From assembly GCA_016124195.1 (NCBI GenBank), contig WGOE01000006.1, positions 62,001-126,000 on the forward strand: a DNA stretch of 64,000 nucleotides, read 5' to 3'. The notes beneath the pieces were generated by a model. It worked only from the letters and a program-made list of their open reading frames with translations. It was not told where the DNA came from and searched no databases. A program made the position numbers and the translations under genes. Positions within the stretch are counted from its first letter, which is position 1; each line of letters starts with the position of its first letter. Below, in pieces: positions 1-64,000 of this stretch. The DNA comes from a bacterium. GTDB lineage: Bacteria > Pseudomonadota > Alphaproteobacteria > Rhodobacterales > Rhodobacteraceae.

Positions 1-227
1 GCGATAAGCCCCGCACCGCGCTGCCACGGCACGTTCAGGATATAGGTCGGCTGATCGTGGTGGCGCGAACTTGGCCGCACGAAGACCGGCCCCCAGATCG
101 GCGTGTCCTCGCTGCCAAGTGTGTCCTCGGCCCAATGGAACAGGCCGCCAAGAAGATCTGCGGCCGTGATCAGAAGGAACAGTTGAAGGGCAACTCCCGC
201 GATTGCCACGAAAACTTCGGGGTGCAT
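1..227 (-). CDS. CarF/TMEM189-like lipid desaturase, N-terminal part (cut by window edge)
   Basis: About 75 N-terminal codons are visible; the rest lies outside the window. After a hydrophobic stretch the protein reads ADLLGGLFHWAEDTLG and then RHHDQP. This is the His-rich pattern (FHWxxDT, HH) of the Kua/TMEM189/CarF lipid desaturase family, whose characterised members are plasmanylethanolamine desaturases that make the vinyl-ether bond of plasmalogens (family knowledge). I chose the ATG whose complement ends at 227 because AGAGG lies about 10 nt upstream and the frame then stays open to the window edge. It lies on the same strand as carB and downstream of it, 111 bp away. Function in this organism is inferred from the motif only, because most of the catalytic histidines are not visible. 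Confidence 0.72.
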   Translation of the reverse strand, partial: MHPEVFVAIAGVALQLFLLITAADLLGGLFHWAEDTLGSEDTPIWGPVFVRPSSRHHDQPTYILNVPWQRGAGLI

Positions 228-338
228 GAGCCATGCCTCTGTTAGGTTAGGGCAAATTACGCCAAATCCGGGCCGGACGTAAGCCGCCGTCGAAAGGCCG
301 CCTTCAAACGGCCGGGGCCCGAAGGCCACGGCCAGCGG

Positions 339-3300
339 TCAGCCCTGCAAGGTGCGCACGCCATAGCCCTCGCCCCGGGCCTTCATCGCGGCGACAGCAG
401 CGATCGAGGCCGCGGCGGTGGTGAAGTAGGGGATCTTGTCCATCAGCGCCACGCGGCGGATGTCGCGCGAATCGTTGATGGCCTGGGTGCCCTCGGTCGT
501 GTTCATCACAAGGTCGATCTCGTCGTTCTTCAGGCGGTCGACGATGTTGGGCCGGCCTTCGTAGACCTTGGCGACCGGGGTCGAGGCCACGCCCTGCGCG
601 GCGAGCCAGGCCGTGGTGCCCTTGGTCGCGACAATCTCGAATCCCAGTGCGATCAGGTCGGTCATGGCAGCGGCGAAGGCCGGGGTCTTGTCCATGTCCT
701 TGATCGACACGAAGGCGCGGCCCGCCTCGGGCAGCGCCACGCCGGCGCCCATCTGCGCCTTGAGGAACGCCAGCGCGAAAGTGCGGTCCCAGCCCATGAC
801 CTCGCCGGTCGAGCGCATTTCCGGCCCAAGCACCGGGTCGACGCCCGGGAAGCGGGCGAAGGGCAGCACCGCCTCCTTGACCGAGAACCACGGCGTTTGC
901 GGGTCGGCGAGGGTCAGCGGGTCCATCAGGGGCAGGGGCGTGTCGGGGCCGACGCCCGCCGGATAGGCCGGACGCATCGGGAAGGCGCCCAGCTTTTCCC
1001 CCGCCATCAGCCGGGCCGCGATCGAGGCGATGGCGCTGTCGGTCGCCTTGGCCACGAAGGGCACGGTGCGGCTGGCACGGGGGTTGACCTCCAGCACGAA
1101 GATCACGCCGTCCTTGATGGCGAATTGCACGTTCATCAGGCCCACGACGTTGAGCGCCAGCGCCATCCGCACGGTCTGCGCCTTCAACTCCTCGACCGTG
1201 GCGGGGCTGAGCGAATGGGGCGGCAGGCAGCAGGCACTGTCGCCGGAATGGACGCCGGCCTCTTCGATATGTTCCATGATGCCCGCGACATGGACCGAGG
1301 TTCCGTCGGACAGGGCATCGACATCCACTTCGATGGCGCCGGAGAGGTAGCTGTCCAAGAGGACCGGGCTGTCGCCGGAAACCTGCACGGCGGTGGTGAT
1401 GTAGCGTTCCAGTTGCGCGTCGTCGCGGATGATCTCCATCGCGCGACCGCCCAGCACAAAAGAGGGGCGGATGACGAGGGGATAGCCCACGTCGGCGGCA
1501 ACTTTGAACGCCTCGTCGCGCGAGCGGGCGGTGCCGTTGTGCGGCTGCTTCAGGCCCAGCTTGTGCAGAAGCTGTTGAAAACGTTCGCGGTCTTCGGCGA
1601 GGTCGATGGCATCGGGCGTGGTGCCGAGGATCGGAATGCCTTCGTTGGCCAGCGCTTGGGCCAGCTTCAGCGGCGTCTGACCGCCGAACTGCACGATGAC
1701 GCCGTGCAGCGTGCCGTTTTCCTGTTCAACCCGCAGGATTTCGAGGACGTGTTCGAGGGTGAGCGGCTCGAAATACAGCCGGTCCGAGGTGTCGTAGTCG
1801 GTGGAAACCGTCTCGGGGTTGCAGTTGACCATGATGGTTTCATAGCCAGCCGCGGTCAGGGCATAGCAGGCATGGCAGCAGCAATAGTCGAACTCGATGC
1901 CTTGCCCGATGCGGTTCGGGCCGCCGCCGAGGATGACGACCTTTTTCGCACCCGAAGGCCGGGCCTCGCATTCCACGTCGCCCATGGCCGGCGCTTCGTA
2001 GGTCGAATACATGTAGGGCGTCTGCGCCTCGAACTCGGCGGCGCAGGTGTCGATGCGCTTGAAGACGGCCTTGACGCCAAGGTTGCGGCGCGCGCGTCTC
2101 ACCTGCGCCTCGTCCCGGCCGGTGAGGGTGGCCAGGCGGGCGTCGGTGAAGCCCATCATCTTGAGCTTGCGGATGCCCTCGGCCGTGACGGGCAGGCCAT
2201 TTTTTGCGACCTCGGCCTCGGTGTCGATGATCTCGCGGATGCGGGCGAGGAACCACGGGTCGAAGGCGGTGATGGCGTTGATGTCATCGTCCGACAGGCC
2301 GTGGCGCATGGCTTGGGCGATGTTGCGCAGGCGGTCGGGGGTGGCCTCGGACAGGGCCTTGGTGATGGCCACACGGTCCGGCGCGCCGGGGATGGCGATC
2401 TCGTCAAAGCCGGAGAGGCCGGTTTCCAGCGAGGCCAGCGCCTTTTGCATCGATTCGTGGATGGTGCGGCCGATGGCCATGGCCTCGCCCACCGATTTCA
2501 TCGCGGTGGTCAGGTTGGGGACCGAGCCGGGGAATTTCTCAAACGCAAAGCGCGGGATCTTGGTCACGACATAGTCGATCGAGGGCTCGAACGAGGCGGG
2601 CGTCACCTTGGTGATGTCGTTGTCCAACTCGTCCAGTGTATAACCCACGGCGAGTTTGGCGGCGATCTTGGCGATGGGAAAGCCGGTGGCCTTGGAAGCC
2701 AGCGCGGAGGAGCGGCTGACGCGGGGGTTCATCTCGATCACGACCATGCGGCCATCGGCCGGGTTGATCGCCCATTGCACGTTCGATCCGCCGGTTTCCA
2801 CCCCGATCTCACGCAGCACGGCGATAGAGCCGTTGCGCATGATCTGGTATTCCTTGTCGGTCAGTGTCAGCGCGGGGGCCACGGTGATCGAGTCGCCGGT
2901 ATGCACGCCCATCGGGTCGATGTTTTCGATGGAACAGACGATGATGGCGTTGTCGGCGGTGTCGCGCACCACCTCCATCTCGTATTCCTTCCAGCCCAGC
3001 AGCGACTCGTCCACCAGCACCTGCGCCATGGGCGAGGCTTCAAGGCCCGACCGCACGATGGCCTCATAGTCGTCGCGGTTGTAGGCCACGCCGCCGCCAG
3101 TGCCGCCCAGGGTAAAGGCGGGGCGGATGATGGCGGGCAGGCCCACGTAATCCAGCGCCTCGATGGCCTCGCGCACACCTGCGGAGATGTCATATTTGCC
3201 CGAGGCGAGCTTGGGGGCCGCGATGATGGTGGCCTTGGGGTTCTCCAGACCGATCCGGTCCATCGCCTCGCGGAAGAGCTTGCGGTCTTCGGCCATTTCG

Positions 3301-3668
3301 ATGGCCGCGCGCTTGGCGCCGATCAGTTCGACGTTGAACTTTTCCAGCACGCCCAGATCGGCCAGCGCCAGCGCGGTGTTGAGCCCGGTCTGGCCGCCCA
3401 TCGTGGGCAGAAGCGCGTCGGGACGCTCTTTTTCAATGATCTTGGCCACGACTTCCGGCGTGATCGGCTCGATATAGGTGGCGTCGGCCAACCCCGGATC
3501 GGTCATGATCGTGGCGGGGTTGGAGTTCACGAGGATGACCCGGTAGCCTTCCTCGCGCAGCGCCTTGCAGGCCTGTGCGCCGGAATAGTCGAACTCGCAG
3601 GCCTGGCCAATGACGATGGGGCCGGCTCCGATGATCATGATGGATTTGATATCGGTTCTTTTCGGCAT
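339..3668 (-). CDS. carB: Carbamoyl-phosphate synthase large subunit
   Basis: A 1109-residue protein, the usual CarB length in this group. It makes carbamoyl phosphate from bicarbonate, ATP and glutamine-derived ammonia for arginine and pyrimidine synthesis, in the cytoplasm with CarA. Two homologous halves are visible. Each has a pre-ATP-grasp nucleotide motif ([18 protein letters not shown] near residue 12; [15 protein letters not shown] near residue 590) and an ATP-grasp domain, with [20 protein letters not shown] in the first and [19 protein letters not shown] in the second. An MGS-like allosteric domain follows, from roughly residue 960. The start is set by GAGGAGG about 8 nt upstream of the ATG. 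carA is not adjacent, as is common in alphaproteobacteria. Confidence 0.97.
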
Positions 3669-3712
3669 CGTAGCCTCCTCTTTTCGGCGTCCGGCAGCGC
3701 AAAACTTCGCGG

Positions 3713-3740
3713 GTTATAGCCATGCGGGGCGGCGGCGCAA
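3713..3740 (-). promoter_or_regulatory. Candidate sigma-70 promoter of carB
   Basis: On the minus strand, TTGCGC (3740-3735) is followed after 16 nt by TATAAC (3718-3713). This would place transcription initiation near 3706 and give a leader of about 38 nt before the carB start. It was identified by eye only. Confidence 0.42.
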
Positions 3741-4080
3741 GGGGATTCCCGGCATGTGGTGATGCCGGCCCGCAGGGTGCGAGGCTTGCCTTGCAGATGG
3801 GGGGAAGGCGACTGGCGTGGCGCGGTCGAGGCAGAGGGAAATACCAGAGGGCCCGGACCTTCGGTTGAACGATGTCATGCTTTTGGTCCGCGACAGGGAT
3901 GTAAGTGCGGCGGGGCATGATAGATGGCCCGGCGCGCCGATGGCATCAAATTCTGGCATGTTCAGGACCCGGACGGCTTCTGGATCGGCGATAGACCGGG
4001 GTTTCTGACGCGCGTGTGATCCCCGGCCCTTGCCGATACCCTGCGACGCCAGGCTATTCGCGATTTGGTCCGCGCAAGGA
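3741..4080. other. Intergenic stretch upstream of carB without a supported gene
   Basis: Open frames exist on both strands (for example minus 4196-3714) but they lack a ribosome site, recognisable domains and a sensible start, so they look like GC-rich chance frames. I see no RNA gene here. The segment separates the carB promoter from the terminator of the permease gene. Confidence 0.5.
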
Positions 4081-4082
4081 AA

Positions 4083-4108
4083 CGGGCCGGAGGTTTCCCC
4101 CCGGCCCG
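4083..4108 (-). terminator. Rho-independent-type terminator of the APC permease gene
   Basis: CGGGCCGG (4083-4090) and CCGGCCCG (4101-4108) form an 8-bp GC stem with a 10-nt loop. Read on the minus strand it is followed by TTTCCTT. It lies 20 nt after the permease stop codon. The terminator at 39424-39445 has nearly the same design. Confidence 0.7.
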
Positions 4109-4128
4109 CTGCAGCCTTTGCGAAAGTC

Positions 4129-5688
4129 TCAGGCCTTTTCGCCCACGGCGGCTTCGGCGGCGGCGATGGCGGCCGCGCGACGCTTGACCTCGTCACCGAT
4201 CGGCGGGCCCTTGAAGCGGCGGTTTTCCACCAGGACCCACATCACCAGCGCCAGCGCGATGAAGCCCACGACGACCCAGAGCACGCGGTCATTCGGCGGT
4301 GCGACGGCGATGAACAGGATCACCGCCATGCCGACGACAGACAGCAGCGTCACCAGCTTGTAGGTGCCGGCCGACATGGCCCAGGGGCCGGGCTTCGGCC
4401 ATTTTGCGGTGCCGAAGGCAAAGAGACCGGCAACCAGCGGAACCGTGAAGGACAGGAACAGGAAGACCAGGGTCGAGTTCACCACGATGACATAGATCGA
4501 GGTTCCGGCGATCTTGATCGACATTGCGAGGATCACATAGAGGATGCACAGCACCGTGGCCGTCCAGATCGCCGCCACCGGCGTGCGGTAGGTGGGCGAG
4601 ACGGTCGACAGGGCCTTGGACCCTACCGGCATCCCGTCATCGCGCGAGAAGGCGAAAAGCATGCGCGAGGCCGAGGTGACGGTGGCCAGACCGCACAGGA
4701 ACTGCGCGATCAGGATGCCGACATAGATCGCCAGCTTCAGCCCCGAGGGCAGGATCGCATCCATCGTGGCGAAGAAGACGTTGAAGCCCTGCTTGGCGCC
4801 CGCATCCATGTCCGGAATGGCCAGCATGATCGCGCAGATCATCACCCAGCCGATCAGCGAAGACCACAGGACCGAAGTCACGATGCCGCGCGGCACCGAG
4901 GTCGAGGCGTTCTTGGTCTCTTCCGAGGTATGCGCCGAAGCGTCATAGCCGGTGATCGTGTAGACCGGCAGCAGCAGGCACAGCAGGAACAGATACAGCA
5001 TGTTGTCCGATTGCGGGAAAGTGCCGCCGCCCGCATCGCCCGAATAGTTGGTGAAGGTCCACAGCCGGCTGACATCGATATGCGGCGCGAAGACCAGGCA
5101 GGCCACGATCAGCACAGCCGTGGTCAGGAAGATGATATAGCCCGAGATATCGGTCAGGAAGGTGGTGATCTTGATGCCCAGATGGTTGAACAGCGCCTGT
5201 ACCGCCGTGATGGCGGCCACGAAGACCACGATCTGCATGTCCGTGCCGGTAAAGCCGAACGAGGCTCCGAAAGTGCCGGCAAAGTAATAGGCCGTGCCGA
5301 TGTTGATGGCGCCCAGCACCGTGATCAGGCCCAGAAGGTTCAGCCAGGCCGTCAGCCAGCCCCAGAACCGGTTGCCCAGGATCGAGCCCCAGTGATAAAG
5401 CCCGCCCGCGGTCGGAAAGGCCGAGGCGATCTGCGCCATCGACAGGGCGAACATGCCCGAAACGGCGCAACCCACGATCCAGCCAAGTCCCGCGCCCGCG
5501 CCGCCGACCGACCCCAGGGCCTGGGCGAAAGAGTTGATGCCTCCGGACAGGATGCAGATGATCGAGAAGGAAATCGCAAAGTTCGAGAATTTCGACATGG
5601 AGCGTGAAAGCTCCTGGGCATAGCCCATGCCATGCAGGACTTTGACGTCCTCATGGCGGTCCTTTTCGGTGTAGTCGTCCGCTGCCAT
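4129..5688 (-). CDS. APC-superfamily amino-acid/GABA-type permease
   Basis: A 519-residue inner-membrane protein with about 12 hydrophobic segments. It has an APC-superfamily start (a short hydrophilic N terminus, then LSRSMSKFSNFAISFSII) and a motif like GYDASAHTSEET, typical of the eukaryotic-like amino-acid/GABA/choline permease branch. It likely imports an amino acid or amine; the substrate is not readable from sequence. The open frame extends 46 codons further upstream, but I chose the ATG at 5688 because GGAGGGG sits about 7 nt ahead and the extension is polar and lacks family character. It is monocistronic, divergent from pabB and ends at the terminator at 4083-4108. Confidence 0.88.
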   Translation of the reverse strand: MAADDYTEKDRHEDVKVLHGMGYAQELSRSMSKFSNFAISFSIICILSGGINSFAQALGSVGGAGAGLGWIVGCAVSGMFALSMAQIASAFPTAGGLYHWGSILGNRFWGWLTAWLNLLGLITVLGAINIGTAYYFAGTFGASFGFTGTDMQIVVFVAAITAVQALFNHLGIKITTFLTDISGYIIFLTTAVLIVACLVFAPHIDVSRLWTFTNYSGDAGGGTFPQSDNMLYLFLLCLLLPVYTITGYDASAHTSEETKNASTSVPRGIVTSVLWSSLIGWVMICAIMLAIPDMDAGAKQGFNVFFATMDAILPSGLKLAIYVGILIAQFLCGLATVTSASRMLFAFSRDDGMPVGSKALSTVSPTYRTPVAAIWTATVLCILYVILAMSIKIAGTSIYVIVVNSTLVFLFLSFTVPLVAGLFAFGTAKWPKPGPWAMSAGTYKLVTLLSVVGMAVILFIAVAPPNDRVLWVVVGFIALALVMWVLVENRRFKGPPIGDEVKRRAAAIAAAEAAVGEKA

Positions 5689-5935
5689 TTGGTTACCCCT
5701 CCGAGCTTTCGGATCATGTTGTTGTTTTTGGCGGGGCTGCGACAAGATGTCGTGCCCTGCGCCAGAAAAGCGCTGATTTTTCAGTCTGTCCAGTACTGAA
5801 TAGAATTTTACAGAGTTGCGCGACATTTGCCCGGATTTTGCCTCTGCCCATGTCGTTTTCCGCGGGATTCCGGGCAGAACGCGGATGGCGCAAGCGCGGG
5901 TTCGGCTTTAAGCCAAGGGGATGGAGGCAGGCGGC

Positions 5936-7069
5936 ATGATCCTTGTGGAACAAGGTCCGAAGGGACAGGCAACCGTGTTTGACGGGGCCCTGGACAGGGT
6001 CGTGGCCTGGCAGGCTCACGAGGTCGGTCCGGCTCTGGCGGCGCTGGACCGCGCACGCGCGCAGGGCCACTGGGTCGCGGGCTGGATCGCCTATGAGGCG
6101 GGCTATGCGCTGGAACCCCGGCTGGAAGGGCTGATGCCGCCGCACCGGCCCGGTCCGCTCATCAGCTTCGGGGTCTTTGCCGGCCCGCAAGCGGCCGATC
6201 CGCTTTTGGCGCAGGCTCGCGCCGAGGCCGCGGTGCGCATCGCCCCGGTGGAACCCCTCGTCTCGCAAGCCGCCTATTTCGACGCCTTCGACCGGGTCAA
6301 GGCCTATATCGCGGCGGGCGATTGCTATCAGATCAACCTGACCTTTCCGATGCGCTCGACCCTGGTAGAGGGCACGGCGCTGGGCTTGTACGGCGCGCTG
6401 CGGGCCAAGCAGGCCGTGGGCTACGGGGCCTTCGTCGATCTGGGTGGCCCGGTCCTGATCTCGCGCTCGCCCGAATTGTTCCTGCGCACCGATGCCGCGG
6501 GTCGGATCGAAAGCCGCCCGATGAAGGGCACCGCCCCGCGCGACGCCGATCCGGTGCGTGACGCCGAACTGGCCGAGGAGTTGCGCGCCTCGGACAAGGG
6601 GCGGGCCGAGAATCTGATGATCGTCGATCTCTTGCGCAATGACATCAGCCGGATCGCCCGGGTGGGATCGGTCAAGGTGCCGGCGCTGTTCGCGGTGGAA
6701 AGCTATGCGACGCTGCATCAGATGATCAGCCGCGTGGTGGGCGAGATGGTGGCACCGCCATCGATGGCAGGGCTGATGCCCGCGCTCTTTCCCTGCGGCT
6801 CGATCACCGGTGCGCCCAAGATCCGCGCGATGCAGATCATCCGCGAAGTCGAACCCGAACCGCGCGGTGCCTATTGCGGCGCGATCGGCTGGATGGCGCC
6901 GGACGGGGCAAGCTGCTTTTCGGTGGCGATCCGCACGCTGACCCTGAACGGCCGGGCCATCACGCTCAACGTGGGCGGCGGCGTGGTGCAGGACAGCACC
7001 GCGCAGGGTGAATGGGAGGAGGCGCATTGGAAAGCGCGCTATCTGACGGGGCTTCAGACCCCGGGCTGA
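5936..7069 (+). CDS. pabB: Aminodeoxychorismate synthase component I
   Basis: A 377-residue chorismate-binding enzyme. It makes 4-amino-4-deoxychorismate from chorismate and ammonia, the first step of the p-aminobenzoate branch of folate synthesis. Visible signatures are YIAAGDCYQINLTFP, SPELFL, SRPMKGTAPR, LMIVDLLRNDISR, PCGSITGAPKIRAM and the C-terminal GGGVVQDSTAQGEWEE, all typical of the PabB/TrpE family. I prefer the ATG at 5936 with GGAGG 10 nt upstream; an in-frame ATG at 5921 is also possible. Its end overlaps pabC, so the two are probably translated together. The glutaminase partner PabA is not in the window. Confidence 0.94.
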   Translation: MILVEQGPKGQATVFDGALDRVVAWQAHEVGPALAALDRARAQGHWVAGWIAYEAGYALEPRLEGLMPPHRPGPLISFGVFAGPQAADPLLAQARAEAAVRIAPVEPLVSQAAYFDAFDRVKAYIAAGDCYQINLTFPMRSTLVEGTALGLYGALRAKQAVGYGAFVDLGGPVLISRSPELFLRTDAAGRIESRPMKGTAPRDADPVRDAELAEELRASDKGRAENLMIVDLLRNDISRIARVGSVKVPALFAVESYATLHQMISRVVGEMVAPPSMAGLMPALFPCGSITGAPKIRAMQIIREVEPEPRGAYCGAIGWMAPDGASCFSVAIRTLTLNGRAITLNVGGGVVQDSTAQGEWEEAHWKARYLTGLQTPG

Positions 7070-7650
7070 GGCTGATCGAGACGCTTTTGTGGGACGGCAC
7101 GGGCTTTCCCCGTCTGGGCCTGCATCTGGCGCGGCTGGAGCGCTCCGCCGAGGCGCTGGGCTGGCCCACGCCGCAGGGCGTGGAGAGGGCCCTTGCCGGT
7201 CTGCCGCCCCGCGCGCTGCGGGTCCGCCTGACGATGGACGTCATGGGCCGCTTTCAAGTCGAAACGGCAGACCTGCCGCCGGCCAAACCGCTCTGGCGCG
7301 TCGGGCTGGCGCCGTCGCGGCTTGATCCTGTCGATCCCTGGCTGCGGATCAAGTCCACCCGGCGCGCCACCTACGATGCGGCCCGGGCGGCCCTGCCGGA
7401 CGGGTTGGACGAGGTGCTCTTCCTCAACCGTCGGGGCGAGGTTTGCGAAGGCACGATCACTTCCCTGTTCTTCGACCGCGGCCAGGGACTGCGCACACCG
7501 CCCCTGTCCTGCGGCCTGCTTCCCGGAGTGCTGCGCGCCGAACTGGCCGCCCCCGAACAGGTCCTGCTGGCGCGAGATCTTCCCCATGTGCGGCTCTGGC
7601 TCGGCAATGCCCTGCGTGGCCTGATCCCGGCGCAATGGCTGGCAGGCTGA
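7027..7650 (+). CDS. pabC: Aminotransferase class IV, probable 4-amino-4-deoxychorismate lyase
   Basis: A 207-residue PLP enzyme of fold type IV. It likely removes pyruvate from aminodeoxychorismate to give p-aminobenzoate, directly downstream of and overlapping pabB by 43 nt. Visible features are RLIETLLWD at the start, KSTRRATYDAA carrying the PLP lysine, and LFLNRRGEVCEGTITSLFF, the usual E-G-T-x-x-N/S-like loop. The start is a judgement: the TTG at 7027 is preceded by GGGAGGAGG at good spacing and gives an N terminus (LESAL...) like relatives. An ATG at 7012 is the alternative and would add five residues. Branched-chain aminotransferase activity is less likely given the small size and the context. 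Confidence 0.85.
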   Translation: MESALSDGASDPGLRLIETLLWDGTGFPRLGLHLARLERSAEALGWPTPQGVERALAGLPPRALRVRLTMDVMGRFQVETADLPPAKPLWRVGLAPSRLDPVDPWLRIKSTRRATYDAARAALPDGLDEVLFLNRRGEVCEGTITSLFFDRGQGLRTPPLSCGLLPGVLRAELAAPEQVLLARDLPHVRLWLGNALRGLIPAQWLAG

Positions 7651-7699
7651 ACGACGACCAGCACGCCGCGATACTCTTTCTCTTCATCTGTTCAGAAAT

Positions 7700-7735
7700 A
7701 TCCTCGGGGGGTCTGGGGGGCGGAAAGCCCCCCAG
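7700..7735 (+). repeat. REP-like palindromic element, family A, copy 1
   Basis: The element has an ATATCCTCGGGGG lead followed by GTCTGGGGGG, a 7-nt loop and CCCCCCAG (stem 7713-7720 with 7728-7735). Related copies, with the same TACTC/TCCTC lead and GGTC(T/C)GGGAGGG stem, are at 14508-14548 and, inverted, at 24971-25009. It lies just after pabC, between convergent genes, and could also act as a terminator or 3-prime stabiliser. Confidence 0.6.
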
Positions 7736-7750
7736 CCGGGGCCGCGGCGC

Positions 7751-7780
7751 GCGCCCGTCCAGGCTGGCCTGGACGGGCGC
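7751..7780. repeat. Perfect 30-bp inverted repeat between convergent genes
   Basis: GCGCCCGTCCAGGC (7751-7764) and GCCTGGACGGGCGC (7767-7780) are perfect reverse complements separated by TG. The element sits 16 bp after repeat A copy 1 and 30 bp before the creatinase stop codon. It is probably a bidirectional terminator or part of the composite repeat; there is no T-tract. Confidence 0.6.
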
Positions 7781-7810
7781 CCTGCGATCCCGGCACCCCG
7801 GGACGGCGCC

Positions 7811-9022
7811 TTACCCCACCACGTTGAAGGCCGGGCCGTAGGGGTATTTGGTGATATCCTCGTTGCCCTCTTCGGTGATGACCAGGATGTCATGCTCGCG
7901 GTAGCCGCCCGCACCGGGCTGGCCCTCGGGAATCGTCAGCATCGGCTCCATCGAGATCACCATGCCGGGCTCCAGCACCGTGTCGATATCCTCGCGCAGT
8001 TCCAGCCCGGCTTCCCGGCCATAGTAATGCGACAGCACGCCAAAGGAGTGGCCATAGCCGAAGGTGCGGTATTGCAGGACCTGATGCTCTTCGAAAAATG
8101 TGTTGAGCTTGTGGGTCACCTCGGCGCAGCTTGCACCGGGCTTCAAGAGGCTCATGCCGTATTCATGGGCCGCCACGTTGATCTCCCAGATCCGGCGCGA
8201 GGCGGCATCGACCTCGCCCACAAACAGCGTCCGTTCCAGTGCGGTGTAATAGCCCGAGATCATCGGGAAGGTGTTGAGCGACAGGATATCGCCGCGCTTG
8301 AGTTTGCGCGCGGTCACCGGGTTGTGCGCGCCGTCGGTGTTGATGCCGGACTGAAACCAGACCCAGGTGTCGCGGTACTCGGCCTCGGGAAAGCGCTTGG
8401 CGATCTCAAGTTCCATTGCATCGCGGCCGGCCATTGCCACGTCGATCTCGCGCAGACCCTCGCGCACCGCCTCGCGGATGGCAAAGCCGCCCACGTCGGC
8501 CACCGCGGCGCCCTGGCGGATCAGTGCGATCTCGGCCGGGGATTTCATCATGCGCTGTTCCATCGACCCGCGCGAGATATCGACCCCGCGCTTGGGCTTG
8601 AGGAAAGCATTCAGCTTCTCCGATTGCACCAGCGTCAGGTGATCCGCCTCGCAGCCGATGACCCGGCCTTCTCCGGTCACCGAGGCCACCGCGCGCCAGT
8701 AATTGTCGCGCGCCCAATCGGTGTAGGTGATGTTGTCGCCATGGCAACGCCGCCAGGGCTGGCCCGCGTCAATGCCCGCGCTGATCGTGACAGACTGGGT
8801 CGGGGTGACGACCAGGCCATAGGGCCGGCCGAACGAGCAATAGAGGAAGCCCGAATAATAGGCGATGGCATGCATCGAGGTGAAGACGCAGGCCTCGATT
8901 CCCTGCACCTCCATCAACTCGCGCAGACCGGCGAGGCGGGCATCGTATTCTTCGGCGGCAAAGGGCAGGACGCGGTCGCCCTGATGAAAGCGGTACTGTT
9001 GCGGGCGGGTGGTGGCAGACAT
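7811..9022 (-). CDS. Creatinase (creatine amidinohydrolase)
   Basis: A 403-residue cytoplasmic enzyme, the same length as pseudomonad creatinases. It hydrolyses creatine to sarcosine and urea. The pita-bread C-terminal domain carries WFQSGINTDGAHNPVT (the catalytic His of creatinase lies in GAHNP), RGDILSLNTFPMISGYYTAL, YRTFGYGHSFGVLSHYYGRE and SMEPMLTIPEGQPGAGGYRE, which match creatinase rather than general M24 peptidases. The open frame runs 94 codons upstream, but the ATG at 9022 has GAGG 8 nt ahead and gives the family length. No creatininase, sarcosine oxidase or urease gene is near, so it stands alone. It is divergent from the RTX gene and convergent with pabC. Confidence 0.93.
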   Translation of the reverse strand: MSATTRPQQYRFHQGDRVLPFAAEEYDARLAGLRELMEVQGIEACVFTSMHAIAYYSGFLYCSFGRPYGLVVTPTQSVTISAGIDAGQPWRRCHGDNITYTDWARDNYWRAVASVTGEGRVIGCEADHLTLVQSEKLNAFLKPKRGVDISRGSMEQRMMKSPAEIALIRQGAAVADVGGFAIREAVREGLREIDVAMAGRDAMELEIAKRFPEAEYRDTWVWFQSGINTDGAHNPVTARKLKRGDILSLNTFPMISGYYTALERTLFVGEVDAASRRIWEINVAAHEYGMSLLKPGASCAEVTHKLNTFFEEHQVLQYRTFGYGHSFGVLSHYYGREAGLELREDIDTVLEPGMVISMEPMLTIPEGQPGAGGYREHDILVITEEGNEDITKYPYGPAFNVVG

Positions 9023-9459
9023 TTCAGACCTCATGGCAGGGGTCTGGACATCCGGACCCCGAAAGGTCCCGGCGTACAGGACGAAGGCGAGTTGCCTCGC
9101 AAGCCTTGGGCAAACCCTGGGACGACGCCATCGTCCCGGCTCGTCTCCATTCTGGCGCATGGGCTCCAATCTGCACGCCGGAAAGCGGCATCGGGCGTCG
9201 CGATTTGGCCGTGTGCGCGCATCGGACCAACCCTTGGCCCGGGTTCGGGCTCGGCAGGCGCCTTGCGACAGGATTGAGATAAAATCGGCGCAAAATCGAG
9301 ACATTTTGTCCGATGTGCGCCTGTGGGCCCGGCCCGGGCTTTACCTCAATTTAGGACCGGGTGTGGAGGTTGTCCGGGTGGTGCCACCCGATCCCTGCAG
9401 ACGCTCCCTTTCCGGATCGCGGGCGCCCGACCCTTGAATTGGACGGTCTGGAGAATTGG
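9023..9459. other. Divergent intergenic region between creatinase and RTX gene
   Basis: This stretch of about 440 bp holds no frame with a ribosome site or family features. It should contain the back-to-back promoters of the two flanking genes. A locally AT-rich patch (9275-9310) with ATAAAATCGG and CAAAATCGAG half-repeats is the most promoter-like part, but I cannot assign -35/-10 boxes with confidence. Confidence 0.4.
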
Positions 9460-11238
9460 ATGTCCTCTTTCGTCATCACGACCGACACGACCTCGGGTCA
9501 GATCCTGGCTGGCGGAGAGTTCGGCTTTGTCGGGCCGGGCGGGTCCATTCTGGCGCCGGTCGGTTCCGCGGTGACGCTGGCGGGGACGGCGACCTTGATA
9601 TCCTATGGCGCCATGGCGTCGTCGACGGCCAGCGGGCTGGCCCTGAACGCCGTGACCAACACCAGTGTCACCATTGCCGCCACAGGGTCGGTCGTCACCG
9701 GCGGCATTGATCTGCCGGCCATCTCGGGCAGCTTTACCGGCAATTTCGCCCTGCACAATGCCGGGGCGATCAGCGGCGGGCAGGGCATCAGCCTGACCGC
9801 GCAGACCGGATCGCAGATCAATATCGCCAATGACGGCGCCTTGCAGGGACTGGGCATCACGGCCGGATCGGCGCTTTCGCTGGTGCTGAACACCACATCG
9901 CGGGCGGTTGTCACCAACACCGGCATGCTCAGCACCGCCGGCGCCGGGGCCACGGTCTATGCGCTGGGCGGTGGCACGGTCACGCTGACCAACACCGGCA
10001 ATCTGTTGAATGCCACGCCCGCACAGGCGGCGATTTCGGTGGCGGGCGGGCTGACCCTGCGCAATTCCGGCTTGATCGAGGGCAATGTCACCGCCACCCA
10101 ATCGGCCAATATCTTCAACTCCGGCGTCATCGACGGCAATCTGGCGCTGAATTCCTACAATGACTTCGTGCGCGTCAGTGGCACCGTGATGGGCGATGTG
10201 CTGTTGGGCAACGGGGTCAATGCCTTCTGGCTGACCGGCGGGCGCGTGATGGGCAAGGTGCAGGGCGGCGCCGGGGCCGACACCTATCACATCGACCGGT
10301 CCGACATCAGCATCGCGGATACGACCGGCGGGCACGACCGGGTCTACAGCTCGGTCGATTACCAGTTGAGCCCCGGGATCGAGGATCTTTTTCTGGTCGG
10401 CGGGGCGCGTGGCCTCATGGCCTCGGGGAACATGCTGGCCAAGGTGATCGTGGGGGCAGGCGGCAATGACATCATCCATGCCCTGGCCGGCAACGACAGC
10501 GTGGACGGGGACGAGGGCAACAACCGGCTTTTCGGCGGCTTTGGCGCCGACACGCTGCTGGCCGGCACCGGGGACGACATGCTGTCGGGCGGCAGCGGCA
10601 ACGACCTGATCTACGCGGGCTACGGCAAGGACACGATCTTTGGCGGCACCGGCGAGGATATGCTGAGCTTTGACCGCCTGACCGATGCAGGCGGCGTCAC
10701 GGTCAATCTTGGCACCAACCTGACCAGCTTCATCGAGGCGGGCGGCATCAGCTTTGCCGGCATCGAAGACGTGCAGGGCTCGATCTTCGCCGACAATCTG
10801 ACCGGCACCATCGGCGACAACGTGATTCTCGGCGGCGGCGGCAGCGACAGTCTTTATGGCATGGCGGGCAACGATACGCTGGCGGGCGGGGCCCAGGGCG
10901 ATTGGCTGAGCGGCGGCTATGGCGCGGATGTCTTTGTCTATACCGCCGTTTCCGACAGCGCATCTGTCAGCGGGCTCGACACGATCGACGCCTTTCAGCC
11001 CGGGCTCGACGTGATCGACCTGTCCGCGATCGACGCGGTGCCGGGCGGGGCTGACAATGCCTTCACGTTCATCGGCACGCAGGCCTTCACCGGAACCCGG
11101 GCCGAGGTGCGGTTTGAAACCGACGTCGCCCATGGTCTCACCACGATCGAGGTGCGGCTGCCGGGGTCGGTGGTCGATGACATGGACATCGTGCTCAACA
11201 CCGTGGTCACGCTGAACGCCAACAATTTCATCCTTTAG
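9460..11238 (+). CDS. RTX-type calcium-binding repeat protein, probably type I secreted
   Basis: A 592-residue acidic, Cys-free protein without a classical signal peptide. Roughly residues 1-300 are a glycine/asparagine/threonine-rich beta-solenoid-like region with recurring N(A/S/T)G motifs (LHNAGAISGG, LTNTGNLLN, LRNSGLIEGN, FNSGVIDGN). Residues about 330-403 and 457-490 carry RTX nonapeptides of the GGxGxDxLx type (GGNDIIHALAGND, GGFGADTLLAG, GGSGNDLIYAG, GGGGSDSLYG). A C-terminal 100-residue region follows, as in type I secretion substrates. The start at 9460 has GGAG 7 nt upstream. No ABC/HlyD exporter lies nearby. It is likely a surface or matrix protein; I see no catalytic domain. Confidence 0.85.
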   Translation: MSSFVITTDTTSGQILAGGEFGFVGPGGSILAPVGSAVTLAGTATLISYGAMASSTASGLALNAVTNTSVTIAATGSVVTGGIDLPAISGSFTGNFALHNAGAISGGQGISLTAQTGSQINIANDGALQGLGITAGSALSLVLNTTSRAVVTNTGMLSTAGAGATVYALGGGTVTLTNTGNLLNATPAQAAISVAGGLTLRNSGLIEGNVTATQSANIFNSGVIDGNLALNSYNDFVRVSGTVMGDVLLGNGVNAFWLTGGRVMGKVQGGAGADTYHIDRSDISIADTTGGHDRVYSSVDYQLSPGIEDLFLVGGARGLMASGNMLAKVIVGAGGNDIIHALAGNDSVDGDEGNNRLFGGFGADTLLAGTGDDMLSGGSGNDLIYAGYGKDTIFGGTGEDMLSFDRLTDAGGVTVNLGTNLTSFIEAGGISFAGIEDVQGSIFADNLTGTIGDNVILGGGGSDSLYGMAGNDTLAGGAQGDWLSGGYGADVFVYTAVSDSASVSGLDTIDAFQPGLDVIDLSAIDAVPGGADNAFTFIGTQAFTGTRAEVRFETDVAHGLTTIEVRLPGSVVDDMDIVLNTVVTLNANNFIL

Positions 11239-11280
11239 CGGGTCCCCGGGCCAGCGATGGCACCGACCCGGGGCAGTAGC

Positions 11281-12126
11281 TCAGGCCTTGGCCGCGAAAT
11301 CGGCCGCCGAATGACGTTCGGGCAATTGCTCGGCCGGCTCGCCCCAGTTCTTGTTCACCATGCGGCCGCGCCGGGTGGCCGGGCGCGCCTCGATCGCATC
11401 GGCCCAGCGTTTGACATTGGTGTAGATGCCCACATCCAGAAACTCGGCCGAATTGGCATAGCTGCGCCCCAGCACCATGTTGCCGTACCACGGCCAGATC
11501 GCCATGTCGGCGATGGAATAGGCGTCGCCCGCGATGAAGGGCACTTCGGCCAGACGCCGGTTGAGCACGTCCAGCTGACGCTTGGTCTCCATCGCATAGC
11601 GGTTGATCGGGTATTCCAGCTTTTCCGGCGCATAGGCAAAGAAATGGCCAAAGCCGCCGCCAAGGAAGGGCGCCGATCCCATCTGCCAGAACAGCCAGCT
11701 GAGCGTCTCTGCCCGTGCCGGACCCGAGGCGGGCAGGAAGGCGCCGAATTTCTCGGCCAGGTGCATCAGGATGGCGCCGGATTCAAAGATGCGCACGGGT
11801 TCTGGGCCGGACAGGTCCAGCAAGGCCGGGATCTTCGAGTTCGGGTTGATCTCGACAAAGCCCGAGCCGAACTGGTCGCCCTTGCTGATCTGGATCAGCC
11901 AGGCGTCGTATTCGGCGGCAAAGCCCGCCTCGAGCAGTTCTTCGAACATGATCGTGACCTTGACGCCATTCGGCGTTGCCAGCGAATACAACTGGAACGG
12001 ATGCGCCCCGCGCGGCAGGACCTTCTCGTGCGTCGCCCCGGCGATCGGGCGGTTGATGCTGGCGAACTGGCCGCCGTTCTCCTGATCCCAGGTCCAGACT
12101 TTCGGGGGAACATAGGGGGTGGTCAT
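11281..12126 (-). CDS. yghU: Glutathione-dependent disulfide-bond oxidoreductase, YghU type
   Basis: A 281-residue glutathione-transferase-fold protein. YghU-type enzymes bind two glutathione molecules and reduce disulfides. The N-terminal extension (YVPPKVWTWDQENGGQFA), INRPIAGATHEK, a thioredoxin-like segment with LATPNGVKVTIMFEELL and the NPNSKIPALLD cis-Pro region, ESGAILMHLAEKFG, and the all-alpha C-terminal half with LGGGFGHFFAYAPEK and YAMETKRQLDVLNRRL are characteristic of this subfamily. Cytoplasmic, monocistronic on the minus strand, about 40 bp after the convergent RTX gene. I am confident in the family; the physiological substrate is unknown. Confidence 0.92.
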   Translation of the reverse strand: MTTPYVPPKVWTWDQENGGQFASINRPIAGATHEKVLPRGAHPFQLYSLATPNGVKVTIMFEELLEAGFAAEYDAWLIQISKGDQFGSGFVEINPNSKIPALLDLSGPEPVRIFESGAILMHLAEKFGAFLPASGPARAETLSWLFWQMGSAPFLGGGFGHFFAYAPEKLEYPINRYAMETKRQLDVLNRRLAEVPFIAGDAYSIADMAIWPWYGNMVLGRSYANSAEFLDVGIYTNVKRWADAIEARPATRRGRMVNKNWGEPAEQLPERHSAADFAAKA

Positions 12127-12361
12127 GGGTGCCTCGTTTGCTGCTGCTGTGAGAAGGCTAGCATTTGACGGGGCGAAGGCAATGGGCGGGCCTTCGCGCC
12201 GGCCTCAGGGCCAGGGCTGGTCACGGCCATACGGGGAAAAAGTGCGCCACAAGATCGCGAATTACCGGGCCCGATGCCGCAGATCGCGCCCGGTACAGGG
12301 CCACCGCGCCCATGCCCGGCCCGGCGGCGTGAAATCTGCGGGAATATCGGGCGGCGGTACA

Positions 12362-13066
12362 TCAGACCGATTTCGTAACACCGCCATCCACGCGCAGGTT
12401 CTGCCCGGTGATATAGCCGGCCCCCTCCGAGGCGAGGAAGGCCACGGTCGCGGCAATCTCGTCCGACCGGCCATAGCGGCCCATCGGGACCGACTTCGCC
12501 CGCTCTTCCGTGGCGGGCAGGCTGTCGATCCAGCCGGGCAGGATGTTGTTCATCCGCACGTTCTGTGGCCCGTAGGTGTCGGCAAAGATCTTGGCGTAGC
12601 TGGCCAATCCGGCGCGGAACACGGCCGAGGTCGGGAACATCGCCGAGGGTTCGAAGGCCCAGGCGGTCGAGATGTTGATGATGCTGCCGCCGCCTTGCGC
12701 CACCATGATGGGCGTGACCAGCCGGGTCGGGCGCAGCACGCACATGAGGTAAACCTCCATCCCCTTGTGCCAATCCTCGTCGCTGATTTCCAGCAGGGGG
12801 GCGCGCGGGCCGTGGCCGGCCGAGTTGACCAGAACGTCGATCCGGCCGAAGCGCGCCATGGTGGCATCGACCAGCCGCTTCACATCTTCGTTCGACTGGT
12901 TCGATCCGGTGACGCCGACGCCGTCCAGCTCTTGGGCCAGGGCCTCGCCCTTGCCGGAGGAGGACAGGATCGCCACGCCATACCCCTCGGCCGCGAGCTT
13001 GCGCGCAGCAGCGGCCCCCATGCCCGAACCGCCCGCCGTGATGATCGCCACTTTCTGCATGTCCAA
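12362..13066 (-). CDS. SDR-family oxidoreductase with an altered active-site motif
   Basis: A 234-residue Rossmann-fold short-chain dehydrogenase-like protein. The cofactor loop reads AGGSGMGAAAA, the NNAG-equivalent is NSAG, and the structural/catalytic Ser region is INISTAW. At the place of the canonical YxxxK the sequence is SAVFR (…FPTSAVFRAGLASY…), so the catalytic Tyr and Lys appear replaced by Ser and Arg; the spacing to the downstream VRMN motif supports this alignment. The C-terminal YITGQNLRVDGG is normal. It lies 42 bp downstream of the enolase-superfamily gene on the same strand, probably co-transcribed. It may be an SDR with unusual chemistry or a binding protein. Confidence 0.85.
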   Translation of the reverse strand: MDMQKVAIITAGGSGMGAAAARKLAAEGYGVAILSSSGKGEALAQELDGVGVTGSNQSNEDVKRLVDATMARFGRIDVLVNSAGHGPRAPLLEISDEDWHKGMEVYLMCVLRPTRLVTPIMVAQGGGSIINISTAWAFEPSAMFPTSAVFRAGLASYAKIFADTYGPQNVRMNNILPGWIDSLPATEERAKSVPMGRYGRSDEIAATVAFLASEGAGYITGQNLRVDGGVTKSV

Positions 13067-13108
13067 CTCCTTTTTGCGTTCCTGTCGCCCGTCCGCGGCA
13101 TCGGCAAG

Positions 13109-14341
13109 CTACTTGGAGGGCGCCCCGCCTTCGAACCGGTTGCCGTGCCGGTAGTCGCAGGGCGCCTCCTGCATCTGCAGATGCAGGCCCGATCCGGTAA
13201 AGGGATGGGCGCGCGCCAGATCCTCGTCAAAGTCGATGCCAAGCCCGGGCGCTTCGGGCGGGATGATATAGCCGTCCTGCCATTTCAGGCTGTGCTTGAT
13301 CAGCGCCAGATGAAAATCGCCGCCCTTCTGGATGGTTTCGGCCAAGAGAAGGTTGGGGATCGACACCGACAGATGGATATTGGCCGCCCATTCGACCGGC
13401 CCGGCATAAAGATGCGGCGCCATTTCGGCGTTGAAGATCTCTGCGATGGCCGAAAGCTTCTTGGCCTCCATGATGCCGCCCAGACGGCCAAGCGCCGGTT
13501 GCAGGATCTTGACCCCCCCGGCGCGCAAAAGGGCGCCGAATTCGGTCTTGGTGGTCAGCCTTTCGCCGGTGGCCAGTGGAATGCGGACCTGACGCGCCAC
13601 CTCGGCAAATTCCAGCAGGTTGTCGGGCGGGATAGGCTCTTCGTACCAAAGCGGGTTGTAGGGCTCCAATTCGCGGCCCAGACGAATGGCGCCGGGCGTG
13701 GTGAACTGGCCATGGGTGCCGAACAGCAGATCGGCACGGTCGCCCACCGCCTCGCGGATTTTCTTGCAGAAGGCGACCGAGCGCGTGATGTCGCTCATCG
13801 CCGGTTCATGTCCGCCGCGAATGGTATAGGGGCCGGCGGGGTCGAATTTCACCGCGGTGAAGCCGTCCTTGACCGCCCGCGCCGCGGCCTCGGCCGTCAT
13901 GTCGGGATTGACCCAGAACTCGGCCGCATCCTCGCCCGGCTCGGGGGAAAGATAGGTATAGCTGCGCACCTGCTGGTTCATCTTGCCGCCCAGAAGCGCC
14001 CAGACCGGCCGGTTGCGCGCCTTGCCCAGAATGTCCCAGCAGGCGATTTCCAGCCCCGAAAAGGCGCCCATCACGGTCGGATCGGGCCGCTGCGTGAAGC
14101 CGCTCGAATAGACGCGGCGGTACATCAACTCAACGTTCTCGGGGCTTTCGCCCTGCATGTGGCGTTCGAAGACATCCTCGATCACGGCGATCATCGCCTT
14201 GGGGCCCACCGTCGAGGCATAGCATTCGCCATAGCCCACGATCCCGTCATCGGTGGTGACTTTCGGAAAGATCCAGTAACGCCCGCCCCAGCCCGGGGCA
14301 GGCGGCGCCACAACGAAAATCTCCAGATCCTTGAGCTTCAT
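13109..14341 (-). CDS. Enolase-superfamily (mandelate racemase/muconate lactonizing) protein, probable sugar-acid dehydratase
   Basis: A 410-residue cytoplasmic enzyme with the N-terminal capping domain and TIM barrel of the MR/MLE group. Visible are the Lys region GFTAVKFDPAG, the second and third metal glutamates (LWYEEPIPP, LATGERLT), the His of the barrel (MAPHLYAGP) and the C-terminal GLGIDFDEDL. At the first metal-ligand position, where relatives have Asp followed two residues later by His, the sequence reads FGTHGQ, so that Asp seems to be Gly. Likely an acid-sugar dehydratase or cycloisomerase; the substrate is unassigned. The start is the ATG at 14341 with AGGGAGG upstream. The downstream SDR gene suggests a two-step sugar-acid oxidation/dehydration unit. 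Confidence 0.86.
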   Translation of the reverse strand: MKLKDLEIFVVAPPAPGWGGRYWIFPKVTTDDGIVGYGECYASTVGPKAMIAVIEDVFERHMQGESPENVELMYRRVYSSGFTQRPDPTVMGAFSGLEIACWDILGKARNRPVWALLGGKMNQQVRSYTYLSPEPGEDAAEFWVNPDMTAEAAARAVKDGFTAVKFDPAGPYTIRGGHEPAMSDITRSVAFCKKIREAVGDRADLLFGTHGQFTTPGAIRLGRELEPYNPLWYEEPIPPDNLLEFAEVARQVRIPLATGERLTTKTEFGALLRAGGVKILQPALGRLGGIMEAKKLSAIAEIFNAEMAPHLYAGPVEWAANIHLSVSIPNLLLAETIQKGGDFHLALIKHSLKWQDGYIIPPEAPGLGIDFDEDLARAHPFTGSGLHLQMQEAPCDYRHGNRFEGGAPSK

Positions 14342-14507
14342 GGCGGGTCCTCCCTTTTTGCCCAGCCTAGAAGCCCGGGCAGCAATTATCTGGCCATCGG
14401 CGACGTCATATGTCGCTAAGGGGCGCTGCGCCTCGCCTGCGGCTCACCCCGGAGCGGTTCGGCAAGGCGCAAATCCGAAAATGCCCCGTCTTGCACTTTG
14501 TGGCAAT

Positions 14508-14548
14508 ACTCGCCCGGGAGGGTCCGGGAGGGTGGCAAGCCCTCCCGG
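14508..14548 (+). repeat. REP-like palindromic element, family A, copy 2
   Basis: An ATACTCGCCCGGGAG lead is followed by a perfect 9-bp stem CCGGGAGGG (14524-14532) / CCCTCCCGG (14540-14548) with a 7-nt loop TGGCAAG. It has the same architecture as the copies at 7700-7735 and 24971-25009. It lies 22 bp beyond the stop codon of the enol-lactonase-like gene. Confidence 0.65.
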
Positions 14549-14570
14549 CGCCCGCCTCGCGCGCCCGGCG

Positions 14571-15353
14571 TCAGACATGTCCGATCCCCGTCAGGAACTC
14601 CTGCAACAAGGCGGCGTATTCGGCCGGATGCTCGACCATCGGGAAATGCCCGGCGCGCGGCATCAGGTAAAAGCGGTGGCCGGGGATCAGTTCGGCGGTT
14701 TCGCGGACCAGATCGGGCGGCGTCGTGCCGTCGTGGCCGCCCGCCACGGCCAGGACGGGCAGGCGCAGGCCCGCGGTCGTGGTGTAGAAATCGCTGCCGC
14801 CGATCGCCGCGGCACAGCCCGCCCAGCCTTCCGGGTCGGTCCGGGTCAGGATGTCGCGCAGATAGGGGGCGTGGGGGCTGTCGCGCCAGCGCGGCCCGAG
14901 CTGTCGCTGCAGGGCGCCATCGGCATAGGTTTCAAAGCCCTCGTCGCGGATCTGCCTCGCGCGTGCCGCCCAGATCTCCGCCGTGCCGATCCGGGCTGCG
15001 GTGTTGGACAGCACCAGCCCGCGCACCAGGTCCAGTCGCTTGACCGCCAGCCCCTGCGCCACCATCCCGCCCAGCGAGACGCCAATGAAGACGGCTTCGC
15101 GGATCTCGAAATGATCCATCAGCCGTTCGGCATCGCGGATCAGCGCGCCCATGGCATAGGGGGCGGGTGGCACGTCCGACAGTCCGTGGCCGCGCTGGTC
15201 ATAGGTCAACGTGCGATAGCCGGGCAGATGGCGCAGCACCCCGTCCCAGATCGACAGGTTGGTGCCCAAGGCATGCGAAAAGACGAGGGGCGGCGCCGTG
15301 TCCGGCCCCTCAAGCCGGGCGTTCAGGCGAAGATCGGGCAGATAGACCAGCAT
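14571..15353 (-). CDS. pcaD: Alpha/beta hydrolase, probable 3-oxoadipate enol-lactonase
   Basis: A 260-residue alpha/beta-hydrolase. The oxyanion region is FSHALGTNLSIWD, followed by LTYDQRGHGLSD, the nucleophile elbow GVSLGGM (Ser near residue 103), SNTAARIGT, and the catalytic His in MPRAGHFPMVEHP. These segments are the PcaD pattern; the enzyme opens the enol-lactone of 3-oxoadipate in the protocatechuate/catechol ortho pathway. No other pca gene is adjacent, so the assignment rests on motifs alone and a related esterase role is possible. It lies on the minus strand between a family-A and a family-B repeat. Confidence 0.78.
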   Translation of the reverse strand: MLVYLPDLRLNARLEGPDTAPPLVFSHALGTNLSIWDGVLRHLPGYRTLTYDQRGHGLSDVPPAPYAMGALIRDAERLMDHFEIREAVFIGVSLGGMVAQGLAVKRLDLVRGLVLSNTAARIGTAEIWAARARQIRDEGFETYADGALQRQLGPRWRDSPHAPYLRDILTRTDPEGWAGCAAAIGGSDFYTTTAGLRLPVLAVAGGHDGTTPPDLVRETAELIPGHRFYLMPRAGHFPMVEHPAEYAALLQEFLTGIGHV

Positions 15354-15377
15354 TGTTCGATTACATCATGTGGCTTT

Positions 15378-15401
15378 GGTAGGATGGGCAATCTGCCCAT
15401 C
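15378..15401 (+). repeat. Short palindromic repeat, family B, copy 1
   Basis: Stem GATGGGCA (15383-15390) / TGCCCATC (15394-15401) with loop ATC, preceded by GGTAG. The same 24-25 bp sequence occurs at 23782-23806 and, inverted, at 37705-37728. It is intergenic, about 26 bp downstream of the PLP-dehydratase stop codon and upstream of pcaD. Confidence 0.75.
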
Positions 15402-15427
15402 ATTCAGGTTGAAAAAGTCTAGGCAGA

Positions 15428-16393
15428 TCAGGCGAGGTCCAGCGCCTTGCGGAAGATGTCAGGGTCCACATTCCCGCCAGAGGCCGTGCAGATCACCGTC
15501 TGCGGCAGGTCGCTGCGGAACAGGGCCGCGGCCAGCGCCACAGCCCCGCCCGGCTCGATCACGATGCGCAGATGGGAAAAGGCCAGCCCCATCGCGCGCA
15601 GCACCTCTGCGTCGCTGACCACAAGTCCGGGACCGCAAAGCCGCCGCAATATGGGAAAGGTGATCTGCCCCGGCTGCGGGGTCACGATGGCATCGCAGAT
15701 CGACCCCGCCGCCGCTGCATTGCGCTCCACCGTCCCGCTGGCCAGCGAGCGCGCGGTGTCGTCGAACCCTTCCGGTTCGGCCGGGCGCACACGCAGCGCC
15801 GGGGCGCGCGCCTCCAGCGCCAGCGCTATGCCCGAGGTCAGGCCGCCGCCGCCGCAGCAGGTCACCACATCGGCCGCACCGATGCCGGCCGCTGCAGCCT
15901 GATCGGCAATCTCCAACCCGACCGTGCCCTGACCCGCGATGACCAGAGGCTCGTCATAGGGCCGGATCAGGGTCAGGCCGCGCTCCATGGCGAGGCGCTG
16001 TCCCAGGGCCTCGCGGTTCTCGGCCACCCGGTCGTAAAGCACGACCTCGGCGCCGTAGGCCCGCGTGTTGGCGATCTTCACCGCCGGCGCGTCTGTTGGC
16101 ATGACGATGACGGCCGGCGCGCCCAGAAGCGCCGCCGCATAGGCCACGCCCTGCGCGTGATTGCCCGAGGAATAGGCCAGAACGCCGCGCCGGCGCGCCT
16201 CGGGCGTCAAGGCGGTCAGGGCCGACCAGGCACCGCGGAATTTGAAGCTGCCGGTCCATTGCAGGCATTCGGCCTTCACAAAGATCCGGCGGCCCGCGAT
16301 GCGGTCCAGCAGCGGCGCGTTCAGCAAGGGGGTCAGGCGGGCATGGCCGTTCAGGCGCTGGGCTGCCGCCTCGATCATCGCGATATCAGTCAT
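15428..16393 (-). CDS. PLP-dependent threonine/serine dehydratase-like enzyme (fold type II)
   Basis: A 321-residue single-domain PLP enzyme. The Schiff-base lysine is K51 in TGSFKFRGA, SSGNHAQG binds the substrate carboxylate, and CCGGGGLTSG (about 179-188) is the phosphate-binding glycine loop. It lacks the C-terminal ACT regulatory domain of biosynthetic IlvA, so it is more like catabolic threonine/serine dehydratases, serine racemases or threo-3-hydroxyaspartate dehydratases. Those cannot be separated here. The start codon overlaps the stop of the upstream hydrolase gene by 4 nt (ATGA), indicating translational coupling and possibly a joint pathway. Confidence 0.85.
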   Translation of the reverse strand: MTDIAMIEAAAQRLNGHARLTPLLNAPLLDRIAGRRIFVKAECLQWTGSFKFRGAWSALTALTPEARRRGVLAYSSGNHAQGVAYAAALLGAPAVIVMPTDAPAVKIANTRAYGAEVVLYDRVAENREALGQRLAMERGLTLIRPYDEPLVIAGQGTVGLEIADQAAAAGIGAADVVTCCGGGGLTSGIALALEARAPALRVRPAEPEGFDDTARSLASGTVERNAAAAGSICDAIVTPQPGQITFPILRRLCGPGLVVSDAEVLRAMGLAFSHLRIVIEPGGAVALAAALFRSDLPQTVICTASGGNVDPDIFRKALDLA

Positions 16394-17229
16394 TCTCTGG
16401 CTTTCTGCTGGGCCACAAGGTTTTGAAAGGCGGCGAGGGCGGCAAGGCTTTCGGCCTCGTCAAGAAAGGGCACATGGCCGCGGTCGGGCACGGTGGCCAT
16501 GATCAGGCCCGGGTGCCGGCGGGCCATCTCTTCGACCGTGGCGGCACTCAAAAGGTCGGAATTGGCGCCGCGGATCACCGCCATGGGCAGGCCCGCGCAG
16601 GCCTCGTACAGGGGCCAGGCATCGCCCGCGGGCGCCTGCATCGCGGCAAGGAAACTGTCGCGCAGCGCCGGGTCATAGGTGATCTGCAGGCCGCCCTCCA
16701 CGGGTTTGGCGTGCTTTTGCGCCTCTTCCAGCCAGCGCGAGGCCGGCACATTGGCAAAGCCGGGCGAGGTGCGGGCCAGCGCCGTGGCGAAATCCGCAAA
16801 ATTGGTCGCGCTGGGATTGCGCCCCAGATAGCTGCCGATCCGGTCCAGTCCGGCCAGTTCGATCACCGGTCCTATGTCGTTCAGGCACAGCCCCAGCAAG
16901 CGGTCGCGCGCCAGATGCGCCAGCACCATCCCGATCAGCCCCCCGCGCGAGGTGCCCAGGACCGCAAAGCGCCTGATGCCCAGATGATCCATCAGCGCCA
17001 GCGCGTCCTGCGCCTCTTGACCCAGGGTATAGCTCGCCGCCCCGGTCCAGGAACTGCCGCCGCGCCCGCGATAATCCATCCGGATCAGCCGGCCCGTCAG
17101 ATGCGGCTTGGCATAGGTGAAGTCGGCCATGGTGCGCGTCAGACCCGGCAGGCACAGCAAAGGCAGGCCGGTGCCCTGATCGGCATAGGCAAGGCGGGTT
17201 CCGTCGGGAAGAGTAAGATAGTGTGACAT
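16390..17229 (-). CDS. Alpha/beta-fold hydrolase
   Basis: A 279-residue cytoplasmic alpha/beta hydrolase. Visible are LPDGTRLAYAD at the start, the oxyanion region LPGLTRTMADF, MDYRGRGGS, the nucleophile elbow GTSRGGLIG, and the catalytic His in VPDRGHVPFLDE near the C terminus. The substrate is not readable from sequence; ester or lactone hydrolysis is the default family activity. It is the first gene of a two-gene minus-strand operon and overlaps the dehydratase by 4 nt. The divergent ABC exporter starts about 100 bp away. Confidence 0.85.
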   Translation of the reverse strand: MSHYLTLPDGTRLAYADQGTGLPLLCLPGLTRTMADFTYAKPHLTGRLIRMDYRGRGGSSWTGAASYTLGQEAQDALALMDHLGIRRFAVLGTSRGGLIGMVLAHLARDRLLGLCLNDIGPVIELAGLDRIGSYLGRNPSATNFADFATALARTSPGFANVPASRWLEEAQKHAKPVEGGLQITYDPALRDSFLAAMQAPAGDAWPLYEACAGLPMAVIRGANSDLLSAATVEEMARRHPGLIMATVPDRGHVPFLDEAESLAALAAFQNLVAQQKARE

Positions 17230-17325
17230 GGCCTGACTTAAGCAGGATTAGGCCGCCATAGGAAGGGGTCCTTGCCTGTCCCGCCCCATGGGCCTAGATG
17301 CGTAGCGCACGATCAGGAGCATGGC

Positions 17326-19125
17326 ATGGCACAGGTTGACACGCAGGTCGCAACGCAAGAGCGGGCGACATCGCGCAGGATCAGCGCATTGGCGGCGCTG
17401 CGGCCCTTCATAGCCCCCTACCGGTCGATGGCCATCGCGGCCGGGGTGGCTTTGGTCCTCACGGCCTCGGTCAGCCTGATCCTGCCGATGGCGGTGCGCC
17501 GGGTGATCGACGGCTTCGGCGTGGAACGCGCCGCCATGCTGGACCAGTATTTCGGCGCGGCCCTTCTGGTGGCGCTGGTTCTGGCCGTCGGATCGGGCGT
17601 GCGCTACTACTTCGTGACGCGCCTTGGCGAAAGGGTGGTGGCCGACATCCGCCGCGCCTTGTTCGACAAGGTGATCGGGATGAGCCCGGCCTATTTCGAA
17701 CGCATCATGTCGGGCGAGGTGCTGAGCCGGATCACCACGGACACCACCTTGATCCTGTCGGTGCTGGGCTCTTCGGTCTCGGTCGCGTTGCGCAATGCGC
17801 TGACGCTGGTGGGCGGGCTGGCGCTGTTGATGCTGACCTCGGCCAAGCTGTCGCTTCTGGTCATGCTGATCGTGCCGGCGGTGGTGGTGCCGATCGTGGT
17901 CCTGGGCCGCAAGGTGCGCCTGTCGGGCAAGGAAAATCAGGATCTTATCGCGCAATCCTCGGGCAAGGCCTCTGAAGCCTTGGGGGCGGTGCAGATCGTG
18001 CAGGCCTTCACCCATGTCGAGGCGACGCGCGACGAATTCGGCGCCGTTACCGAGGCGAGCTTTGCCTCCGCCCTGCGCCGGATCGGCCTGCGCGGCGTGA
18101 TGACCTTTGTCGTGATGTTTCTGGCCTTTGCCGGGGTGGTGGGCGTGTTGTGGATCGGGGCGCATGATGTGCGCAGCGGGGTCATGACGCCCGGCGAATT
18201 GGTGCAGTTCGTCATCTATGCCGTGCTGGTTTCGGGCTCGGTCGGGGCCCTGTCGGAAATCTGGGGCGAATTGCAGCGCGCGGCCGGGGCCACCGAACGG
18301 CTGGTCGAGATACTCGAGGCCACCGACCCGGTGCAGGATCCGGCCGACCCCGTGACCCTGCCGCAGCCGGTGCGCGGCGCGCTGGCCCTGAAGGACGTGC
18401 GTTTCTTTTACCCGACCCGCCGTGAAACTTCGGCGCTGGACGGCATCAGCCTGACCATCGCTCCGGGCGAGACGGTGGCGCTGGTTGGGCCTTCGGGGGC
18501 GGGCAAGACCACGGTATTCCAGCTTTTGCTGCGGTTTTTCGACCCCGATCAGGGCGCGGTCACGCTGGACGGCGTCGACCTGCGCGCGATGGAGCGCGAG
18601 ACGTTCCGCAAGGCCTTTGCGCTTGTGCCGCAGGATTCGGTGATCTTTGCCGCCTCGGCGCGTGAGAACATCCGCTTCGGCCGGCCCGAAGCCAGCGATT
18701 CCGAGGTCGAGGCCGCCGCCCGCGCCGCCGCGGCGCATGACTTCATCGCGGATTTGCCGCAGGGCTATGACACATTCCTTGGCGAACGCGGCGTGATGCT
18801 GTCGGGTGGGCAGCGCCAGCGTGTCGCCATCGCGCGGGCGATCCTGCGCGATGCGCCGGTGCTGTTGCTGGACGAGGCGACCTCGGCGCTTGATGCGGAA
18901 AGCGAGCGGCTGGTGCAGCAGGCGGTGGACCGGCTGTCGGTCGGGCGCACGACGGTGGTCGTGGCGCACCGGCTGGCCACGGTCAAGCGGGCCGACCGGA
19001 TCGTGGTGCTGGACAAGGGCCGCATCGTGGCGATGGGCACCCATGACGAATTGGTCGCACAGAATGGGCTTTATGCCCGGCTCGCCCGGTTGCAGTTCAC
19101 TGACGGGACCTCAGCCGCAGCCTGA
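17326..19125 (+). CDS. MsbA-like ABC transporter, fused permease and ATPase
   Basis: A 599-residue half-transporter expected to work as a homodimer in the inner membrane. An N-terminal six-helix membrane domain (about residues 25-315) is followed by a nucleotide-binding domain with Walker A GPSGAGKTT (near 388), the Q-loop region LVPQDSVIF, signature LSGGQRQR (near 490), Walker B LLLDEATSALD and the H-loop VVVAHRLATV. The architecture is that of lipid/multidrug exporters of the MsbA/LmrA type; the cargo is unknown. I start at the ATG at 17326, with AGGAG about 8 nt ahead, and discard 18 upstream codons. The 3-prime end overlaps the convergent Cys-cluster gene by 29 nt. Confidence 0.9.
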   Translation: MAQVDTQVATQERATSRRISALAALRPFIAPYRSMAIAAGVALVLTASVSLILPMAVRRVIDGFGVERAAMLDQYFGAALLVALVLAVGSGVRYYFVTRLGERVVADIRRALFDKVIGMSPAYFERIMSGEVLSRITTDTTLILSVLGSSVSVALRNALTLVGGLALLMLTSAKLSLLVMLIVPAVVVPIVVLGRKVRLSGKENQDLIAQSSGKASEALGAVQIVQAFTHVEATRDEFGAVTEASFASALRRIGLRGVMTFVVMFLAFAGVVGVLWIGAHDVRSGVMTPGELVQFVIYAVLVSGSVGALSEIWGELQRAAGATERLVEILEATDPVQDPADPVTLPQPVRGALALKDVRFFYPTRRETSALDGISLTIAPGETVALVGPSGAGKTTVFQLLLRFFDPDQGAVTLDGVDLRAMERETFRKAFALVPQDSVIFAASARENIRFGRPEASDSEVEAAARAAAAHDFIADLPQGYDTFLGERGVMLSGGQRQRVAIARAILRDAPVLLLDEATSALDAESERLVQQAVDRLSVGRTTVVVAHRLATVKRADRIVVLDKGRIVAMGTHDELVAQNGLYARLARLQFTDGTSAAA

Positions 19126-19630
19126 GCGCCTCGAGAAAGGCCTTGACCGCGCGGGGCAGCGGCCCGGTGTCATAGGCGATCAGGCTGGCCTCGGTCTGCG
19201 AGGTCGCGGCATCGAGGCGGGCCAGCAGGGCCAGACGTTCAGCCTCTTCGGCATCGGTCAGGGGCAGGGTGCGGGCGGCGGTCAAAAGCCCGTGATCCTC
19301 GTGCAGACGGCGCATGGCGCGAAAGGCGCGGTCCATCGCGGCAAGAAGGCCGGGTTCCGTGCGCCAGGACCGGCCGGCAAAGACCTCTTGGGTGACACGC
19401 TGGCCGGCACCGTGGCAGTTGTAACGCTGGCAGCCGGCAAAGCCGCGCGTGGCCAGATCGGCGTGTATCCGGCAGGCATGGCCGTCCAGATGGCGGCAGG
19501 CCACGGCAGCCGGCTTGTCGAAGGCAAAAGCGTCTCCGGCGTCGAAGGGCAAGAGAACGCAGCAGAGCGCCGCGCAGGCCTGGCAATCCGGGGTCAGATC
19601 GACCTCTCGTCGCGCTCCGTCCTCAGCCAA
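19097..19630 (-). CDS. Cysteine-cluster (YkgJ-like) protein
   Basis: A 177-residue cytoplasmic protein. The N-terminal third carries clustered cysteines (CQACAALCC near residue 16, then CRHLDGHACRIH and CQRYNCHG), a pattern like YkgJ-type proteins thought to bind zinc or an Fe-S cluster. The remaining two thirds are Arg/Leu/Ala-rich and helical. The function is unknown. It is convergent with the ABC exporter, overlapping by 29 nt, and divergent from the acyl-CoA synthetase. The frame starts at the ATG at 19630, and no strong Shine-Dalgarno is evident. Confidence 0.78.
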   Translation of the reverse strand: MAEDGARREVDLTPDCQACAALCCVLLPFDAGDAFAFDKPAAVACRHLDGHACRIHADLATRGFAGCQRYNCHGAGQRVTQEVFAGRSWRTEPGLLAAMDRAFRAMRRLHEDHGLLTAARTLPLTDAEEAERLALLARLDAATSQTEASLIAYDTGPLPRAVKAFLEALRLRLRSRQ

Positions 19631-19772
19631 TCTGTCCCGCCTCCACTGCCATGCGCGCCAGACCTAGCGTGGAAGATTTGACCTCTGCAACCCGGCGCTT
19701 GGCAAATCCGCGCTTTGCGCTCATCCTCTGCGCAAGCCCGGTGCAAAAAGGGGCGGTGTAAAGGAGAGGACC

Positions 19773-21659
19773 TTGGTCGGATTCCGGACGCGCGCGGATT
19801 TGGCCGCGATAGAGGCCGAGGCGCCCTGGGAGGCGCTGGATGTCGGGCACACGATGCATGATTTCCTGTCGCGGACCGCCCGGGCGCATGGTGGCCGGCC
19901 GGCGGTGACGTTTCAGCTGACCTCTGGCGCCAAGGACAAGGCGCTGACCTTGACCTGGGCCGCACTCTTGGACCGGGTCAGCCAGGCGGCGAACCTCTTT
20001 CGCAGCCTTGGCGTCGGGCCGGGCGATACGGTGGCCTATGTGCTGCCCAACGCGCTGGAAACCGTGGTGACGCTGCTGGGCGGGGCAGTGGCGGGAATCG
20101 TGGCGCCGATCAACCCGCTGCTCGAACCCTTGCAGATGGCCGCGATCCTGCGCGAGACGCGAGCCAAGGTGGTGGTGACGCTGAAACCATTTCCGCGCAG
20201 CGACCTGGCCCAGAGGGTGGCCGAGGCCGTGGCCGAGGCGCCCGGGGTCGAGACGGTGCTGCAGGTCGACCTTGCCCCCTATCTGCCCTTTCCCAAATCG
20301 CTGGTGGTCCGCCTGCTGCGGCCGAGGCATCACGTCGCGCACAAGGCCCGGGTGCTGGATTTCACCGCCGCGGTTGGCAGCCAGTCCAAGGCGCTGGCCT
20401 TTGCCGACCCGCCCGAGGACCGCGTTGCCGCCTATTTTCACACCGGCGGCACGACGGGCCTGCCCAAGGTGGCCCAGCACCGGATATCCGGGATGATCTA
20501 CAACGGATGGGCCGGCCACAGGCTTTTGTTCCGCGAGACCGATGTGGTCCTGTGCCCGTTGCCCCTGTTTCATGTCTTCGCCGCCTATCCGACCCTGATG
20601 TCGATGATCGCCTCGGGCGGTCATGTCGTCTTTCCCACACCGCAGGGCTACCGGGGCGAGGGTGTGTTCGACAATCTGTGGAAGCTGGTCGAACGCTATG
20701 GCGTCACCTACCTGATTGCCGTGCCGACAGCGCTTTCGGCACTGATGCAGCGGCCGGTCGATGCCAGGATCACCTCGCTCCGGGGCACGTTTTCAGGGTC
20801 GTCGCCTCTGCCGGCCGAACTGTTCAACCGCTATGAACGCGCGACCGGCGTGCAGATCATCGAAGGCTATGGCCTGACCGAATGCACCTGTCTGGTGGCC
20901 GTGAACCCGCCCGATGGCATCAAGAAGATCGGCTCGGTCGGGCTGCCCTTTCCGCATACCAAGGTGCGCATCCTGACGTCGGACGGGCAGGGCCTGCGCG
21001 ACTGCGCCACCGACGAGATCGGCGAGATCTGCGTCTTCAACCCCGGCGTCATTCCGGGCGGCACCTATGTCGAGGCCGACCGCAACAAGACCCTGTTCGC
21101 CGAAGGGATCTATCTGCGCACCGGCGATCTGGGGCGGCTGGACGGGGATGGCTATCTGTTCATCACCGGGCGGGCCAAGGATCTGATCATTCGCGGCGGC
21201 CACAACCTTGACCCTGCCCTGATCGAAGAGGCTCTGGCCGGCCACCCCGCGGTGGCCATGGCAGGGGCCATCGGACAGCCCGATGCCCATGCGGGCGAGG
21301 TGCCTTGCGTCTATGTCGAGCTTGTCGCCGGCGCCGAAGCGACGGTCGACGAACTGGCCGCATATTGCCGCGACCACATCACCGAACGCGCCGCCATCCC
21401 CAAGCATATCGAGATCCTGCCCGCCCTGCCCAAGACGGCGGTGGGCAAGATCCTCAAGCCCGAGCTGCGCAAGAAGGCCATTGCCCGGGTCTTTGACGCG
21501 GTGCTGGCCGAGGCGGGCCTTGCGGCGCGCGTGGCCGAGGTGGTCGATGACCGCAAGCGCGGGCTGATGGCGCGGCTGGGCCACAGGCTGCCTGCGCAAG
21601 AGATCGCCGTGTCCGAAGTGCTGGGCGCCTTCGCCACGCCCTGGGAATGGGCCGAGTAA
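19773..21659 (+). CDS. AMP-binding acyl-CoA synthetase
   Basis: A 628-residue adenylate-forming enzyme that would activate a carboxylic acid to its CoA thioester. The AMP-binding signature YFHTGGTTGLPK, the GYGLTE motif, YLRTGDLGRLDGDGYL and GRAKDLIIRGGHN, and the C-terminal lysine region LPKTAVGKILK, are all present. Compared with standard acyl-CoA synthetases (about 520-550 residues) it has a longer middle region and about 70 extra residues after the catalytic lysine. The start is the TTG at 19773, preceded by AAGGAGAGG; no ATG fits. Chain-length preference cannot be judged. It is a stand-alone gene. Confidence 0.88.
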   Translation: MVGFRTRADLAAIEAEAPWEALDVGHTMHDFLSRTARAHGGRPAVTFQLTSGAKDKALTLTWAALLDRVSQAANLFRSLGVGPGDTVAYVLPNALETVVTLLGGAVAGIVAPINPLLEPLQMAAILRETRAKVVVTLKPFPRSDLAQRVAEAVAEAPGVETVLQVDLAPYLPFPKSLVVRLLRPRHHVAHKARVLDFTAAVGSQSKALAFADPPEDRVAAYFHTGGTTGLPKVAQHRISGMIYNGWAGHRLLFRETDVVLCPLPLFHVFAAYPTLMSMIASGGHVVFPTPQGYRGEGVFDNLWKLVERYGVTYLIAVPTALSALMQRPVDARITSLRGTFSGSSPLPAELFNRYERATGVQIIEGYGLTECTCLVAVNPPDGIKKIGSVGLPFPHTKVRILTSDGQGLRDCATDEIGEICVFNPGVIPGGTYVEADRNKTLFAEGIYLRTGDLGRLDGDGYLFITGRAKDLIIRGGHNLDPALIEEALAGHPAVAMAGAIGQPDAHAGEVPCVYVELVAGAEATVDELAAYCRDHITERAAIPKHIEILPALPKTAVGKILKPELRKKAIARVFDAVLAEAGLAARVAEVVDDRKRGLMARLGHRLPAQEIAVSEVLGAFATPWEWAE

Positions 21660-21789
21660 GACCAGACTGGCGGCGCTGGCGTGATCGCTTGGCCGGGACG
21701 GCCCAAGGGCAAGGCGTCGCGATTTTTCAGTTGCATGAATCGGGGCGGTCGCTCAAATCTTCGTGAAAGCATGGGAAGGGGAGTTTGTC

Positions 21790-22311
21790 ATGAAGATTGG
21801 CGTGATCACGTTGATGGTGCTGGGATTGGGGGCCGCCGCGGCGCCGGCTCTGGCGGACCGGACCGACGTGCTTTATCAATACAAAAGCTGGCAGGTCGAG
21901 GGCGTGACCTTCGATGACGGCACCTTTGCCTGCCTTGCCGAGGTTTCGGACCCGGGCGAGAGCTTTTCGATCTGGACCTTTCCCGACAAGTCGATCCGTC
22001 TGCAGTTCTATTCTCAGGATTGGGACTTTGGCGAAAGCGGCAATGCCGACCTAGAGGTCGAGATCGACCACCGCTCGCCCTGGTCGATGACCAATGCCAG
22101 CCTGACGCAGAATTCGGTGCTGTTCGACCTGCCCGACCAGAAGGAAAGCGTGAATTTCATCGTGGAAGTGGCGCGCGGCTCTACCCTGCATCTGCGGTCG
22201 TCCGATGGCACGCCGGTCAAGGATTACTCGCTGGCGGGGTCCTCGGCCTCGATCAATTATCTGATCGACTGCGGCACCGCGATTTCAGGGTCGAAGAACC
22301 CGTTCAACTGA
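21790..22311 (+). CDS. Secreted/periplasmic protein of unknown function
   Basis: A 173-residue protein with a clear Sec signal peptide (MKIGVITLMVLGLGAAAAPALA, cleavage after ALA). The mature part is beta-rich (for example IRLQFYSQDWDFGESGNADLEVEID) and holds two cysteines (FACLAE and LIDCGT), which could form one disulfide. I do not recognise a named domain. It starts at the ATG at 21790 with AAGGGGAG upstream; the open frame begins nine codons earlier. It is followed by an AT-rich hairpin and the convergent dtd gene. Confidence 0.78.
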   Translation: MKIGVITLMVLGLGAAAAPALADRTDVLYQYKSWQVEGVTFDDGTFACLAEVSDPGESFSIWTFPDKSIRLQFYSQDWDFGESGNADLEVEIDHRSPWSMTNASLTQNSVLFDLPDQKESVNFIVEVARGSTLHLRSSDGTPVKDYSLAGSSASINYLIDCGTAISGSKNPFN

Positions 22312-22316
22312 ACCCC

Positions 22317-22335
22317 GATTTTTCTGCGAAAAATC
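22317..22335. terminator. AT-rich hairpin between convergent genes
   Basis: GATTTTTC (22317-22324) and GAAAAATC (22328-22335) form a perfect 8-bp stem with loop TGC, 5 bp after the stop codon of the periplasmic protein and 16 bp before the end of dtd. It is symmetrical and could end transcription from both sides, although the stem is weak. Confidence 0.5.
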
Positions 22336-22351
22336 CCGTGCCACGGCGGCG

Positions 22352-22795
22352 TCACAGGTCCGCCGTGTCCATCCAGATCGTGACCGGCCCGTCGTTGTTG
22401 AGCGAGACATCCATGTCGGCGCCGAAGATGCCCTTTTTCACCGCGATGCCTTCGGCCGCGATACGGGAGGCGAAGTATTCGTAAAGCCGGTTGCCCAGAT
22501 CGGGCACCGCGGCATAGGAAAAGCCGGGCCGGTTGCCGCGCAGGTCGGCGGCCAGCGTGAACTGGCTGACCACCAGAGCCGCGCCGCCGATATCGCGCAG
22601 CGAGCGGTTCATCTTGCCGGCCTCGTCCTTGAAAATCCGCAGCTTGACGATCTTGGCGGACAGGCGGTCGGCCTCGGCCTCGGTGTCGCCCTGCATGGCG
22701 CAGATCAGGATCAGAAGGCCCGCGCCGATGTCGCCGGTGACGGTGCCATTGACCGTGACACTCGCGCGCGAAACGCGCTGCAGAAGCGCCCTCAC
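22352..22795 (-). CDS. dtd: D-aminoacyl-tRNA deacylase
   Basis: A 147-residue protein of normal DTD length that hydrolyses D-aminoacyl-tRNA (and Gly-tRNA-Ala) to protect translation. It starts [17 protein letters not shown] and carries the two DTD signatures SQFTLAAD and [12 protein letters not shown] that build the active site across the dimer. Cytoplasmic. Its start overlaps the stop of the upstream sugar kinase gene by 4 nt, so the two are translationally coupled. Confidence 0.95.
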
Positions 22796-23715
22796 AGTTC
22801 GGCGCGCCAGGGTGGATTGGCGCCGGGGCGCGACACGGTGACGGCGGCGGCCCGCGTGCCAAGCGCCAGGGCAGCGTCCAGTTCGGTATCGCTCAGGGTG
22901 GCCAGGCGCGGCTTGGTCAGGGCGCCAGCCTCGTGCAGGGCGCAGAGCGCGCCGGCATTGAACGTGTCGCCCGCGCCGACCGTATCGGCCACGGTCACCT
23001 TTTGCGCCGCAACGAAGCGGTCTTGCCTGGCCGTGACGGCGCGGGCGCCGGCAGAGCCTTCGGTGATGAAGACGACCTTGGGCCCCCGGGCGATGATGTC
23101 GCGGGCCAGCGTGGTGAGGTCGCCCGCGCCGCTGAGCCAGTGCAGATCTTCGTCCGACAGTTTGACGATGTCGGCCCTTGCGATCATCCGTTCGATGCGG
23201 GCGCGGTAGGGCGCCTCCTTGCCGGCGATGAAGCCGGGCCGGATGTTGGGGTCGATCATGGTCACGCGGGCCGCAGCCTCGCGCGCCTGAAGCGCCTCGT
23301 AAGTGCTGGCGGCCGGGTCGTTGACCAGCGAGATGCCGCCAAAGAACAGCGTATCGACGGCAGCGGGCAGGCTTGGCAATTGGTCCTGCGCCAGCATGAC
23401 GCCCGCCGTGCCCTCGTCATAAAAGGCATAGGTCGCCTGACCGTTCACCAATTTGACGAAGGCCACCGTGGTGGGCCGGCCAGAGCGCGCGCAAAATTGC
23501 GTGTCGACCTTGGAGGCTGCCAGCGTATCGGCCAGGATTTCGCCCAGCATGTCGGTCGATATCCCCGAGAAAAACGCCGAGGGCGCGCCAAGCCGGCCGA
23601 GGGCGATGGCCGTGTTGAATACCGCCCCGCCCGCATAGGGCGCAAAACAGGCCTCGCCCAGCGTGCTGGTGCGCGGCAGCATGTCGATCAGGGCTTCGCC
23701 ACAGCTGAGAATCAT
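22792..23715 (-). CDS. PfkB-family carbohydrate kinase, probable fructokinase
   Basis: A 307-residue ribokinase-fold sugar kinase. The first PfkB signature region is [17 protein letters not shown] (residues about 27-43), and the catalytic/anion-hole motif [14 protein letters not shown] lies near residue 245. [13 protein letters not shown] at the start resembles bacterial fructokinases. It phosphorylates a free sugar, likely fructose, at the expense of ATP; the exact sugar is an inference. It is the first gene of the kinase-dtd pair on the minus strand. Confidence 0.85.
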
Positions 23716-23781
23716 TTCACCCTCCCGAGGATTTTGCCGACGATAGCGGAAACCGCTGCGTTAGCGCAAACGGTCGGAATT

Positions 23782-23806
23782 GGTAGGATGGGCAATGCTG
23801 CCCATC
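23782..23806 (+). repeat. Short palindromic repeat, family B, copy 2
   Basis: GGTAG followed by GATGGGCA, loop ATGC and TGCCCATC-type arms. It is the same element as at 15378-15401, with one extra loop base. It directly abuts the purC stop codon (23807-23809), so it lies in the 3-prime untranslated part of that mRNA. Confidence 0.75.
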
Positions 23807-24769
23807 TTAGCGGAAGTAAGGCCGAAGTGCGGTGCGGATCCGGTCCAGCGGCGTCTCGCCCGCCAGATCCGGCACAAAGCGCGTGCCGGTGATCGCCTCA
23901 TAGGCCTGGATATAGACCTGCGATGTCGCCTCGATCATGGCTTGCGGAATTTCGGGGATCGGGTCCACGTAAGGATCGCAGCGCGCCGCAACCCAGGAGC
24001 GGATCACGTCCTTGTCAAAGCTTGGCGGCCGGCTGCCCGACTCGAACGCGGCCTGATAGCCGTCGGCCAGCCAGTAGCGGCTGGAATCCGGCGTGTGGAT
24101 CTCGTCCGCGATCAGGATCCGGCCGGCGCCGTCGAGCCCGAATTCATATTTGGTATCAACAAGGATCAACCCGCGCGCCGCGGCCATCTTCTGTCCGCGC
24201 GCATAAAGCGCCAGCGCCGCGGCCGAGACTTCCTCCCACTGGGCGGGCGTCAGAAGTCCCTGCGCAAGAATCTCGGCCTCGGTCAGCGGTTCGTCATGCG
24301 CGCCGTCGAAGGCCTTGGAAGTCGGTGTGATGATGGCCCGTTCCAGCGCCTGATTGTCGCGCAAGCCGTCGGGCAGCACATGGCCATAAAGCGCGCGGGT
24401 GCCCTTCTTGTACTGGGTCAGAATCGAGGTCGAGGTGGTGCCGGCCAGATAGCCGCGCACCACGACCTCGACCGGCAGGATCGTCAGCCGCCGGCCGATC
24501 ACCACATTGGGGTCGGGGTAGTCGATGACATGGCTCGGCATGATGTCGGCGGTCGCATCGAACCAGAAGCGCGCGACCTGGGTCAGCACCTGACCCTTGA
24601 ACGGAATGGCCGCAAGGATGCGGTCGAAGGCCGAAATCCGGTCCGAGGCGATCAGGATGCGCCGCCCGTCGGGCCAGGTCGCATCGGCGGGCAAGTCGTA
24701 GCAATCGCGGACCTTGCCAAAATAGGGGTTCGGCAGTTCGGGAATGCGGGCATGGGGCAAGACGCGCAT
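23807..24769 (-). CDS. purC: Phosphoribosylaminoimidazole-succinocarboxamide synthase, long form
   Basis: A 320-residue SAICAR synthase that joins CAIR and aspartate in purine synthesis. Motifs are [55 protein letters not shown] and [14 protein letters not shown], all diagnostic for PurC. At about 320 residues it belongs to the longer type (as in yeast Ade1) rather than the roughly 240-residue form that usually sits with purSQL. Rhodobacterales often carry both, so this may be a second copy. Monocistronic on the minus strand. Confidence 0.94.
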
Positions 24770-24970
24770 CGGGGCCTCCGGTCAGTTGCCCCCCAATGCC
24801 CGGCAGGGCGCCGAGAGTCAACGGCAGGTCAGGGAGGCGAAAAATGGTCGCACATCGCGGGGGCAGTTGACGAAGACGGAACGCCGAAGCCGGACCCCGA
24901 GGCCGGCCGCGGCACTCGCCCAGACTGCCCGCGCCTGCCTTCCTGTTGGCAGGGCGCTCTGCGGACCCGG

Positions 24971-25009
24971 CTGGGAGGGCTGACTGCCCTCCCAGACCCT
25001 CCCGTGAGT
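24971..25009 (-). repeat. REP-like palindromic element, family A, copy 3 (inverted)
   Basis: Stem CTGGGAGGG (24971-24979) / CCCTCCCAG (24987-24995) with a 7-nt loop, followed by ACCCTCCCGTGAGT. Read on the minus strand it has the same lead-plus-stem design as the copies at 7700 and 14508. It lies about 40 bp beyond the stop codon of the zinc-ribbon gene, at the end of the XpaC-TelA-SPFH operon. Confidence 0.65.
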
Positions 25010-25048
25010 TGATGCACAAAGAGCAAGAGGCAGGGCGGTGCGCCGCGG

Positions 25049-26206
25049 TCAGCCGCCGTTCTGGTATTTCTGGTAGAGATAGAAGCCCACTCCCGCCACG
25101 ATGGCGGCGCCGACCACCGCGAAGGCGATCTTCCAGGCGCTCCATGGCCGTTCGCCCTGCACCTCGCCGGTCTGGCCATTCACGAGGAACCGATAGCTCT
25201 TGCCACTGTACTTGTAGGCAGCCATCCAGACCGGCAGCAGGATATGCTTGAAGGTTTCGTCCGCATAGGTCGTGTCCACGCTGTCGATGCGCTGTTCGTC
25301 CCCGCCGATGTCGCGGCGCACGTCGTCATAGATCACGCGGCTCATCTTGACCTTGGCCACCTTGTTGCCCTCGACCAGGGGGACGGTATAGCCCTCGGCC
25401 TGAAAGCCTGCGAGGTAGTCGGGCGTGTAGGCTTGCAGGGCCGACAGGGTCCAGGGTTCCAGCCCGTCGCCGAGGCCCGACGGCAGCGAGGTCGAGGCGA
25501 TGGCCAGAACGTCGTCGAAATCGCGGCTGACCACCCCCGAGGCCGGATACCATGCCGTCTTTTGCACCTGTTCCTGACGCTGTTCGTTGCGGCCGTTCAC
25601 GTTGACGGTCACGGTACGGGTTTCGTAGTAATGCACGCCCTTGGCGCCGCGGTAGCGGCTGGTCGTCGCGGCATCGAAGGTCCAGTAGGGCACATAGATC
25701 CCGTTCATCGCCCGGCCGGCGCGGGTGAACTCCAGCAGGCGGTTGGGGGCGAACCACAGGCTGCCGAGCCAGGCGATAAGCGCCTTGCGCGCCGCAGGCT
25801 CGTCCAGCACGAAGGGGATGACCGCCTGCGGCTTGATCTTGCGTTCCGATCCAGTGTCGATGACCACGGGCGAGGCGCAGAACGGGCATTCGGTGGCGTG
25901 GGATGCGCCCTGAAACTCGACCACCGCGCCGCAGTTCGGGCACTTGGTCGAGCGGACCTCGGCCGTGGCGGTGGCGGGCAGATCGTCAGACAGTCCCTTG
26001 GCAAGGGGGTGTTCCTGAAAGGCCTTGGCCTTGGCAGGCTTGGCCCAGGGGCCGGCGCTGGCCTCGCCCTCGGGGGTGATGGTCTGTTCAAACCCGCAAT
26101 GGTCGCATTTCAGCACGGTCTGCCCGGGTGCATAGCGCAGTTCGGCGCCGCATTGCTGACAGGGCCAGCGGTGTTCTTCGCTGACAGCGGTCTTGTCGGC
26201 GACCAT
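25049..26206 (-). CDS. Double zinc-ribbon, tail-anchored membrane protein (YdjG-like)
   Basis: A 385-residue protein. Two zinc ribbons are visible: C16/C19/C34/C37 and C89/C92/C107/C110. A large middle domain follows, with YVPYWTFDAATTSRYRG and repeated aromatic beta-strands, and one C-terminal membrane helix (about residues 361-378) ends in YQKYQNGG. The design matches the zinc-ribbon membrane proteins that accompany SPFH proteins, such as Bacillus YdjG (family knowledge from memory). Only 3 nt separate it from the SPFH gene. It probably anchors the SPFH protein at the inner membrane. It is the last gene of the six-gene module. The biochemical function is unknown. Confidence 0.82.
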   Translation of the reverse strand: MVADKTAVSEEHRWPCQQCGAELRYAPGQTVLKCDHCGFEQTITPEGEASAGPWAKPAKAKAFQEHPLAKGLSDDLPATATAEVRSTKCPNCGAVVEFQGASHATECPFCASPVVIDTGSERKIKPQAVIPFVLDEPAARKALIAWLGSLWFAPNRLLEFTRAGRAMNGIYVPYWTFDAATTSRYRGAKGVHYYETRTVTVNVNGRNEQRQEQVQKTAWYPASGVVSRDFDDVLAIASTSLPSGLGDGLEPWTLSALQAYTPDYLAGFQAEGYTVPLVEGNKVAKVKMSRVIYDDVRRDIGGDEQRIDSVDTTYADETFKHILLPVWMAAYKYSGKSYRFLVNGQTGEVQGERPWSAWKIAFAVVGAAIVAGVGFYLYQKYQNGG

Positions 26207-26209
26207 GTT

Positions 26210-27328
26210 CTATTGCCCCGGTGCCGGCGGCGGCGGAGGCGGCGGCGGGGGCATGGCGGCGAAAAGCCGGGCGAGATCGGTCTCGGCGGCGGATTTCCAG
26301 CCATCCTGCCCGGCGGTCCAGACCATCGTGGCCCGCGTCAAGGCGCCGGAGGCCGCCATGGCGGCCAGATCGGCCTCGGCAAAGGGGCCCTTGGTCGCGC
26401 CGTTTTCGGCCAGATGCCATTGGCGCGCCACGGGCGGCGGCGGCGGTGCGGCAGGGGCTGCGGCAGGGGCCGCGCCCCAGGGTCCGGCCTGACCGGCCTG
26501 GGCGCCCATGTTGAACCCCATGCCCGCGCCCATCGCGGCGCCCATGGTGGCCCCCATGGCCGAATTCGGCTGGGCCAGACCCTCGGCCGCATTGAACTGC
26601 ATGTATTTGTTGAGATCCCCGGCAATCCCCATCGAGGTGCGCTTGTCGAGCACCTTTTCCACCTCGTCGGGCAGCGAGATGTTCTCGATGTAGAATTCGG
26701 GCAGCGTCAGTCCGTATTGCGCGATGGTGGGGGCGATGGCCGTATTGACCAGTTTGGCCAGATCGACCGTGTTGGCCGCCATGTCCAGCACCGGAATCCC
26801 GGATTTGGCCAGGGCCTGGCTCATCTGCTGCACGATCACGTTGCGGATCTGGGCCGAGATCTCATCCGAGGTGAATTCGCCATCGGTGCCCACCACCTCT
26901 TTCATGAAGACGCCCGGATCGGTCACCCGCATCGAATAATTGCCGAAGGCGCGGATGCGCACGGGGCCGAACTCCGGGTCGCGGCACATGATCGGGTTCT
27001 GCGTACCCCATTTGAGGTTGTTGAACCGGGTCGTGTTGACGAAATAGATCTCGCATTTGAAGGGCGACTGGAAGGCGTGGTCCCAGTGCTGCAGGGTCGT
27101 CATGATCGGCATGTTGTTGGTCTGCAACTCGTACAGGCCCGGCGAGAAGACATCGGCCAGCTGACCTTCGTTGATGAAGACCGCGGCCTGGCCTTCGCGC
27201 ACGGTCAGCTTGGCGCCGTATTTGATGGCGTTGTCGCGGCGTTCAAAGCGCCAGACCATCGTATCGCGGGTGTCATCCGTCCAGGAAATGACGTCGATGA
27301 ACTCGCCCTTGAGGAATCCGAAAACCAT
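26210..27328 (-). CDS. SPFH-domain protein with C-terminal GYF_2 domain (YdjI-like)
   Basis: A 372-residue protein. Residues about 20-240 form an SPFH/virion-core-like domain (IKYGAKLTVREGQAAVFINEGQLADVF, then LPEFYIENISLPDEVEKVLDKR). A Met/Gly/Ala-rich flexible linker (AMGATMGAAMGAGMGFNMG) and a proline run follow, then a GYF_2-type domain (about 302-356: RQWHLAENGATKGPF… WTAGQDGWKSA) and a poly-proline tail. There is no membrane helix, so it presumably assembles on the membrane through partners. GYF domains bind proline-rich peptides, and the protein's own proline runs could make it self-associate. It lies 27 nt after the DUF2927 gene and 3 nt before the zinc-ribbon gene. Confidence 0.85.
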   Translation of the reverse strand: MVFGFLKGEFIDVISWTDDTRDTMVWRFERRDNAIKYGAKLTVREGQAAVFINEGQLADVFSPGLYELQTNNMPIMTTLQHWDHAFQSPFKCEIYFVNTTRFNNLKWGTQNPIMCRDPEFGPVRIRAFGNYSMRVTDPGVFMKEVVGTDGEFTSDEISAQIRNVIVQQMSQALAKSGIPVLDMAANTVDLAKLVNTAIAPTIAQYGLTLPEFYIENISLPDEVEKVLDKRTSMGIAGDLNKYMQFNAAEGLAQPNSAMGATMGAAMGAGMGFNMGAQAGQAGPWGAAPAAAPAAPPPPPVARQWHLAENGATKGPFAEADLAAMAASGALTRATMVWTAGQDGWKSAAETDLARLFAAMPPPPPPPPPAPGQ

Positions 27329-27355
27329 GACTTACCTCCCTCCGCGTCTCGCGGC

Positions 27356-28297
27356 CTAACCTTCGCCGCCCAGAAGGCGGCTTGCAAGAGTTTGAACGAT
27401 GGGCCGCGCCTCGGCCTCGGTCATGCCGGGGTGCAGGGCGGGGTTGTAGAGGATGCGCAGCATCATTTCGTCCTGTTTGGTCAGCAGGGCGAATTCCTGA
27501 TCGTCGTTGAAGATCGAGGGATGGGCGGCGTTGCTGTCGTTGGGCAGGCCCATGGCCTGGGCCAGTTCCTCGTGGATGCAGGCCAGGCGCATCAGGTCGG
27601 GGTGTTCCGAGGGGATGACGGCCACGGCGCGGGTATAGGTCGAGGTCGCGTCCCGCGTCTCGGTCAGGACCTGGCAATAGGTCTGATCGTCCATGTTGAC
27701 GACCGAGTCGATCTGCCCCGCGGTCAGCCCGGGCATTTCGGCGTTCAGCGTGGGGGCCATGGCGGCGCGTTCATCCACGGTGGCGATATGGACCCAGAAG
27801 TTGGGCGCATCGTCATCCATCACGATGGGATGCCCCGTGACGCGCGCCAGACGCGCGAAATACGAGGTGACCCATGCCCTGTCGGTGGCGACCTGACCCG
27901 GCGGCACGGCAGCACCGATGATCAGCGCCACGCGGATCGGCTGATCCCAGCGTTGCAGCCGGATCGCGGCGGCACGGCCGTGGCGGGTGATCTGCCCGCC
28001 GGCATATTCTTCGTACAATGCGATCCTGAGGAAGTTTTCCGTCAGGTTGCGGTCGTTGAAGGGTTCGTCGGGCGGCGCCATTTCAGTGCGCAGAAGGCCC
28101 GTGGCCAGCAGGCCGGCCTGCACCTTGGCATAGTGTTCACGGATGGCGGCGCTGGCCGCGGTTTCGGGCCTTGCCGGGCTGGGATGCGGCAAGGAGGCAG
28201 TGGCGGGCTTTGACGGTGGCAGCGCCGCGCAACCGGCAAGCGCCAGCAGCGCCGCCATGGCGACCCGACCCAAGCCCAGAGCCAAACGGTGCTGCAT
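27356..28297 (-). CDS. DUF2927 lipoprotein
   Basis: A 313-residue lipoprotein. A signal sequence ends in the lipobox LALAGC, so the mature protein starts at Cys23. The mature domain resembles DUF2927: GRAAAIRLQRWDQPIRVALIIG, then DDDAPNFWVHI, and CIHEELAQAMGLPNDSN. The last looks like a degenerate metalloprotease helix (HEExxQ). The start codon overlaps the TelA stop by one base (TGATG), a translational coupling. The cellular location should be the outer leaflet of the inner membrane or the outer membrane. The role is unknown; its presence inside the TelA/SPFH operon suggests a periplasmic sensing or repair part. Confidence 0.83.
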   Translation of the reverse strand: MQHRLALGLGRVAMAALLALAGCAALPPSKPATASLPHPSPARPETAASAAIREHYAKVQAGLLATGLLRTEMAPPDEPFNDRNLTENFLRIALYEEYAGGQITRHGRAAAIRLQRWDQPIRVALIIGAAVPPGQVATDRAWVTSYFARLARVTGHPIVMDDDAPNFWVHIATVDERAAMAPTLNAEMPGLTAGQIDSVVNMDDQTYCQVLTETRDATSTYTRAVAVIPSEHPDLMRLACIHEELAQAMGLPNDSNAAHPSIFNDDQEFALLTKQDEMMLRILYNPALHPGMTEAEARPIVQTLASRLLGGEG

Positions 28298-29487
28298 CAG
28301 CCTTGCAACGCGCCCCCGATATTGTCGCCGCTGCCGGTGGCCTTGGCATGGGCCGCGGACAGCGTGTCGCGCAGGGCGCTCTCCATCTTGGCGAGTTCCA
28401 CCTCGGCCGCCGCACGCTTGGCCTTGCCCTCGTCGGCGATGGCGAGGCTTTCCTGGATCGTGGCGATCAGGGTTTCGTTGGCCGACTTCACCGCCTCGAT
28501 GTCAAAGACGCCACGCTCCATCTCGGTGCGCACGATCTTGTTGCTGTCCTGCAGGTTCTTGGCGTTCTGGGTCAAGAGTTCGTTGGTCAGGTCATTGGCG
28601 CCCTTGATCGCCTCGGCCGCCTCGCGCGAACGCTGGATGGTGACGGCCTGCGCCAGCTGGGTTTCCCAGAGCGGCACGGTGTTCATCAAGGTCGAGTTGA
28701 TCTTGCCCACGAGGCTCTTGTCGTTTTCCTGCACGAGGCGGATCGAGGGCAGCGACTGCATCGTGACCTGCCGGGTCAGTTGCAAGTCGTAGATCCGGCG
28801 TTCCAGATCGTCGCGGGCGGCGCGCAGATCGCGCAATTCCTGCGCCTTTTTCACCTGATCGTCGGCGGGCGCGGCCTGAACGGCGGCATCCAGCGCCGGG
28901 ATTGTTGTGGCATCAAGCTCTTTCAGCTTGGCCTGGCCCGCCGCGATGTAGATGCCCAGTTCGTCATAAAAGGTCAGGGTCTTGGCATAAAGCATGTCCA
29001 AGGCCTTGATATCCTTGAGCAGGGTCGTCTCATGCATCAGAAGGTTCTCGGTGATCTTGTCGATCTGACCCTGCACCTCTTCATAGCGCGCCATGAAATG
29101 GGCCAGCGGCGTGGCCGATCCGGTCAGCTTCTCCCACCACGACCGTTCGCGGTTCACATCCAGTTCATTGCCCGAAAAGCCGCGGATCGTGGTGACGATC
29201 TGGGCCAGCGAATCCCCGGCGGGCCCGACGTCCTTGTTCTTGACCCCGGCCAGCATCTCCTGGCTGATCACCTGCAGTTCGCCTTGCGCGCCTGCCCCGA
29301 ACGAGATGATCGACTGGGTGTTGGTCATGTCGATCTCGGCCATGCGCCTGGTGATTTCGGCGGCCTGCGGGGCGGGGGCTGCCTCAAGCGGGACAATCGC
29401 GGTGGTCGGCTCCGGCATGATGGCCTGCGTGACCTTTTCAACTTCGGCAAGAGCGGAGGAGGCCTGGTCGCGTACGGTGTCGGTCAT
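28297..29487 (-). CDS. telA: Toxic-anion-resistance (TelA) family protein
   Basis: A 396-residue, mostly alpha-helical cytoplasmic protein of the TelA/KlaA family. Its members were named for tellurite resistance but are more widely tied to membrane and cell-wall stress. Typical segments are SIISFGAGAQGELQVISQEML, WWEKLTGSATPLAHFMARYEEVQGQIDKI, LYAKTLTFYDELGIYIAAGQ, LTRQVTMQSLPSIRLVQEND and VPLWETQLAQAVTIQRSR. The frame is open for 14 codons more; I prefer the ATG at 29487, with GTGAG 7 nt ahead, over the ATG at 29493. It lies 75 nt after xpaC and is coupled to the DUF2927 gene. The XpaC-TelA pairing is common in bacteria (established). Confidence 0.9.
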   Translation of the reverse strand: MTDTVRDQASSALAEVEKVTQAIMPEPTTAIVPLEAAPAPQAAEITRRMAEIDMTNTQSIISFGAGAQGELQVISQEMLAGVKNKDVGPAGDSLAQIVTTIRGFSGNELDVNRERSWWEKLTGSATPLAHFMARYEEVQGQIDKITENLLMHETTLLKDIKALDMLYAKTLTFYDELGIYIAAGQAKLKELDATTIPALDAAVQAAPADDQVKKAQELRDLRAARDDLERRIYDLQLTRQVTMQSLPSIRLVQENDKSLVGKINSTLMNTVPLWETQLAQAVTIQRSREAAEAIKGANDLTNELLTQNAKNLQDSNKIVRTEMERGVFDIEAVKSANETLIATIQESLAIADEGKAKRAAAEVELAKMESALRDTLSAAHAKATGSGDNIGGALQG

Positions 29488-29562
29488 GGTCATCTCACTT
29501 GTCAAAGGCCCGTGCCGGGCAGGTGTCATGGAAATAGGAATGCCAAGGCATTTTGGCCAGCC

Positions 29563-30456
29563 CTAGGGTTTGGGCGGGCCTTCAAGTTTCAGCCGGTCGC
29601 GCAGGACCTGGATTTCCACATCCAGATCGGTGTGATCGTTGGACAAAAGTGCTTCGGTCCGGCTGGCGAAGTTGGTTTCAAGATCGGTCAGCAGGGCCTC
29701 GTAATCGGCGCGGGCCCTGGGGTCGCGGTTGGCCTTGTAAAGATCGGCGAACTTGGCCGTCGCATCGCGCGCGCTCATCAGATAGACCGACATGTATTTT
29801 CGCGCGGCGGTCAGGTCGCCGGGGTCGTTTTCGACCCGGCGGAACAGGTTGCGGGCGGTGGTGGCGAAGTGATCGACCCGGGCCTCGAGCGCACCGTCAT
29901 TGGCGCGCAGGATCGCGTCCTTCATGCCGGCCAGAAAGCCCTCGGCCTCGGTCACGGCGCGGGCGACGCGGTCGGTCTGGAAGCTGTCGATCCCCTCCAT
30001 CCCCTTGCCGCGCAAGGGGTCGGGGCCAAAGGCGCCCAGGTGCAGGGCCGCACCCAGCATGCCGAAAGCGAAAAGGATCAGCGGGTTGGCCTGCCAGCCT
30101 ACCGCGCTGGTCATCAGCGCGGCCCCGGTCAGCGCCGCGCCAAAGATCTTGCGCGGAATGGCCGGGCGGCGCGCGATCTTGCGGGCATCATAGGCGGCCT
30201 GGGCCTTGACGCCTTCACGTGTGAGCCACGCTGCCAGCACCAGAAGCCCCGCCGCGCCAAGCCCGGAAAACAGCGCCGCGGGTGTGCCGGCGAAGGCCTT
30301 GATCAGAAAGGGAAAGGGCAGAAGGAAGGCAAGATTGGCCCGCAGCATGGCCCCACTTGGTGGCGGGGCGGCCTCGACCACGGTGTGTTCGGTCTGCGGC
30401 TGCCCGGGTGTGGCGCCAGAGTTCGGGCTGTATTTGCCGACGATGCGCTGCGCCAT
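29563..30456 (-). CDS. xpaC: XpaC-like membrane protein (5-bromo-4-chloroindolyl phosphate hydrolysis family)
   Basis: A 297-residue inner-membrane protein. Four hydrophobic segments lie between about residues 37 and 140 (LRANLAFLLPFPFLIKAF; LFSGLGAAGLLVLAAWL; FGAALTGAALMTSAVGW; PLILFAFGMLGAALHLG). A cytoplasmic helical C-terminal domain with FLAGMKDAILRANDGALEARVD and TAARKYMSVYLMSARDATAKF follows, as in the XpaC family. The family name comes from an old screen and it is not a proven phosphatase. The start is the ATG at 30456, with a G-rich ribosome site 5 nt ahead. It overlaps the stop of a possible 27-codon ORF by one base. It is the first large gene of the module. Confidence 0.83.
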   Translation of the reverse strand: MAQRIVGKYSPNSGATPGQPQTEHTVVEAAPPPSGAMLRANLAFLLPFPFLIKAFAGTPAALFSGLGAAGLLVLAAWLTREGVKAQAAYDARKIARRPAIPRKIFGAALTGAALMTSAVGWQANPLILFAFGMLGAALHLGAFGPDPLRGKGMEGIDSFQTDRVARAVTEAEGFLAGMKDAILRANDGALEARVDHFATTARNLFRRVENDPGDLTAARKYMSVYLMSARDATAKFADLYKANRDPRARADYEALLTDLETNFASRTEALLSNDHTDLDVEIQVLRDRLKLEGPPKP

Positions 30457-30539
30457 CAATGCCCCCCGCCAAAGGCCACATAAAGCGTCAGCGCGCAAAG
30501 CACGGTGAAGGACAGGGTCTGAAGCGCTTTGGAGGACAT
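30456..30539 (-). CDS. Possible 27-aa membrane micropeptide leading the XpaC-TelA operon
   Basis: ATG at 30539, stop TGA at 30458-30456. The predicted peptide begins MSSKALQTLSFTVLCALTLY and ends VAFGGGH: a short polar N terminus, one hydrophobic segment long enough to span a membrane, and a glycine/histidine end. The stop overlaps the xpaC ATG by one base (TGATG), the same coupling seen at telA-DUF2927. The upstream AAAGAG is a weak ribosome site. It could be a real small membrane protein or a leader that sets xpaC translation. It is not otherwise recognised. Confidence 0.42.
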   Translation of the reverse strand: MSSKALQTLSFTVLCALTLYVAFGGGH

Positions 30540-30660
30540 GGTCAGGCTCTTTCAGACTGTTAAATCACGCAAACTATAGGGCAGGGGGGCAGGGCTGGCT
30601 ACTGAAACCCGTGTGAAAGGGTTCGGGAAAGGCCGCGAGACTTTCCCCCTTGCCCCAGTT

Positions 30661-31614
30661 TCAAGTCGGACGGCGCGGCCGGGTCGGGGCGCCTTGCGGG
30701 GCGGGGCGGGGCTTGGCGCCCGCGGGGCCGCGCTTTGACGGCTCGGCCTCGGCACGGGGTTTGGCCGCGGCGCGCGCCGGCCCATGCGACACGGTGCGGC
30801 CGGCCCCCTTCGGCGCAGGCTTCTGCTGCGTCACCTCTTCGGCCATCGGATCAAGGCCCAACTGGTCGCGCAGCACGCGCGGCTTGATCTCTTCGACGCC
30901 GCCGGGCTCCAGATCACCCAGCCGGAACGGGCCATAGCTGATGCGGATCAGGCGGTTGACGTACAGATCCAGCGCATTGAGCGCGCGGCGGATTTCGCGG
31001 TTCTTGCCCTCGCGCAGGCCGATCGTCAGCCAGGCATTGGCCCCCTGGATGCGGTCGAGCACCACAGTCATCGGCTGAAACCGCTCGCCATCGATCACGA
31101 TGCCCTTGCGCAGGGGGTCCAGATCCGCATCGGTCGGATTGCCGTTGATCCGCACCCGGTATTTGCGCAGCCACCCGGTCGAGGGCAATTCCAGCCGCCG
31201 CTTCAGCTCGCCATCATTGGTCAAGAGAAGCAGGCCCTCGGAATTGAGGTCGAGCCGGCCGACTGACATCACGCGCGGCAATTCCGGCGGCAGGGTCTCG
31301 AACACAGTCTGACGGCCTTTTTCGTCGGATTCCGAGGTCACCAGACCCTCGGGCTTGTAATATAGCCAAAGCCGGGCCGGTTCGGCTGCCTTCACCGGCT
31401 TGCCGCCCACGGTGATCGCGTCGGCCGCCGTCACATTCAGGGCGGGCGAGGTGATGACCTTGCCGTTGACCGCCACCTCGCCGATCTCGATCAGCCGTTC
31501 GGCCTCGCGGCGCGAGGCGATGCCGGCGCGGCTGAGGACCTTGGCGATGCGCTCGCCCTCCGGCGTGGCCTTTTTGGCGGCCGGATCGGCGTCGGGGGTT
31601 GATTTCGGGGGCAT
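30661..31614 (-). CDS. rluB: 23S rRNA pseudouridine synthase, RluB type
   Basis: A 317-residue enzyme that forms pseudouridine at position 2605 of 23S rRNA (RluB family activity). The N-terminal S4 RNA-binding domain reads RIAKVLSRAGIASRREAERLI. The catalytic motif is GRLDLNSEGLLLLTNDG, with the Asp in RLDxxSEGL, followed by REGKNREIRRAL. The last 60 residues are a disordered Lys/Arg/Pro/Ala-rich tail typical of alphaproteobacterial RluB. Start at ATG 31614 (MPPKST...); the frame stays open 75 codons further, which I judge a chance extension over the divergent tadA. Confidence 0.93.
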   Translation of the reverse strand: MPPKSTPDADPAAKKATPEGERIAKVLSRAGIASRREAERLIEIGEVAVNGKVITSPALNVTAADAITVGGKPVKAAEPARLWLYYKPEGLVTSESDEKGRQTVFETLPPELPRVMSVGRLDLNSEGLLLLTNDGELKRRLELPSTGWLRKYRVRINGNPTDADLDPLRKGIVIDGERFQPMTVVLDRIQGANAWLTIGLREGKNREIRRALNALDLYVNRLIRISYGPFRLGDLEPGGVEEIKPRVLRDQLGLDPMAEEVTQQKPAPKGAGRTVSHGPARAAAKPRAEAEPSKRGPAGAKPRPAPQGAPTRPRRPT

Positions 31615-31699
31615 TCGGGGGGACCTATCAGCGGGGCATATGGAATGAAAAGCATTGGGGGCTCTGCGCCGCCAAGGTGCAAAGGATATTTGACCAGCC

Positions 31700-32158
31700 A
31701 TGAAAGAGCAACGCGGGTTCCGGTCTTTCATGGAAGATGCGCTGAATGAGGCACGGGCGGCGGGTGCACGCGGCGAGGTTCCGGTGGGCGCGGTCGTGGT
31801 GCGCGACGGGCGGATCGTGGCGCGGGCCGGCAACCGCACGCGCGAGCTTTGCGATCCGACCGCCCATGCCGAAGTGCTTGCGATCCGGGCAGCCTGCGCG
31901 GCGCTTGGGTCCGAGCGGCTGCAGGGCCATGACCTTTATGTGACGCTGGAACCCTGTCCGATGTGCGCGGCGGCCCTGTCGGCGGCGCGCGTCGCCCGGC
32001 TGTATTACGGGGCCGCCGATCCGAAATCCGGCGGCATCGCGCAGGGACCGCGTATTTTCAGCCATCCGCAATGTCACCACGTGCCCGAGGTCTACGACGG
32101 CATCGCAGCAGGCCCCGCCGAAGCGCTGCTGCGGGATTTCTTCGCCGAACGGCGCTGA
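31700..32158 (+). CDS. tadA: tRNA-specific adenosine deaminase (A34 to inosine)
   Basis: A 152-residue zinc deaminase of the TadA type that makes inosine at the wobble position of tRNA-Arg. The motifs are HAEVLAIRAA (His ligand and catalytic Glu) and EPCPMCAAALS (two Cys ligands), with ARVARLYYGAADPKSGG and the C-terminal LLRDFFAERR as in TadA. Divergent from rluB with 85 bp between them. The ATG at 31700 is kept because relatives also have about 10 residues before FMEDAL; the ribosome site is weak. Guanine deaminase is the main alternative, but the sequence fits TadA better. Confidence 0.92.
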   Translation: MKEQRGFRSFMEDALNEARAAGARGEVPVGAVVVRDGRIVARAGNRTRELCDPTAHAEVLAIRAACAALGSERLQGHDLYVTLEPCPMCAAALSAARVARLYYGAADPKSGGIAQGPRIFSHPQCHHVPEVYDGIAAGPAEALLRDFFAERR

Positions 32159-32268
32159 GCGCGGCACCTGCCCGCAAAATCCTGCCCCCTCGCGTCAAAT
32201 TCCATTTTGCGCAAGCGTCGATCCGTGGTAACGGATCCGTGTCCAACAGCAAGGCGGGAGGGGCGAAC

Positions 32269-32337
32269 ATGACTGCATGCGAAACTGCCCAAAGCCTTGG
32301 CGTGCTTGGCATGGCCCGGTCGCATCGTCGTACCTGA
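32269..32337 (+). CDS. Possible 22-aa leader peptide upstream of the DUF1127 gene
   Basis: ATG at 32269, TGA at 32335-32337, preceded by GGGAGGGG at 5-6 nt, the strongest ribosome site in this region. The peptide would be MTACETAQSLGVLGMARSHR followed by RT. It is soluble, with a basic C terminus and one Cys. A 7-bp hairpin (GATCCGT/ACGGATC, 32220-32237) lies 30 nt ahead. It could be a regulatory upstream ORF or a genuine small protein; the gap to the next gene is 130 nt. Confidence 0.38.
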   Translation: MTACETAQSLGVLGMARSHRRT

Positions 32338-32466
32338 TCCGAGCCTGAGCGCCGAAGCCTCGGCGACCCACCCCCGAAAACCACTGGCCTGCTGACGGCA
32401 CCTTTCCGTCTTTGGCTCAACCCCCAATCCAAGGAGCGTGCTGCCCCGAGCAGTCCGAAATCTGTC

Positions 32467-32694
32467 ATGACATTGAACGAAACGAACGACCTGCCCCTGC
32501 CCAGCCTGCGGGCGCTGATCGACCGCCACGGCGCCCTGTCCGTCGGTGCTGCCTATCTGCGCGCCGCACTGGCCCGGCGAAAACATCCGCCGGACGCAAG
32601 GGCCGATGTGCTGAGCGACCACCTCTTGCGCGACATCGGCCTGCAGCCCCGCTCTTATCTCCGCAAGCGCGGGCGCGAGGGATGGGATATGTGA
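32467..32694 (+). CDS. DUF1127-type small basic protein
   Basis: A 75-residue protein. Its C-terminal half, DVLSDHLLRDIGLQPRSYLRKR, resembles the DUF1127 pattern (LSD-LL-DIGL followed by basic residues). Short DUF1127 proteins in alphaproteobacteria are linked to RNA metabolism and stress responses (family knowledge, partly for Rhodobacter CcaF1). Start at ATG 32467 (MTLNETNDLPLPSLRALI). The 308-bp region ahead holds the possible leader ORF and the hairpin. The small size lowers certainty. Confidence 0.7.
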   Translation: MTLNETNDLPLPSLRALIDRHGALSVGAAYLRAALARRKHPPDARADVLSDHLLRDIGLQPRSYLRKRGREGWDM

Positions 32695-32787
32695 AAGAAG
32701 CCCCCCGGGAAGCGGTCACGCCAATCCCGGGGGTGCCTTCCTTGCCGCGTGCCGGGTGCGATGACGCCGTGGGAGTGCTGATCGCGG

Positions 32788-33414
32788 TCAGTTGCCCTGC
32801 GCTGCCGCGGCCATCCGGGCCGCGTGCTGGGCCAGAAATTCCGCGGTGGTGAAGACATGCGGATAGGGCTCTGCCGGCTCTGGCAGGTCAAGCCCCTTGC
32901 AAAGCGGGCCCCAGCCATCACCGGCCTCATGCACGATCAGGCGATCTGCCGGAATGGCGGCCCGCACGGCGGCGGTATTGGCATTGAACGCCGCAAGTGC
33001 CGTGGCGCGGTCTTCGGGTTGGCCGCGCATGACGGTCTTGCAGATCACCTCGTCAATCCAGGATCCGGTGCCGCGCGTGCGGTTCACATGGGTCAGGATG
33101 GTCTTCGAATAACTCTCCCACCAGCTTTCGGGGCTGCGCAGGGTCAAAAGCACCTTGGCATCGGGGTAATGGCGGGCGAGGCTCTGCCAGTAATAGGCCG
33201 AGGGCCAATCGACCGCCGAGTTGAAACCGGCGAAGGCCTGATCCCAATCCGGCGTCTGGCCAGCAACAAAGCCGTTCCACAGGGCCTGTTGCGCGGGGTC
33301 ATCCAGCAGCACCTTCATGTGATGGCACGGGCCGAGCCCGAGGGTCTGCAACGCCAGTTTCATGGAACTCGTCCCGGTCCTTCCGAAACCGGCACCGATC
33401 ACACGCAGGGTCAT
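32788..33414 (-). CDS. Sulfotransferase-family protein
   Basis: A 208-residue protein of the sulfotransferase fold (Sulfotransfer_4 type). The PAPS 5-prime-phosphosulfate loop is GAGFGRTGTSSMKLALQ at residues about 7-23. PDAKVLLTLRSPESWWES is the 3-prime-phosphate region, and LIVHEAGDGWGPLCKGLDL is typical of this subfamily. It would transfer sulfate from PAPS to an unknown acceptor. Start at ATG 33414, with GAGG 8 nt upstream. The same minus-strand frame stays open for 1000 further codons antisense to gatCA, which I regard as an artefact of GC-rich coding DNA. Divergent from gatC. Confidence 0.87.
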   Translation of the reverse strand: MTLRVIGAGFGRTGTSSMKLALQTLGLGPCHHMKVLLDDPAQQALWNGFVAGQTPDWDQAFAGFNSAVDWPSAYYWQSLARHYPDAKVLLTLRSPESWWESYSKTILTHVNRTRGTGSWIDEVICKTVMRGQPEDRATALAAFNANTAAVRAAIPADRLIVHEAGDGWGPLCKGLDLPEPAEPYPHVFTTAEFLAQHAARMAAAAQGN

Positions 33415-33667
33415 GGCAACCTCGATTGTCAAAAGCGGTTGACGCAATGGATTGCCGTCCAAGCTAACATGGGACCTCCGCTGTACCAAAGGGATTCGGC
33501 GCGAGGCGGAAAGGCCACGCGGGCAGGCCGTCCAGGTCGGCGCACCCGTCCGGCGGCCTGATTTTCCGGCATGCAGCTTGCAGGGCGGGGCGCGCGCGGC
33601 TAAAGGGAAAGCCGCAATCCGGGGCCGTGCCATGGCGCGCGGGCCCTTTTCCAAAGGACGACACCCC

Positions 33668-33955
33668 ATGTCGATCGACATCGCTACCGCGCGCAAGGTG
33701 GCCAAACTCGCCCGGATCCGGGTGGAGGAGGCCGATCTTCCAAAACTGGCCGACCAGCTGTCCGGGATCCTCGGCTTCATGGAGCAGTTGAATGAGGTGA
33801 ATGTCGAAGGTGTCGAGCCGATGGTCTCGGTCACGCCGATGCGGCTGAAGCGGCGGATCGACGTGGTGACCGACGGCAATATCCAGGCGCAGGTCCTGGC
33901 CAATGCGCCTGACGCGCGGGAAGGCTTCTTTGCGGTGCCGAAGGTGGTGGAATGA
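33668..33955 (+). CDS. gatC: Asp/Glu-tRNA amidotransferase subunit C
   Basis: A 95-residue subunit of GatCAB, which converts Glu-tRNA-Gln (and Asp-tRNA-Asn) to the amidated forms. It starts [17 protein letters not shown] and contains [18 protein letters not shown] and [15 protein letters not shown], the GatC pattern. AAAGGA lies 9 nt ahead of the ATG at 33668. The end overlaps gatA by 4 nt. gatB is not in the window. Confidence 0.95.
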
Positions 33956-35439
33956 CGAACCCGAACGAATTGACGATCGCCGCGGCCCGTGACGCCCTGC
34001 GCAAGGGGGAGTTGTCGGCGGTCGATCTGACCATGGCCTGCCTGACCGCGATCGACGCCGGCGACGCGCTGAACGCCTTTGTGCACAAGACACCCGACAT
34101 CGCGCTTGACCAGGCGCGGGCCGCCGATGCACGGCTGAAAGCGGGCGAGGCGCCCGACCTTTGCGGTATTCCCCTTGGCATCAAGGATCTGTTCTGCACC
34201 AAGAGCGTGCCGAGCCAGGCGGCCTCGAACATCCTCAAGGGCTTCAAGCCCGAATACGAATCCACCGTCACGACCAAGCTGTTTGACGCGGGCGCGGTGA
34301 TGCTGGGCAAGCTCAACATGGACGAATTCGCCATGGGCTCGTCCAACGAGACCTCGGCCTATGGCAATGCGGTCAGCCCCTGGCGCCGTGGCAATGACAC
34401 TGCGGCGCTGACGCCGGGCGGGTCCTCGGGCGGGTCGGCTGCGGCGGTGGCGGCGGATCTGTGTCTGGGCGCCACCGGCACCGACACCGGCGGTTCGATC
34501 CGCCAGCCTGCGGCCTTCACCGGCATCGTGGGGATCAAGCCGACCTATGGGCGGGTCAGCCGCTGGGGCATCGTGGCCTTTGCCTCGAGCCTCGATCAGG
34601 CCGGGCCGATGGCGAAATCGGTGCGCGACGCGGCGATTTTCCTGTCGGCCATGGCCGGGCACGATCCGAAGGATTCGACCTCGGCCGACCTGATGGTGCC
34701 CGATTTCGAAGCCGCCCTGACTGGCGATATCCGTGGTAAAAAGATCGGCATTCCGCGTGAATACCGCATGGACGGCATGCCCGCCGAGATTGAGGCGCTC
34801 TGGCAGCAGGGCATCGCCATGCTGAAGGACGCCGGGGCCGAGATCGTCGACATTTCGCTGCCGCACACGAAATATGCGCTGCCCGCCTATTATGTGATCG
34901 CGCCGGCCGAAGCCTCGTCGAACCTGGCCCGCTATGACGGGGTGCGCTATGGCCACCGCGCCAAACTGGCCTCGGGCGACGGCATCACCGAGATGTATGA
35001 AAAGACCCGCGCCGAGGGCTTTGGCCCGGAAGTGCAGCGCCGCATCATGGTGGGCACTTATGTTTTGTCGGCAGGCTTTTATGATGCCTATTACAACCGC
35101 GCCCGCAAGGTGCGCGCCCTCATCAAGCGCGATTTCGAACAGGTCTTCGACGCCGGGATCGACGCGATCCTGACGCCGGCCACGCCGTCGAGCGCCTTTG
35201 GTCTGGGCGAGATGGCCAATGCCGATCCGGTCGAGATGTACCTCAACGACGTCTTCACGGTCACGGTGAACCTCGCCGGCCTGCCGGGCATTTCGGTGCC
35301 GGTCGGGCTGGACGCCAAGGGCCTGCCCCTGGGCCTGCAACTGATCGGGCGACCGTGGGACGAGGCGGGTCTGCTCAATCACGCTTACGTTCTGGAACGC
35401 GCCGCGGGCTTTGTTTCCAAGCCCGCAAAATGGTGGTAA
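33952..35439 (+). CDS. gatA: Asp/Glu-tRNA amidotransferase subunit A
   Basis: A 495-residue amidase-signature enzyme that supplies ammonia from glutamine in GatCAB. The catalytic triad elements are the Lys in [10 protein letters not shown], the cis-Ser in [16 protein letters not shown] and the Ser nucleophile in [14 protein letters not shown]. The C-terminal [18 protein letters not shown] is typical. It overlaps gatC (ATGA) and is followed 33 nt later by a lipoprotein gene on the same strand, so transcription may continue into the lipoprotein-amidase pair. Confidence 0.96.
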
Positions 35440-35472
35440 GTGCCGCCGGATCAGGGAAGTTGGGGCAATAGA

Positions 35473-36426
35473 ATGCGTGCGCCGTTTGTGGTGATGATGC
35501 TGGCTTTGGGCGTGGCGGCCTGTGGTCCCACGGTACCGGAGTCCGGGGCTGGGTTTCAGGACTATAATTCCTATATCCGCAACAGCACGGCGCAGCCGAA
35601 CCCTGCGCCGCAAGGTGCGCCTGCGGCCTCGACCGGGTTTTCGACCGATTCGGTGGCCGCGGCCATCGACTCGGCGCAGCAGGGAAGTGCGGGGGCGCCC
35701 GCAGGGGCTGCGCCGCTCGACCCGGCCGGGTTGATCCCGCAAGCCGGCGCCACCGCGGCCCAGCCCTATGCGAACCCGCAAGCCCCCGCTGCCGGCCAAT
35801 CCGGAGCGAGCCAATCCGGGACCGGTCATCTGATCCCCGATCATACGGCGGATGGCCAGACCGGGGCGCCACAGGCCGGCATGCAGACAGGCGTCCAGAC
35901 AGGCGTCCAGACCGGCGCCCAGGCCGCGACCGCGACTAGCCCCGCCGCCCTGCCGCCGATCGACAGCAGCGCCTGCGCCGGGCGCGGCAATGCCTTTGCC
36001 GGCATCAAGGAAACCACCTCCGAGATGAATTACGCCAGCGGCGGCGTCTCGGACGAACAGGATTTCAAGGCCGTCACCGGGCGCGAGACCATCGCCTCGG
36101 ACAAGCAGCGCATCGAATGCAACCGCGAACAATATGTCGTGGTGCAGCCCGGTGCCCTGCCGGTGCGCCCGGGCGACGAGGGCCCGAACATTGCGGCCTT
36201 CGCGCTTGCCACCAACAACCCGCCTGGGGTCAAGTTGTACCGGCGGCCGCCCTTCTACTTGACCAACCCCGAAAAGGCCTGCGCCAAATACGCCTCGCCC
36301 GATCTGGCGCAGCAGGCCTTCCTGGCCTCGGGTGGGCCGCAGCGCGACCCCAAGGCGCTGGACCCAGACGGTGACGGCTTCGCCTGCGCCTGGGATCCGC
36401 GCCCCTTCCGCAAAGCCAAGCAATGA
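35473..36426 (+). CDS. Pro/Gln/Ala-rich lipoprotein with C-terminal excalibur-like motif
   Basis: A 317-residue lipoprotein: MRAPFVVMMLALGVAACG gives a lipobox with Cys17. Residues about 25-160 are a low-complexity Ala/Gln/Gly/Pro segment with short tandem repeats (GVQTGVQTGAQ, about residues 140-150), probably a wall-spanning spacer. The C-terminal half is ordered and ends with DPDGDGFACAWDPRPF, a DxDxDG-type calcium-binding (excalibur-like) motif. It starts at the ATG at 35473; the frame opens 11 codons earlier with GTG. It overlaps the following peptidoglycan amidase gene by 4 nt, which points to a joint envelope role. Confidence 0.8.
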   Translation: MRAPFVVMMLALGVAACGPTVPESGAGFQDYNSYIRNSTAQPNPAPQGAPAASTGFSTDSVAAAIDSAQQGSAGAPAGAAPLDPAGLIPQAGATAAQPYANPQAPAAGQSGASQSGTGHLIPDHTADGQTGAPQAGMQTGVQTGVQTGAQAATATSPAALPPIDSSACAGRGNAFAGIKETTSEMNYASGGVSDEQDFKAVTGRETIASDKQRIECNREQYVVVQPGALPVRPGDEGPNIAAFALATNNPPGVKLYRRPPFYLTNPEKACAKYASPDLAQQAFLASGGPQRDPKALDPDGDGFACAWDPRPFRKAKQ

Positions 36427-37121
36427 CCGCCTTCGCCTCGCCCAACCATGGCGCGCGGCGGGGCGGGGCGGTGCCGAAGCTGATCGTGCTGCATTACACC
36501 GGCATGCCGAGCTGTGCCGAGGCGCGCGAGCGGCTGTGTGATCCGGTGCACGAGGTTTCGGCCCATTGGCTTCTGGACCTCGACGGTAGGGCCGAACAGC
36601 TGGTCGACGAGGGGCGGCGGGCCTGGCATGCCGGGGCGGGCAGCTGGGGCAGCGTGAGCGATGTGAACTCTGCCTCGATCGGGATCGAGATCCAGAACGT
36701 CGGCCACGTGCCCTTTCCCGAGCCGCAGATGGCCGCGCTGGAAGGCCTGCTGCGCGGGATCATGGCGCGCTGGTCGATCCTGCCGCAGGGGGTGATCGCG
36801 CATTCCGACATGGCGCCAACGCGCAAGGCCGATCCGGGGCCGCATTTCGACTGGCGCAGGCTGGCGCGGGCCGGCCTGTCGGTCTGGCCAGAGACGCGGT
36901 CACAGACGCAGCCACAGATGCAGCCACCGACGCAGCCACTGGCGGGCGCGGGCAGGGTGCCCTTTGCCACCAGTGCCCGGATCTTCGGCTATCCCGAGGC
37001 GGAGCCTCAGGTCGTGCTGCATGCCTTCCGGCTGCGGTTCAGGCCCTGGGCCCGCGGCCCGCTTGACGATGTGGATGCCGCGCTCGCGGCCGATCTGGCG
37101 GCGCGGTTTCCAGCGGCTTGA
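36423..37121 (+). CDS. N-acetylmuramoyl-L-alanine amidase, AmpD/AmiD type
   Basis: A 232-residue zinc amidase (amidase_2 fold) that cleaves the lactyl-L-Ala bond of peptidoglycan or anhydro-muropeptides. The first zinc His is in LIVLHYTGM, SIGIEIQN carries the catalytic region, and AHSDMAPTRKADPGPHFDW holds the remaining ligands and the AmpD/AmiD signature. A Gln/Pro/Thr linker (SQTQPQMQPPTQP) joins it to a short C-terminal segment that looks like a reduced peptidoglycan-binding domain (FGYPEAEPQVVLHAFRLRF). No signal peptide is visible, which fits a cytoplasmic recycling role. It is coupled to the upstream lipoprotein by a 4-nt overlap. Confidence 0.88.
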   Translation: MTAFASPNHGARRGGAVPKLIVLHYTGMPSCAEARERLCDPVHEVSAHWLLDLDGRAEQLVDEGRRAWHAGAGSWGSVSDVNSASIGIEIQNVGHVPFPEPQMAALEGLLRGIMARWSILPQGVIAHSDMAPTRKADPGPHFDWRRLARAGLSVWPETRSQTQPQMQPPTQPLAGAGRVPFATSARIFGYPEAEPQVVLHAFRLRFRPWARGPLDDVDAALAADLAARFPAA

Positions 37122-37129
37122 TCCTTGCG

Positions 37130-37612
37130 TCAGAGGCCCGATGTGGCCAGCGCGCTGAAGTAGAGCCCGAAGCCGAAGACGACATGGGCCAGAAGGCCCA
37201 AGCCCCGCACCTTCCAGGGCGACGCCGCGCGCGAGGCTGCGATTCCGCCGCCCATGCCGGGGCTCATCACGAACCAGCCAAGGCCGATCGTGACCACGCC
37301 CACGATCAGGGCCGGCGCCAGGGTCGGCGCATGGGCCCAGTCCAGCCCCCAGATCGCCAGAAGGGTGGCGGCAAAGACCACGCCCGTAACGTAATGCCCG
37401 GCCCAGCCGATGGCCTCTTCATGCGCCACAGGGGCTGCAAGGCCGATGTCCTCGTGCCAGACTGTGCCCTGTGCCAGGTAGGCAAACCACCTGCCGCCGC
37501 GCGCCCAGGCCGGCGCTGGCTCGCCAAAGACCAGGTGCAGCGCCAGGCCCCAAAGATCGAACAATGCGGTTGCGCAGATGCCTGTGATCAGGCTGTGAAG
37601 GATGAAGTGCAT
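37130..37612 (-). CDS. DUF2938 membrane protein
   Basis: A 160-residue membrane protein with about four helices. It starts MHFILHSLITGICATALFDLWG, with HEDIGLAAPVAHEEAIGWAGHY in the middle and FVMSPGMGGGIAASRAASPW and HVVFGFGLYFSAL near the end, the DUF2938 pattern. The function is unknown. I use the ATG at 37612 (AGGA upstream), not the frame start 14 codons earlier. Convergent with the amidase gene, with 8 bp between them. Confidence 0.83.
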   Translation of the reverse strand: MHFILHSLITGICATALFDLWGLALHLVFGEPAPAWARGGRWFAYLAQGTVWHEDIGLAAPVAHEEAIGWAGHYVTGVVFAATLLAIWGLDWAHAPTLAPALIVGVVTIGLGWFVMSPGMGGGIAASRAASPWKVRGLGLLAHVVFGFGLYFSALATSGL

Positions 37613-37704
37613 GGGTCCTGCTTTCTGGAGTTCGGCCGCAGACTGGCGTGGCATCGGCGCAAAGGCAACCGGTCAGGACGGCGTGCGTGGCCTAGCGGCT
37701 GGGG

Positions 37705-37728
37705 TATGGGCAGATTGCCCATCCTACC
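37705..37728 (-). repeat. Short palindromic repeat, family B, copy 3 (inverted)
   Basis: Inverted copy of the 15378 and 23782 element; on the minus strand the arms are GATGGGCA and TGCCCATA with loop ATC, preceded by GGTAG. It lies between the DUF2938 gene and the rnpB promoter. Confidence 0.72.
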
Positions 37729-37770
37729 CCTGTCTGGCCATTGTACTCTCGGGGAAGGAGGCGGGGGCGC

Positions 37771-37799
37771 TTGACGCCTGGGGCGCTTGGCCCTAAGCA
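37771..37799 (+). promoter_or_regulatory. Sigma-70 promoter of rnpB
   Basis: TTGACG (37771-37776), 17-nt spacer, TAAGCA (37794-37799). The predicted start about 7 nt later coincides with the first base of the RNase P RNA helix P1 (37807), which supports the call. Confidence 0.65.
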
Positions 37800-37806
37800 C
37801 GGGGTC

Positions 37807-38246
37807 GCGCGGATGGCTGGATGACCGCGGGGGGTGACCTTCGAGGAAAGTCCGGACTCCATGAAGTAAGGGTGCCGGGTAACGCCCGGCGGGGGCAACC
37901 TCAGGGAAAGCGCCACAGAGAAGAGTCTGCCCTGGTGTCACCGGTTTACCGGGGGCGCTTCCGGGGTGATGGTGAAACGGTGGGGTAAGAGCCCACCACG
38001 GACCGGGCAACCGGGACGGTATGGCAAGCCCCACCCGGAGCAATGCCGAATAGGGGCCTCGCGCGGAAAGGTCCGGATCCACAGCCCGAAAGGGCTGCCG
38101 GAGACCTCCGCGGGGAAACTTCAGCCCAGGGGTCCGGGTTGGCAGCTTGACCGCCGTGGCGACACGGTCGGCAGAGGAATGGTCATCCAGAGCGCGTGCC
38201 GCAAGGTGCGGGCTTGGACAGAATCCGGCTTACAGGCCATCCGCGC
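37807..38246 (+). ncRNA. rnpB: RNase P RNA (bacterial type A)
   Basis: About 440 nt; the catalytic RNA that cuts the 5-prime leader from pre-tRNA. The universally conserved 5-prime core GAGGAAAGTCCGGACTCC is at 37843-37860. The matching 3-prime core ACAGAATCCGGCTTACAGGC ends near 38237. The ends GCGCGGATGGC (37807-37817) and GCCATCCGCGC (38236-38246) pair as helix P1, which sets the boundaries. The internal AGAGTCTGCCCTGGTGTC and GGTAAGAGCCCACCACGG segments are also conserved (J11/12 and neighbours). Confidence 0.96.
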
Positions 38247-38536
38247 AATGACGGGTTGGACGAGACCGAAGCGGTTTGCGGATGCGATCCGCCGGTACGG
38301 GTCGGGGCGGCAAGGGCCATCCTGTCGCGATCACGGTCATGCCGCTGGCCATGAAACCGCGGGCAAGCCGGTCATCTGGCCATGACGCATTTGGGCATAC
38401 CCTCGCGTTGATCTGTGCTGGCGGCCATCGCGGCATCAGATGCCGCGCCACGGCCGCGTCGGCGCTTTGGCCCCAATGATCGCGGCGGGGCCGGCGCTTC
38501 GCCCCCGCGCTCCGGCATTTTTCGCGCCAAACACAG
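38247..38536. other. Intergenic stretch between rnpB and the rpmG promoter
   Basis: No frame here has a ribosome site or family resemblance. I see no second RNA gene and no T-tailed hairpin right after rnpB. GC-rich short inverted repeats (for example around 38430-38470) are present but not convincing as terminators. Confidence 0.4.
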
Positions 38537-38564
38537 TTGACTCTGCCGCGCGGCTGAGTACAAG
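38537..38564 (+). promoter_or_regulatory. Candidate promoter of rpmG
   Basis: TTGACT (38537-38542), 16-nt spacer, TACAAG (38559-38564). The predicted leader is about 50 nt to the rpmG start. Identified by eye. Confidence 0.42.
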
Positions 38565-38621
38565 GCGAGCCTCAAGGATTTGGCGGGGCAGTCATGCTGT
38601 CCCGATGCAGGAGAAACGACT

Positions 38622-38789
38622 ATGGCCAAACCGGCGACGATCAAGATCCGTCTGAACTCGACGGCTGGCACCGGGCACTTCTACGTGACGAAGAAGAATG
38701 CCCGTACCATGACCGAAAAGATGACGGTCAACAAGTATGACCCCGTCAAGCGGGAGCATGTCGAATACAAGGAAGGCAAGATCAAGTAA
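38622..38789 (+). CDS. rpmG: 50S ribosomal protein L33
   Basis: A 55-residue ribosomal protein. It reads [20 protein letters not shown], continues with [14 protein letters not shown] and ends in [10 protein letters not shown], the alphaproteobacterial L33 without the zinc-ribbon cysteines. AGGAGAAA lies 7 nt ahead of the ATG at 38622. It has its own candidate promoter and a strong terminator. Confidence 0.97.
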
Positions 38790-38814
38790 GATCTGCCGCC
38801 CGCATTTTGATCAG

Positions 38815-38842
38815 ACCGCGCCGCTTCGGCGCGGTTTTGCTT
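38815..38842 (+). terminator. Rho-independent terminator of rpmG
   Basis: CCGCGCCG (38816-38823), loop CTT, CGGCGCGG (38827-38834), then TTTTGCTTTT. Located 26 nt after the rpmG stop codon. Confidence 0.88.
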
Positions 38843-38905
38843 TTGGGGCGAGGCCGTTGCGGAGGCTGCCCTTGTCTTTTGCATCCTGCCTGCCAACTTT
38901 GACGG

Positions 38906-39418
38906 ATGAGCGGGAAATTTCTCTTGCGCCTGGCGCGGCCAGATGACCTTGCGGCTGTCGATGCCCTGCTGGCGCGCAGCTATCCGCGTCTGTTGCGGCC
39001 GGACTATCCGCCCTCGATCATGGTCACGCTGGTGCCTCTTCTCGCACGGGCGCGGCCAGAGCTTCTGGCCTCGGGGCGCTATTTCCTGGCCGAGGACGCC
39101 GAGGGGAGGATTCTCGGGGCCGGGGGCTTCAGCCTGTCCGGCTGGGGCGGGCGCGACGGCGCGGCGGACCGCCCCATCGCCGAGATCCGCCATGTGGCCA
39201 CCGATCCCGACGCCACGCGGCAGGGCATCGGGCGCCGGCTGATGCATGCGATCTTCGGCGCGGCAGAGGCCGAGGGCGTCGCCCGCTACCACTGTCTTTC
39301 GACGCTGACGGCGGTGCCCTTCTATGCCTCGGTCGGGTTCGTGGTGCAGGGGCCCATTCACGTGCCCCTGGCCCCCGGTCTGGCCTTTCCGGCCGTGCGC
39401 ATGCAGCGTGGCGCATAG
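38906..39418 (+). CDS. GNAT-family N-acetyltransferase
   Basis: A 170-residue acetyl-CoA-dependent acetyltransferase fold. EIRHVATDPDATRQGIGRRLM contains the acetyl-CoA pyrophosphate loop (RQGIGRRL, near residue 110), with the preceding beta-strand 4, and FYASVGFVVQG the C-terminal strand. The substrate is unknown. It starts at the ATG at 38906 without a strong ribosome site. It is followed by the bidirectional terminator shared with the Bax-inhibitor-1 gene. Confidence 0.85.
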   Translation: MSGKFLLRLARPDDLAAVDALLARSYPRLLRPDYPPSIMVTLVPLLARARPELLASGRYFLAEDAEGRILGAGGFSLSGWGGRDGAADRPIAEIRHVATDPDATRQGIGRRLMHAIFGAAEAEGVARYHCLSTLTAVPFYASVGFVVQGPIHVPLAPGLAFPAVRMQRGA

Positions 39419-39423
39419 CAAAA

Positions 39424-39445
39424 GGGCCGGAGTTTCCTCCGGCCC
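39424..39445 (-). terminator. Terminator between convergent GNAT and BI-1 genes
   Basis: GGGCCGGA (39424-39431) and TCCGGCCC (39438-39445) with a 6-nt loop. On the minus strand it is followed by CTTTTG, so it best serves the BI-1 gene, but it may also stop the plus-strand GNAT transcript. Confidence 0.75.
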
Positions 39446-39467
39446 CAAAGATCATGTCACGCGCGGT

Positions 39468-40187
39468 TCAGTTCCGGTTGTTGCCCAGAAAGCGCAGCAG
39501 ATACATGAACATGTTGATGAAATCGAGGTACAGGTTCAAAGCCCCCAGCACCGCCGATTTGCCCAGCCATTCCTCGTCGCCGGCGCGGGCATGGGCGACA
39601 TAGTCGGATTTGATCTTCTGCGTGTCCCAGGCGGTCAGGCCCGAAAAGACCACCACACCGAAGGCCGAGATGGCAAAGTTCAGCGCGGTCGAGTGGATGA
39701 AGATGTTGACGATCGAGGCGACGATCAGGCCCCAGATGCTCATCACCAGGAAGGTGCCCATGGCGCTGAGGTCACGCTTGGTTGTGTAGCCATAGATCGA
39801 CAGGCCGGCGAAGGCGATGGCCGTCACAAGGAAGGTCTCCGCGATCGAGGCCTGGGTATAGACCACGAAGATCGTCGACATCAGCACGCCGAACAGCGCG
39901 GCATAGACGTAGAAGGCCAGCTGCGCCGCCCCCACCGACATGCGGTTGATCATGGTGGGCAAGGCGAAGGACATCACCAGCAAGCCGATCAGCACGACCC
40001 AGCGCAGAGGCGAGCCGATCATGATGTTGATCAGCGCCGGGCTGGTCCCCACGCTCCACGCCACGCCGCCTGTCACCACCATGGCGACCGACATCAGCGC
40101 ATAGATCTTGTTCATGTAGGCGCGAAGTCCTGCATCGATGGCAAGGCCGGCAGTCGCGCCGTAAGTCCGAGTTTGAAAGTCAGCCAT
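39468..40187 (-). CDS. Bax inhibitor-1/YccA-family membrane protein
   Basis: A 239-residue inner-membrane protein with seven hydrophobic segments of the BI-1/UPF0005 (TMBIM) family. It reads MNKIYALMSVAMVVTGGVAW near the start, and SGLTAWDTQKIKSDY and ALNLYLDFINMFMYLLRFLG at the end, which contain the di-aspartyl-type residues of the family's proposed calcium/proton gate. Family members leak or sense calcium, and bacterial ones interact with proteases such as FtsH (YccA). GGAGG lies 6 nt ahead of the ATG at 40187; the frame runs 37 codons further but without support. Confidence 0.93.
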   Translation of the reverse strand: MADFQTRTYGATAGLAIDAGLRAYMNKIYALMSVAMVVTGGVAWSVGTSPALINIMIGSPLRWVVLIGLLVMSFALPTMINRMSVGAAQLAFYVYAALFGVLMSTIFVVYTQASIAETFLVTAIAFAGLSIYGYTTKRDLSAMGTFLVMSIWGLIVASIVNIFIHSTALNFAISAFGVVVFSGLTAWDTQKIKSDYVAHARAGDEEWLGKSAVLGALNLYLDFINMFMYLLRFLGNNRN

Positions 40188-40539
40188 ATAAGCCTCCGTT
40201 GTCTGGCGGGCCGGGTTTGGATCGGCCTCTTGCCTTCCAATATCGGCATTGTGACGGCGCAGTTCAAGGATTTCATCCGAGATATTGAGCCTTGTCACGA
40301 TCCTGTGGTGCGTCTGGCCCGGGCGGTTGTTCTGTGCCCTGCCGCGGCGTTTGCCAGAATGGCCGGCAGGGGCCGCAGTTCCGATCCGCCGTCAATGCCC
40401 ACTTGCGCCGGGCCCGGGCAAGACCTGTCAGAATGAAATGTGATGCGCGAGGCGGGCATATCATCAGGCTTGATCCTTCCGATGCGGTCTGGCACAACGC
40501 AACGTCATCTATTCCCTGCCAAGCATCAGGATCCGTGAT
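40188..40539. other. Divergent intergenic region (BI-1 / LysR)
   Basis: About 350 bp with no supported gene. It must hold the promoters of the BI-1 gene and of the LysR regulator. I cannot point to clear boxes or a convincing T-N11-A LysR site. Confidence 0.35.
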
Positions 40540-41457
40540 ATGCCAAGAAACCTGGACCTGACCGCCCTGCGCTCTTTCGTGGCCATCGCCGATGCGGGTG
40601 GCGTGACGCGCGCGGCCGGCTATCTCAACCTGACGCAATCCGCCGTCTCGATGCAGATCCGCCGGCTGGAGGACGGCCTGGGTGTCGCCTTGCTCGACCG
40701 GTCCGCGCGCAAGGTGGTGCCTACGGCGGCGGGCGAACATCTGCTCAGCTATGCCCGGCGCATGCTGGCGCTGAATGACGAGGTCTATGGCCTGCTGACG
40801 CGGGCGCGCTATGAAGGAGACCTCACCCTCGGCGTGCCGCATGACATTGTCTATCCGGCCATCCCCCAGGTGCTGCAGCGCTTTGCGGCAGAGTTCCCCA
40901 AGGTCAAGATCCGGTTGTTGTCCTCGTTCACCCGCATGCTCAAGGACCAGTTTGCCCGTGGCGAATGCGATGTGATCGTGACGACCGAAGACTCTGTCGA
41001 TCCGGGCGGTGAGACCCTGACCGAACTGCCTTTGGTCTGGGTTGGCGCGCCGGGCGGTGTCGCCTGGCGGCAAAGGCCCCTGCCGCTGGCCTATGAACAG
41101 CGCTGCATCTTCCGCCAGGGCGTGCAGGAACGGCTGGACGCGGCTGGCATCCCGTGGATCCTGGCGGTGGACAGCGACAACACCCGCACGGTCGAGGCCA
41201 CGGTCAGCGCCGATCTCGCGGTCCACACCATTCTTGAGGGCTCAGAACCGCGTCATGTCGAGCGCATCAACCATGGCGGCGCCTTGCCGGAACTGGCGCG
41301 GATGAAGGTCAACCTTTACGCCGCGCCCGCGGTTCGCAATCCCGCAATGACCGCATTCACCCAATTGATCCGGGTGGCCTATGGCGGAAAATCGGCCCGG
41401 CACGTCGGTTTCGATCCGGCCGAGCCAGCGCCTCTGCATAGTGCCGCGCACGCCTGA
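40540..41457 (+). CDS. LysR-family transcriptional regulator
   Basis: A 305-residue regulator. The N-terminal winged HTH (residues about 4-63) reads LDLTALRSFVAIADAGGVTR, then AAGYLNLTQSAVSMQIRRLE and FDR-like LLDRSARKVVPTAAG. An effector domain follows with LTLGVPHDIVYPAIPQVL and a Pro/Ala-rich C-terminal end. Effector and targets are unknown; the divergent BI-1 gene and the downstream XRE gene are neighbours. The start at 40540 has no strong ribosome site but matches the family N terminus. Confidence 0.92.
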   Translation: MPRNLDLTALRSFVAIADAGGVTRAAGYLNLTQSAVSMQIRRLEDGLGVALLDRSARKVVPTAAGEHLLSYARRMLALNDEVYGLLTRARYEGDLTLGVPHDIVYPAIPQVLQRFAAEFPKVKIRLLSSFTRMLKDQFARGECDVIVTTEDSVDPGGETLTELPLVWVGAPGGVAWRQRPLPLAYEQRCIFRQGVQERLDAAGIPWILAVDSDNTRTVEATVSADLAVHTILEGSEPRHVERINHGGALPELARMKVNLYAAPAVRNPAMTAFTQLIRVAYGGKSARHVGFDPAEPAPLHSAAHA

Positions 41458-41794
41458 GTTGTTCGCGCTAAGCGCGAGCCGGATGGGCGGCGGACGCCAA
41501 AATCGCTGCGTGGGCCGTAAAATATCCGTGAAACTTGCAACCCGCCGCTGCCGTTCCGATCGAATTGGCCAAATTTTCGCATTTTGCAATAAAAGATGTC
41601 AAAATCGTTGCATTTTGCGTTTCGAAATGCGAAACCCGCTTAGGGAGAGTTCAAGTGACCCAAAAACCCTTCCCGGCGATTTAGACAGTCTGGCGTTGAA
41701 TTCTTGTTCGGCTGTATAATTCGTCCTGTATAAAAGGACAGGTTCTTTGCCCGCCGGAATGCATTCTGAAACTATTTTCAGGGCTTGGCCTAAC
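41458..41794. other. AT-rich regulatory region upstream of the XRE gene
   Basis: This 340-bp stretch is clearly richer in A+T than its surroundings and has no supported gene. Seen in it: a direct repeat GCATTTTGC at 41579-41587 and 41610-41618 (31 bp apart), a palindrome around TTTCGAAA at 41620-41627, an extended -10-like TGTATAAT (TATAAT at 41715-41720), and an inverted repeat GTCCT/AGGAC around GTATAAA at 41723-41739. Together these look like a multi-input promoter region. Confidence 0.5.
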
Positions 41795-41812
41795 TTGGCA
41801 CACTTCTTGCTT
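41795..41812 (+). promoter_or_regulatory. Sigma-54 (RpoN) promoter of the XRE regulator gene
   Basis: TTGGCACACTTCTTGCTT matches the -24/-12 consensus (TGGCAC-N5-TTGCT), with exactly 10 nt between the GG (41797-41798) and the GC (41809-41810). The predicted start is near 41822, about 29 nt before the XRE ATG at 41851. Confidence 0.75.
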
Positions 41813-41850
41813 GTAAGAGTACATGTGAGTAGACGTGTATGGAGAGAGTA

Positions 41851-42204
41851 ATGAAGCATCCTGTTGACGCGCATGTTGGCAAAAGAATTCGTCATCGGCG
41901 CTGGATGGTGGGCATGACCCAGCAGCAATTGGCCGAAAGGGTTGGCATCAAGTTTCAGCAAGTCCAGAAGTACGAGACTGGGATGAACCGGGTTTCCGCT
42001 TCCAGGCTCTGGGATATCGCTGAAACCCTTGGGGTTTCGATTGCCTTCTTCTTTGAGGGTCTGGCGGGTGGAGAAACCGCGCAGTCGTCGGACATTATGG
42101 GCGACAAGGAGGCTGCCGAACTGGTGCGGTCCTACTACGCCATCCCCGAGGCGCAACGTCGGCGCCTGTTTGATCTGGCCCGGGTTCTGTCCGAGGCCGC
42201 TTGA
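41851..42204 (+). CDS. XRE-family HTH regulator, PraR-like
   Basis: A 117-residue DNA-binding protein. The lambda-repressor-type HTH lies at residues about 6-62: HVGKRIRHRRWMVGMTQQQL, then AERVGIKFQQVQKYETGMNR and VSASRLWDIAETLGVSIAFF. A short C-terminal helix pair follows (KEAAELVRSYYAIPEAQRRR). The pattern resembles the alphaproteobacterial PraR family, which regulates biofilm, quorum sensing and symbiosis genes in rhizobia (recollected family knowledge; the role here is inferred). GGAGAG is 6 nt ahead of the ATG at 41851. Expression is expected from the sigma-54 promoter at 41795-41812. A hisN-like gene follows on the same strand. Confidence 0.85.
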   Translation: MKHPVDAHVGKRIRHRRWMVGMTQQQLAERVGIKFQQVQKYETGMNRVSASRLWDIAETLGVSIAFFFEGLAGGETAQSSDIMGDKEAAELVRSYYAIPEAQRRRLFDLARVLSEAA

Positions 42205-42261
42205 CGCTTGACCACGGACCGTTCCATCTGTAGCGCGCAAGTCGAAGCGCGGGAGATGCGA

Positions 42262-43074
42262 ATGGTCTGGAGCAAGACGCGGATTTCTGCGGAACTGGCG
42301 GCAGAATTGATCGATGTGGCCGATGCGCTGGCCGATGCGGCGCGGGCGGCCACACTGCTTCATTTCCGCGCCGACGGGCTTTCGGCGGACAACAAGGAAG
42401 CCGACCGCTTCGATCCTGTGACTGTGGCCGATCGGTCGAGCGAGCAGGCGATGCGCGCCATTCTGGCTCGTCGCCGCCCGCAGGATGGCATTCTGGGCGA
42501 AGAGTTCGGCACTTCGGCGGGCACGTCCGGCTTGACCTGGGTGCTTGATCCGATCGACGGGACGCGCAGCTATCTGTCGGGCACGCCGACATGGGGCGTC
42601 CTGATCGCGGTATCAGATGCGCAGGGGCCGATCTATGGCCTCATCGACCAACCTTATATTTCGGAACGGTTTTGCGGTGGTCTGGGCCGGGCCGAGTTGA
42701 TCGGCCCCTTGGGGCGTCGCATCTTGGTGACCCGGCCGCCGCGCCCCTTGTCCGAGGCGATCCTGTTCACCACCTTTCCCGAAGTCGGCACGCCCGAAGA
42801 AGGCGCGGCCTTCAACCGGGTCAAGGCCAAGGCGCGGCTGACACGCTATGGCACCGATTGCTACGCCTATGCCCTGATCGCCGCCGGCCAGATCGATCTG
42901 GTGATCGAGGCGGGTCTTCTGGCCTATGACGTGCAGGGCCCGATCGCCGTGATCGAGGCGGCAGGCGGCATCGTCACCGACTGGCAGGGCAATCCCTGCC
43001 CGAACGGGGGCCGGGTCCTCGCCGCCGCCAACCGCGAGATTCATGCCGAGGCCCTGGCGCTGCTGAACGCCTGA
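42262..43074 (+). CDS. hisN: Inositol-monophosphatase-family phosphatase, probable histidinol-phosphatase
   Basis: A 270-residue Mg-dependent phosphatase. Metal-site motifs: GEEFGT (near 77), DPIDGTRSYLSGTPTWG (near 95) and YDVQGPIAVIEAAGG (near 216). DGTRSY instead of DGTxNF, and the overall length, fit the HisN-type histidinol phosphatases of alphaproteobacteria better than SuhB or CysQ. I use the ATG at 42262 with GGGAG 6 nt ahead; the frame opens earlier at a TTG (42208) and an ATG (42256). It is on the same strand as the XRE gene, 57 bp after it. Confidence 0.86.
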   Translation: MVWSKTRISAELAAELIDVADALADAARAATLLHFRADGLSADNKEADRFDPVTVADRSSEQAMRAILARRRPQDGILGEEFGTSAGTSGLTWVLDPIDGTRSYLSGTPTWGVLIAVSDAQGPIYGLIDQPYISERFCGGLGRAELIGPLGRRILVTRPPRPLSEAILFTTFPEVGTPEEGAAFNRVKAKARLTRYGTDCYAYALIAAGQIDLVIEAGLLAYDVQGPIAVIEAAGGIVTDWQGNPCPNGGRVLAAANREIHAEALALLNA

Positions 43075-43195
43075 AACTGTTTTCGCAAATCGCCGCTTGA
43101 TCCATGCGGCGCGGTTGGGCACCTTCGGGCTCTGCGCGAGCCCTTTCCCCTTCTGTCGCGCGGCGGACCCGGAACCGAAGGGGCAGAGGGTCCCC

Positions 43196-44554
43196 ATGTG
43201 CGAAATCTTGCCCGAAATCTTGCCCGAAACCCTGATCCGCCAGGCCGATTGTGTGCTGACCATGGATGGCGCGCGCCGCGAATTGACCGGGGCCGATGTG
43301 CTGTTGCGCGGCGGGGTGATCGCGGCGGTGGGTCCCGGGCTGACCACCACGGGCCGCGTGGTCGAGGCGCGGGGCTGCGTCGTGACGCCAGGCCTCGTGA
43401 ACACGCATCATCACCTTTATCAGACCCTGACCCGGGCCGTGCCGGGTGGCCAGGACGCGCTGCTCTTCGGCTGGCTCAAGACGCTCTACCCGATCTGGGC
43501 CCGGTTCGGCCCGGAAGAGATGTTCGTCTCGGCCCAGATCGGTCTGGCGGAACTGGCGTTGTCGGGCTGCACGCTGACCTCGGATCACCTTTATCTTTTC
43601 CCGAACGGCGCCCGGCTGGATGATACGATTGCCGCGGCGGGCGAGGTCGGCTTGCGGTTCCATCCGACCCGGGGCGCCATGAGCATCGGCGAAAGCCTCG
43701 GCGGTCTGCCGCCCGACAGCCTCGTCGAAGGGGAAGCCGCCATCCTGAACGACATGATCCGCGTCGTCGATGCCCATCACAACCCGGCCGAGGGCGCGAT
43801 GGTGCGGGTGGGTCTGGCGCCCTGTTCGCCCTTTTCCGTCAGCCGCGAACTGATGCGCGATGCGGCCCTGCTGGCGCGCGACAAGGGGGTCATGCTGCAC
43901 ACCCATCTGGCCGAGAATGACGAGGACATCGCCTATTCGCTGGCCCGGTTCGGCTGCAGGCCCGGCCAATATGCCGAGGATCTGGGCTGGACCGGCGATG
44001 ACGTCTGGCACGCCCATTGCGTCAAGCTCGACGCCGCCGAGATCGACCTTTTCGCGCGCAGCCGCACCGGGGTGGCGCATTGCCCCTGTTCGAACTGCCG
44101 GCTCGGGTCGGGCATAGCGCCGGTTCGGGCCATGCGGGATGCCGGGGTCAAGGTCGGGCTGGGTGTCGATGGCTCGGCCAGCAATGACGCGGGCAATCTG
44201 GTTGCCGAGGCGCGTCAGGCCCTGTTGTTGCAGCGCGTCGCGCGCGGGGCCGATGCGATGAGCGCGCGTGAGGCGTTGGAGATCGCGACCCTCGGCGGCG
44301 CCCGGGTTCTGGGCCGCAGCGATTGTGGCGCGCTTGAGGTTGGCAAACGCGCCGACGTGGCGATCTGGGATGTCTCTGGCGTGGAAAGCGCGGGGTCCTG
44401 GGACCCGGCGGCGCTGCTTTTGGCCGGCCCGACCCGGGTGCGCGACCTCTTTGTCGAGGGGCGGCAGATCGTGGGCGACGGGCAGATGCTGACAGTGGAT
44501 CTGCCGGGCGTGGTGGCGCGGCAAAACCATCTGGCCCGCCGGCTGCGGCCATGA
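43196..44554 (+). CDS. 8-Oxoguanine deaminase / amidohydrolase
   Basis: A 452-residue metal-dependent amidohydrolase. Metal ligands lie in NTHHHLYQTLTRAVP (near 66), HTHLAEND (near 234), HAHCVKLD (near 279) and GVDGSASND (near 322). TLTRAVPGGQDALLFGWLKT and the FARSRTGVAHCPCSNCRLGSG region are typical of 8-oxoguanine deaminases, which turn oxidised guanine into urate; related enzymes deaminate other purines or cytosine. The N terminus has an in-frame 12-bp duplication (EILPEILPE, 43201-43224). The frame opens 33 codons earlier; I use the ATG at 43196. No xanthine or urate genes are adjacent. Confidence 0.82.
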   Translation: MCEILPEILPETLIRQADCVLTMDGARRELTGADVLLRGGVIAAVGPGLTTTGRVVEARGCVVTPGLVNTHHHLYQTLTRAVPGGQDALLFGWLKTLYPIWARFGPEEMFVSAQIGLAELALSGCTLTSDHLYLFPNGARLDDTIAAAGEVGLRFHPTRGAMSIGESLGGLPPDSLVEGEAAILNDMIRVVDAHHNPAEGAMVRVGLAPCSPFSVSRELMRDAALLARDKGVMLHTHLAENDEDIAYSLARFGCRPGQYAEDLGWTGDDVWHAHCVKLDAAEIDLFARSRTGVAHCPCSNCRLGSGIAPVRAMRDAGVKVGLGVDGSASNDAGNLVAEARQALLLQRVARGADAMSAREALEIATLGGARVLGRSDCGALEVGKRADVAIWDVSGVESAGSWDPAALLLAGPTRVRDLFVEGRQIVGDGQMLTVDLPGVVARQNHLARRLRP

Positions 44555-44566
44555 TACTGCGCCGAC

Positions 44567-44890
44567 ATGAGCCATAATTTCGAAGCCCAACGCCGCGAAA
44601 CCTACAACACCTTTCGGGACATGCCCAAAGGCATGAAAAAGCTGCCCGAACGGGCCGAGGTCGATTTCCTCTTCTATCCCGAAGAGCATGACGCCAATTA
44701 TCCGGCCCTGATGAAGGCGCTGAGCGCCAAGGGCTTTCGCTGCGGTAGGGATGACGATCTGGTCGTGGCGACGGTCGGCCCGATCCCGATCACGCCCGAG
44801 GCGATCTGGACGCATGAACGAGTTGCGACCGAAGTGGCGCTGAGCTTCGATTTCTACCCGGATGGCTGGGACCTGGGCCTGGAGGAGTGA
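44567..44890 (+). CDS. rraB: RraB-family protein (ribonuclease E inhibitor type)
   Basis: A 107-residue acidic protein of the RraB fold. It includes AEVDFLFYPEEHDANYPALM, KGFRCGRDDDLVVATVGPI and the C-terminal FDFYPDGWDLGLEE. In enterobacteria RraB binds and restrains RNase E, altering mRNA turnover; in alphaproteobacteria the function is untested (inference). It starts at the ATG at 44567, 12 bp after the 8-oxoguanine deaminase. An RraA-like gene begins 99 bp downstream on the same strand. Confidence 0.82.
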   Translation: MSHNFEAQRRETYNTFRDMPKGMKKLPERAEVDFLFYPEEHDANYPALMKALSAKGFRCGRDDDLVVATVGPIPITPEAIWTHERVATEVALSFDFYPDGWDLGLEE

Positions 44891-44989
44891 TGCTCTGACG
44901 GCGCCTTCGGGCCCGCATCACGTCTGGCGAACGGCGTCGGCCCATGCGATGACTGGCCAACCGTCATCTTCCCTGCGAGCTTTCCCGGC

Positions 44990-45745
44990 ATGACTGACCA
45001 TTCCGCTGATACCTCCGCCCTCGCCGCACGTCTGGCGCGGGTGCCCACCACCATCGCCTGCGATATCCTCAAGGACCATGGGCTGGCCGAACGGGCGGCG
45101 CGGGGGCTGCGGCCAATGACTCCCCTGACCAGTTTTGCCGGTCCGGCCCGGATGATCGAATTCCTGCCCGGCAGGCCGGAACTGCGCAAGCCCGGCCCGC
45201 CCGCCAACTTCGCGCTCGTCGATGCAGTGCAGCCTGCTGAGGTTCTGGTCCTGTGCGCCCATGGCGGGATGGAGGGCGCGGTCCTGGGCGACATGCTGGC
45301 CACAAGGGCGCGGATGCGGGGCGGGCAGGGTGCTGTCGTGGACGGCGCGGTGCGCGATCTGGACGGCATTGCCGCGGCGGGCCTGCCGGTCCATGCCAAG
45401 GCGGTCGCCCCGATGGCGGCTCATGCGACGCTGGTGCCCTGCGCATGCGACCGGCCGGTGCGCTTTGCCGGTGTGACGGTAATGCCGGGCGATTGGGTGC
45501 TGGCCGACCGCGATGGCATCCTGTTTCTGCCCCGCGATCTGGTGGGCCTTGTGCTGGCGCGCCACGAGGCCGCTCTGGCCCGCGACACCTTCTCGCGCCA
45601 TCTATTGGAAATGGGCTTTGCCCTGACCGAGGTTTTCCCCCTTCCGCAGGTTCTCGACCCCTGGCGCGAGGCGCTGCAGGCCGGGGCGGAGATGCCCTCG
45701 GCCGAGACGATCCGCGCTGCCCTGGCCAAGGGCGCGCATCCCTGA
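44990..45745 (+). CDS. RraA-like / HMG-aldolase-family protein
   Basis: A 251-residue protein of the RraA/4-hydroxy-4-methyl-2-oxoglutarate aldolase family. GGMEGAVLGDMLATRARMRG, then GQGAVVDGAVRDLDGI, carry the G-D-x20-R-D motif that holds the catalytic Arg and metal-binding Asp in the aldolases. AKAVAPMAAHATL and VTVMPGDWVLADRDGILFLP are also conserved. It is longer than RraA proper (about 160 residues), so a metabolic aldolase or decarboxylase role is more likely than RNase E control, despite the adjacent RraB. The amidase gene follows 21 bp later. Confidence 0.83.
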   Translation: MTDHSADTSALAARLARVPTTIACDILKDHGLAERAARGLRPMTPLTSFAGPARMIEFLPGRPELRKPGPPANFALVDAVQPAEVLVLCAHGGMEGAVLGDMLATRARMRGGQGAVVDGAVRDLDGIAAAGLPVHAKAVAPMAAHATLVPCACDRPVRFAGVTVMPGDWVLADRDGILFLPRDLVGLVLARHEAALARDTFSRHLLEMGFALTEVFPLPQVLDPWREALQAGAEMPSAETIRAALAKGAHP

Positions 45746-45766
45746 AGCCTGACAGCGGAGACTGCC

Positions 45767-47422
45767 GTGACCGAACCCCAGATCACCACCGAAACCATCG
45801 CCGCGGCCGAGCGCCTGATGGGACTCGGCTATACCGACAGCGAACGCCAGCAGATGCTGGACAATCTGGAAGGCCAGATCCTGCTGGCCCGGTCGCGCCG
45901 CGCCGTCGCTCTGGCCAATGACGTGCCGATGGCGCTGCGCTTTGATCCGCGTCTGCCCGGCTTTGTCATGCCGCATGGGGCGAGCGCCCTGCGGCTGTCG
46001 CCGGTCACAGCACCGCTGCCGGCAAGGGATGAGGACATTGCCTTTGCCAGCGTGACGCATCTGTCGGCCTGGATCGCCAGCGGCGCCCTGACCAGCCAGC
46101 GGCTGATCCGGATCTATCTGGACCGCATCGCGGCGCTTGGGCCCCGGCTGGAATGTTTCGCCACGGTGACGCCCGATCTGGCCCTGGCCGAGGCCGCGGC
46201 GGCCGATGCCCTGCTGGCGGCGGGTGTGAACCTGGGGCCGCTGCATGGCATTCCCTACGGGCTCAAGGACCTGTTCGACACCAGGGGCATCGTGACGGGC
46301 TGGGGGGCCGAACCCTACCGCGACCGCGTGCCCGATCAGGATGCCACGATCGTGCGGCGGCTGCGCGCGGCGGGGGCGGTATTGCTGGGCAAGACCACGG
46401 TCGGCGCGCTGGCCTATGGCGACATCTGGTATGGCGGGGTCACGCGCAATCCTTGGAACCTCAACGAAGGCTCCAGCGGGTCGAGCGCGGGGTCGGCCTC
46501 GGCCACGGCGGCGGGGCTTTGCGCCTTTGCCATCGGGACCGAGACTCTGGGCTCGATCACCTCGCCCAGCCAGCGCTGTGGGACGACCGGGTTGCGCCCC
46601 ACCTTTGGCCGGGTGTCGCGCGCCGGGGCGATGGCGCTCTGCAACAGCCTCGACAAGGTCGGGCCGATCTGCCGGTCGGTCGAGGATACCGCGGTGGTTC
46701 TGGCCGCGCTGAACGGGGGCGATCCGGCGGACCGCAGTTCCATCGACGCGCCCTTTGTCTTCGACGCGGCGCGGCCGATTGCGGGCCTGAGGCTCGGCTA
46801 TCTGCGCGCGGCCTTTGGCGAGGGCGCCACGGCGGTGGATCACGCGGCCCTGGCCGCCGCGCGCGCCCTTGGGATCGAGGTGGTCGAGGTCGCCTTGCCC
46901 GACCTGCCCTATGACGCGCTTCTCAACATCCTGCATGCCGAGGCGGCAGCGAATTTCGAGGATCTGACCCTGTCCGGCCTTGACGACACGCTGACCTGGC
47001 AGGACGCCAACGCCTGGCCCAATGCGATGCGCAAGGCGCGCTTTCTGTCGGCGGTGGATCATGTTCAACTGGACCGGCTGCGCTATCTGGTGATGCAGGC
47101 GCTGGACGGGCTTTTCGCCGGGGTCGATGCGCTGATCGGGCCTTTCTCGACCGGGCCGATGCTGATCGCGTCGAATTTCACCGGCCACCCCTGCCTGCAC
47201 CTGCGCGCCGGGTATCAGGATCTGGGCAGCCGGGGCAGGGGATCGCTGGGCGCCGGCAAGCTGAGGGAGGGCGGCACCGACAAAGACGGGCCGACCTTCC
47301 GGGTGCCGCAGGGCATTTCGCTCTGGGGGCGGCTTTTTGACGAGGGCAAGATCCTGAACCTTGGCCAGGCACTGGAGCGCGCCTTTGCCGTGGCGGACCA
47401 GCGGCCCAGCTTCGCGCAGTAG
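45767..47422 (+). CDS. Amidase-signature family hydrolase
   Basis: A 551-residue amidase. The catalytic Lys is in GIPYGLKDLFDTRG, cis-Ser in NEGSSGSSAGSASATAAG and the nucleophile Ser in GTETLGSITSPS. It is longer than GatA, with about 100 extra N-terminal residues (AERLMGLGYTDSERQQML…) found in a branch of amidases of unknown substrate. Start GTG at 45767, with GGAG 6 nt ahead. It lies 21 bp after the RraA-like gene, probably in one transcript, so the two may act in one catabolic route for an amide. Confidence 0.86.
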   Translation: MTEPQITTETIAAAERLMGLGYTDSERQQMLDNLEGQILLARSRRAVALANDVPMALRFDPRLPGFVMPHGASALRLSPVTAPLPARDEDIAFASVTHLSAWIASGALTSQRLIRIYLDRIAALGPRLECFATVTPDLALAEAAAADALLAAGVNLGPLHGIPYGLKDLFDTRGIVTGWGAEPYRDRVPDQDATIVRRLRAAGAVLLGKTTVGALAYGDIWYGGVTRNPWNLNEGSSGSSAGSASATAAGLCAFAIGTETLGSITSPSQRCGTTGLRPTFGRVSRAGAMALCNSLDKVGPICRSVEDTAVVLAALNGGDPADRSSIDAPFVFDAARPIAGLRLGYLRAAFGEGATAVDHAALAAARALGIEVVEVALPDLPYDALLNILHAEAAANFEDLTLSGLDDTLTWQDANAWPNAMRKARFLSAVDHVQLDRLRYLVMQALDGLFAGVDALIGPFSTGPMLIASNFTGHPCLHLRAGYQDLGSRGRGSLGAGKLREGGTDKDGPTFRVPQGISLWGRLFDEGKILNLGQALERAFAVADQRPSFAQ

Positions 47423-47423
47423 G

Positions 47424-47447
47424 GCCGGGGCGTCGCCGCGCCCCGGC
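47424..47447. terminator. GC hairpin between convergent genes
   Basis: GCCGGGGCG (47424-47432) and CGCCCCGGC (47439-47447) form a 9-bp stem with a 6-nt loop, between the amidase stop and the dehydrogenase stop. There is no T-tract, so it may be a weak or factor-assisted bidirectional terminator. Confidence 0.5.
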
Positions 47448-47452
47448 AGGGC

Positions 47453-48343
47453 TCACGCCAGGCCATTGGCCTTGGCAATGAAATCCGAAAGGTGGGGCAC
47501 GTAATCCTCGGGCCCGTTGCCGCCGGTCGCCATGGCCAGCGCGAAGGAGTTTTTCACCGCGCTTGCCAGGGGTGTGGCCACCGTCGCGGCATTGGCCATC
47601 GATTCCACATAGCGCATGTCCTTGTAGGCATTGCCCAGCGTGAACTTGTGCGCCTCGCGGTTGCCTTCCAGCGCATAGCCCATGAAGGTCTGGTAAAAGC
47701 CGCAATCCATCCGGCCGCCGCGGATCACCTTGTCGAACTCGGACACCGGGATGCCGACCTTGCGCGACAGGGCCAGCGCCTCGGAATAAAGTGCGGCATA
47801 GCCCAGCGACAGGAAGTTGTTGAGCAGCTTCATCTTGTGCCCGTCGCCCACCGTTCCGATGTGCACGATCTTGCCCGACCAGGTGGCCACCAGCGGCTGA
47901 ACCCGCGCGAACACCGCGTCGGTGGCGCCGACCATGCAATCGAGCGTTCCGGCCCAGGCCTCTTTCGGGGTGCGGCTCAGCGGTGCGTCCACGAAATCGA
48001 CACCGATCTCTGCCAGTTCGGCGGCCAGGGCCAGGCTGACCGTCGGGTCCGAGGTCGAACAGTCAATGATCACCGATCCGCGCGCCAGCCCGGGCTTGAG
48101 CGCTGCAACCGTGGCCGCCACCTCGGGCGAGGCGGTCAGGCACATCACGATGATGGAACATTGGCGCGCCATGGCGTCCAGCGAGGTGACCTCGACGGCG
48201 CCGCGGGCGACCAGATCCTCGATGGCGGTGCGCTTGCGGTGGGCGATCACCGTCAGGGGATAGCCCTTTTCGACGATGTTCTTGGCCATGCCGTGACCCA
48301 TCAGGCCAAGGCCGACAAAGCCGATTTTCTCATTGGTGGTCAT
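47453..48343 (-). CDS. Beta-hydroxyacid dehydrogenase (3-hydroxyisobutyrate/tartronate-semialdehyde type)
   Basis: A 296-residue NAD(P)-dependent dehydrogenase. The Rossmann motif is GFVGLGLMGHGMAKN, the substrate loop DAPLSRTPKEAWAG (usually DAPVSGG), and the catalytic Lys lies in GDGHKMKLLNNFLSL. It is the third gene of a minus-strand operon OtnK-OtnC-dehydrogenase; its start overlaps the OtnC stop by 14 nt. In such operons the dehydrogenase oxidises C2 of a four-carbon aldonate or reduces a related aldehyde. A second paralogue (LtnD) starts the divergent operon, so the two may handle different epimers. Confidence 0.87.
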   Translation of the reverse strand: MTTNEKIGFVGLGLMGHGMAKNIVEKGYPLTVIAHRKRTAIEDLVARGAVEVTSLDAMARQCSIIVMCLTASPEVAATVAALKPGLARGSVIIDCSTSDPTVSLALAAELAEIGVDFVDAPLSRTPKEAWAGTLDCMVGATDAVFARVQPLVATWSGKIVHIGTVGDGHKMKLLNNFLSLGYAALYSEALALSRKVGIPVSEFDKVIRGGRMDCGFYQTFMGYALEGNREAHKFTLGNAYKDMRYVESMANAATVATPLASAVKNSFALAMATGGNGPEDYVPHLSDFIAKANGLA

Positions 48344-48998
48344 GGGGTCTCTCCGGGACGGTCAGGTTGAAGCGTTTGCGCAGATCGGCGATCTGTTCGG
48401 GGGTCAAGAGGCGCAAGGCCTGGTTTTGCAGCATCAGGAAAAGCTTGGCGGTCTCTTCCAGTTCCTCGGTGGCGTATTGCGCATTGGCCAGCGAGGTTCC
48501 GGCCACGACCGGCCCGTGATTGGCCAGCAGAACGGCGTGGTGGCGGCTGGCCAGTGCGCGCACCGCATGGGCAAGCTCGGGGTCGCCCGGCGCGAAATAA
48601 GGCACCAGCGGAAGGCGGCCGACGCGCATCACGTAATAGGCGGTCAGGGCGGGAAGCACATCCGCCGGATCGACATCGCGCAGGATGCTGACGGCGGTCG
48701 CATGGCTGGAATGCAAATGCACGACCGCCCCGGCATCGGGCCGCTCGCCATACATGGAGAAATGCAGGAAGGCCTCTTTCGTAGGCGGATCGCCCGAGAC
48801 CAGACGGCCCTCGGCGTCGAAAAGCGCCAGCCGCGCCGGATCCAGCGCCCCCATCGAGACATTGGTGGGCGTCATCAGCCAGCCGCCCTCGGGCAGCCGG
48901 ACCGAGATATTGCCGCTTGATCCCGCCGTCAGCCCCCGGTCGAACAACGAGGCCCCGACGCGGCAGATCTCGTCCCGGGCGCGGGTCAGGTCAGACAT
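48330..48998 (-). CDS. otnC: 3-Oxo-tetronate 4-phosphate decarboxylase (class II aldolase family)
   Basis: A 222-residue zinc enzyme of the class II aldolase/AraD fold. GSSGNISVRLPEGGWLMTP, MGALDP, the zinc region VVHLHSSHATAVS, and LLANHGPVVAGTSL (third His) are visible. OtnC decarboxylates 3-oxo-tetronate 4-phosphate to dihydroxyacetone phosphate, the last step of threonate/erythronate breakdown (established family function). The start overlaps the OtnK stop by 8 nt and the stop overlaps the next gene, so the three minus-strand genes form one tight operon. Confidence 0.9.
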   Translation of the reverse strand: MSDLTRARDEICRVGASLFDRGLTAGSSGNISVRLPEGGWLMTPTNVSMGALDPARLALFDAEGRLVSGDPPTKEAFLHFSMYGERPDAGAVVHLHSSHATAVSILRDVDPADVLPALTAYYVMRVGRLPLVPYFAPGDPELAHAVRALASRHHAVLLANHGPVVAGTSLANAQYATEELEETAKLFLMLQNQALRLLTPEQIADLRKRFNLTVPERPHDHQ

Positions 48999-50268
48999 GG
49001 GCGGGCTCCAGCAGCGACCAGGCTTTCAGGAAGAAATCCTCGGCGCCGAAGTTGCCGGATTTGAGCGCGAGCGCCAGATCCGGCGTGCCGATGCTGCGTG
49101 TCCAGGGCACGCCGGGGGCGATCTCTGGCCCGATCTCCAGCATGGAGACGCCAAGGGCTGCCACCACGGCCCCCGAGGTTTCACCCCCGGCCACCAGAAA
49201 GCGGGCGAAGCCTGACGTGGCAAGGATTTGTGCGACCTGCGCGAGGGTCGCCTCGACCAGCGCGCCAGAGGCGTGTTGTCCCATCCGGGCCTGAATGGCC
49301 TGCAGGACAGCAGGCTCGGCGCTGGAATAGAGCACCGGGATGGCGGTGGCGGGCTGCGACATGGCCCAATCGGCCAGCGTCTGCGGGGTCTGCCGCCCTT
49401 CGGCCAGCGCGTCCACGTCCAAGACCAGCGTCGGCAGGCCGGCCGCGCGCGCCGCGGCGATCTGGCCGCGCGTGGCCACCGAACAGGACCCGGCCAGGAC
49501 GACCGAACGGCCCTCGGGCGCGGCCATCGACTTGGACGGCGCGCGCGCCGCGACCTGGCCCGACCGCACGAAATTGGCTGCAAGCCCAAGCCCGATCCCC
49601 GAGCCGCCCGTCACCAGCGCCATGTCCGAACAGGCGGCTCCGATGGTGCGCAGATCCTCGTCCTCAAGGGTGTCGACGATCAGGATGCGGGTTCCGGCGG
49701 CGCGCTGCGCGGCAAAGGCCGCGCGCACCGCCGCCTCGCCCTGCCAGATCGTGCTGATCGGCACCATGCCGACCGGCAGTTTCGTCTGCCGGCCCAGAAC
49801 GCGCACCAGGTTGGCATCGTGCATCGGGTTGAGCGGATGGTCCTTCAGCGGGCTGTCCGACAGAAGCTGATCATTGACGAAAAGATGGCCCTTGTAGGTG
49901 GTGCGCCCCGTCGCCGGAAACGAGGGGCAGGCAATGGTCAGATCGCAGCCCGTCTCGGTCATCAAGGCCTCTGCCACCGGGCCGATGTTGCCCGCATCGG
50001 TGGAATCAAAGGTCGAGCAGTATTTGAAAAGGATCTGCCCCGCCCCGGCATCGCGCAGGGCTCGCGCCGCAGTCCGCGATATGGCAACCGCCTCGTCCGC
50101 CGGAATCGAGCGCGATTTCAAGGCGATCACAACGGCATCCGCCTCGGGCAGGACCTGTCCGGCATTGGGCAGGCCGATCACCTGGACCGTGCGCAGCCCC
50201 TCTCGGGACAGCATGAGGCACAGGTCGGTTGCCCCGGTGATGTCATCGGCGACGGCGCCAATCAGCAT
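48991..50268 (-). CDS. otnK: Four-carbon acid-sugar kinase (3-oxo-tetronate kinase, DUF1537)
   Basis: A 425-residue kinase. The N-terminal domain starts MLIGAVADDITGATDLCLML, with ALKSRSIPADEA and FKYCSTFDSTDAGNIGPVA. The C-terminal nucleotide-binding domain carries VLAGSCSVATRGQIA and FLVAGGETSGAVVAALG. OtnK phosphorylates C4 3-oxo aldonates. I use the ATG at 50268 (AAAGGGA upstream) rather than the frame start six codons earlier. It is the first gene of the minus-strand arm, divergent from ltnD; the LacI-type operator lies in the shared 238-bp region. Confidence 0.92.
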   Translation of the reverse strand: MLIGAVADDITGATDLCLMLSREGLRTVQVIGLPNAGQVLPEADAVVIALKSRSIPADEAVAISRTAARALRDAGAGQILFKYCSTFDSTDAGNIGPVAEALMTETGCDLTIACPSFPATGRTTYKGHLFVNDQLLSDSPLKDHPLNPMHDANLVRVLGRQTKLPVGMVPISTIWQGEAAVRAAFAAQRAAGTRILIVDTLEDEDLRTIGAACSDMALVTGGSGIGLGLAANFVRSGQVAARAPSKSMAAPEGRSVVLAGSCSVATRGQIAAARAAGLPTLVLDVDALAEGRQTPQTLADWAMSQPATAIPVLYSSAEPAVLQAIQARMGQHASGALVEATLAQVAQILATSGFARFLVAGGETSGAVVAALGVSMLEIGPEIAPGVPWTRSIGTPDLALALKSGNFGAEDFFLKAWSLLEPAHV

Positions 50269-50380
50269 GGCAATCCCTTTCTGCAAGGGCGCAGCGGCCC
50301 TTTTGGCTTTGGCGCCGGGGCTTCAGGCTGAAACTCCGGTGTCCGATTTGAGCGCGGCAGCCGCTGACGCCACTAAAGCC

Positions 50381-50410
50381 TTGCTTTTCGTTTCTGTCAT
50401 GCGCTAACGA
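50381..50410 (+). promoter_or_regulatory. Candidate promoter of ltnD-otnI
   Basis: TTGCTT (50381-50386), 18-nt spacer, TAACGA (50405-50410). The operator at 50415-50430 begins 5 bp after the -10 box, where a bound LacI-type repressor would block initiation. Confidence 0.4.
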
Positions 50411-50414
50411 TGCA

Positions 50415-50430
50415 ATGGCAACGCTATCAT
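50415..50430. promoter_or_regulatory. LacI/GalR-type operator in the otnK/ltnD divergon
   Basis: ATGGCAACGCTATCAT fits the central-CG partial palindrome of LacI-family operators (ATGnnAnCGnTnnCAT). It matches the site at 54234-54249 in 15 of 16 positions when that site is read on the minus strand (ATGGCAACGCTGTCAT). The likely regulator is the LacI protein encoded at 59049. Confidence 0.62.
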
Positions 50431-50506
50431 TCGTCTTTCGTCAAGGCAAGTGCGCGCCTGCAACCCGTCAGCCCAGTCTCCAGATCAAGAATATCGAGGT
50501 CCTGAA

Positions 50507-51421
50507 ATGAGTTTCCCGCCTGAATTGAAGGTTTGCGTCATCGGATTGGGCTCGATGGGGTTCGGAATGGCCGGCTCGTTGGTGCGCGGCGGCTTTGCGG
50601 TGACCGGATTTGACGTGAATGCCGAGGCAACGGCGCGGCTGGTCGCGTTGGGTGGGGCTGCGGGGGCAAGCCCGGCGCAGGCGGCACGGGGCGCGGATGT
50701 CGTCCTGTGTGTGGTGGTCAATGCGGCGCAGACCGAGACCGTGCTTTTCGGGCCCGACGGCGTGGCCGCGGCGATGGCGCCGGGCGGTGTGATCCTGTCT
50801 TGCGCCACGATGGCGCCCGATGCGGCGCGCGGCTTTGCGGGGCGGTCCGCCGACCTTGGTCTGGCCTATATCGACGCGCCGATCAGCGGCGGGGCGCAGC
50901 GCGCGGCTTCGGGCGAGTTGACGATCATGGCTTCGGGCGCCCCCGCCGCCTTTGCCAAGGCCCGTCCGGTGCTGGATTGCATCGCGGCCAAGGTCTACGA
51001 ATTGGGCGAAGAGGCCGGCACCGGCGCGGCCTTCAAGATCGTTAACCAGTTGCTGGCCGGCGTCCATATCGCCGCCGCCTGCGAGGCGATCACCTTCGCC
51101 AAGGCGATGAATCTAGATATTGCAAAGGTTTACGAGGTGATTACCGCCTCTGCCGGCAATTCCTGGATGTTCGAAAACCGGGTGCCGCATATCCTTGAGG
51201 GCGACTATGCCCCGCGCAGCGCGGTGGATATCTTCACCAAGGACCTTGGCATCGTTTCGGACATCGGACGCGGGTTGAAGTTTCCGACTCCGATTGCCGC
51301 GATGGCCTTGCAGATGTTCGTGATGACCGCTGCGGCCGGCATGGGGCGCGACGACGATGCCTCTGTCGCGCGGATGATCGCGGGTCTGGCCGGTCTGGAC
51401 CTGCCCGGAATGGAGAGCTGA
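50507..51421 (+). CDS. ltnD: L-threonate 2-dehydrogenase
   Basis: A 304-residue NAD-dependent beta-hydroxyacid dehydrogenase that oxidises C4 aldonate (L-threonate) to the 2-oxo acid. The cofactor motif is VIGLGSMGFGMAGSL, the substrate loop DAPISGGAQRAASGELTIM, the catalytic Lys is in GAAFKIVNQLLAGVHIAA, and ASAGNSWMFENRVPHILEG is typical of the LtnD branch. GAGG lies 8 nt ahead of the ATG at 50507; the frame opens 19 codons earlier. It is separated from otnI by 3 bp, making a two-gene plus-strand operon opposite otnK-otnC. Confidence 0.9.
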   Translation: MSFPPELKVCVIGLGSMGFGMAGSLVRGGFAVTGFDVNAEATARLVALGGAAGASPAQAARGADVVLCVVVNAAQTETVLFGPDGVAAAMAPGGVILSCATMAPDAARGFAGRSADLGLAYIDAPISGGAQRAASGELTIMASGAPAAFAKARPVLDCIAAKVYELGEEAGTGAAFKIVNQLLAGVHIAAACEAITFAKAMNLDIAKVYEVITASAGNSWMFENRVPHILEGDYAPRSAVDIFTKDLGIVSDIGRGLKFPTPIAAMALQMFVMTAAAGMGRDDDASVARMIAGLAGLDLPGMES

Positions 51422-51424
51422 GAC

Positions 51425-52198
51425 ATGCCGCATTTTGCCGCCAACCTGACGATGATGTTCAACGAAGTCGACTTTCCCGACCGCTTTGCGGCGGCAGCGG
51501 CGGCGGGCTTCGATGCGGTGGAATACCTGTTCCCCTATGCCATGGACAGCGCCGACATCGCGCAAAGGCTGCGCGACAACGGACTGACGCAGGCCCTGTT
51601 CAACCTGCCGCCGGGCGACTGGGCGGCGGGCGATCGAGGACTGACAGCGTTGCCGGATCGGCAAGACGAATTTCGCGCCTCGGTGACCACGGCCCTCCAT
51701 TATGCCGCGGCAACCGGCGTCGGCCGGGTTCATGTGATGAGCGGGATTGCCGACCGCGCCGACCGCGTGGCGCAGGCGACCTACCGTGCGGCGCTGACCT
51801 ATCTGTGCGACAAGGCCGGGCAAAGCGGGCTCGACGTGGTGATCGAACCGATCAACCGGCGCGACATGCCGGGCTATTTCCTCAATGATTTCAACTACGC
51901 GGCCGATCTGATCGCCGATCTTGGCCTGCCCAACCTGAAACTGCAGTTCGATATCTACCACCGCCAGATCCTGCATGGCGACGTGCTGACCGGCCTGCGT
52001 CAGATGATGCCGATCATCGGCCATGTCCAGATCGCCGCCGTTCCCCTGCGCCATGAGCCCTGCAGTGGCGAGCTGGACGATGTGCGGGTCCTGAAGGCGC
52101 TGGACGACCTGGGATACACGGGCTTTGTCGGCTGCGAATATCGCCCGGCGGGCGAGACGGTTTCGGGCCTCGGCTGGTTGCGCCACTTCACCAAATAG
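51425..52198 (+). CDS. otnI: 2-Oxo-tetronate isomerase (hydroxypyruvate-isomerase family)
   Basis: A 257-residue TIM-barrel isomerase. It starts MPHFAANLTMMFNEVDFPDR and carries VMSGIADRADRVAQAT, DVVIEPINRRDMPGYFLNDF (metal Glu) and LQFDIYHRQILHGD (metal Asp/His region), as in Hyi/OtnI. With LtnD, OtnK and OtnC present, conversion of 2-oxo-tetronate to 3-oxo-tetronate is the natural assignment. Ends just before a hairpin shared with the convergent aldo/keto reductase. Confidence 0.91.
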   Translation: MPHFAANLTMMFNEVDFPDRFAAAAAAGFDAVEYLFPYAMDSADIAQRLRDNGLTQALFNLPPGDWAAGDRGLTALPDRQDEFRASVTTALHYAAATGVGRVHVMSGIADRADRVAQATYRAALTYLCDKAGQSGLDVVIEPINRRDMPGYFLNDFNYAADLIADLGLPNLKLQFDIYHRQILHGDVLTGLRQMMPIIGHVQIAAVPLRHEPCSGELDDVRVLKALDDLGYTGFVGCEYRPAGETVSGLGWLRHFTK

Positions 52199-52202
52199 GC
52201 AG

Positions 52203-52225
52203 GCGCCCGGGGCGGACCCGGGCGC
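52203..52225. terminator. Hairpin between otnI and the aldo/keto reductase gene
   Basis: GCGCCCGGG (52203-52211) and CCCGGGCGC (52217-52225), a perfect 9-bp stem with a 5-nt loop, lie between two convergent stop codons. No T-tract; probably acts from both sides. Confidence 0.55.
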
Positions 52226-52232
52226 AACATCT

Positions 52233-53288
52233 TCATTCCACGGCAAAATCCTTGTGCAGCGCCAGATCGGCCTCGCTGAAGCGTCGCTGCGCGAAATTGT
52301 GCTGGTGCCAGTAGGGATAGATCAGGGGGATGGCGCTGACTCCGTTCAGGCGCGCCATCTCCGCATCGGTCAGCTGCAATTCGACGGCGGCGAAATTGTC
52401 CCGGAACTGCGCCTCGTTGCGCCCGCCGATCACCAGAGAGCTGACGCCGGGCCGCCGCAGCAACCAGGCCAGCGCGATCTGCGCGGCGGAAACCCCGCGC
52501 GCCGCGCCGATCTCGACCAGAACATCGACGATGTTCCACAGCTTTTCGCTGTCGCGAATCGGCGGCTCGGTCCAGCCGGCGAACTGGCGCGAGCCTTCCG
52601 GCGTGGCCAGTCCGCGCCGATGCTTGCCCGACAGAAGGCCAGCGGCCAGCGGGCTCCACACCAGCACCCCAAGGCCCTGATCGACCGAGATCGGCAGCAG
52701 TTCATATTCGGCCTCGCGCGCCTCCAGCGTGTAGTGGATCTGCTGGGTGACAAAGCGCGGGCGCCGGTCGCGGTCGCTGGCGGCCAGCGATTTCATGATG
52801 TGCCAGCCCGAATAGTTCGAACAGCCGATGTAGCGCACCTTGCCCTGCTGGACCAAGGTATCAAGAGCCGCGAGCTTTTCCTCGACCGGGGTCGTGCCAT
52901 CCCATTCGTGCATGTAGTAGATGTCGATATGGTCGGTGCGCAGCCGCTTCAGGCTGCGTTCGCAGGCCTTGATCAGGTGATGGCGCGAGGTGCCTTCGTC
53001 GTTCGGGCCGGACCCGACCGGCATCCGCGCCTTGGACGAGATCAGCACATCGTCGCGGCGGCCCTGCAGCACCTCGCCCAGGATCTCTTCGGACATGCCG
53101 CTGGAATACATGTCGGCGGTGTCGAACAGGTTGATGCCGGCGTCGATGCACAGGTCCACGAGCCGGCGCGCCTCGGCCACGCCTTGCGCGCCCACCATGG
53201 CGAAGGGACCCGCGCCGCCAAAGGTGAAAGTGCCCATCGTCAGGACCGAGACCTTGAGGCCGGAGCGGCCCAACGTTCTGTATTCCAT
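52233..53288 (-). CDS. Aldo/keto reductase
   Basis: A 351-residue NADPH-dependent oxidoreductase of the AKR fold. The tetrad residues lie in NLFDTADMYSSG (Asp, Tyr), VLISSKARM (Lys) and DIYYMHEWDG (His). LVWSPLAAGLLSGKHRRG and ALAWLLRRPGVSSLVIGGRN are standard AKR segments (AKR11/14-like). It probably interconverts a sugar or polyol with the corresponding aldose, ketose or lactone. It lies 24 bp after the racemase-family gene on the same strand and within the sugar-acid island. The substrate is unknown. Confidence 0.9.
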   Translation of the reverse strand: MEYRTLGRSGLKVSVLTMGTFTFGGAGPFAMVGAQGVAEARRLVDLCIDAGINLFDTADMYSSGMSEEILGEVLQGRRDDVLISSKARMPVGSGPNDEGTSRHHLIKACERSLKRLRTDHIDIYYMHEWDGTTPVEEKLAALDTLVQQGKVRYIGCSNYSGWHIMKSLAASDRDRRPRFVTQQIHYTLEAREAEYELLPISVDQGLGVLVWSPLAAGLLSGKHRRGLATPEGSRQFAGWTEPPIRDSEKLWNIVDVLVEIGAARGVSAAQIALAWLLRRPGVSSLVIGGRNEAQFRDNFAAVELQLTDAEMARLNGVSAIPLIYPYWHQHNFAQRRFSEADLALHKDFAVE

Positions 53289-53312
53289 GGTTTCCTCCAG
53301 GATATTGTGTGA

Positions 53313-54005
53313 TCAGGCAGAAAGTATCGCAGCGATATGCTGCATGCCAAGTTCAGGGCTGGTCAGGACGGGCAGGGCGCCCAGGCTGTCCTTGGCCGCG
53401 GCCAGGGCCCGCGCCATCGAGGCTTGCGCCAGCACGATCACGTCCACCTGCCCCGCCAGATCGCGCAGGCTTTCTGCCACGGCCCGATCGTGACCGGCGG
53501 TGTCGCCCTGGCGCAACAGGTCAAACGCGCCCTCGGCCAGCCGCGCCGTCAAGCTGCAGGGACGCCCGGCGTTGGCCGCCACGCGGCGAATCAGATCCGA
53601 GGTCGGCTCCAGCGTGGTGCTGAGGGTGGCCAGAACGCCGATTCTGGCACCGTGGCCCACGGCCGCCAGCGCCATGCCTTCGTCAATGCGGAACAGCGGC
53701 ACCGGGCACAGGGGCCGTGCCAGATCGACCGCGGGCCCCAGCGTCGAGCAGGTGACCACAATCGCGGCGGCACCGGCATCGACGGCTGACCAGACCATGC
53801 CGGTCAGACGCCTGACCGTCATTTGCGAGAGCTTGCCCTGACGGATCGTGGCTTGCAGCAGGCTTTCGTCCAGCATCGCATGGGTCGCCCAGGCGGGCAG
53901 GTGCTGGCGGGCCAGCGTGTCGAAGACCGGGATCAGCCCCGGCACGGTGTGGATGAATGCCAAGGCGGGCAGGGGGCTGTTCGGGACTTTGGCTGAAACG
54001 GCCAT
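53313..54005 (-). CDS. Asp/Glu/hydantoin racemase-family protein
   Basis: A 230-residue protein of the aspartate/glutamate racemase superfamily. The first catalytic Cys lies in AIVVTCSTLGPAVD. The position of the second, usually Cys in a T/Q-C-x motif, reads VIVLAQASMARAL, so it seems absent. Members lacking the second Cys are not classical racemases, and some act as decarboxylases or isomerases. It is the first gene of a two-gene unit with the aldo/keto reductase and divergent from the ABC importer. The shared 385-bp region holds the second LacI-type operator. Confidence 0.8.
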   Translation of the reverse strand: MAVSAKVPNSPLPALAFIHTVPGLIPVFDTLARQHLPAWATHAMLDESLLQATIRQGKLSQMTVRRLTGMVWSAVDAGAAAIVVTCSTLGPAVDLARPLCPVPLFRIDEGMALAAVGHGARIGVLATLSTTLEPTSDLIRRVAANAGRPCSLTARLAEGAFDLLRQGDTAGHDRAVAESLRDLAGQVDVIVLAQASMARALAAAKDSLGALPVLTSPELGMQHIAAILSA

Positions 54006-54153
54006 TCTGGGTCCTTTGGGTCAGTTTTCGGCGCCGACTCGCGAGCACGGCCGCCGCTGCCGGATGTGGCAGCGCTGTCAAAATTGCACGGCCACGGGCT
54101 TCCTGGCAACCAGGCATTCAGGTCTGTCGGCCGAAAAACTGGCGAAATTACAA

Positions 54154-54186
54154 AAAGCGACATACAAATGCGCTGAAAGCGACATA
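54154..54186. repeat. 22-bp-spaced direct repeat in the divergent promoter region
   Basis: AAAGCGACATA occurs at 54154-54164 and again at 54176-54186, exactly 22 bp (two helical turns) apart, about 20 bp upstream of the candidate promoter of the ABC importer. Such spacing suits tandem binding of an activator on one face of the DNA. Confidence 0.5.
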
Positions 54187-54205
54187 TCCTATTCGAATTA
54201 CCCAG

Positions 54206-54235
54206 TTGACTTCGCCTGCTGTTCGCTCAAGAAAT
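54206..54235 (+). promoter_or_regulatory. Candidate promoter of the sugar ABC importer operon
   Basis: TTGACT (54206-54211) is followed 18 nt later by the poor -10 box AGAAAT (54230-54235). The operator at 54234-54249 overlaps and follows the -10 box. The weak -10 would fit dependence on an activator at the upstream direct repeat. Confidence 0.35.
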
Positions 54236-54249
54236 GACAGCGTTGCCAT
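54234..54249. promoter_or_regulatory. LacI/GalR-type operator upstream of the sugar ABC importer
   Basis: ATGACAGCGTTGCCAT. On the minus strand it reads ATGGCAACGCTGTCAT, one base different from the operator at 50415-50430. It has the central CG and paired half-sites of LacI-family operators. The rest of the 54006-54390 region holds the direct repeat at 54154-54186 and no supported gene. Confidence 0.62.
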
Positions 54250-54390
54250 AAATCGTCAGGCAACCAGGGAAGAGCGTCCCGGACGCTGTGCAGCGGGCCA
54301 GGAAATCAGACAGTCAGGATGGCCTGCCGTGCCTTGGCGGGCCGAAACGGGCCTCTGGCTGGCCAAGGGAAGATCTGGGAGGGAACCCGA

Positions 54391-55401
54391 ATGTCCGCAT
54401 ATGACAACAAGGCCACGCAGGCCGAAGCAACGCCGTCGGCGTTCTGGTCCGGCGTCAGGCAGTTGCGCAATGTGCGCGAGGTCAATGTGCTGGTCGCGAT
54501 GCTGATCGTCGGCGCCCTGATCAGCCTCTACACCCCATATTTCCTGACGACGAACAATCTGATGGGGGTCTTTCGGGCCTTCTCGTTGACCGCCATCATG
54601 AGCATCGGCATGGTCATGGTGATCATCACCGGCGGCATCGATCTGTCGGTCGGCTCTGCCATGGGGCTCGCCTCGCTGATCACCGCCCTGGGCTTTGATG
54701 CGGGCTATTCCGAGACGGTCAGCATCCTTGCCGGGATCGCGGTGGGGGTCAGCTTTGGCCTGGTCAACGGGTTGTTGATCACGGCGATCGGCTTGCCGCC
54801 GTTCATCGCAACGCTGGGCACGCTGAGCATCGGGCGCGGCCTGATGTACATGATCACCCGTGGCGTGCCGGTCACGCCCGACACGCCCGACAGCTTTGCC
54901 TTCCTGGGTCAGGGCTATGTCGGCCGGGTTCCGGTGCCGGTGGTGATCATGGTCATCCTGATGCTGATCTTCGCGCTCGTCATGCGGCGCACCCGGTTTG
55001 GCCGGCATGTCTATGCCACGGGCGGCAACGAACATGCGGCGCGGCTGAGCGGTGTGAAGACGGAACGTGTGAAGCTGGCGGTTTATGTTCTGTCGTCCAC
55101 CATCGCGGCGCTGGCCGGCATCATCGGGTTTTCGCGCTATCTGTCGGCAGAGCCCGCCTCGGGCTTCGGTTCGGAACTGGACGTGATTGCGGCGGCTGCG
55201 ATCGGCGGCGCCAGTCTTGCGGGCGGTGTCGGCAGTGTGACGGGCGCCGTGATCGGCGCGGCGTTGGTCGGCGTGATCGCCAACGGCGTCGTGCTCTTGA
55301 ACATCAATACCTACGCACAACAGGCCATCACCGGCGGCGTCATCATCATCGCTGTCAGCCTCGATGTGCTGCGCAACAAACTGACCGGAGGAAACACCTG
55401 A
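54391..55401 (+). CDS. Ribose/xylose-type sugar ABC transporter, permease
   Basis: A 336-residue inner-membrane permease of the RbsC/AraH/XylH family with 8-10 helices. Marks are NVREVNVLVAMLIVGALIS, MVIITGGIDLSVGSAMGLAS, NGLLITAIGLPPFIATLGT (the EAA-like ATPase contact), YATGGNEHAARLSGV and LDVIAAAAIGGASLAGGVGS. I start at the ATG at 54391 with GGGAGGG upstream; the frame runs 24 codons earlier. First gene of the operon permease - binding protein - ATPase - SDR. Confidence 0.93.
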   Translation: MSAYDNKATQAEATPSAFWSGVRQLRNVREVNVLVAMLIVGALISLYTPYFLTTNNLMGVFRAFSLTAIMSIGMVMVIITGGIDLSVGSAMGLASLITALGFDAGYSETVSILAGIAVGVSFGLVNGLLITAIGLPPFIATLGTLSIGRGLMYMITRGVPVTPDTPDSFAFLGQGYVGRVPVPVVIMVILMLIFALVMRRTRFGRHVYATGGNEHAARLSGVKTERVKLAVYVLSSTIAALAGIIGFSRYLSAEPASGFGSELDVIAAAAIGGASLAGGVGSVTGAVIGAALVGVIANGVVLLNINTYAQQAITGGVIIIAVSLDVLRNKLTGGNT

Positions 55402-55489
55402 CAGCGACGAAGCTTCTGAAGGCCCACGAGAAGACACAACGAAACATGAGGCCCGGCTTGAACCAAACCCGGGTGAGGAGGAGAGACTG

Positions 55490-56422
55490 ATGCGTACTTT
55501 CATCAAGACCGCGCGCGCGACCCTGGTCGGCGTTGCCCTGCTGGCCGGCACCGCGGCTGTTGCCGAAGACATCACCATCGCCGTGGTGCCCAAGGTCGCC
55601 GTCCCGTTCTTTGACGATTGCAACACCGGCGCCGCCGCTGCTGCCAAGGCCGCCGGCGTGAACTACCAGTGGGTCGTGCCGGCCAACACCCAGGGCGCCA
55701 CCCAGGTCAAGATCATCGAGGACCTGATCGCCCGTCACGTGAACGGCATCGCGATCTCGGTCAACGAGCCGAAATCCGTCGAAGGCGTGATCAAGGACGC
55801 GATGGCCGCTGGTATCAAGGTTGTGACCTTCGACTCCGACAGCGCCAAGTCGGGCCGCTCGATGTACATCGGCACGATCAACAAGCAGGCCGGCGTCACC
55901 ATGGGCAAGTCGATGGCTGAAAAGCTGGGCGGCAAGGGCAAGGTCGCCATCATCACCGGCCAACTTGGTGCCTCCAACCTGAACGAGCGCATCGAAGGTG
56001 TCAAAGAGGCGCTCAAGGCCTATCCCGACATCAAGATCGTTGCGACCGAAGGCACCGAGGATGACCTCGCCAAGGCGGTTTCCGTGACCGAAGCCATCCT
56101 GCGCGGCAACCCCGACCTGTCGGGCATCTTCGGGATGAGCCAGGTCGGCGGCCCGGCTGTCGCCAAGGTTCTGGCCGAACAAGAGTTCGCCGACCGCAAG
56201 GGCAAGGTTGCCGTCTTTGCGTTTGACGACCTGCCCGACACCATCAAGGGCGTCAAGGACGGCTACATCAACGGCATCATGGTGCAGCGTCCGGTGACCA
56301 TGGGCAAACTGGCCGTGGAACACCTGGTCGCCCAGATCAAGGGCACCGAGAAGACCAGCACCGACATTGACACCGGCGTGACCGTTGTCAACGCCGACAA
56401 CCTCGGCAGCTACACCAAGTAA
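55490..56422 (+). CDS. Sugar ABC transporter, periplasmic binding protein
   Basis: A 310-residue periplasmic protein of the RbsB type. The signal peptide ends in TAAVAE, and the mature part starts DITIAVVPKVAVPFFDDCN. NGIAISVNEPKSVEGVI, TFDSDSAKSGRSMYIGT and IFGMSQVGGPAVAKVL form the two-lobe sugar site. The ligand is unknown: a pentose, tetritol or similar small sugar is the inference from the C4-acid genes nearby. AGGAGGAGAG precedes the ATG at 55490. A strong terminator follows, so this gene is probably the most abundant product of the operon. Confidence 0.93.
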   Translation: MRTFIKTARATLVGVALLAGTAAVAEDITIAVVPKVAVPFFDDCNTGAAAAAKAAGVNYQWVVPANTQGATQVKIIEDLIARHVNGIAISVNEPKSVEGVIKDAMAAGIKVVTFDSDSAKSGRSMYIGTINKQAGVTMGKSMAEKLGGKGKVAIITGQLGASNLNERIEGVKEALKAYPDIKIVATEGTEDDLAKAVSVTEAILRGNPDLSGIFGMSQVGGPAVAKVLAEQEFADRKGKVAVFAFDDLPDTIKGVKDGYINGIMVQRPVTMGKLAVEHLVAQIKGTEKTSTDIDTGVTVVNADNLGSYTK

Positions 56423-56434
56423 GTCAGCCTTGAA

Positions 56435-56468
56435 GGGGCGGGACCCGATCCGTGTCCCGCCCCTTTTT
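56435..56468 (+). terminator. Intra-operon terminator/attenuator after the binding-protein gene
   Basis: GGGGCGGGAC (56435-56444) and GTCCCGCCCC (56454-56463) form a perfect 10-bp stem with a 9-nt loop, followed by TTTTT (56464-56468) and CTT. It should stop most transcripts before the ATPase gene. Confidence 0.85.
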
Positions 56469-56494
56469 CTTCCTCCCTGCCAGCCGAGGCCCCG

Positions 56495-58015
56495 ATGACC
56501 CAATCCGCACACATGCCACGGTTTCTGGAAATGCAGGGCATCTCCAAGACCTTTCCGGGCGTCAAGGCGCTCAACCAGGTCAACCTGTCGCTGGCGCTTG
56601 GCGAGGTCCATGTGCTGGCCGGCGAAAACGGCGCCGGCAAAAGCACGCTGATGAAGGTGATGACAGGCGTCTACCGGGCCGACACCAGCGGCGTGATCAA
56701 GGTGGATGGCCAGGAGGTCGTGATCCGCGATCCGGTTCATGCCAGGGCGCTTGGCATCAGCATCATCTATCAGGAGCTGGCCGTGGTGAACAATCTGACC
56801 GTGGCCGAGAATATCTATCTGGCGCGTGAGCCGCTGAACGCGCTGGGCCTGATCGACACCCGCAAGATGAATGCCGATGCCGCGGCCGTGCTGGCCGAGC
56901 TGGACATGAACCTTGAACCGGACCGCCTGGTCGGCGGCCTCAGCATCGGGCAAAAGCAGATGGTCGAGATTGCCCGCGCGATCTCCTATCGCTCCAAACT
57001 CATCATCATGGACGAGCCGACCGCCTCGCTCAGCCACCATGAGGCGTCGACCCTGATGCGGATGGTCAGGAAACTTGCCGCGCAAAACATCGGCATTGTC
57101 TATATCTCGCACCGGCTGGACGAGATCTTCGAAATCGGCGACCGCGTGACCGTGCTGCGCGACGGAATGACGGTGGACAGCCGCCCGATTGCCGAGATGA
57201 CGCGCGAGATCCTGATCCGCAAGATGGTCGACCGCGAGATGTCGCAACTGTTCGGCGAACATCACTCCCATGCCACCAGCGAAGTGCTGATGTCGGTCAA
57301 GGGGCTTGGCCTCAAGCGTCCGGGCGCGCAGGGGGCCAAGGTCGCCGATGTCAGCTTTGATCTGCACAGGGGCGAGGTGCTGGGGTTCTTCGGCCTCGTA
57401 GGCTCTGGCCGGACCGAGATCATGGAGATGATCTTCGGCAGCCGTGCAAGCGTTGGCACCATCAGCATCGATGGCAAGACCGTGACGATCCGCGAACCTT
57501 CCCAGGCCATCGACCAGGGCATCGGCTTTGTGACCGAAGACCGCAAGGAGCTTGGCCTGGTGCTGGGCATGTCGGTGCGCGAGAATTTCAGTCTGACCCA
57601 TCTTTCGGATTATTGCCGGCTGGATGTCGTGAACCGCAAACGCGAAAACAACGCCTGCCTGCAATACATCAGGTCGCTTGGCATCAAGACTCCGTCGCCC
57701 GAACAGAAGGTGCTGAACCTGTCGGGCGGCAACCAGCAAAAGATCGTCATCGCCAAATGGGTGGCCCGCCGCCCGCGCATCCTGATCGTGGACGAGCCGA
57801 CGCGGGGGATTGACGTGGGCGCCAAGGCCGAGGTTCACACCTTGCTGAACCGGCTGGCCTCAGAAGGCATGTCGATCATCGTCGTCTCGTCCGACCTGCC
57901 CGAAGTCATGGCGATCAGTGACCGGGTCGTTGTCTTGAAAGAGGGGCGCATCACCGGCGTACTGCCGCGTGCAGAGGCCACCCAGGAACGTATCATGCTG
58001 GCCGCGACCGGCTGA
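56495..58015 (+). CDS. Sugar ABC transporter, double ATP-binding protein
   Basis: A 506-residue duplicated ATPase of the RbsA/XylG/MglA type. The first half has Walker [14 protein letters not shown], signature [14 protein letters not shown] and Walker [12 protein letters not shown]. The second half has a degenerate Walker A ([14 protein letters not shown]), signature [14 protein letters not shown] and Walker [15 protein letters not shown]. This asymmetry is normal in the family. The start at 56495 has GAGG at 5 nt. It works with the permease and binding protein; the downstream SDR gene starts 26 bp later. Confidence 0.94.
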
Positions 58016-58041
58016 TTCCTTTAATGAAGACGGAGAGTACC

Positions 58042-58935
58042 ATGACAAAACGCATCATTTTCACCGGCGGCACCGGCAAGGCCGGGCGGCACGCCGTGCC
58101 GCATCTTCTGGCCAAGGGCTACAAGATCCTCAATGTCGACCTCAAGCCCTTCGACCATCCCGGCGTCAATACGCTGATCACCGACATCACCGACTCTGGC
58201 CAGGTCTTCAACGCCTTCACCACGCATTTCGGTTTTGACGGCTATGACGCGGGAATGCCGCCCAAGGCGCCCGATGCCATCGTCCATTTCGCGGCCATCC
58301 CCCGCGTGATGATCGCCCCCGACAATACCACCTTCGCGCAGAACACCGTGGGCACCTACAACGTGCTGGAAGCCGCGATGAAGCTGGGCGTCAGGAAGGT
58401 CATCATCGCCAGTTCGGAAACCACCTATGGCGTCTGTTTTGCCGAGGGTGACAAGGACTACCATTCCTTCCCGCTGGAAGAGGATTACGACTCCGACCCG
58501 ATGGACAGCTATGGCCTGTCCAAGGTGGTGAACGAAAAGACCGGCCGCGCCTTTGCCATGCGCTATGGCGCCGATGTCTATGCGCTGCGCATCGGCAACG
58601 TGATCGAGCCGCATGAATATGTGAACTTCCCCGGCTACCTCGCCGATCCGCCCTGCCGCAAGCGCAACGCCTGGAGCTATATCGACGCGCGCGACCTGGG
58701 CGAGATCGTGCATCTTTGCCTGCAAAAGGATGGCCTTGGCTATCAGGTCTTCAACGCGGTCAATGACACGATCACAGCCGACATGCCCACGGCAGAGTTC
58801 CTCGCGAAATATGCGCCGAACACACCCGTCACCCGCAAGATGGGCGAATTCGAGGCGCCCCTGTCCAACCGCAAGATCCGCGAAGTCTTGGGCTTCAAAG
58901 AGGCGCACAACTGGCGCCAGTATGTAAAACGTTAA
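58042..58935 (+). CDS. NAD-dependent epimerase/dehydratase-family sugar dehydrogenase
   Basis: A 297-residue extended-SDR protein. The cofactor motif is IIFTGGTGKAGRHAVP, the NAD loop is VHFAAIPRVMI, Ser of the triad is in IIASSETTYGV, and YxxxK is present as DSYGLSKVVNEK. It looks like uronate/erythronate-type dehydrogenases that oxidise a sugar or aldonate at C1/C2. Start at the ATG at 58042 with GGAGAG 6 nt ahead. It is the last gene of the importer operon before a hairpin, so it probably acts on the imported compound. Confidence 0.83.
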   Translation: MTKRIIFTGGTGKAGRHAVPHLLAKGYKILNVDLKPFDHPGVNTLITDITDSGQVFNAFTTHFGFDGYDAGMPPKAPDAIVHFAAIPRVMIAPDNTTFAQNTVGTYNVLEAAMKLGVRKVIIASSETTYGVCFAEGDKDYHSFPLEEDYDSDPMDSYGLSKVVNEKTGRAFAMRYGADVYALRIGNVIEPHEYVNFPGYLADPPCRKRNAWSYIDARDLGEIVHLCLQKDGLGYQVFNAVNDTITADMPTAEFLAKYAPNTPVTRKMGEFEAPLSNRKIREVLGFKEAHNWRQYVKR

Positions 58936-58941
58936 GGGAAA

Positions 58942-58975
58942 GCCGCCGGCGCAAAGCAGAATTTGCCCCGGCGGC
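58942..58975 (+). terminator. Terminator hairpin at the end of the importer operon
   Basis: GCCGCCGG (58942-58949) pairs with CCGGCGGC (58968-58975). An inner GCAAA/TTTGC pairing (58951-58955 with 58962-58966) extends it to a 13-bp hairpin with one mismatch. The tail is CTTCTGCTGC, so termination may be moderate. Confidence 0.55.
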
Positions 58976-59048
58976 CTTCTGCTGCATATAAAAGGGCGCG
59001 GCGGCCATATGAGGCGGCCATCTGAGGCGGTCCAACTGGGGAAGCACG

Positions 59049-60074
59049 GTGATCAAGCCCAAACAGCGTCTGCCCGACCGTAAAAGCAAGGTGACCGTGC
59101 GAGAGGTTGCCTTGCAGGCAGATGTCAGCGAATCGACGGTGTCGCGCATCATGCGCAATCAGGGCCTGGTGGCAGAGGCGACCCGCGCCAAGGTGATGGA
59201 GGCGGTGCGCGCCCTTGGTTACGTGCCCAACCGGATTGCCGGCTCGCTCGCCTCGCTCGATTCCCAACTGGTCGGTGTCGTGGTGCCGTCCCTGTCGAAC
59301 ATCGTCTTTCCCGAGGTTTTGCAGGGCATCAACGCCGGGCTGAAGGCCAGCAATTACCAATCGGTCATCAGCATCAGCGACTATGACATCGACCGCGAGG
59401 AAACCTTGGTGCGCGGCATTCTGGCCTGGCAGCCGGCGGCAATCCTGATCACCGGATTTGACCACACGGTGGCGACCCGGCGCATGCTGGATCAAAGCGG
59501 CGTACGCGTGGTCGAGATGATGGATATCGATTCGGCGCCGATCGACGTGGCGGTGGGCATGTCGCATCGCAGGGCGGGCTATGCGGCCGGGCAGTATCTG
59601 ATCGGAAAGGGCTACCGCCGCTTTGGCTATGTCGGTCACGACTGGACCGCCGACCGCCGCGCCCGCCTGCGCTATGACGGCCTGTCCGAGGCGCTGTCAG
59701 AGGCGGGCCTGTCCATCGTCGCGCATGCGATTGCCGATGGGCCCAGTTCCGTATCGACCGGGCGCGAACAGACCGCCCAGCTTTGCGCCATGGCCAAGGT
59801 TGATGTCGCGGTCTATTCCAACGACGACATGGCGGTGGGCGGCGTCTTTTACTGTCAGGGTGCGGGGATCCGCATGCCTGATCAACTGGCGGTCTTCGGC
59901 TTCAACGGGCTGGAGATTGGCCGCGAGTTGCCTCAGCCACTGTCCACCGTGCGGTCCAACCGGTTCCTGATCGGCCAGCGTGCGATCGAGGCGATCCTCT
60001 CAGGGCTGGAACGCCCCGAGACCAAGACCACCATCGACACCGGATTCGAGATCTATAGCGGCCAGACCGCCTGA
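59049..60074 (+). CDS. LacI/GalR-family transcriptional repressor
   Basis: A 341-residue regulator. The HTH (VTVREVALQADVSESTVSRI, then MRNQG) and hinge helix region (ALGYVPNRIAGSLAS) are followed by a periplasmic-binding-protein-like effector domain (VVVPSLSNIVFPEVLQGINA; RFGYVGHD; VFGFNGLEIGRELPQPLSTV). Start GTG at 59049 with GGGGAAG ahead. It lies just after the importer operon and abuts the convergent phosphomannomutase stop with no gap. It is the obvious candidate to bind the paired operators at 50415 and 54234; the effector is probably a sugar or sugar acid from this pathway. Confidence 0.93.
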   Translation: MIKPKQRLPDRKSKVTVREVALQADVSESTVSRIMRNQGLVAEATRAKVMEAVRALGYVPNRIAGSLASLDSQLVGVVVPSLSNIVFPEVLQGINAGLKASNYQSVISISDYDIDREETLVRGILAWQPAAILITGFDHTVATRRMLDQSGVRVVEMMDIDSAPIDVAVGMSHRRAGYAAGQYLIGKGYRRFGYVGHDWTADRRARLRYDGLSEALSEAGLSIVAHAIADGPSSVSTGREQTAQLCAMAKVDVAVYSNDDMAVGGVFYCQGAGIRMPDQLAVFGFNGLEIGRELPQPLSTVRSNRFLIGQRAIEAILSGLERPETKTTIDTGFEIYSGQTA

Positions 60075-61442
60075 TCACGCTCGCGTCAAGAGGTCCTGCA
60101 CCTGTGCCACCCTGCCGGCCAGCAGATCGGCCTGTCCGCGGGATTCCACGTTCAGCCGCACCACGGGTTCGGTGTTCGAAGACCGCAGATTGAAGCGCCA
60201 GTCGGCGAATTCCAGGCTTACCCCGTCGGTTTCGTCCACGCTCAGGGCCTGCGGTTCGAAGGCCGCGCGCACCCGTGCGATGGCCGCCGGCGGGTCGGCC
60301 AGCTTGAAGTTGATCTCGCCCGAAGAAGGGAAGGCCGCCTTGCGCCCGGCCACCAGATCGGCCAGCGCCCCCTTGCGGCTGACCAGTTCGACGATCAGCA
60401 GAAACGGGATCATCCCGCTGTCGCACCAGACGAAATCGCGGAAATAGTGATGCGCCGACATCTCGCCGCCATAGACGGCGCCGGTGTCGCGCATCGCCTG
60501 TTTGAGGAAGGCATGCCCGGTGCGCGCCTGCACCGCAACGCCGCCGGCACGGGCCACGATGTCCTTGGTGTTCCAGACCACGCGCGGGTCGTGGACGATG
60601 CGGGCGCCGGCCTCCTTGGCAAGGAAGACCTCGGCCAGAAGCCCCACGATATATTCGCCGTCGATGAAAGCGCCCTTGTGGTCAAAGAAAAAGCAGCGGT
60701 CAAAGTCGCCATCCCAGGCCACGCCCAGATCGGCGCCCGCGGCCAGAACGGCCTCGGCGGTCTGGGGGCGGTTTTCCACCAGCAGGGGGTTGGGGATGCC
60801 GTTGGGAAAGCTGCCATCGGGGGTATGGTGCAGCCGGATGAACTCCAGCGGCGCGCCCAGACGCGCCAGCCCCGCCGCTATGGCATCGAAGGTCGGCCCC
60901 GCCGTGCCATTGCCGGCATTGACCAGCACTTTCAGCGGACGCAGCGCCGCCACATCGACAAAGCCCAGCACGGTTTTCACATAGCCTGCCCGCGCCTCTG
61001 CCGCGATGTCGCGCCGCTGGCCGCCGGGCTTGTCGGGGCCGAATTGGCCCGCTTCGGCCAAGGCCTTGATCGCCGCCAGGCCCGAGGCCGCATCCAAGGG
61101 CGCCGAGCCTTTGCGCACCATCTTCATGCCGTTGTAGTCGATCGGGTTGTGCGAGGCGGTGACCGTGATCCCGCCATCTGCGCCGAACTGCGTGGTGGCG
61201 TGATACATCTCTTCGGTACCGGCAAGGCCCAGGTCCAGCACCTCGACCCCTTCAGCCAGAAGCGCCGCTATGACGGCCTCGCCCAGCGTCAGGGACGAGG
61301 CCCGGCAGTCGCGCCCGACGACAACCCGCCCGGCCTGCAGCGCCCGGGCAAAGGCGCGGCCCACCCGGTAGGCCACGTCTTCGTCCAGATCGACGCCCAG
61401 ACGGCCGCGGATATCGTAGGCTTTGAAACAGGTCAGATTCAT
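60075..61442 (-). CDS. Phosphomannomutase/phosphoglucomutase
   Basis: A 455-residue alpha-D-phosphohexomutase. The phosphoserine loop is GITVTASHNPIDYNG, the metal loop is WDGDFDRCFFFD, the sugar-specificity loop GGEMSAHHYF, and the phosphate-binding end LRSSNTEPVVRLNVE. It converts mannose-1-phosphate and glucose-1-phosphate to the 6-phosphates, for capsule and LPS sugars or central metabolism. Start at the ATG at 61442 (MNLTCFKAYDIRGRL), one codon inside the open frame. It may be unrelated to the flanking catabolic genes. Convergent with lacI, divergent from the Gfo/Idh/MocA gene. Confidence 0.94.
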   Translation of the reverse strand: MNLTCFKAYDIRGRLGVDLDEDVAYRVGRAFARALQAGRVVVGRDCRASSLTLGEAVIAALLAEGVEVLDLGLAGTEEMYHATTQFGADGGITVTASHNPIDYNGMKMVRKGSAPLDAASGLAAIKALAEAGQFGPDKPGGQRRDIAAEARAGYVKTVLGFVDVAALRPLKVLVNAGNGTAGPTFDAIAAGLARLGAPLEFIRLHHTPDGSFPNGIPNPLLVENRPQTAEAVLAAGADLGVAWDGDFDRCFFFDHKGAFIDGEYIVGLLAEVFLAKEAGARIVHDPRVVWNTKDIVARAGGVAVQARTGHAFLKQAMRDTGAVYGGEMSAHHYFRDFVWCDSGMIPFLLIVELVSRKGALADLVAGRKAAFPSSGEINFKLADPPAAIARVRAAFEPQALSVDETDGVSLEFADWRFNLRSSNTEPVVRLNVESRGQADLLAGRVAQVQDLLTRA

Positions 61443-61633
61443 CAAGAGGCCCCCATGTCACCCGGTCCAGATACCTGAAAATGACCGGGACGGAAACCTT
61501 GGATCGCAAATTGCAGCCGGGCGGCCTGCCATCGCCTGACCTTGGCGGTCCGGTCCTCGGGGCTGCCGGGCCGCCGTCGCGGCTTGATCCGTCTTCGCAG
61601 GGGTCCTAAACAGACTGTGCTGCGAGGGACCCG

Positions 61634-62713
61634 ATGGCCGTCAGGAAAGAAGAACGTCTGTTGCGCATGGGCATTCTGGGCTGCGGCCCGATATCCCAGT
61701 TCGCCCATCTGGAATCGGTGCAGAAGGCGCGCAATGCCGTGCTCGCCGCGGTCTGTGACGCGGACGAGGGGCTGGCCAACCGTTTTGGCGCCTTTTACGA
61801 CGCCGGGCGGATCTATCTGGATTACGACGCGATGCTGGCCGACCCGACGGTCGAGGCGGTGATCATCGCAACATCGGACGCTTTCCACGTCCCTGCAGCG
61901 ATCCGCGCGCTTGAGGCGGGCAAGCATGTCCTCTGCGAAAAGCCGCTCGGCCTGTCGGTCGAAGAGGTGCTGGACCTGCGGCGCGCGGTGCAGACCTCGG
62001 GCAAGGTGCTTCAGGTCGGCCACATGCTGCGCTTTGACCCGGGCATCCAGTCGGCCCATGACTTTCTGCAAACCGAAATGGGCGAGATCCTGGCGCTGAA
62101 GGCCTGGTACTGCGACAGTACCGCGCGCTACACCAACACCGATGCCATCCAGCCTATGCCGCGGATCGGGACCCGCGCCGTCAAGCCGCAGGGCGACCCC
62201 AAGGCCAATCTCCAGCGCTATAACATGCTGGCGCATGGTTGCCATCTGCTGGACCTCGCCCGCTATCTGTGCGGCCCGCTCCTGTCGGTCCAGGCCCGCT
62301 ATCGCGAGAAATACGGCGCCATGTCCTGGTTCGTCGATGTCGAGTTCCAGAACCGCGCCTTGGGCCATCTGGACCTGACACTGGCCGTGCGGATGGACTG
62401 GCACGAGGGCTTCCAGATCTATGGCCAGAACGGCTCGATCACGGCCAATATCCTGAACCCGTGGTATTTCCGTTCCGCCGAGGTCGATATCTTCCGTGAG
62501 GCCGATGCCACGACCCACCGCGTACTGGGCGCCGATGGGCATTTCTACCGCCGCCAGCTGGAGGGTTTTGCCGATGTCATCCTGCACGGCCTGCCGATGA
62601 CGGGCGCCTCGGTCGAGGATGGTCTGGAATCGGTGCGCGCCATGGTGGCCGTCATGCGCTCGACTGAGACGGGCCTTCCGGTGCGGCTCGCCGATGCGAC
62701 GGGGGCGGTCTGA
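61634..62713 (+). CDS. Gfo/Idh/MocA-family NAD(P)-dependent dehydrogenase
   Basis: A 359-residue oxidoreductase. The Rossmann motif is MGILGCGPISQFAHLES, the nicotinamide site is HVLCEKPLGLSVEEV (EKP), and the catalytic-type His region is LAHGCHLLDLARYLCG. It likely oxidises a sugar, inositol or lactone precursor to a keto sugar. It is followed 1 bp later by a TIM-barrel isomerase/epimerase gene, a common pairing in polyol and aldose degradation. The substrate is unknown. Start at the ATG at 61634; GCGAGGGACC upstream is a moderate ribosome site. Confidence 0.88.
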   Translation: MAVRKEERLLRMGILGCGPISQFAHLESVQKARNAVLAAVCDADEGLANRFGAFYDAGRIYLDYDAMLADPTVEAVIIATSDAFHVPAAIRALEAGKHVLCEKPLGLSVEEVLDLRRAVQTSGKVLQVGHMLRFDPGIQSAHDFLQTEMGEILALKAWYCDSTARYTNTDAIQPMPRIGTRAVKPQGDPKANLQRYNMLAHGCHLLDLARYLCGPLLSVQARYREKYGAMSWFVDVEFQNRALGHLDLTLAVRMDWHEGFQIYGQNGSITANILNPWYFRSAEVDIFREADATTHRVLGADGHFYRRQLEGFADVILHGLPMTGASVEDGLESVRAMVAVMRSTETGLPVRLADATGAV

Positions 62714-62714
62714 C

Positions 62715-63545
62715 ATGGCGATGGTTCCGGCGATCTTCTCGCGCACCTATGCCACGACCACGGCCGCCCAGACCTTCGCCGCCGTCCGGTCCGACGGCTT
62801 TGGCGCGGTGCAGTTCAATCTGTCGAACCTCGGCCTGCCCACCTTGCCCGATGCGTTGCCCGAGGAGCTGGAGACTGTCCGGGCCGAGGCGGATGCCAGG
62901 GGCGTCACCCTCTGCGCCCTGTCCGGCACCTGGAACATGGCGCATCCCGACCCCGCCCACCGCAGGGCAATGCGACCGCGCTTTCTGAACGTCCTGCGCG
63001 CGGCCCTTCGGCTGGGCGTGCCCATCGTGACGCTATGCACCGGCTCGCGCGATGCGGGCAACATGTGGGCGGCCCATGCCGACAATGCCTCGCCCGAGGC
63101 CTGGGCCGATCTGCGCGCCGAACTGGCCTGGGCGTTGGAACGTGCCGCCGATGCCGGCCTGCGGCTGGCGATCGAGCCGGAGCCCGCCAATGTGATCTGC
63201 GACGCCCGGGCCGCCCGCCGCCTGCTGGACGAGATGCAGGCGCCGCATCTGGGCATAGTGCTGGACGCCGCCAATCTGATCCCGGCCCACCAGGCCGCCC
63301 GGCAGCCCGCCGTCATGGCCGAGGCGCTGGGTCTCTTGGGCGATGCCCTGCTCCTGGCCCATGCCAAGGACCATGACGCCAGCGGCCGGGTCGTGGCGCC
63401 GGGCGATGGCGTGGTCGATCTGCCGGGCTTTGCGGCGGGGCTTGGCGCGGCGGGGTTTGACGGCCCGCTGATCGGCCACGGCTTCGCGCCGGCCGATGCC
63501 CTCCGCGCGGCCGGGGTCTTGCGTGCCCTTTGCGCCGCCTCATGA
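62715..63545 (+). CDS. Xylose-isomerase-like TIM-barrel sugar isomerase/epimerase
   Basis: A 276-residue protein of the AP-endonuclease-2/sugar isomerase fold. VTLCALSGTWNMAHPD, VPIVTLCTGSRDAGNMWAAH, LRLAIEPEPANVICDARAAR (metal Glu), LGIVLDAANLIPAHQ (metal Asp) and LLLAHAKDHDASG (metal His/Asp) are all in place. It probably isomerises the keto product of the preceding Gfo/Idh/MocA enzyme. The start is the ATG at 62715, one base after the stop of the previous gene; the open frame extends back inside that gene. Confidence 0.85.
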   Translation: MAMVPAIFSRTYATTTAAQTFAAVRSDGFGAVQFNLSNLGLPTLPDALPEELETVRAEADARGVTLCALSGTWNMAHPDPAHRRAMRPRFLNVLRAALRLGVPIVTLCTGSRDAGNMWAAHADNASPEAWADLRAELAWALERAADAGLRLAIEPEPANVICDARAARRLLDEMQAPHLGIVLDAANLIPAHQAARQPAVMAEALGLLGDALLLAHAKDHDASGRVVAPGDGVVDLPGFAAGLGAAGFDGPLIGHGFAPADALRAAGVLRALCAAS

Positions 63546-63767
63546 CCCGCTTGGCCATATTTCGCACCGGCGACGGGCTGCATCTGGCCTGAAAGCTCGC
63601 CGGGCCAGCCCGTCGCCTTGCCCCCGCGGCAAAGGGCTGCCAAGGACATGCACCTGACGCAGGGTCAAGCCAATGCGCCACATTTCCGCGACCCGCCTTT
63701 CCCATTCGTCCCAGCCGTGCCAATAAGAAGTCAGCTCATTCCCGCGAACCCCGAAAAGGACTGCATC
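63546..63767. other. Short intergenic region before the transaldolase gene
   Basis: The region is 222 bp with no supported gene and no terminator-like hairpin. The transaldolase may therefore be part of the preceding transcript. Confidence 0.35.
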
Positions 63768-64000
63768 ATGACCAGCAAACTTGACCAGCTTCGCAAGATG
63801 ACGGTCGTCGTGGCCGACACCGGCGATCTTGAGGCGGTGCGCCGCCTGGCCCCGCAAGATTGCACGACCAACCCCAGCCTTGTTCTGAAGGCCATGCAAA
63901 GCCCGGCCACGCAGGACCGATTTGCCGCCACCATCGCCCGCCTCAAAGGCCAGCCCGACGCGGTGGCCGCCATCGTGCAGGACCTGACCGTGGGCCTTGG
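63768..64000 (+). CDS. tal: Transaldolase, N-terminal part (cut by window edge)
   Basis: About 77 codons are visible, starting [20 protein letters not shown] and continuing [30 protein letters not shown] and [11 protein letters not shown] are the first signature of the long (TalB-like) transaldolases, which move a three-carbon unit between sugar phosphates in the pentose phosphate pathway. AAAAGGA lies 8 nt before the ATG at 63768. The catalytic Lys lies beyond the window. As the last gene seen in the island it would link the pathway to central sugar phosphates. Confidence 0.9.

Follow-up and report, generated by a model that had tools for sequence, protein, structure and literature searches.

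A PspA-free XpaC–TelA–SPFH–zinc-ribbon gene cluster with a conserved micropeptide and a candidate role in membrane stress

Six consecutive frames run along the minus strand at positions 25049-30539 of the window (the whole 64,000-nucleotide stretch of DNA that was analysed). They encode a micropeptide, XpaC, TelA, a DUF2927 lipoprotein, a protein that combines an SPFH with a GYF_2 domain, and a double zinc-ribbon membrane protein (ZnR). The first-pass annotation had described these frames and their joints, and all of them match the sequence to the base. Listed 5' to 3' along the minus strand, the features are:

30573..30601, minus strand: promoter-like box pair TAGCCA ... CCTATAGT, upstream of the micropeptide (low confidence)
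30456..30539, minus strand: 27-aa single-TM micropeptide MSSKALQTLSFTVLCALTLYVAFGGGH, assigned from its sequence, recurrence in relatives and dN/dS
29563..30456, minus strand: XpaC, Halogen_Hydrol family (PF10112, E 2.8e-22)
28297..29487, alternative start 29529, minus strand: TelA, predicted cytosolic with long helices (PF05816, E 2.2e-104)
27356..28297, minus strand: DUF2927 lipoprotein with lipobox LAGC, Cys23 (PF11150, E 4.7e-62)
26210..27328, minus strand: SPFH (Band_7_1) protein with C-terminal GYF_2 domain and C-terminal poly-proline tail (PF13421, E 9.5e-102; PF14237, E 1.2e-16)
about 26282-26419, minus strand: GYF_2 domain of the SPFH protein (PF14237, E 1.2e-16)
25049..26206, minus strand: ZnR, double zinc-ribbon protein with invariant Cys and one C-terminal hydrophobic TM segment (putative tail anchor)

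The micropeptide stop overlaps the XpaC start in a TGATG, and the TelA/DUF2927 joint has the same form. XpaC and TelA are separated by 75 nt if TelA begins at the ATG at 29487, or by 33 nt if the in-frame ATG at 29529 is its start; the gaps from DUF2927 to the SPFH gene and from there to ZnR are 27 nt and 3 nt. RluB, PurC and a carbohydrate kinase are the neighbours of the cluster in the window. Box pairs resembling that of the window lie upstream of the micropeptide in relatives, with the strict pattern in 13 of 31, where shuffled sequences give an expectation of 0.05; the pair in the window itself does not match the strict pattern. With low confidence, this suggests that the boxes are promoter-like.

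The order micropeptide–XpaC–TelA–SPFH–ZnR is common to Rhodobacterales, Gammaproteobacteria and Campylobacterota, and at least XpaC–TelA–SPFH–ZnR occurs in three further alphaproteobacterial families. Across these two phyla the order XpaC–TelA–(DUF2927)–SPFH–ZnR is strict and the spacing tight. Genomes of the phylum were sampled at random, with TelA and Band_7_1 as markers: both genes were present in 22 of 23 genomes of the window's family and linked in all 22; among the sampled genomes outside the family no linkage was seen, so chance is excluded as the cause. The linkage changes few times on the SPFH tree. The first-pass annotation had proposed a check of gene order across Rhodobacterales and had named a lack of co-conservation outside the genus as grounds for refutation: the order recurs there in a near-universal locus, and conservation extends far wider. 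Recurrence across families and two phyla also rules out a genus-specific oddity. Its description of two known pairs, XpaC–TelA and SPFH–ZnR, joined in one cluster therefore holds, and the cluster is conserved and operon-like; the physical envelope-spanning device that it envisaged is a hypothesis.

Each pair also occurs without the other in many genomes: SPFH–ZnR lacks TelA in Bacteroidota, Planctomycetota, Gemmatimonadota and several Paracoccus, and XpaC–TelA is found elsewhere with other partners. About a dozen Rhodobacterales carry a cytochrome b561-like gene between SPFH and ZnR. These arrangements favour two functionally separate pairs on a shared transcript, with XpaC–TelA(–DUF2927) conferring tolerance of toxic anions or peptides, SPFH–ZnR organising membrane domains, and the order reflecting inherited co-regulation. 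However, the joint order is tightly spaced in two phyla and rarely altered on the tree, and a phage couples a different SPFH protein to XpaC–TelA; we regard separate pairs as possible but somewhat doubtful.

The phage in question is a jumbo phage with a flotillin–XpaC–TelA cluster, its SPFH protein being of the flotillin type. Three viral contigs with TelA all carry XpaC–TelA, and the profiles used detected no SPFH protein in those three; an initial search of viral sequences, with only the phage TelA as query, found no relative. The phage cluster, possibly a counter-measure, and the literature ties of XpaC/TelA to bacteriocin tolerance (PMC12791056; PMC7864038) could point to a defence module at the membrane against phages or bacteriocins. 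Yet a PADLOC search with the cluster proteins gave one weak zinc-finger hit (ZnR) and no other match, and the near-universal core locus lacks the patchiness of defence islands, which makes such a role very improbable. An anti-phage system, tried as a candidate, found no support for want of a real PADLOC match.

The micropeptide precedes XpaC in Rhodobacterales, Gammaproteobacteria and Campylobacterota alike. Its dN/dS is 0.31 in frame and above 1 in shifted frames, which indicates an ORF under purifying selection. An ORF of this type accompanies 42 of 53 XpaC genes, compared with 0 of 54 TelA, 0 of 79 SPFH and 43 of 515 other genes; together with the dN/dS, these counts rule out a chance ORF, and the micropeptide predicted by the first-pass annotation is a genuine gene. 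In Paracoccus genomes that lack XpaC, the micropeptide was not found. By gene neighbourhood, the micropeptide is partnered with XpaC, in the sense that it travels with the XpaC gene. This 27-residue membrane peptide had been overlooked.

TelA and XpaC are common proteins whose names come from phenotypes of unexplained mechanism. Their genes (PF05816 and PF10112) are adjacent in the window and keep the same order in relatives. By inspection, XpaC has several hydrophobic segments in its N-terminal half and a helical, cytosolic C-terminal half. The TelA model (pLDDT 74) contains helices at residues 141-219, 222-338 and 344-399; its best VIA Z was 12.3, to ClyA/HBL-type proteins, where 13 is advised for helical bundles, and ESCRT-III and PspA were absent among the matches listed. 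Searching the PDB with the TelA sequence returned no useful match. An ESCRT-III/PspA fold for TelA, tried as a candidate, found no support, since no such match was listed and the ClyA-type helical matches were too weak for use.

TelA and XpaC have been connected with nisin and tellurite tolerance (PMC12791056; PMC7864038). An operon devoted to resistance against toxic oxyanions (tellurite), and related to the Ter systems, would fit two observations: telA is one of the tellurite-resistance loci on the R. sphaeroides chromosome (PMC6955997), and in seven relatives a TerC-family gene is immediately upstream of the cluster. Neither the window nor most relatives have TerC next to the cluster, however, and Pfam finds no TerD, TerB or TerY among the cluster's own proteins. 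The link of TelA to nisin tolerance in Listeria is at least as strong (PMC12791056), and the wide conservation of the core is better suited to a general stress than to a rare anion. We therefore think a tellurite operon unlikely.

At its C-terminus the SPFH protein carries a PPP tail, conserved in 77 of 80 relatives and likely a ligand of the protein's own GYF domain. This conserved tail makes the GYF/proline contacts proposed in the first-pass annotation plausible. ZnR has eight Cys, arranged as four CxxC pairs, that do not vary in a 28-row alignment; Pfam zinc-ribbon matches were sub-threshold only.

The DUF2927 protein, for which the literature library searched held no paper and a sequence search of the PDB gave no useful match, reads EExxQxxGxxND at residues 243-254, where metzincins have HExxHxxGxxH. 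The substituted motif is present in 28/28 aligned module members, and one distant DUF2927 member (L048) retains HExxHxxGxxH. The metzincin assignment was first a motif-based prediction and later gained support from the fold of an AlphaFold2 model (pLDDT 87), whose top structural matches were MMPs and snapalysin (MMP-7: VIA Z 12.0, rmsd 2.6, 147 residues). Motif and model support a metzincin fold for this protein, whose metal motif is substituted; with the zinc motif replaced it is probably a pseudo-protease. The first-pass label of lipoprotein stands with the lipobox, but understates a protein of predicted metzincin fold. Its membership of the module holds for this locus and not for the core: DUF2927 lies between TelA and SPFH in Rhodobacterales only, relatives G332 and G430 dispense with it, and the core without it is more widespread. 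DUF2927 is a later insert in the cluster.

PspA (PF04012) is absent from the cluster and has no match in the whole genome of the window, so the earlier phrase "without PspA" applies to the entire genome. Some genomes of the family with the module also encode a PspA-family protein elsewhere.

We give about an even chance to the cluster being a PspA-free analogue of the Bacillus PspA–YdjGHI system, that is, an inner-membrane stress and repair complex. A single complex is argued for by the strict order, the 22/22 linkage and the rare linkage changes on the SPFH tree, and further by the XpaC-coupled micropeptide, the lack of PspA in the genome, the phage flotillin–XpaC–TelA cluster and the DUF2927 fold. 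A stress function is suggested by Bacillus, where membrane placement of PspA and the SPFH protein YdjI depends on YdjG and YdjH (PMC8581546), by the sigma-W envelope-stress regulon, which includes xpaC-yaaN(TelA), yceC-H and pspA-ydjGHI (PMC3498285), and by the nisin and tellurite ties. Building on the observed gene content, order, co-conservation, motifs and selection on the micropeptide, and on the predicted DUF2927 fold, we infer the following interactions and physiological role. Polytopic XpaC would be assembled with, or regulated by, the micropeptide, and would recruit the cytosolic, long-helical TelA in place of PspA. The soluble SPFH protein would oligomerise into a scaffold beneath the membrane, held there by tail-anchored ZnR, and its GYF domain may be latched by its own PPP tail or that of a neighbour. 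In Rhodobacterales, the DUF2927 lipoprotein could act as a periplasmic sensor or adaptor that binds a peptide or ligand. As a result, the cell would tolerate membrane- or envelope-disturbing agents (tellurite, cationic peptides, bacteriocins). The occurrence of the pairs apart in many genomes, the coexistence of a PspA-family protein in some and the dispensability of DUF2927 run counter to a single complex, and no structural link of TelA to PspA/ESCRT-III was obtained for the step in which TelA replaces PspA.

More tentatively, the phylum-crossing micropeptide–XpaC–TelA–SPFH–ZnR set might be an additional type of machine for membrane repair in bacteria, alongside the PspA and flotillin/NfeD systems. 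In this reading the micropeptide would be a subunit that XpaC cannot do without, TelA would be functionally equivalent to PspA/ESCRT-III and, in Rhodobacterales, DUF2927 would be a dead metzincin sensing peptides or damaged envelope in the periplasm. Through their strict coupling to the SPFH scaffold, the zinc-ribbon anchor and the micropeptide, TelA and XpaC gain a concrete context, in the form of a complex that can be tested. The micropeptide is a selected gene that recurs in two phyla, and modelling assigns DUF2927 a metzincin fold whose metal site is systematically replaced. Together these findings would tie three uncharacterised families to envelope stress; the locus is near-universal in Rhodobacterales, which include laboratory strains.

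Bacillus subtilis pspA-ydjGHI (PMC8581546; PMC11237479) likewise places a Band_7_1 SPFH protein and a double zinc-ribbon TM protein in one operon in a membrane-stress context. The cluster has counterparts of both: a YdjI-like SPFH protein (PF13421, E 9.5e-102) and a YdjG-like ZnR, equivalent by its architecture. Unlike the Bacillus operon, it lacks PspA and a TPM protein (Pfam finds no YdjH-like TPM domain among its proteins) and has XpaC–TelA, the micropeptide and the DUF2927 lipoprotein; its SPFH protein ends in GYF plus PPP tail instead of a zinc ribbon. The closest solved relative of this GYF_2 domain is the GYF domain of the Myxococcus gliding-motility protein AgmX (7z3c, E 1.7e-8), whereas here the domain is fused to SPFH with its own PPP tail. 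With metzincins (matrix metalloproteinases, snapalysin, karilysin), DUF2927 shares the predicted fold and the catalytic-type Glu and Gly of the motif, but the module's members are small lipoproteins with all three zinc-binding His replaced (E, Q, N). Adjacent XpaC/TelA genes are also known from B. subtilis (xpaC-yaaN, yceGH), Listeria (lmo1966-lmo1967), R. sphaeroides (telA) and plasmid RK2 (telAB); no linked SPFH–ZnR has been described for those pairs, whereas here the pair is followed by SPFH–ZnR and preceded by a conserved micropeptide.

The minus-strand module at 25049-30539 has the six-frame layout that the first-pass annotation described, and all coordinates stated beforehand for a micropeptide and five larger frames were confirmed in the sequence. 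In order, the operon encodes:

30456-30539, minus strand: micropeptide, 27 aa, single transmembrane (TM) segment, just before XpaC
25049-30456, minus strand, in order after the micropeptide:
XpaC, Pfam PF10112, E = 2.8e-22
TelA, Pfam PF05816, E = 2.2e-104
DUF2927 protein, Pfam PF11150, E = 4.7e-62
SPFH protein, Pfam PF13421, E = 9.5e-102, with GYF_2, PF14237, E = 1.2e-16
ZnR, double zinc-ribbon protein; zinc ribbon matches all sub-threshold in the domain search

TGATG overlaps join micropeptide to XpaC and TelA to DUF2927, and gaps of 75 nt (33 nt with an alternative TelA start), 27 nt and 3 nt separate XpaC from TelA, DUF2927 from SPFH and SPFH from ZnR, respectively. From this spacing and the gene order, the operon is probably read as one transcript. 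ZnR carries eight cysteines in four CxxC pairs, invariant in a 28-row alignment, and a single TM segment at its C-terminal end. The flanking genes (RluB upstream, PurC and a carbohydrate kinase downstream) are common to genus members; the locus is core chromosomal and not an island. The module had also been described as lacking PspA, and a search of the whole genome gave no PspA match. Many Rhodobacterales have a conserved promoter-like box pair of the type CTAGCAA ... CCTAAGTT 30-65 nt upstream of the micropeptide (putative window copy, 30573-30601).

Conservation of gene order beyond the genus had been set as a test of the module. XpaC-TelA-DUF2927-SPFH-ZnR was repeated in nearly all relatives fetched at the locus, a few of them on short contigs. 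In a random phylum sample of 299 genomes, with TelA and Band_7_1 as markers, both were found in 22 of 23 same-family genomes (the 23rd had neither), within 2.7 kb of each other in all 22; six sampled genomes outside the family had both, none linked. A class-wide sample revealed XpaC-TelA-SPFH-ZnR without DUF2927 in three more alphaproteobacterial families (G138, G072, G126), and a wider scan (one genome per species, diverse SPFH alignment as query, 80 loci) extended this four-gene order to Gammaproteobacteria (Thiotrichaceae, Granulosicoccus, Sedimenticola) and Campylobacterota (Sulfurovum, Campylobacteraceae). Many distant members are metagenome-assembled genomes, yet they grouped in their own clades. 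XpaC-TelA does not accompany the SPFH gene in Bacteroidota, Planctomycetota, Gemmatimonadota, Verrucomicrobiota and others; ZnR usually does. On the SPFH tree, 6 changes suffice to explain the three linkage states, whereas shuffled states need 41 on average; linkage is therefore clustered and rarely changes. Of the proposed six-gene unit, the joining of XpaC-TelA with SPFH-ZnR extends far beyond the genus, but DUF2927 is an operon member only within the Rhodobacterales clade, and it alone is missing in two family members (G332, G430). About a dozen Rhodobacterales loci have a same-strand cytochrome b561-like gene between SPFH and ZnR (L033, 4267-4791; L076, 8897-9499; about ten more).

Searching upstream of XpaC at other loci recovered a single-TM peptide, mostly of 26-30 aa and sometimes longer, ending near the XpaC start. 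It approximates MSxxxLQKxAFxLLxxLxxxVxxGxLGGL in Rhodobacterales, and reads MPKALQRVIGFFILLATVGMISCQAFLG in Granulosicoccus and MQKIFGFLFILLSAGFAVWYPLGKLVMG in Sulfurovum. Under a strict test it was present at 42 of 53 XpaC genes, at no TelA (0/54), SPFH (0/79) or DUF2927 (0/28) gene, and at 43 of 515 other genes. Among nine genus members its dN/dS was 0.31 in frame versus 1.3 and 2.1 in shifted frames. The peptide is retained where DUF2927 is lost (L165, L166), was looked for and not found in two Paracoccus loci that lost XpaC and kept TelA-DUF2927-SPFH-ZnR (L154, L179), and has a TM counterpart of ~60 aa preceding a second XpaC just upstream of the operon (L037, L110, L117, L171). On this sequence evidence, the micropeptide is a companion of XpaC; we found no earlier description of the peptide. 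More loci may share this association than the count shows, since a divergent XpaC-TelA-SPFH cluster (L172, G331, 5510-8314) has a TM micropeptide, MNPVLRSLGWLLLAAVIFIPSCIAIFN, before XpaC although its SPFH is barely detected by profile. In seven loci the gene immediately before the operon encodes a TerC-family membrane protein (L031, L032, L050, L075, L148, L152, L157); at least four encode a second TM micropeptide of ~40 aa (MSKxTFYFSvxVLxxVExxQSGYxRKL...) between TerC and the first.

DUF2927 proteins inside and outside the module share the block CxxEExxQxxGxxND, at whose position a distant member (L048, with a sub-threshold matrixin match) has CIPHELAHGFGFAHSN, the canonical HExxHxxGxxH. A zincin fold was predicted from this alignment ahead of modelling. 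The AlphaFold2 model (pLDDT 87) gave matrix metalloproteinases (MMPs) and snapalysin as top Foldseek matches (best E = 7e-3, probability up to 0.99), and aligned with MMP-7 by VIA-align (Z = 12.0, rmsd 2.6, 147 residues). In all 28 aligned module members the three metal-binding histidine positions are substituted and the catalytic-type glutamate is invariant. DUF2927 is most likely a non-peptidase binding protein, judging from alignment and model; alternatively, it may have an unusual metal site. The searched literature held nothing on DUF2927, and we found no earlier description of a pseudo-metzincin component. Most family genomes also encode, at other sites with no TelA/SPFH context, a second and longer DUF2927 paralogue family (about 450 aa; L051-L055, L060, L077) that shares the EExxQxxGxxND block.

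In 77 of the 80 SPFH proteins, which come from many phyla, the C-terminal end is a PPP-containing tail directly after the GYF domain; the closest solved relative of this domain is Myxococcus AgmX. Proline-rich sequences are the established ligands of GYF domains, so the tail is likely a built-in ligand, within or between subunits.

Sinorhizobium phage Phosso (L180), a 469-kb jumbo phage, encodes a flotillin-type SPFH protein, XpaC and TelA next to one another (2500-6047), with ZnR absent and no micropeptide detected; this is another, separate case of an SPFH gene linked to XpaC-TelA. Partners other than SPFH adjoin XpaC-TelA at a bacterial locus (L069, a von Willebrand A protein by a Pfam call for this locus only) and on two viral contigs (L182, L183).

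In Bacillus subtilis, PspA owes its position at the membrane to YdjI, an SPFH protein, and to the membrane proteins YdjG and YdjH (PMC8581546; architecture in PMC11237479), and the sigma-W regulon includes xpaC-yaaN, yceC-H and pspA-ydjGHI (PMC3498285). According to PMC12791056, mutation of lmo1967 (TelA) makes Listeria more susceptible to nisin and to tellurite, and R. sphaeroides tellurite loci include telA (PMC6955997). No paper in the searched literature contained both 'toxic anion resistance' and 'SPFH'. Our leading explanation, to which we give an even chance, is that the operon is a PspA-free analogue of PspA-YdjGHI; the main rival, which we rate less likely, is two separate pairs sharing one promoter. 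XpaC and the micropeptide would then form the membrane part, TelA would be a recruited cytosolic helical effector, the SPFH protein a scaffold anchored by ZnR, and the pseudo-metzincin an outer sensor added in Rhodobacterales. Comparison of folds established no tie between TelA and PspA, so it is gene context that suggests the effector role. The operon has neither PspA nor TPM and is not a PspA-YdjGHI member, though it may work like that system; it includes a true XpaC-TelA pair.
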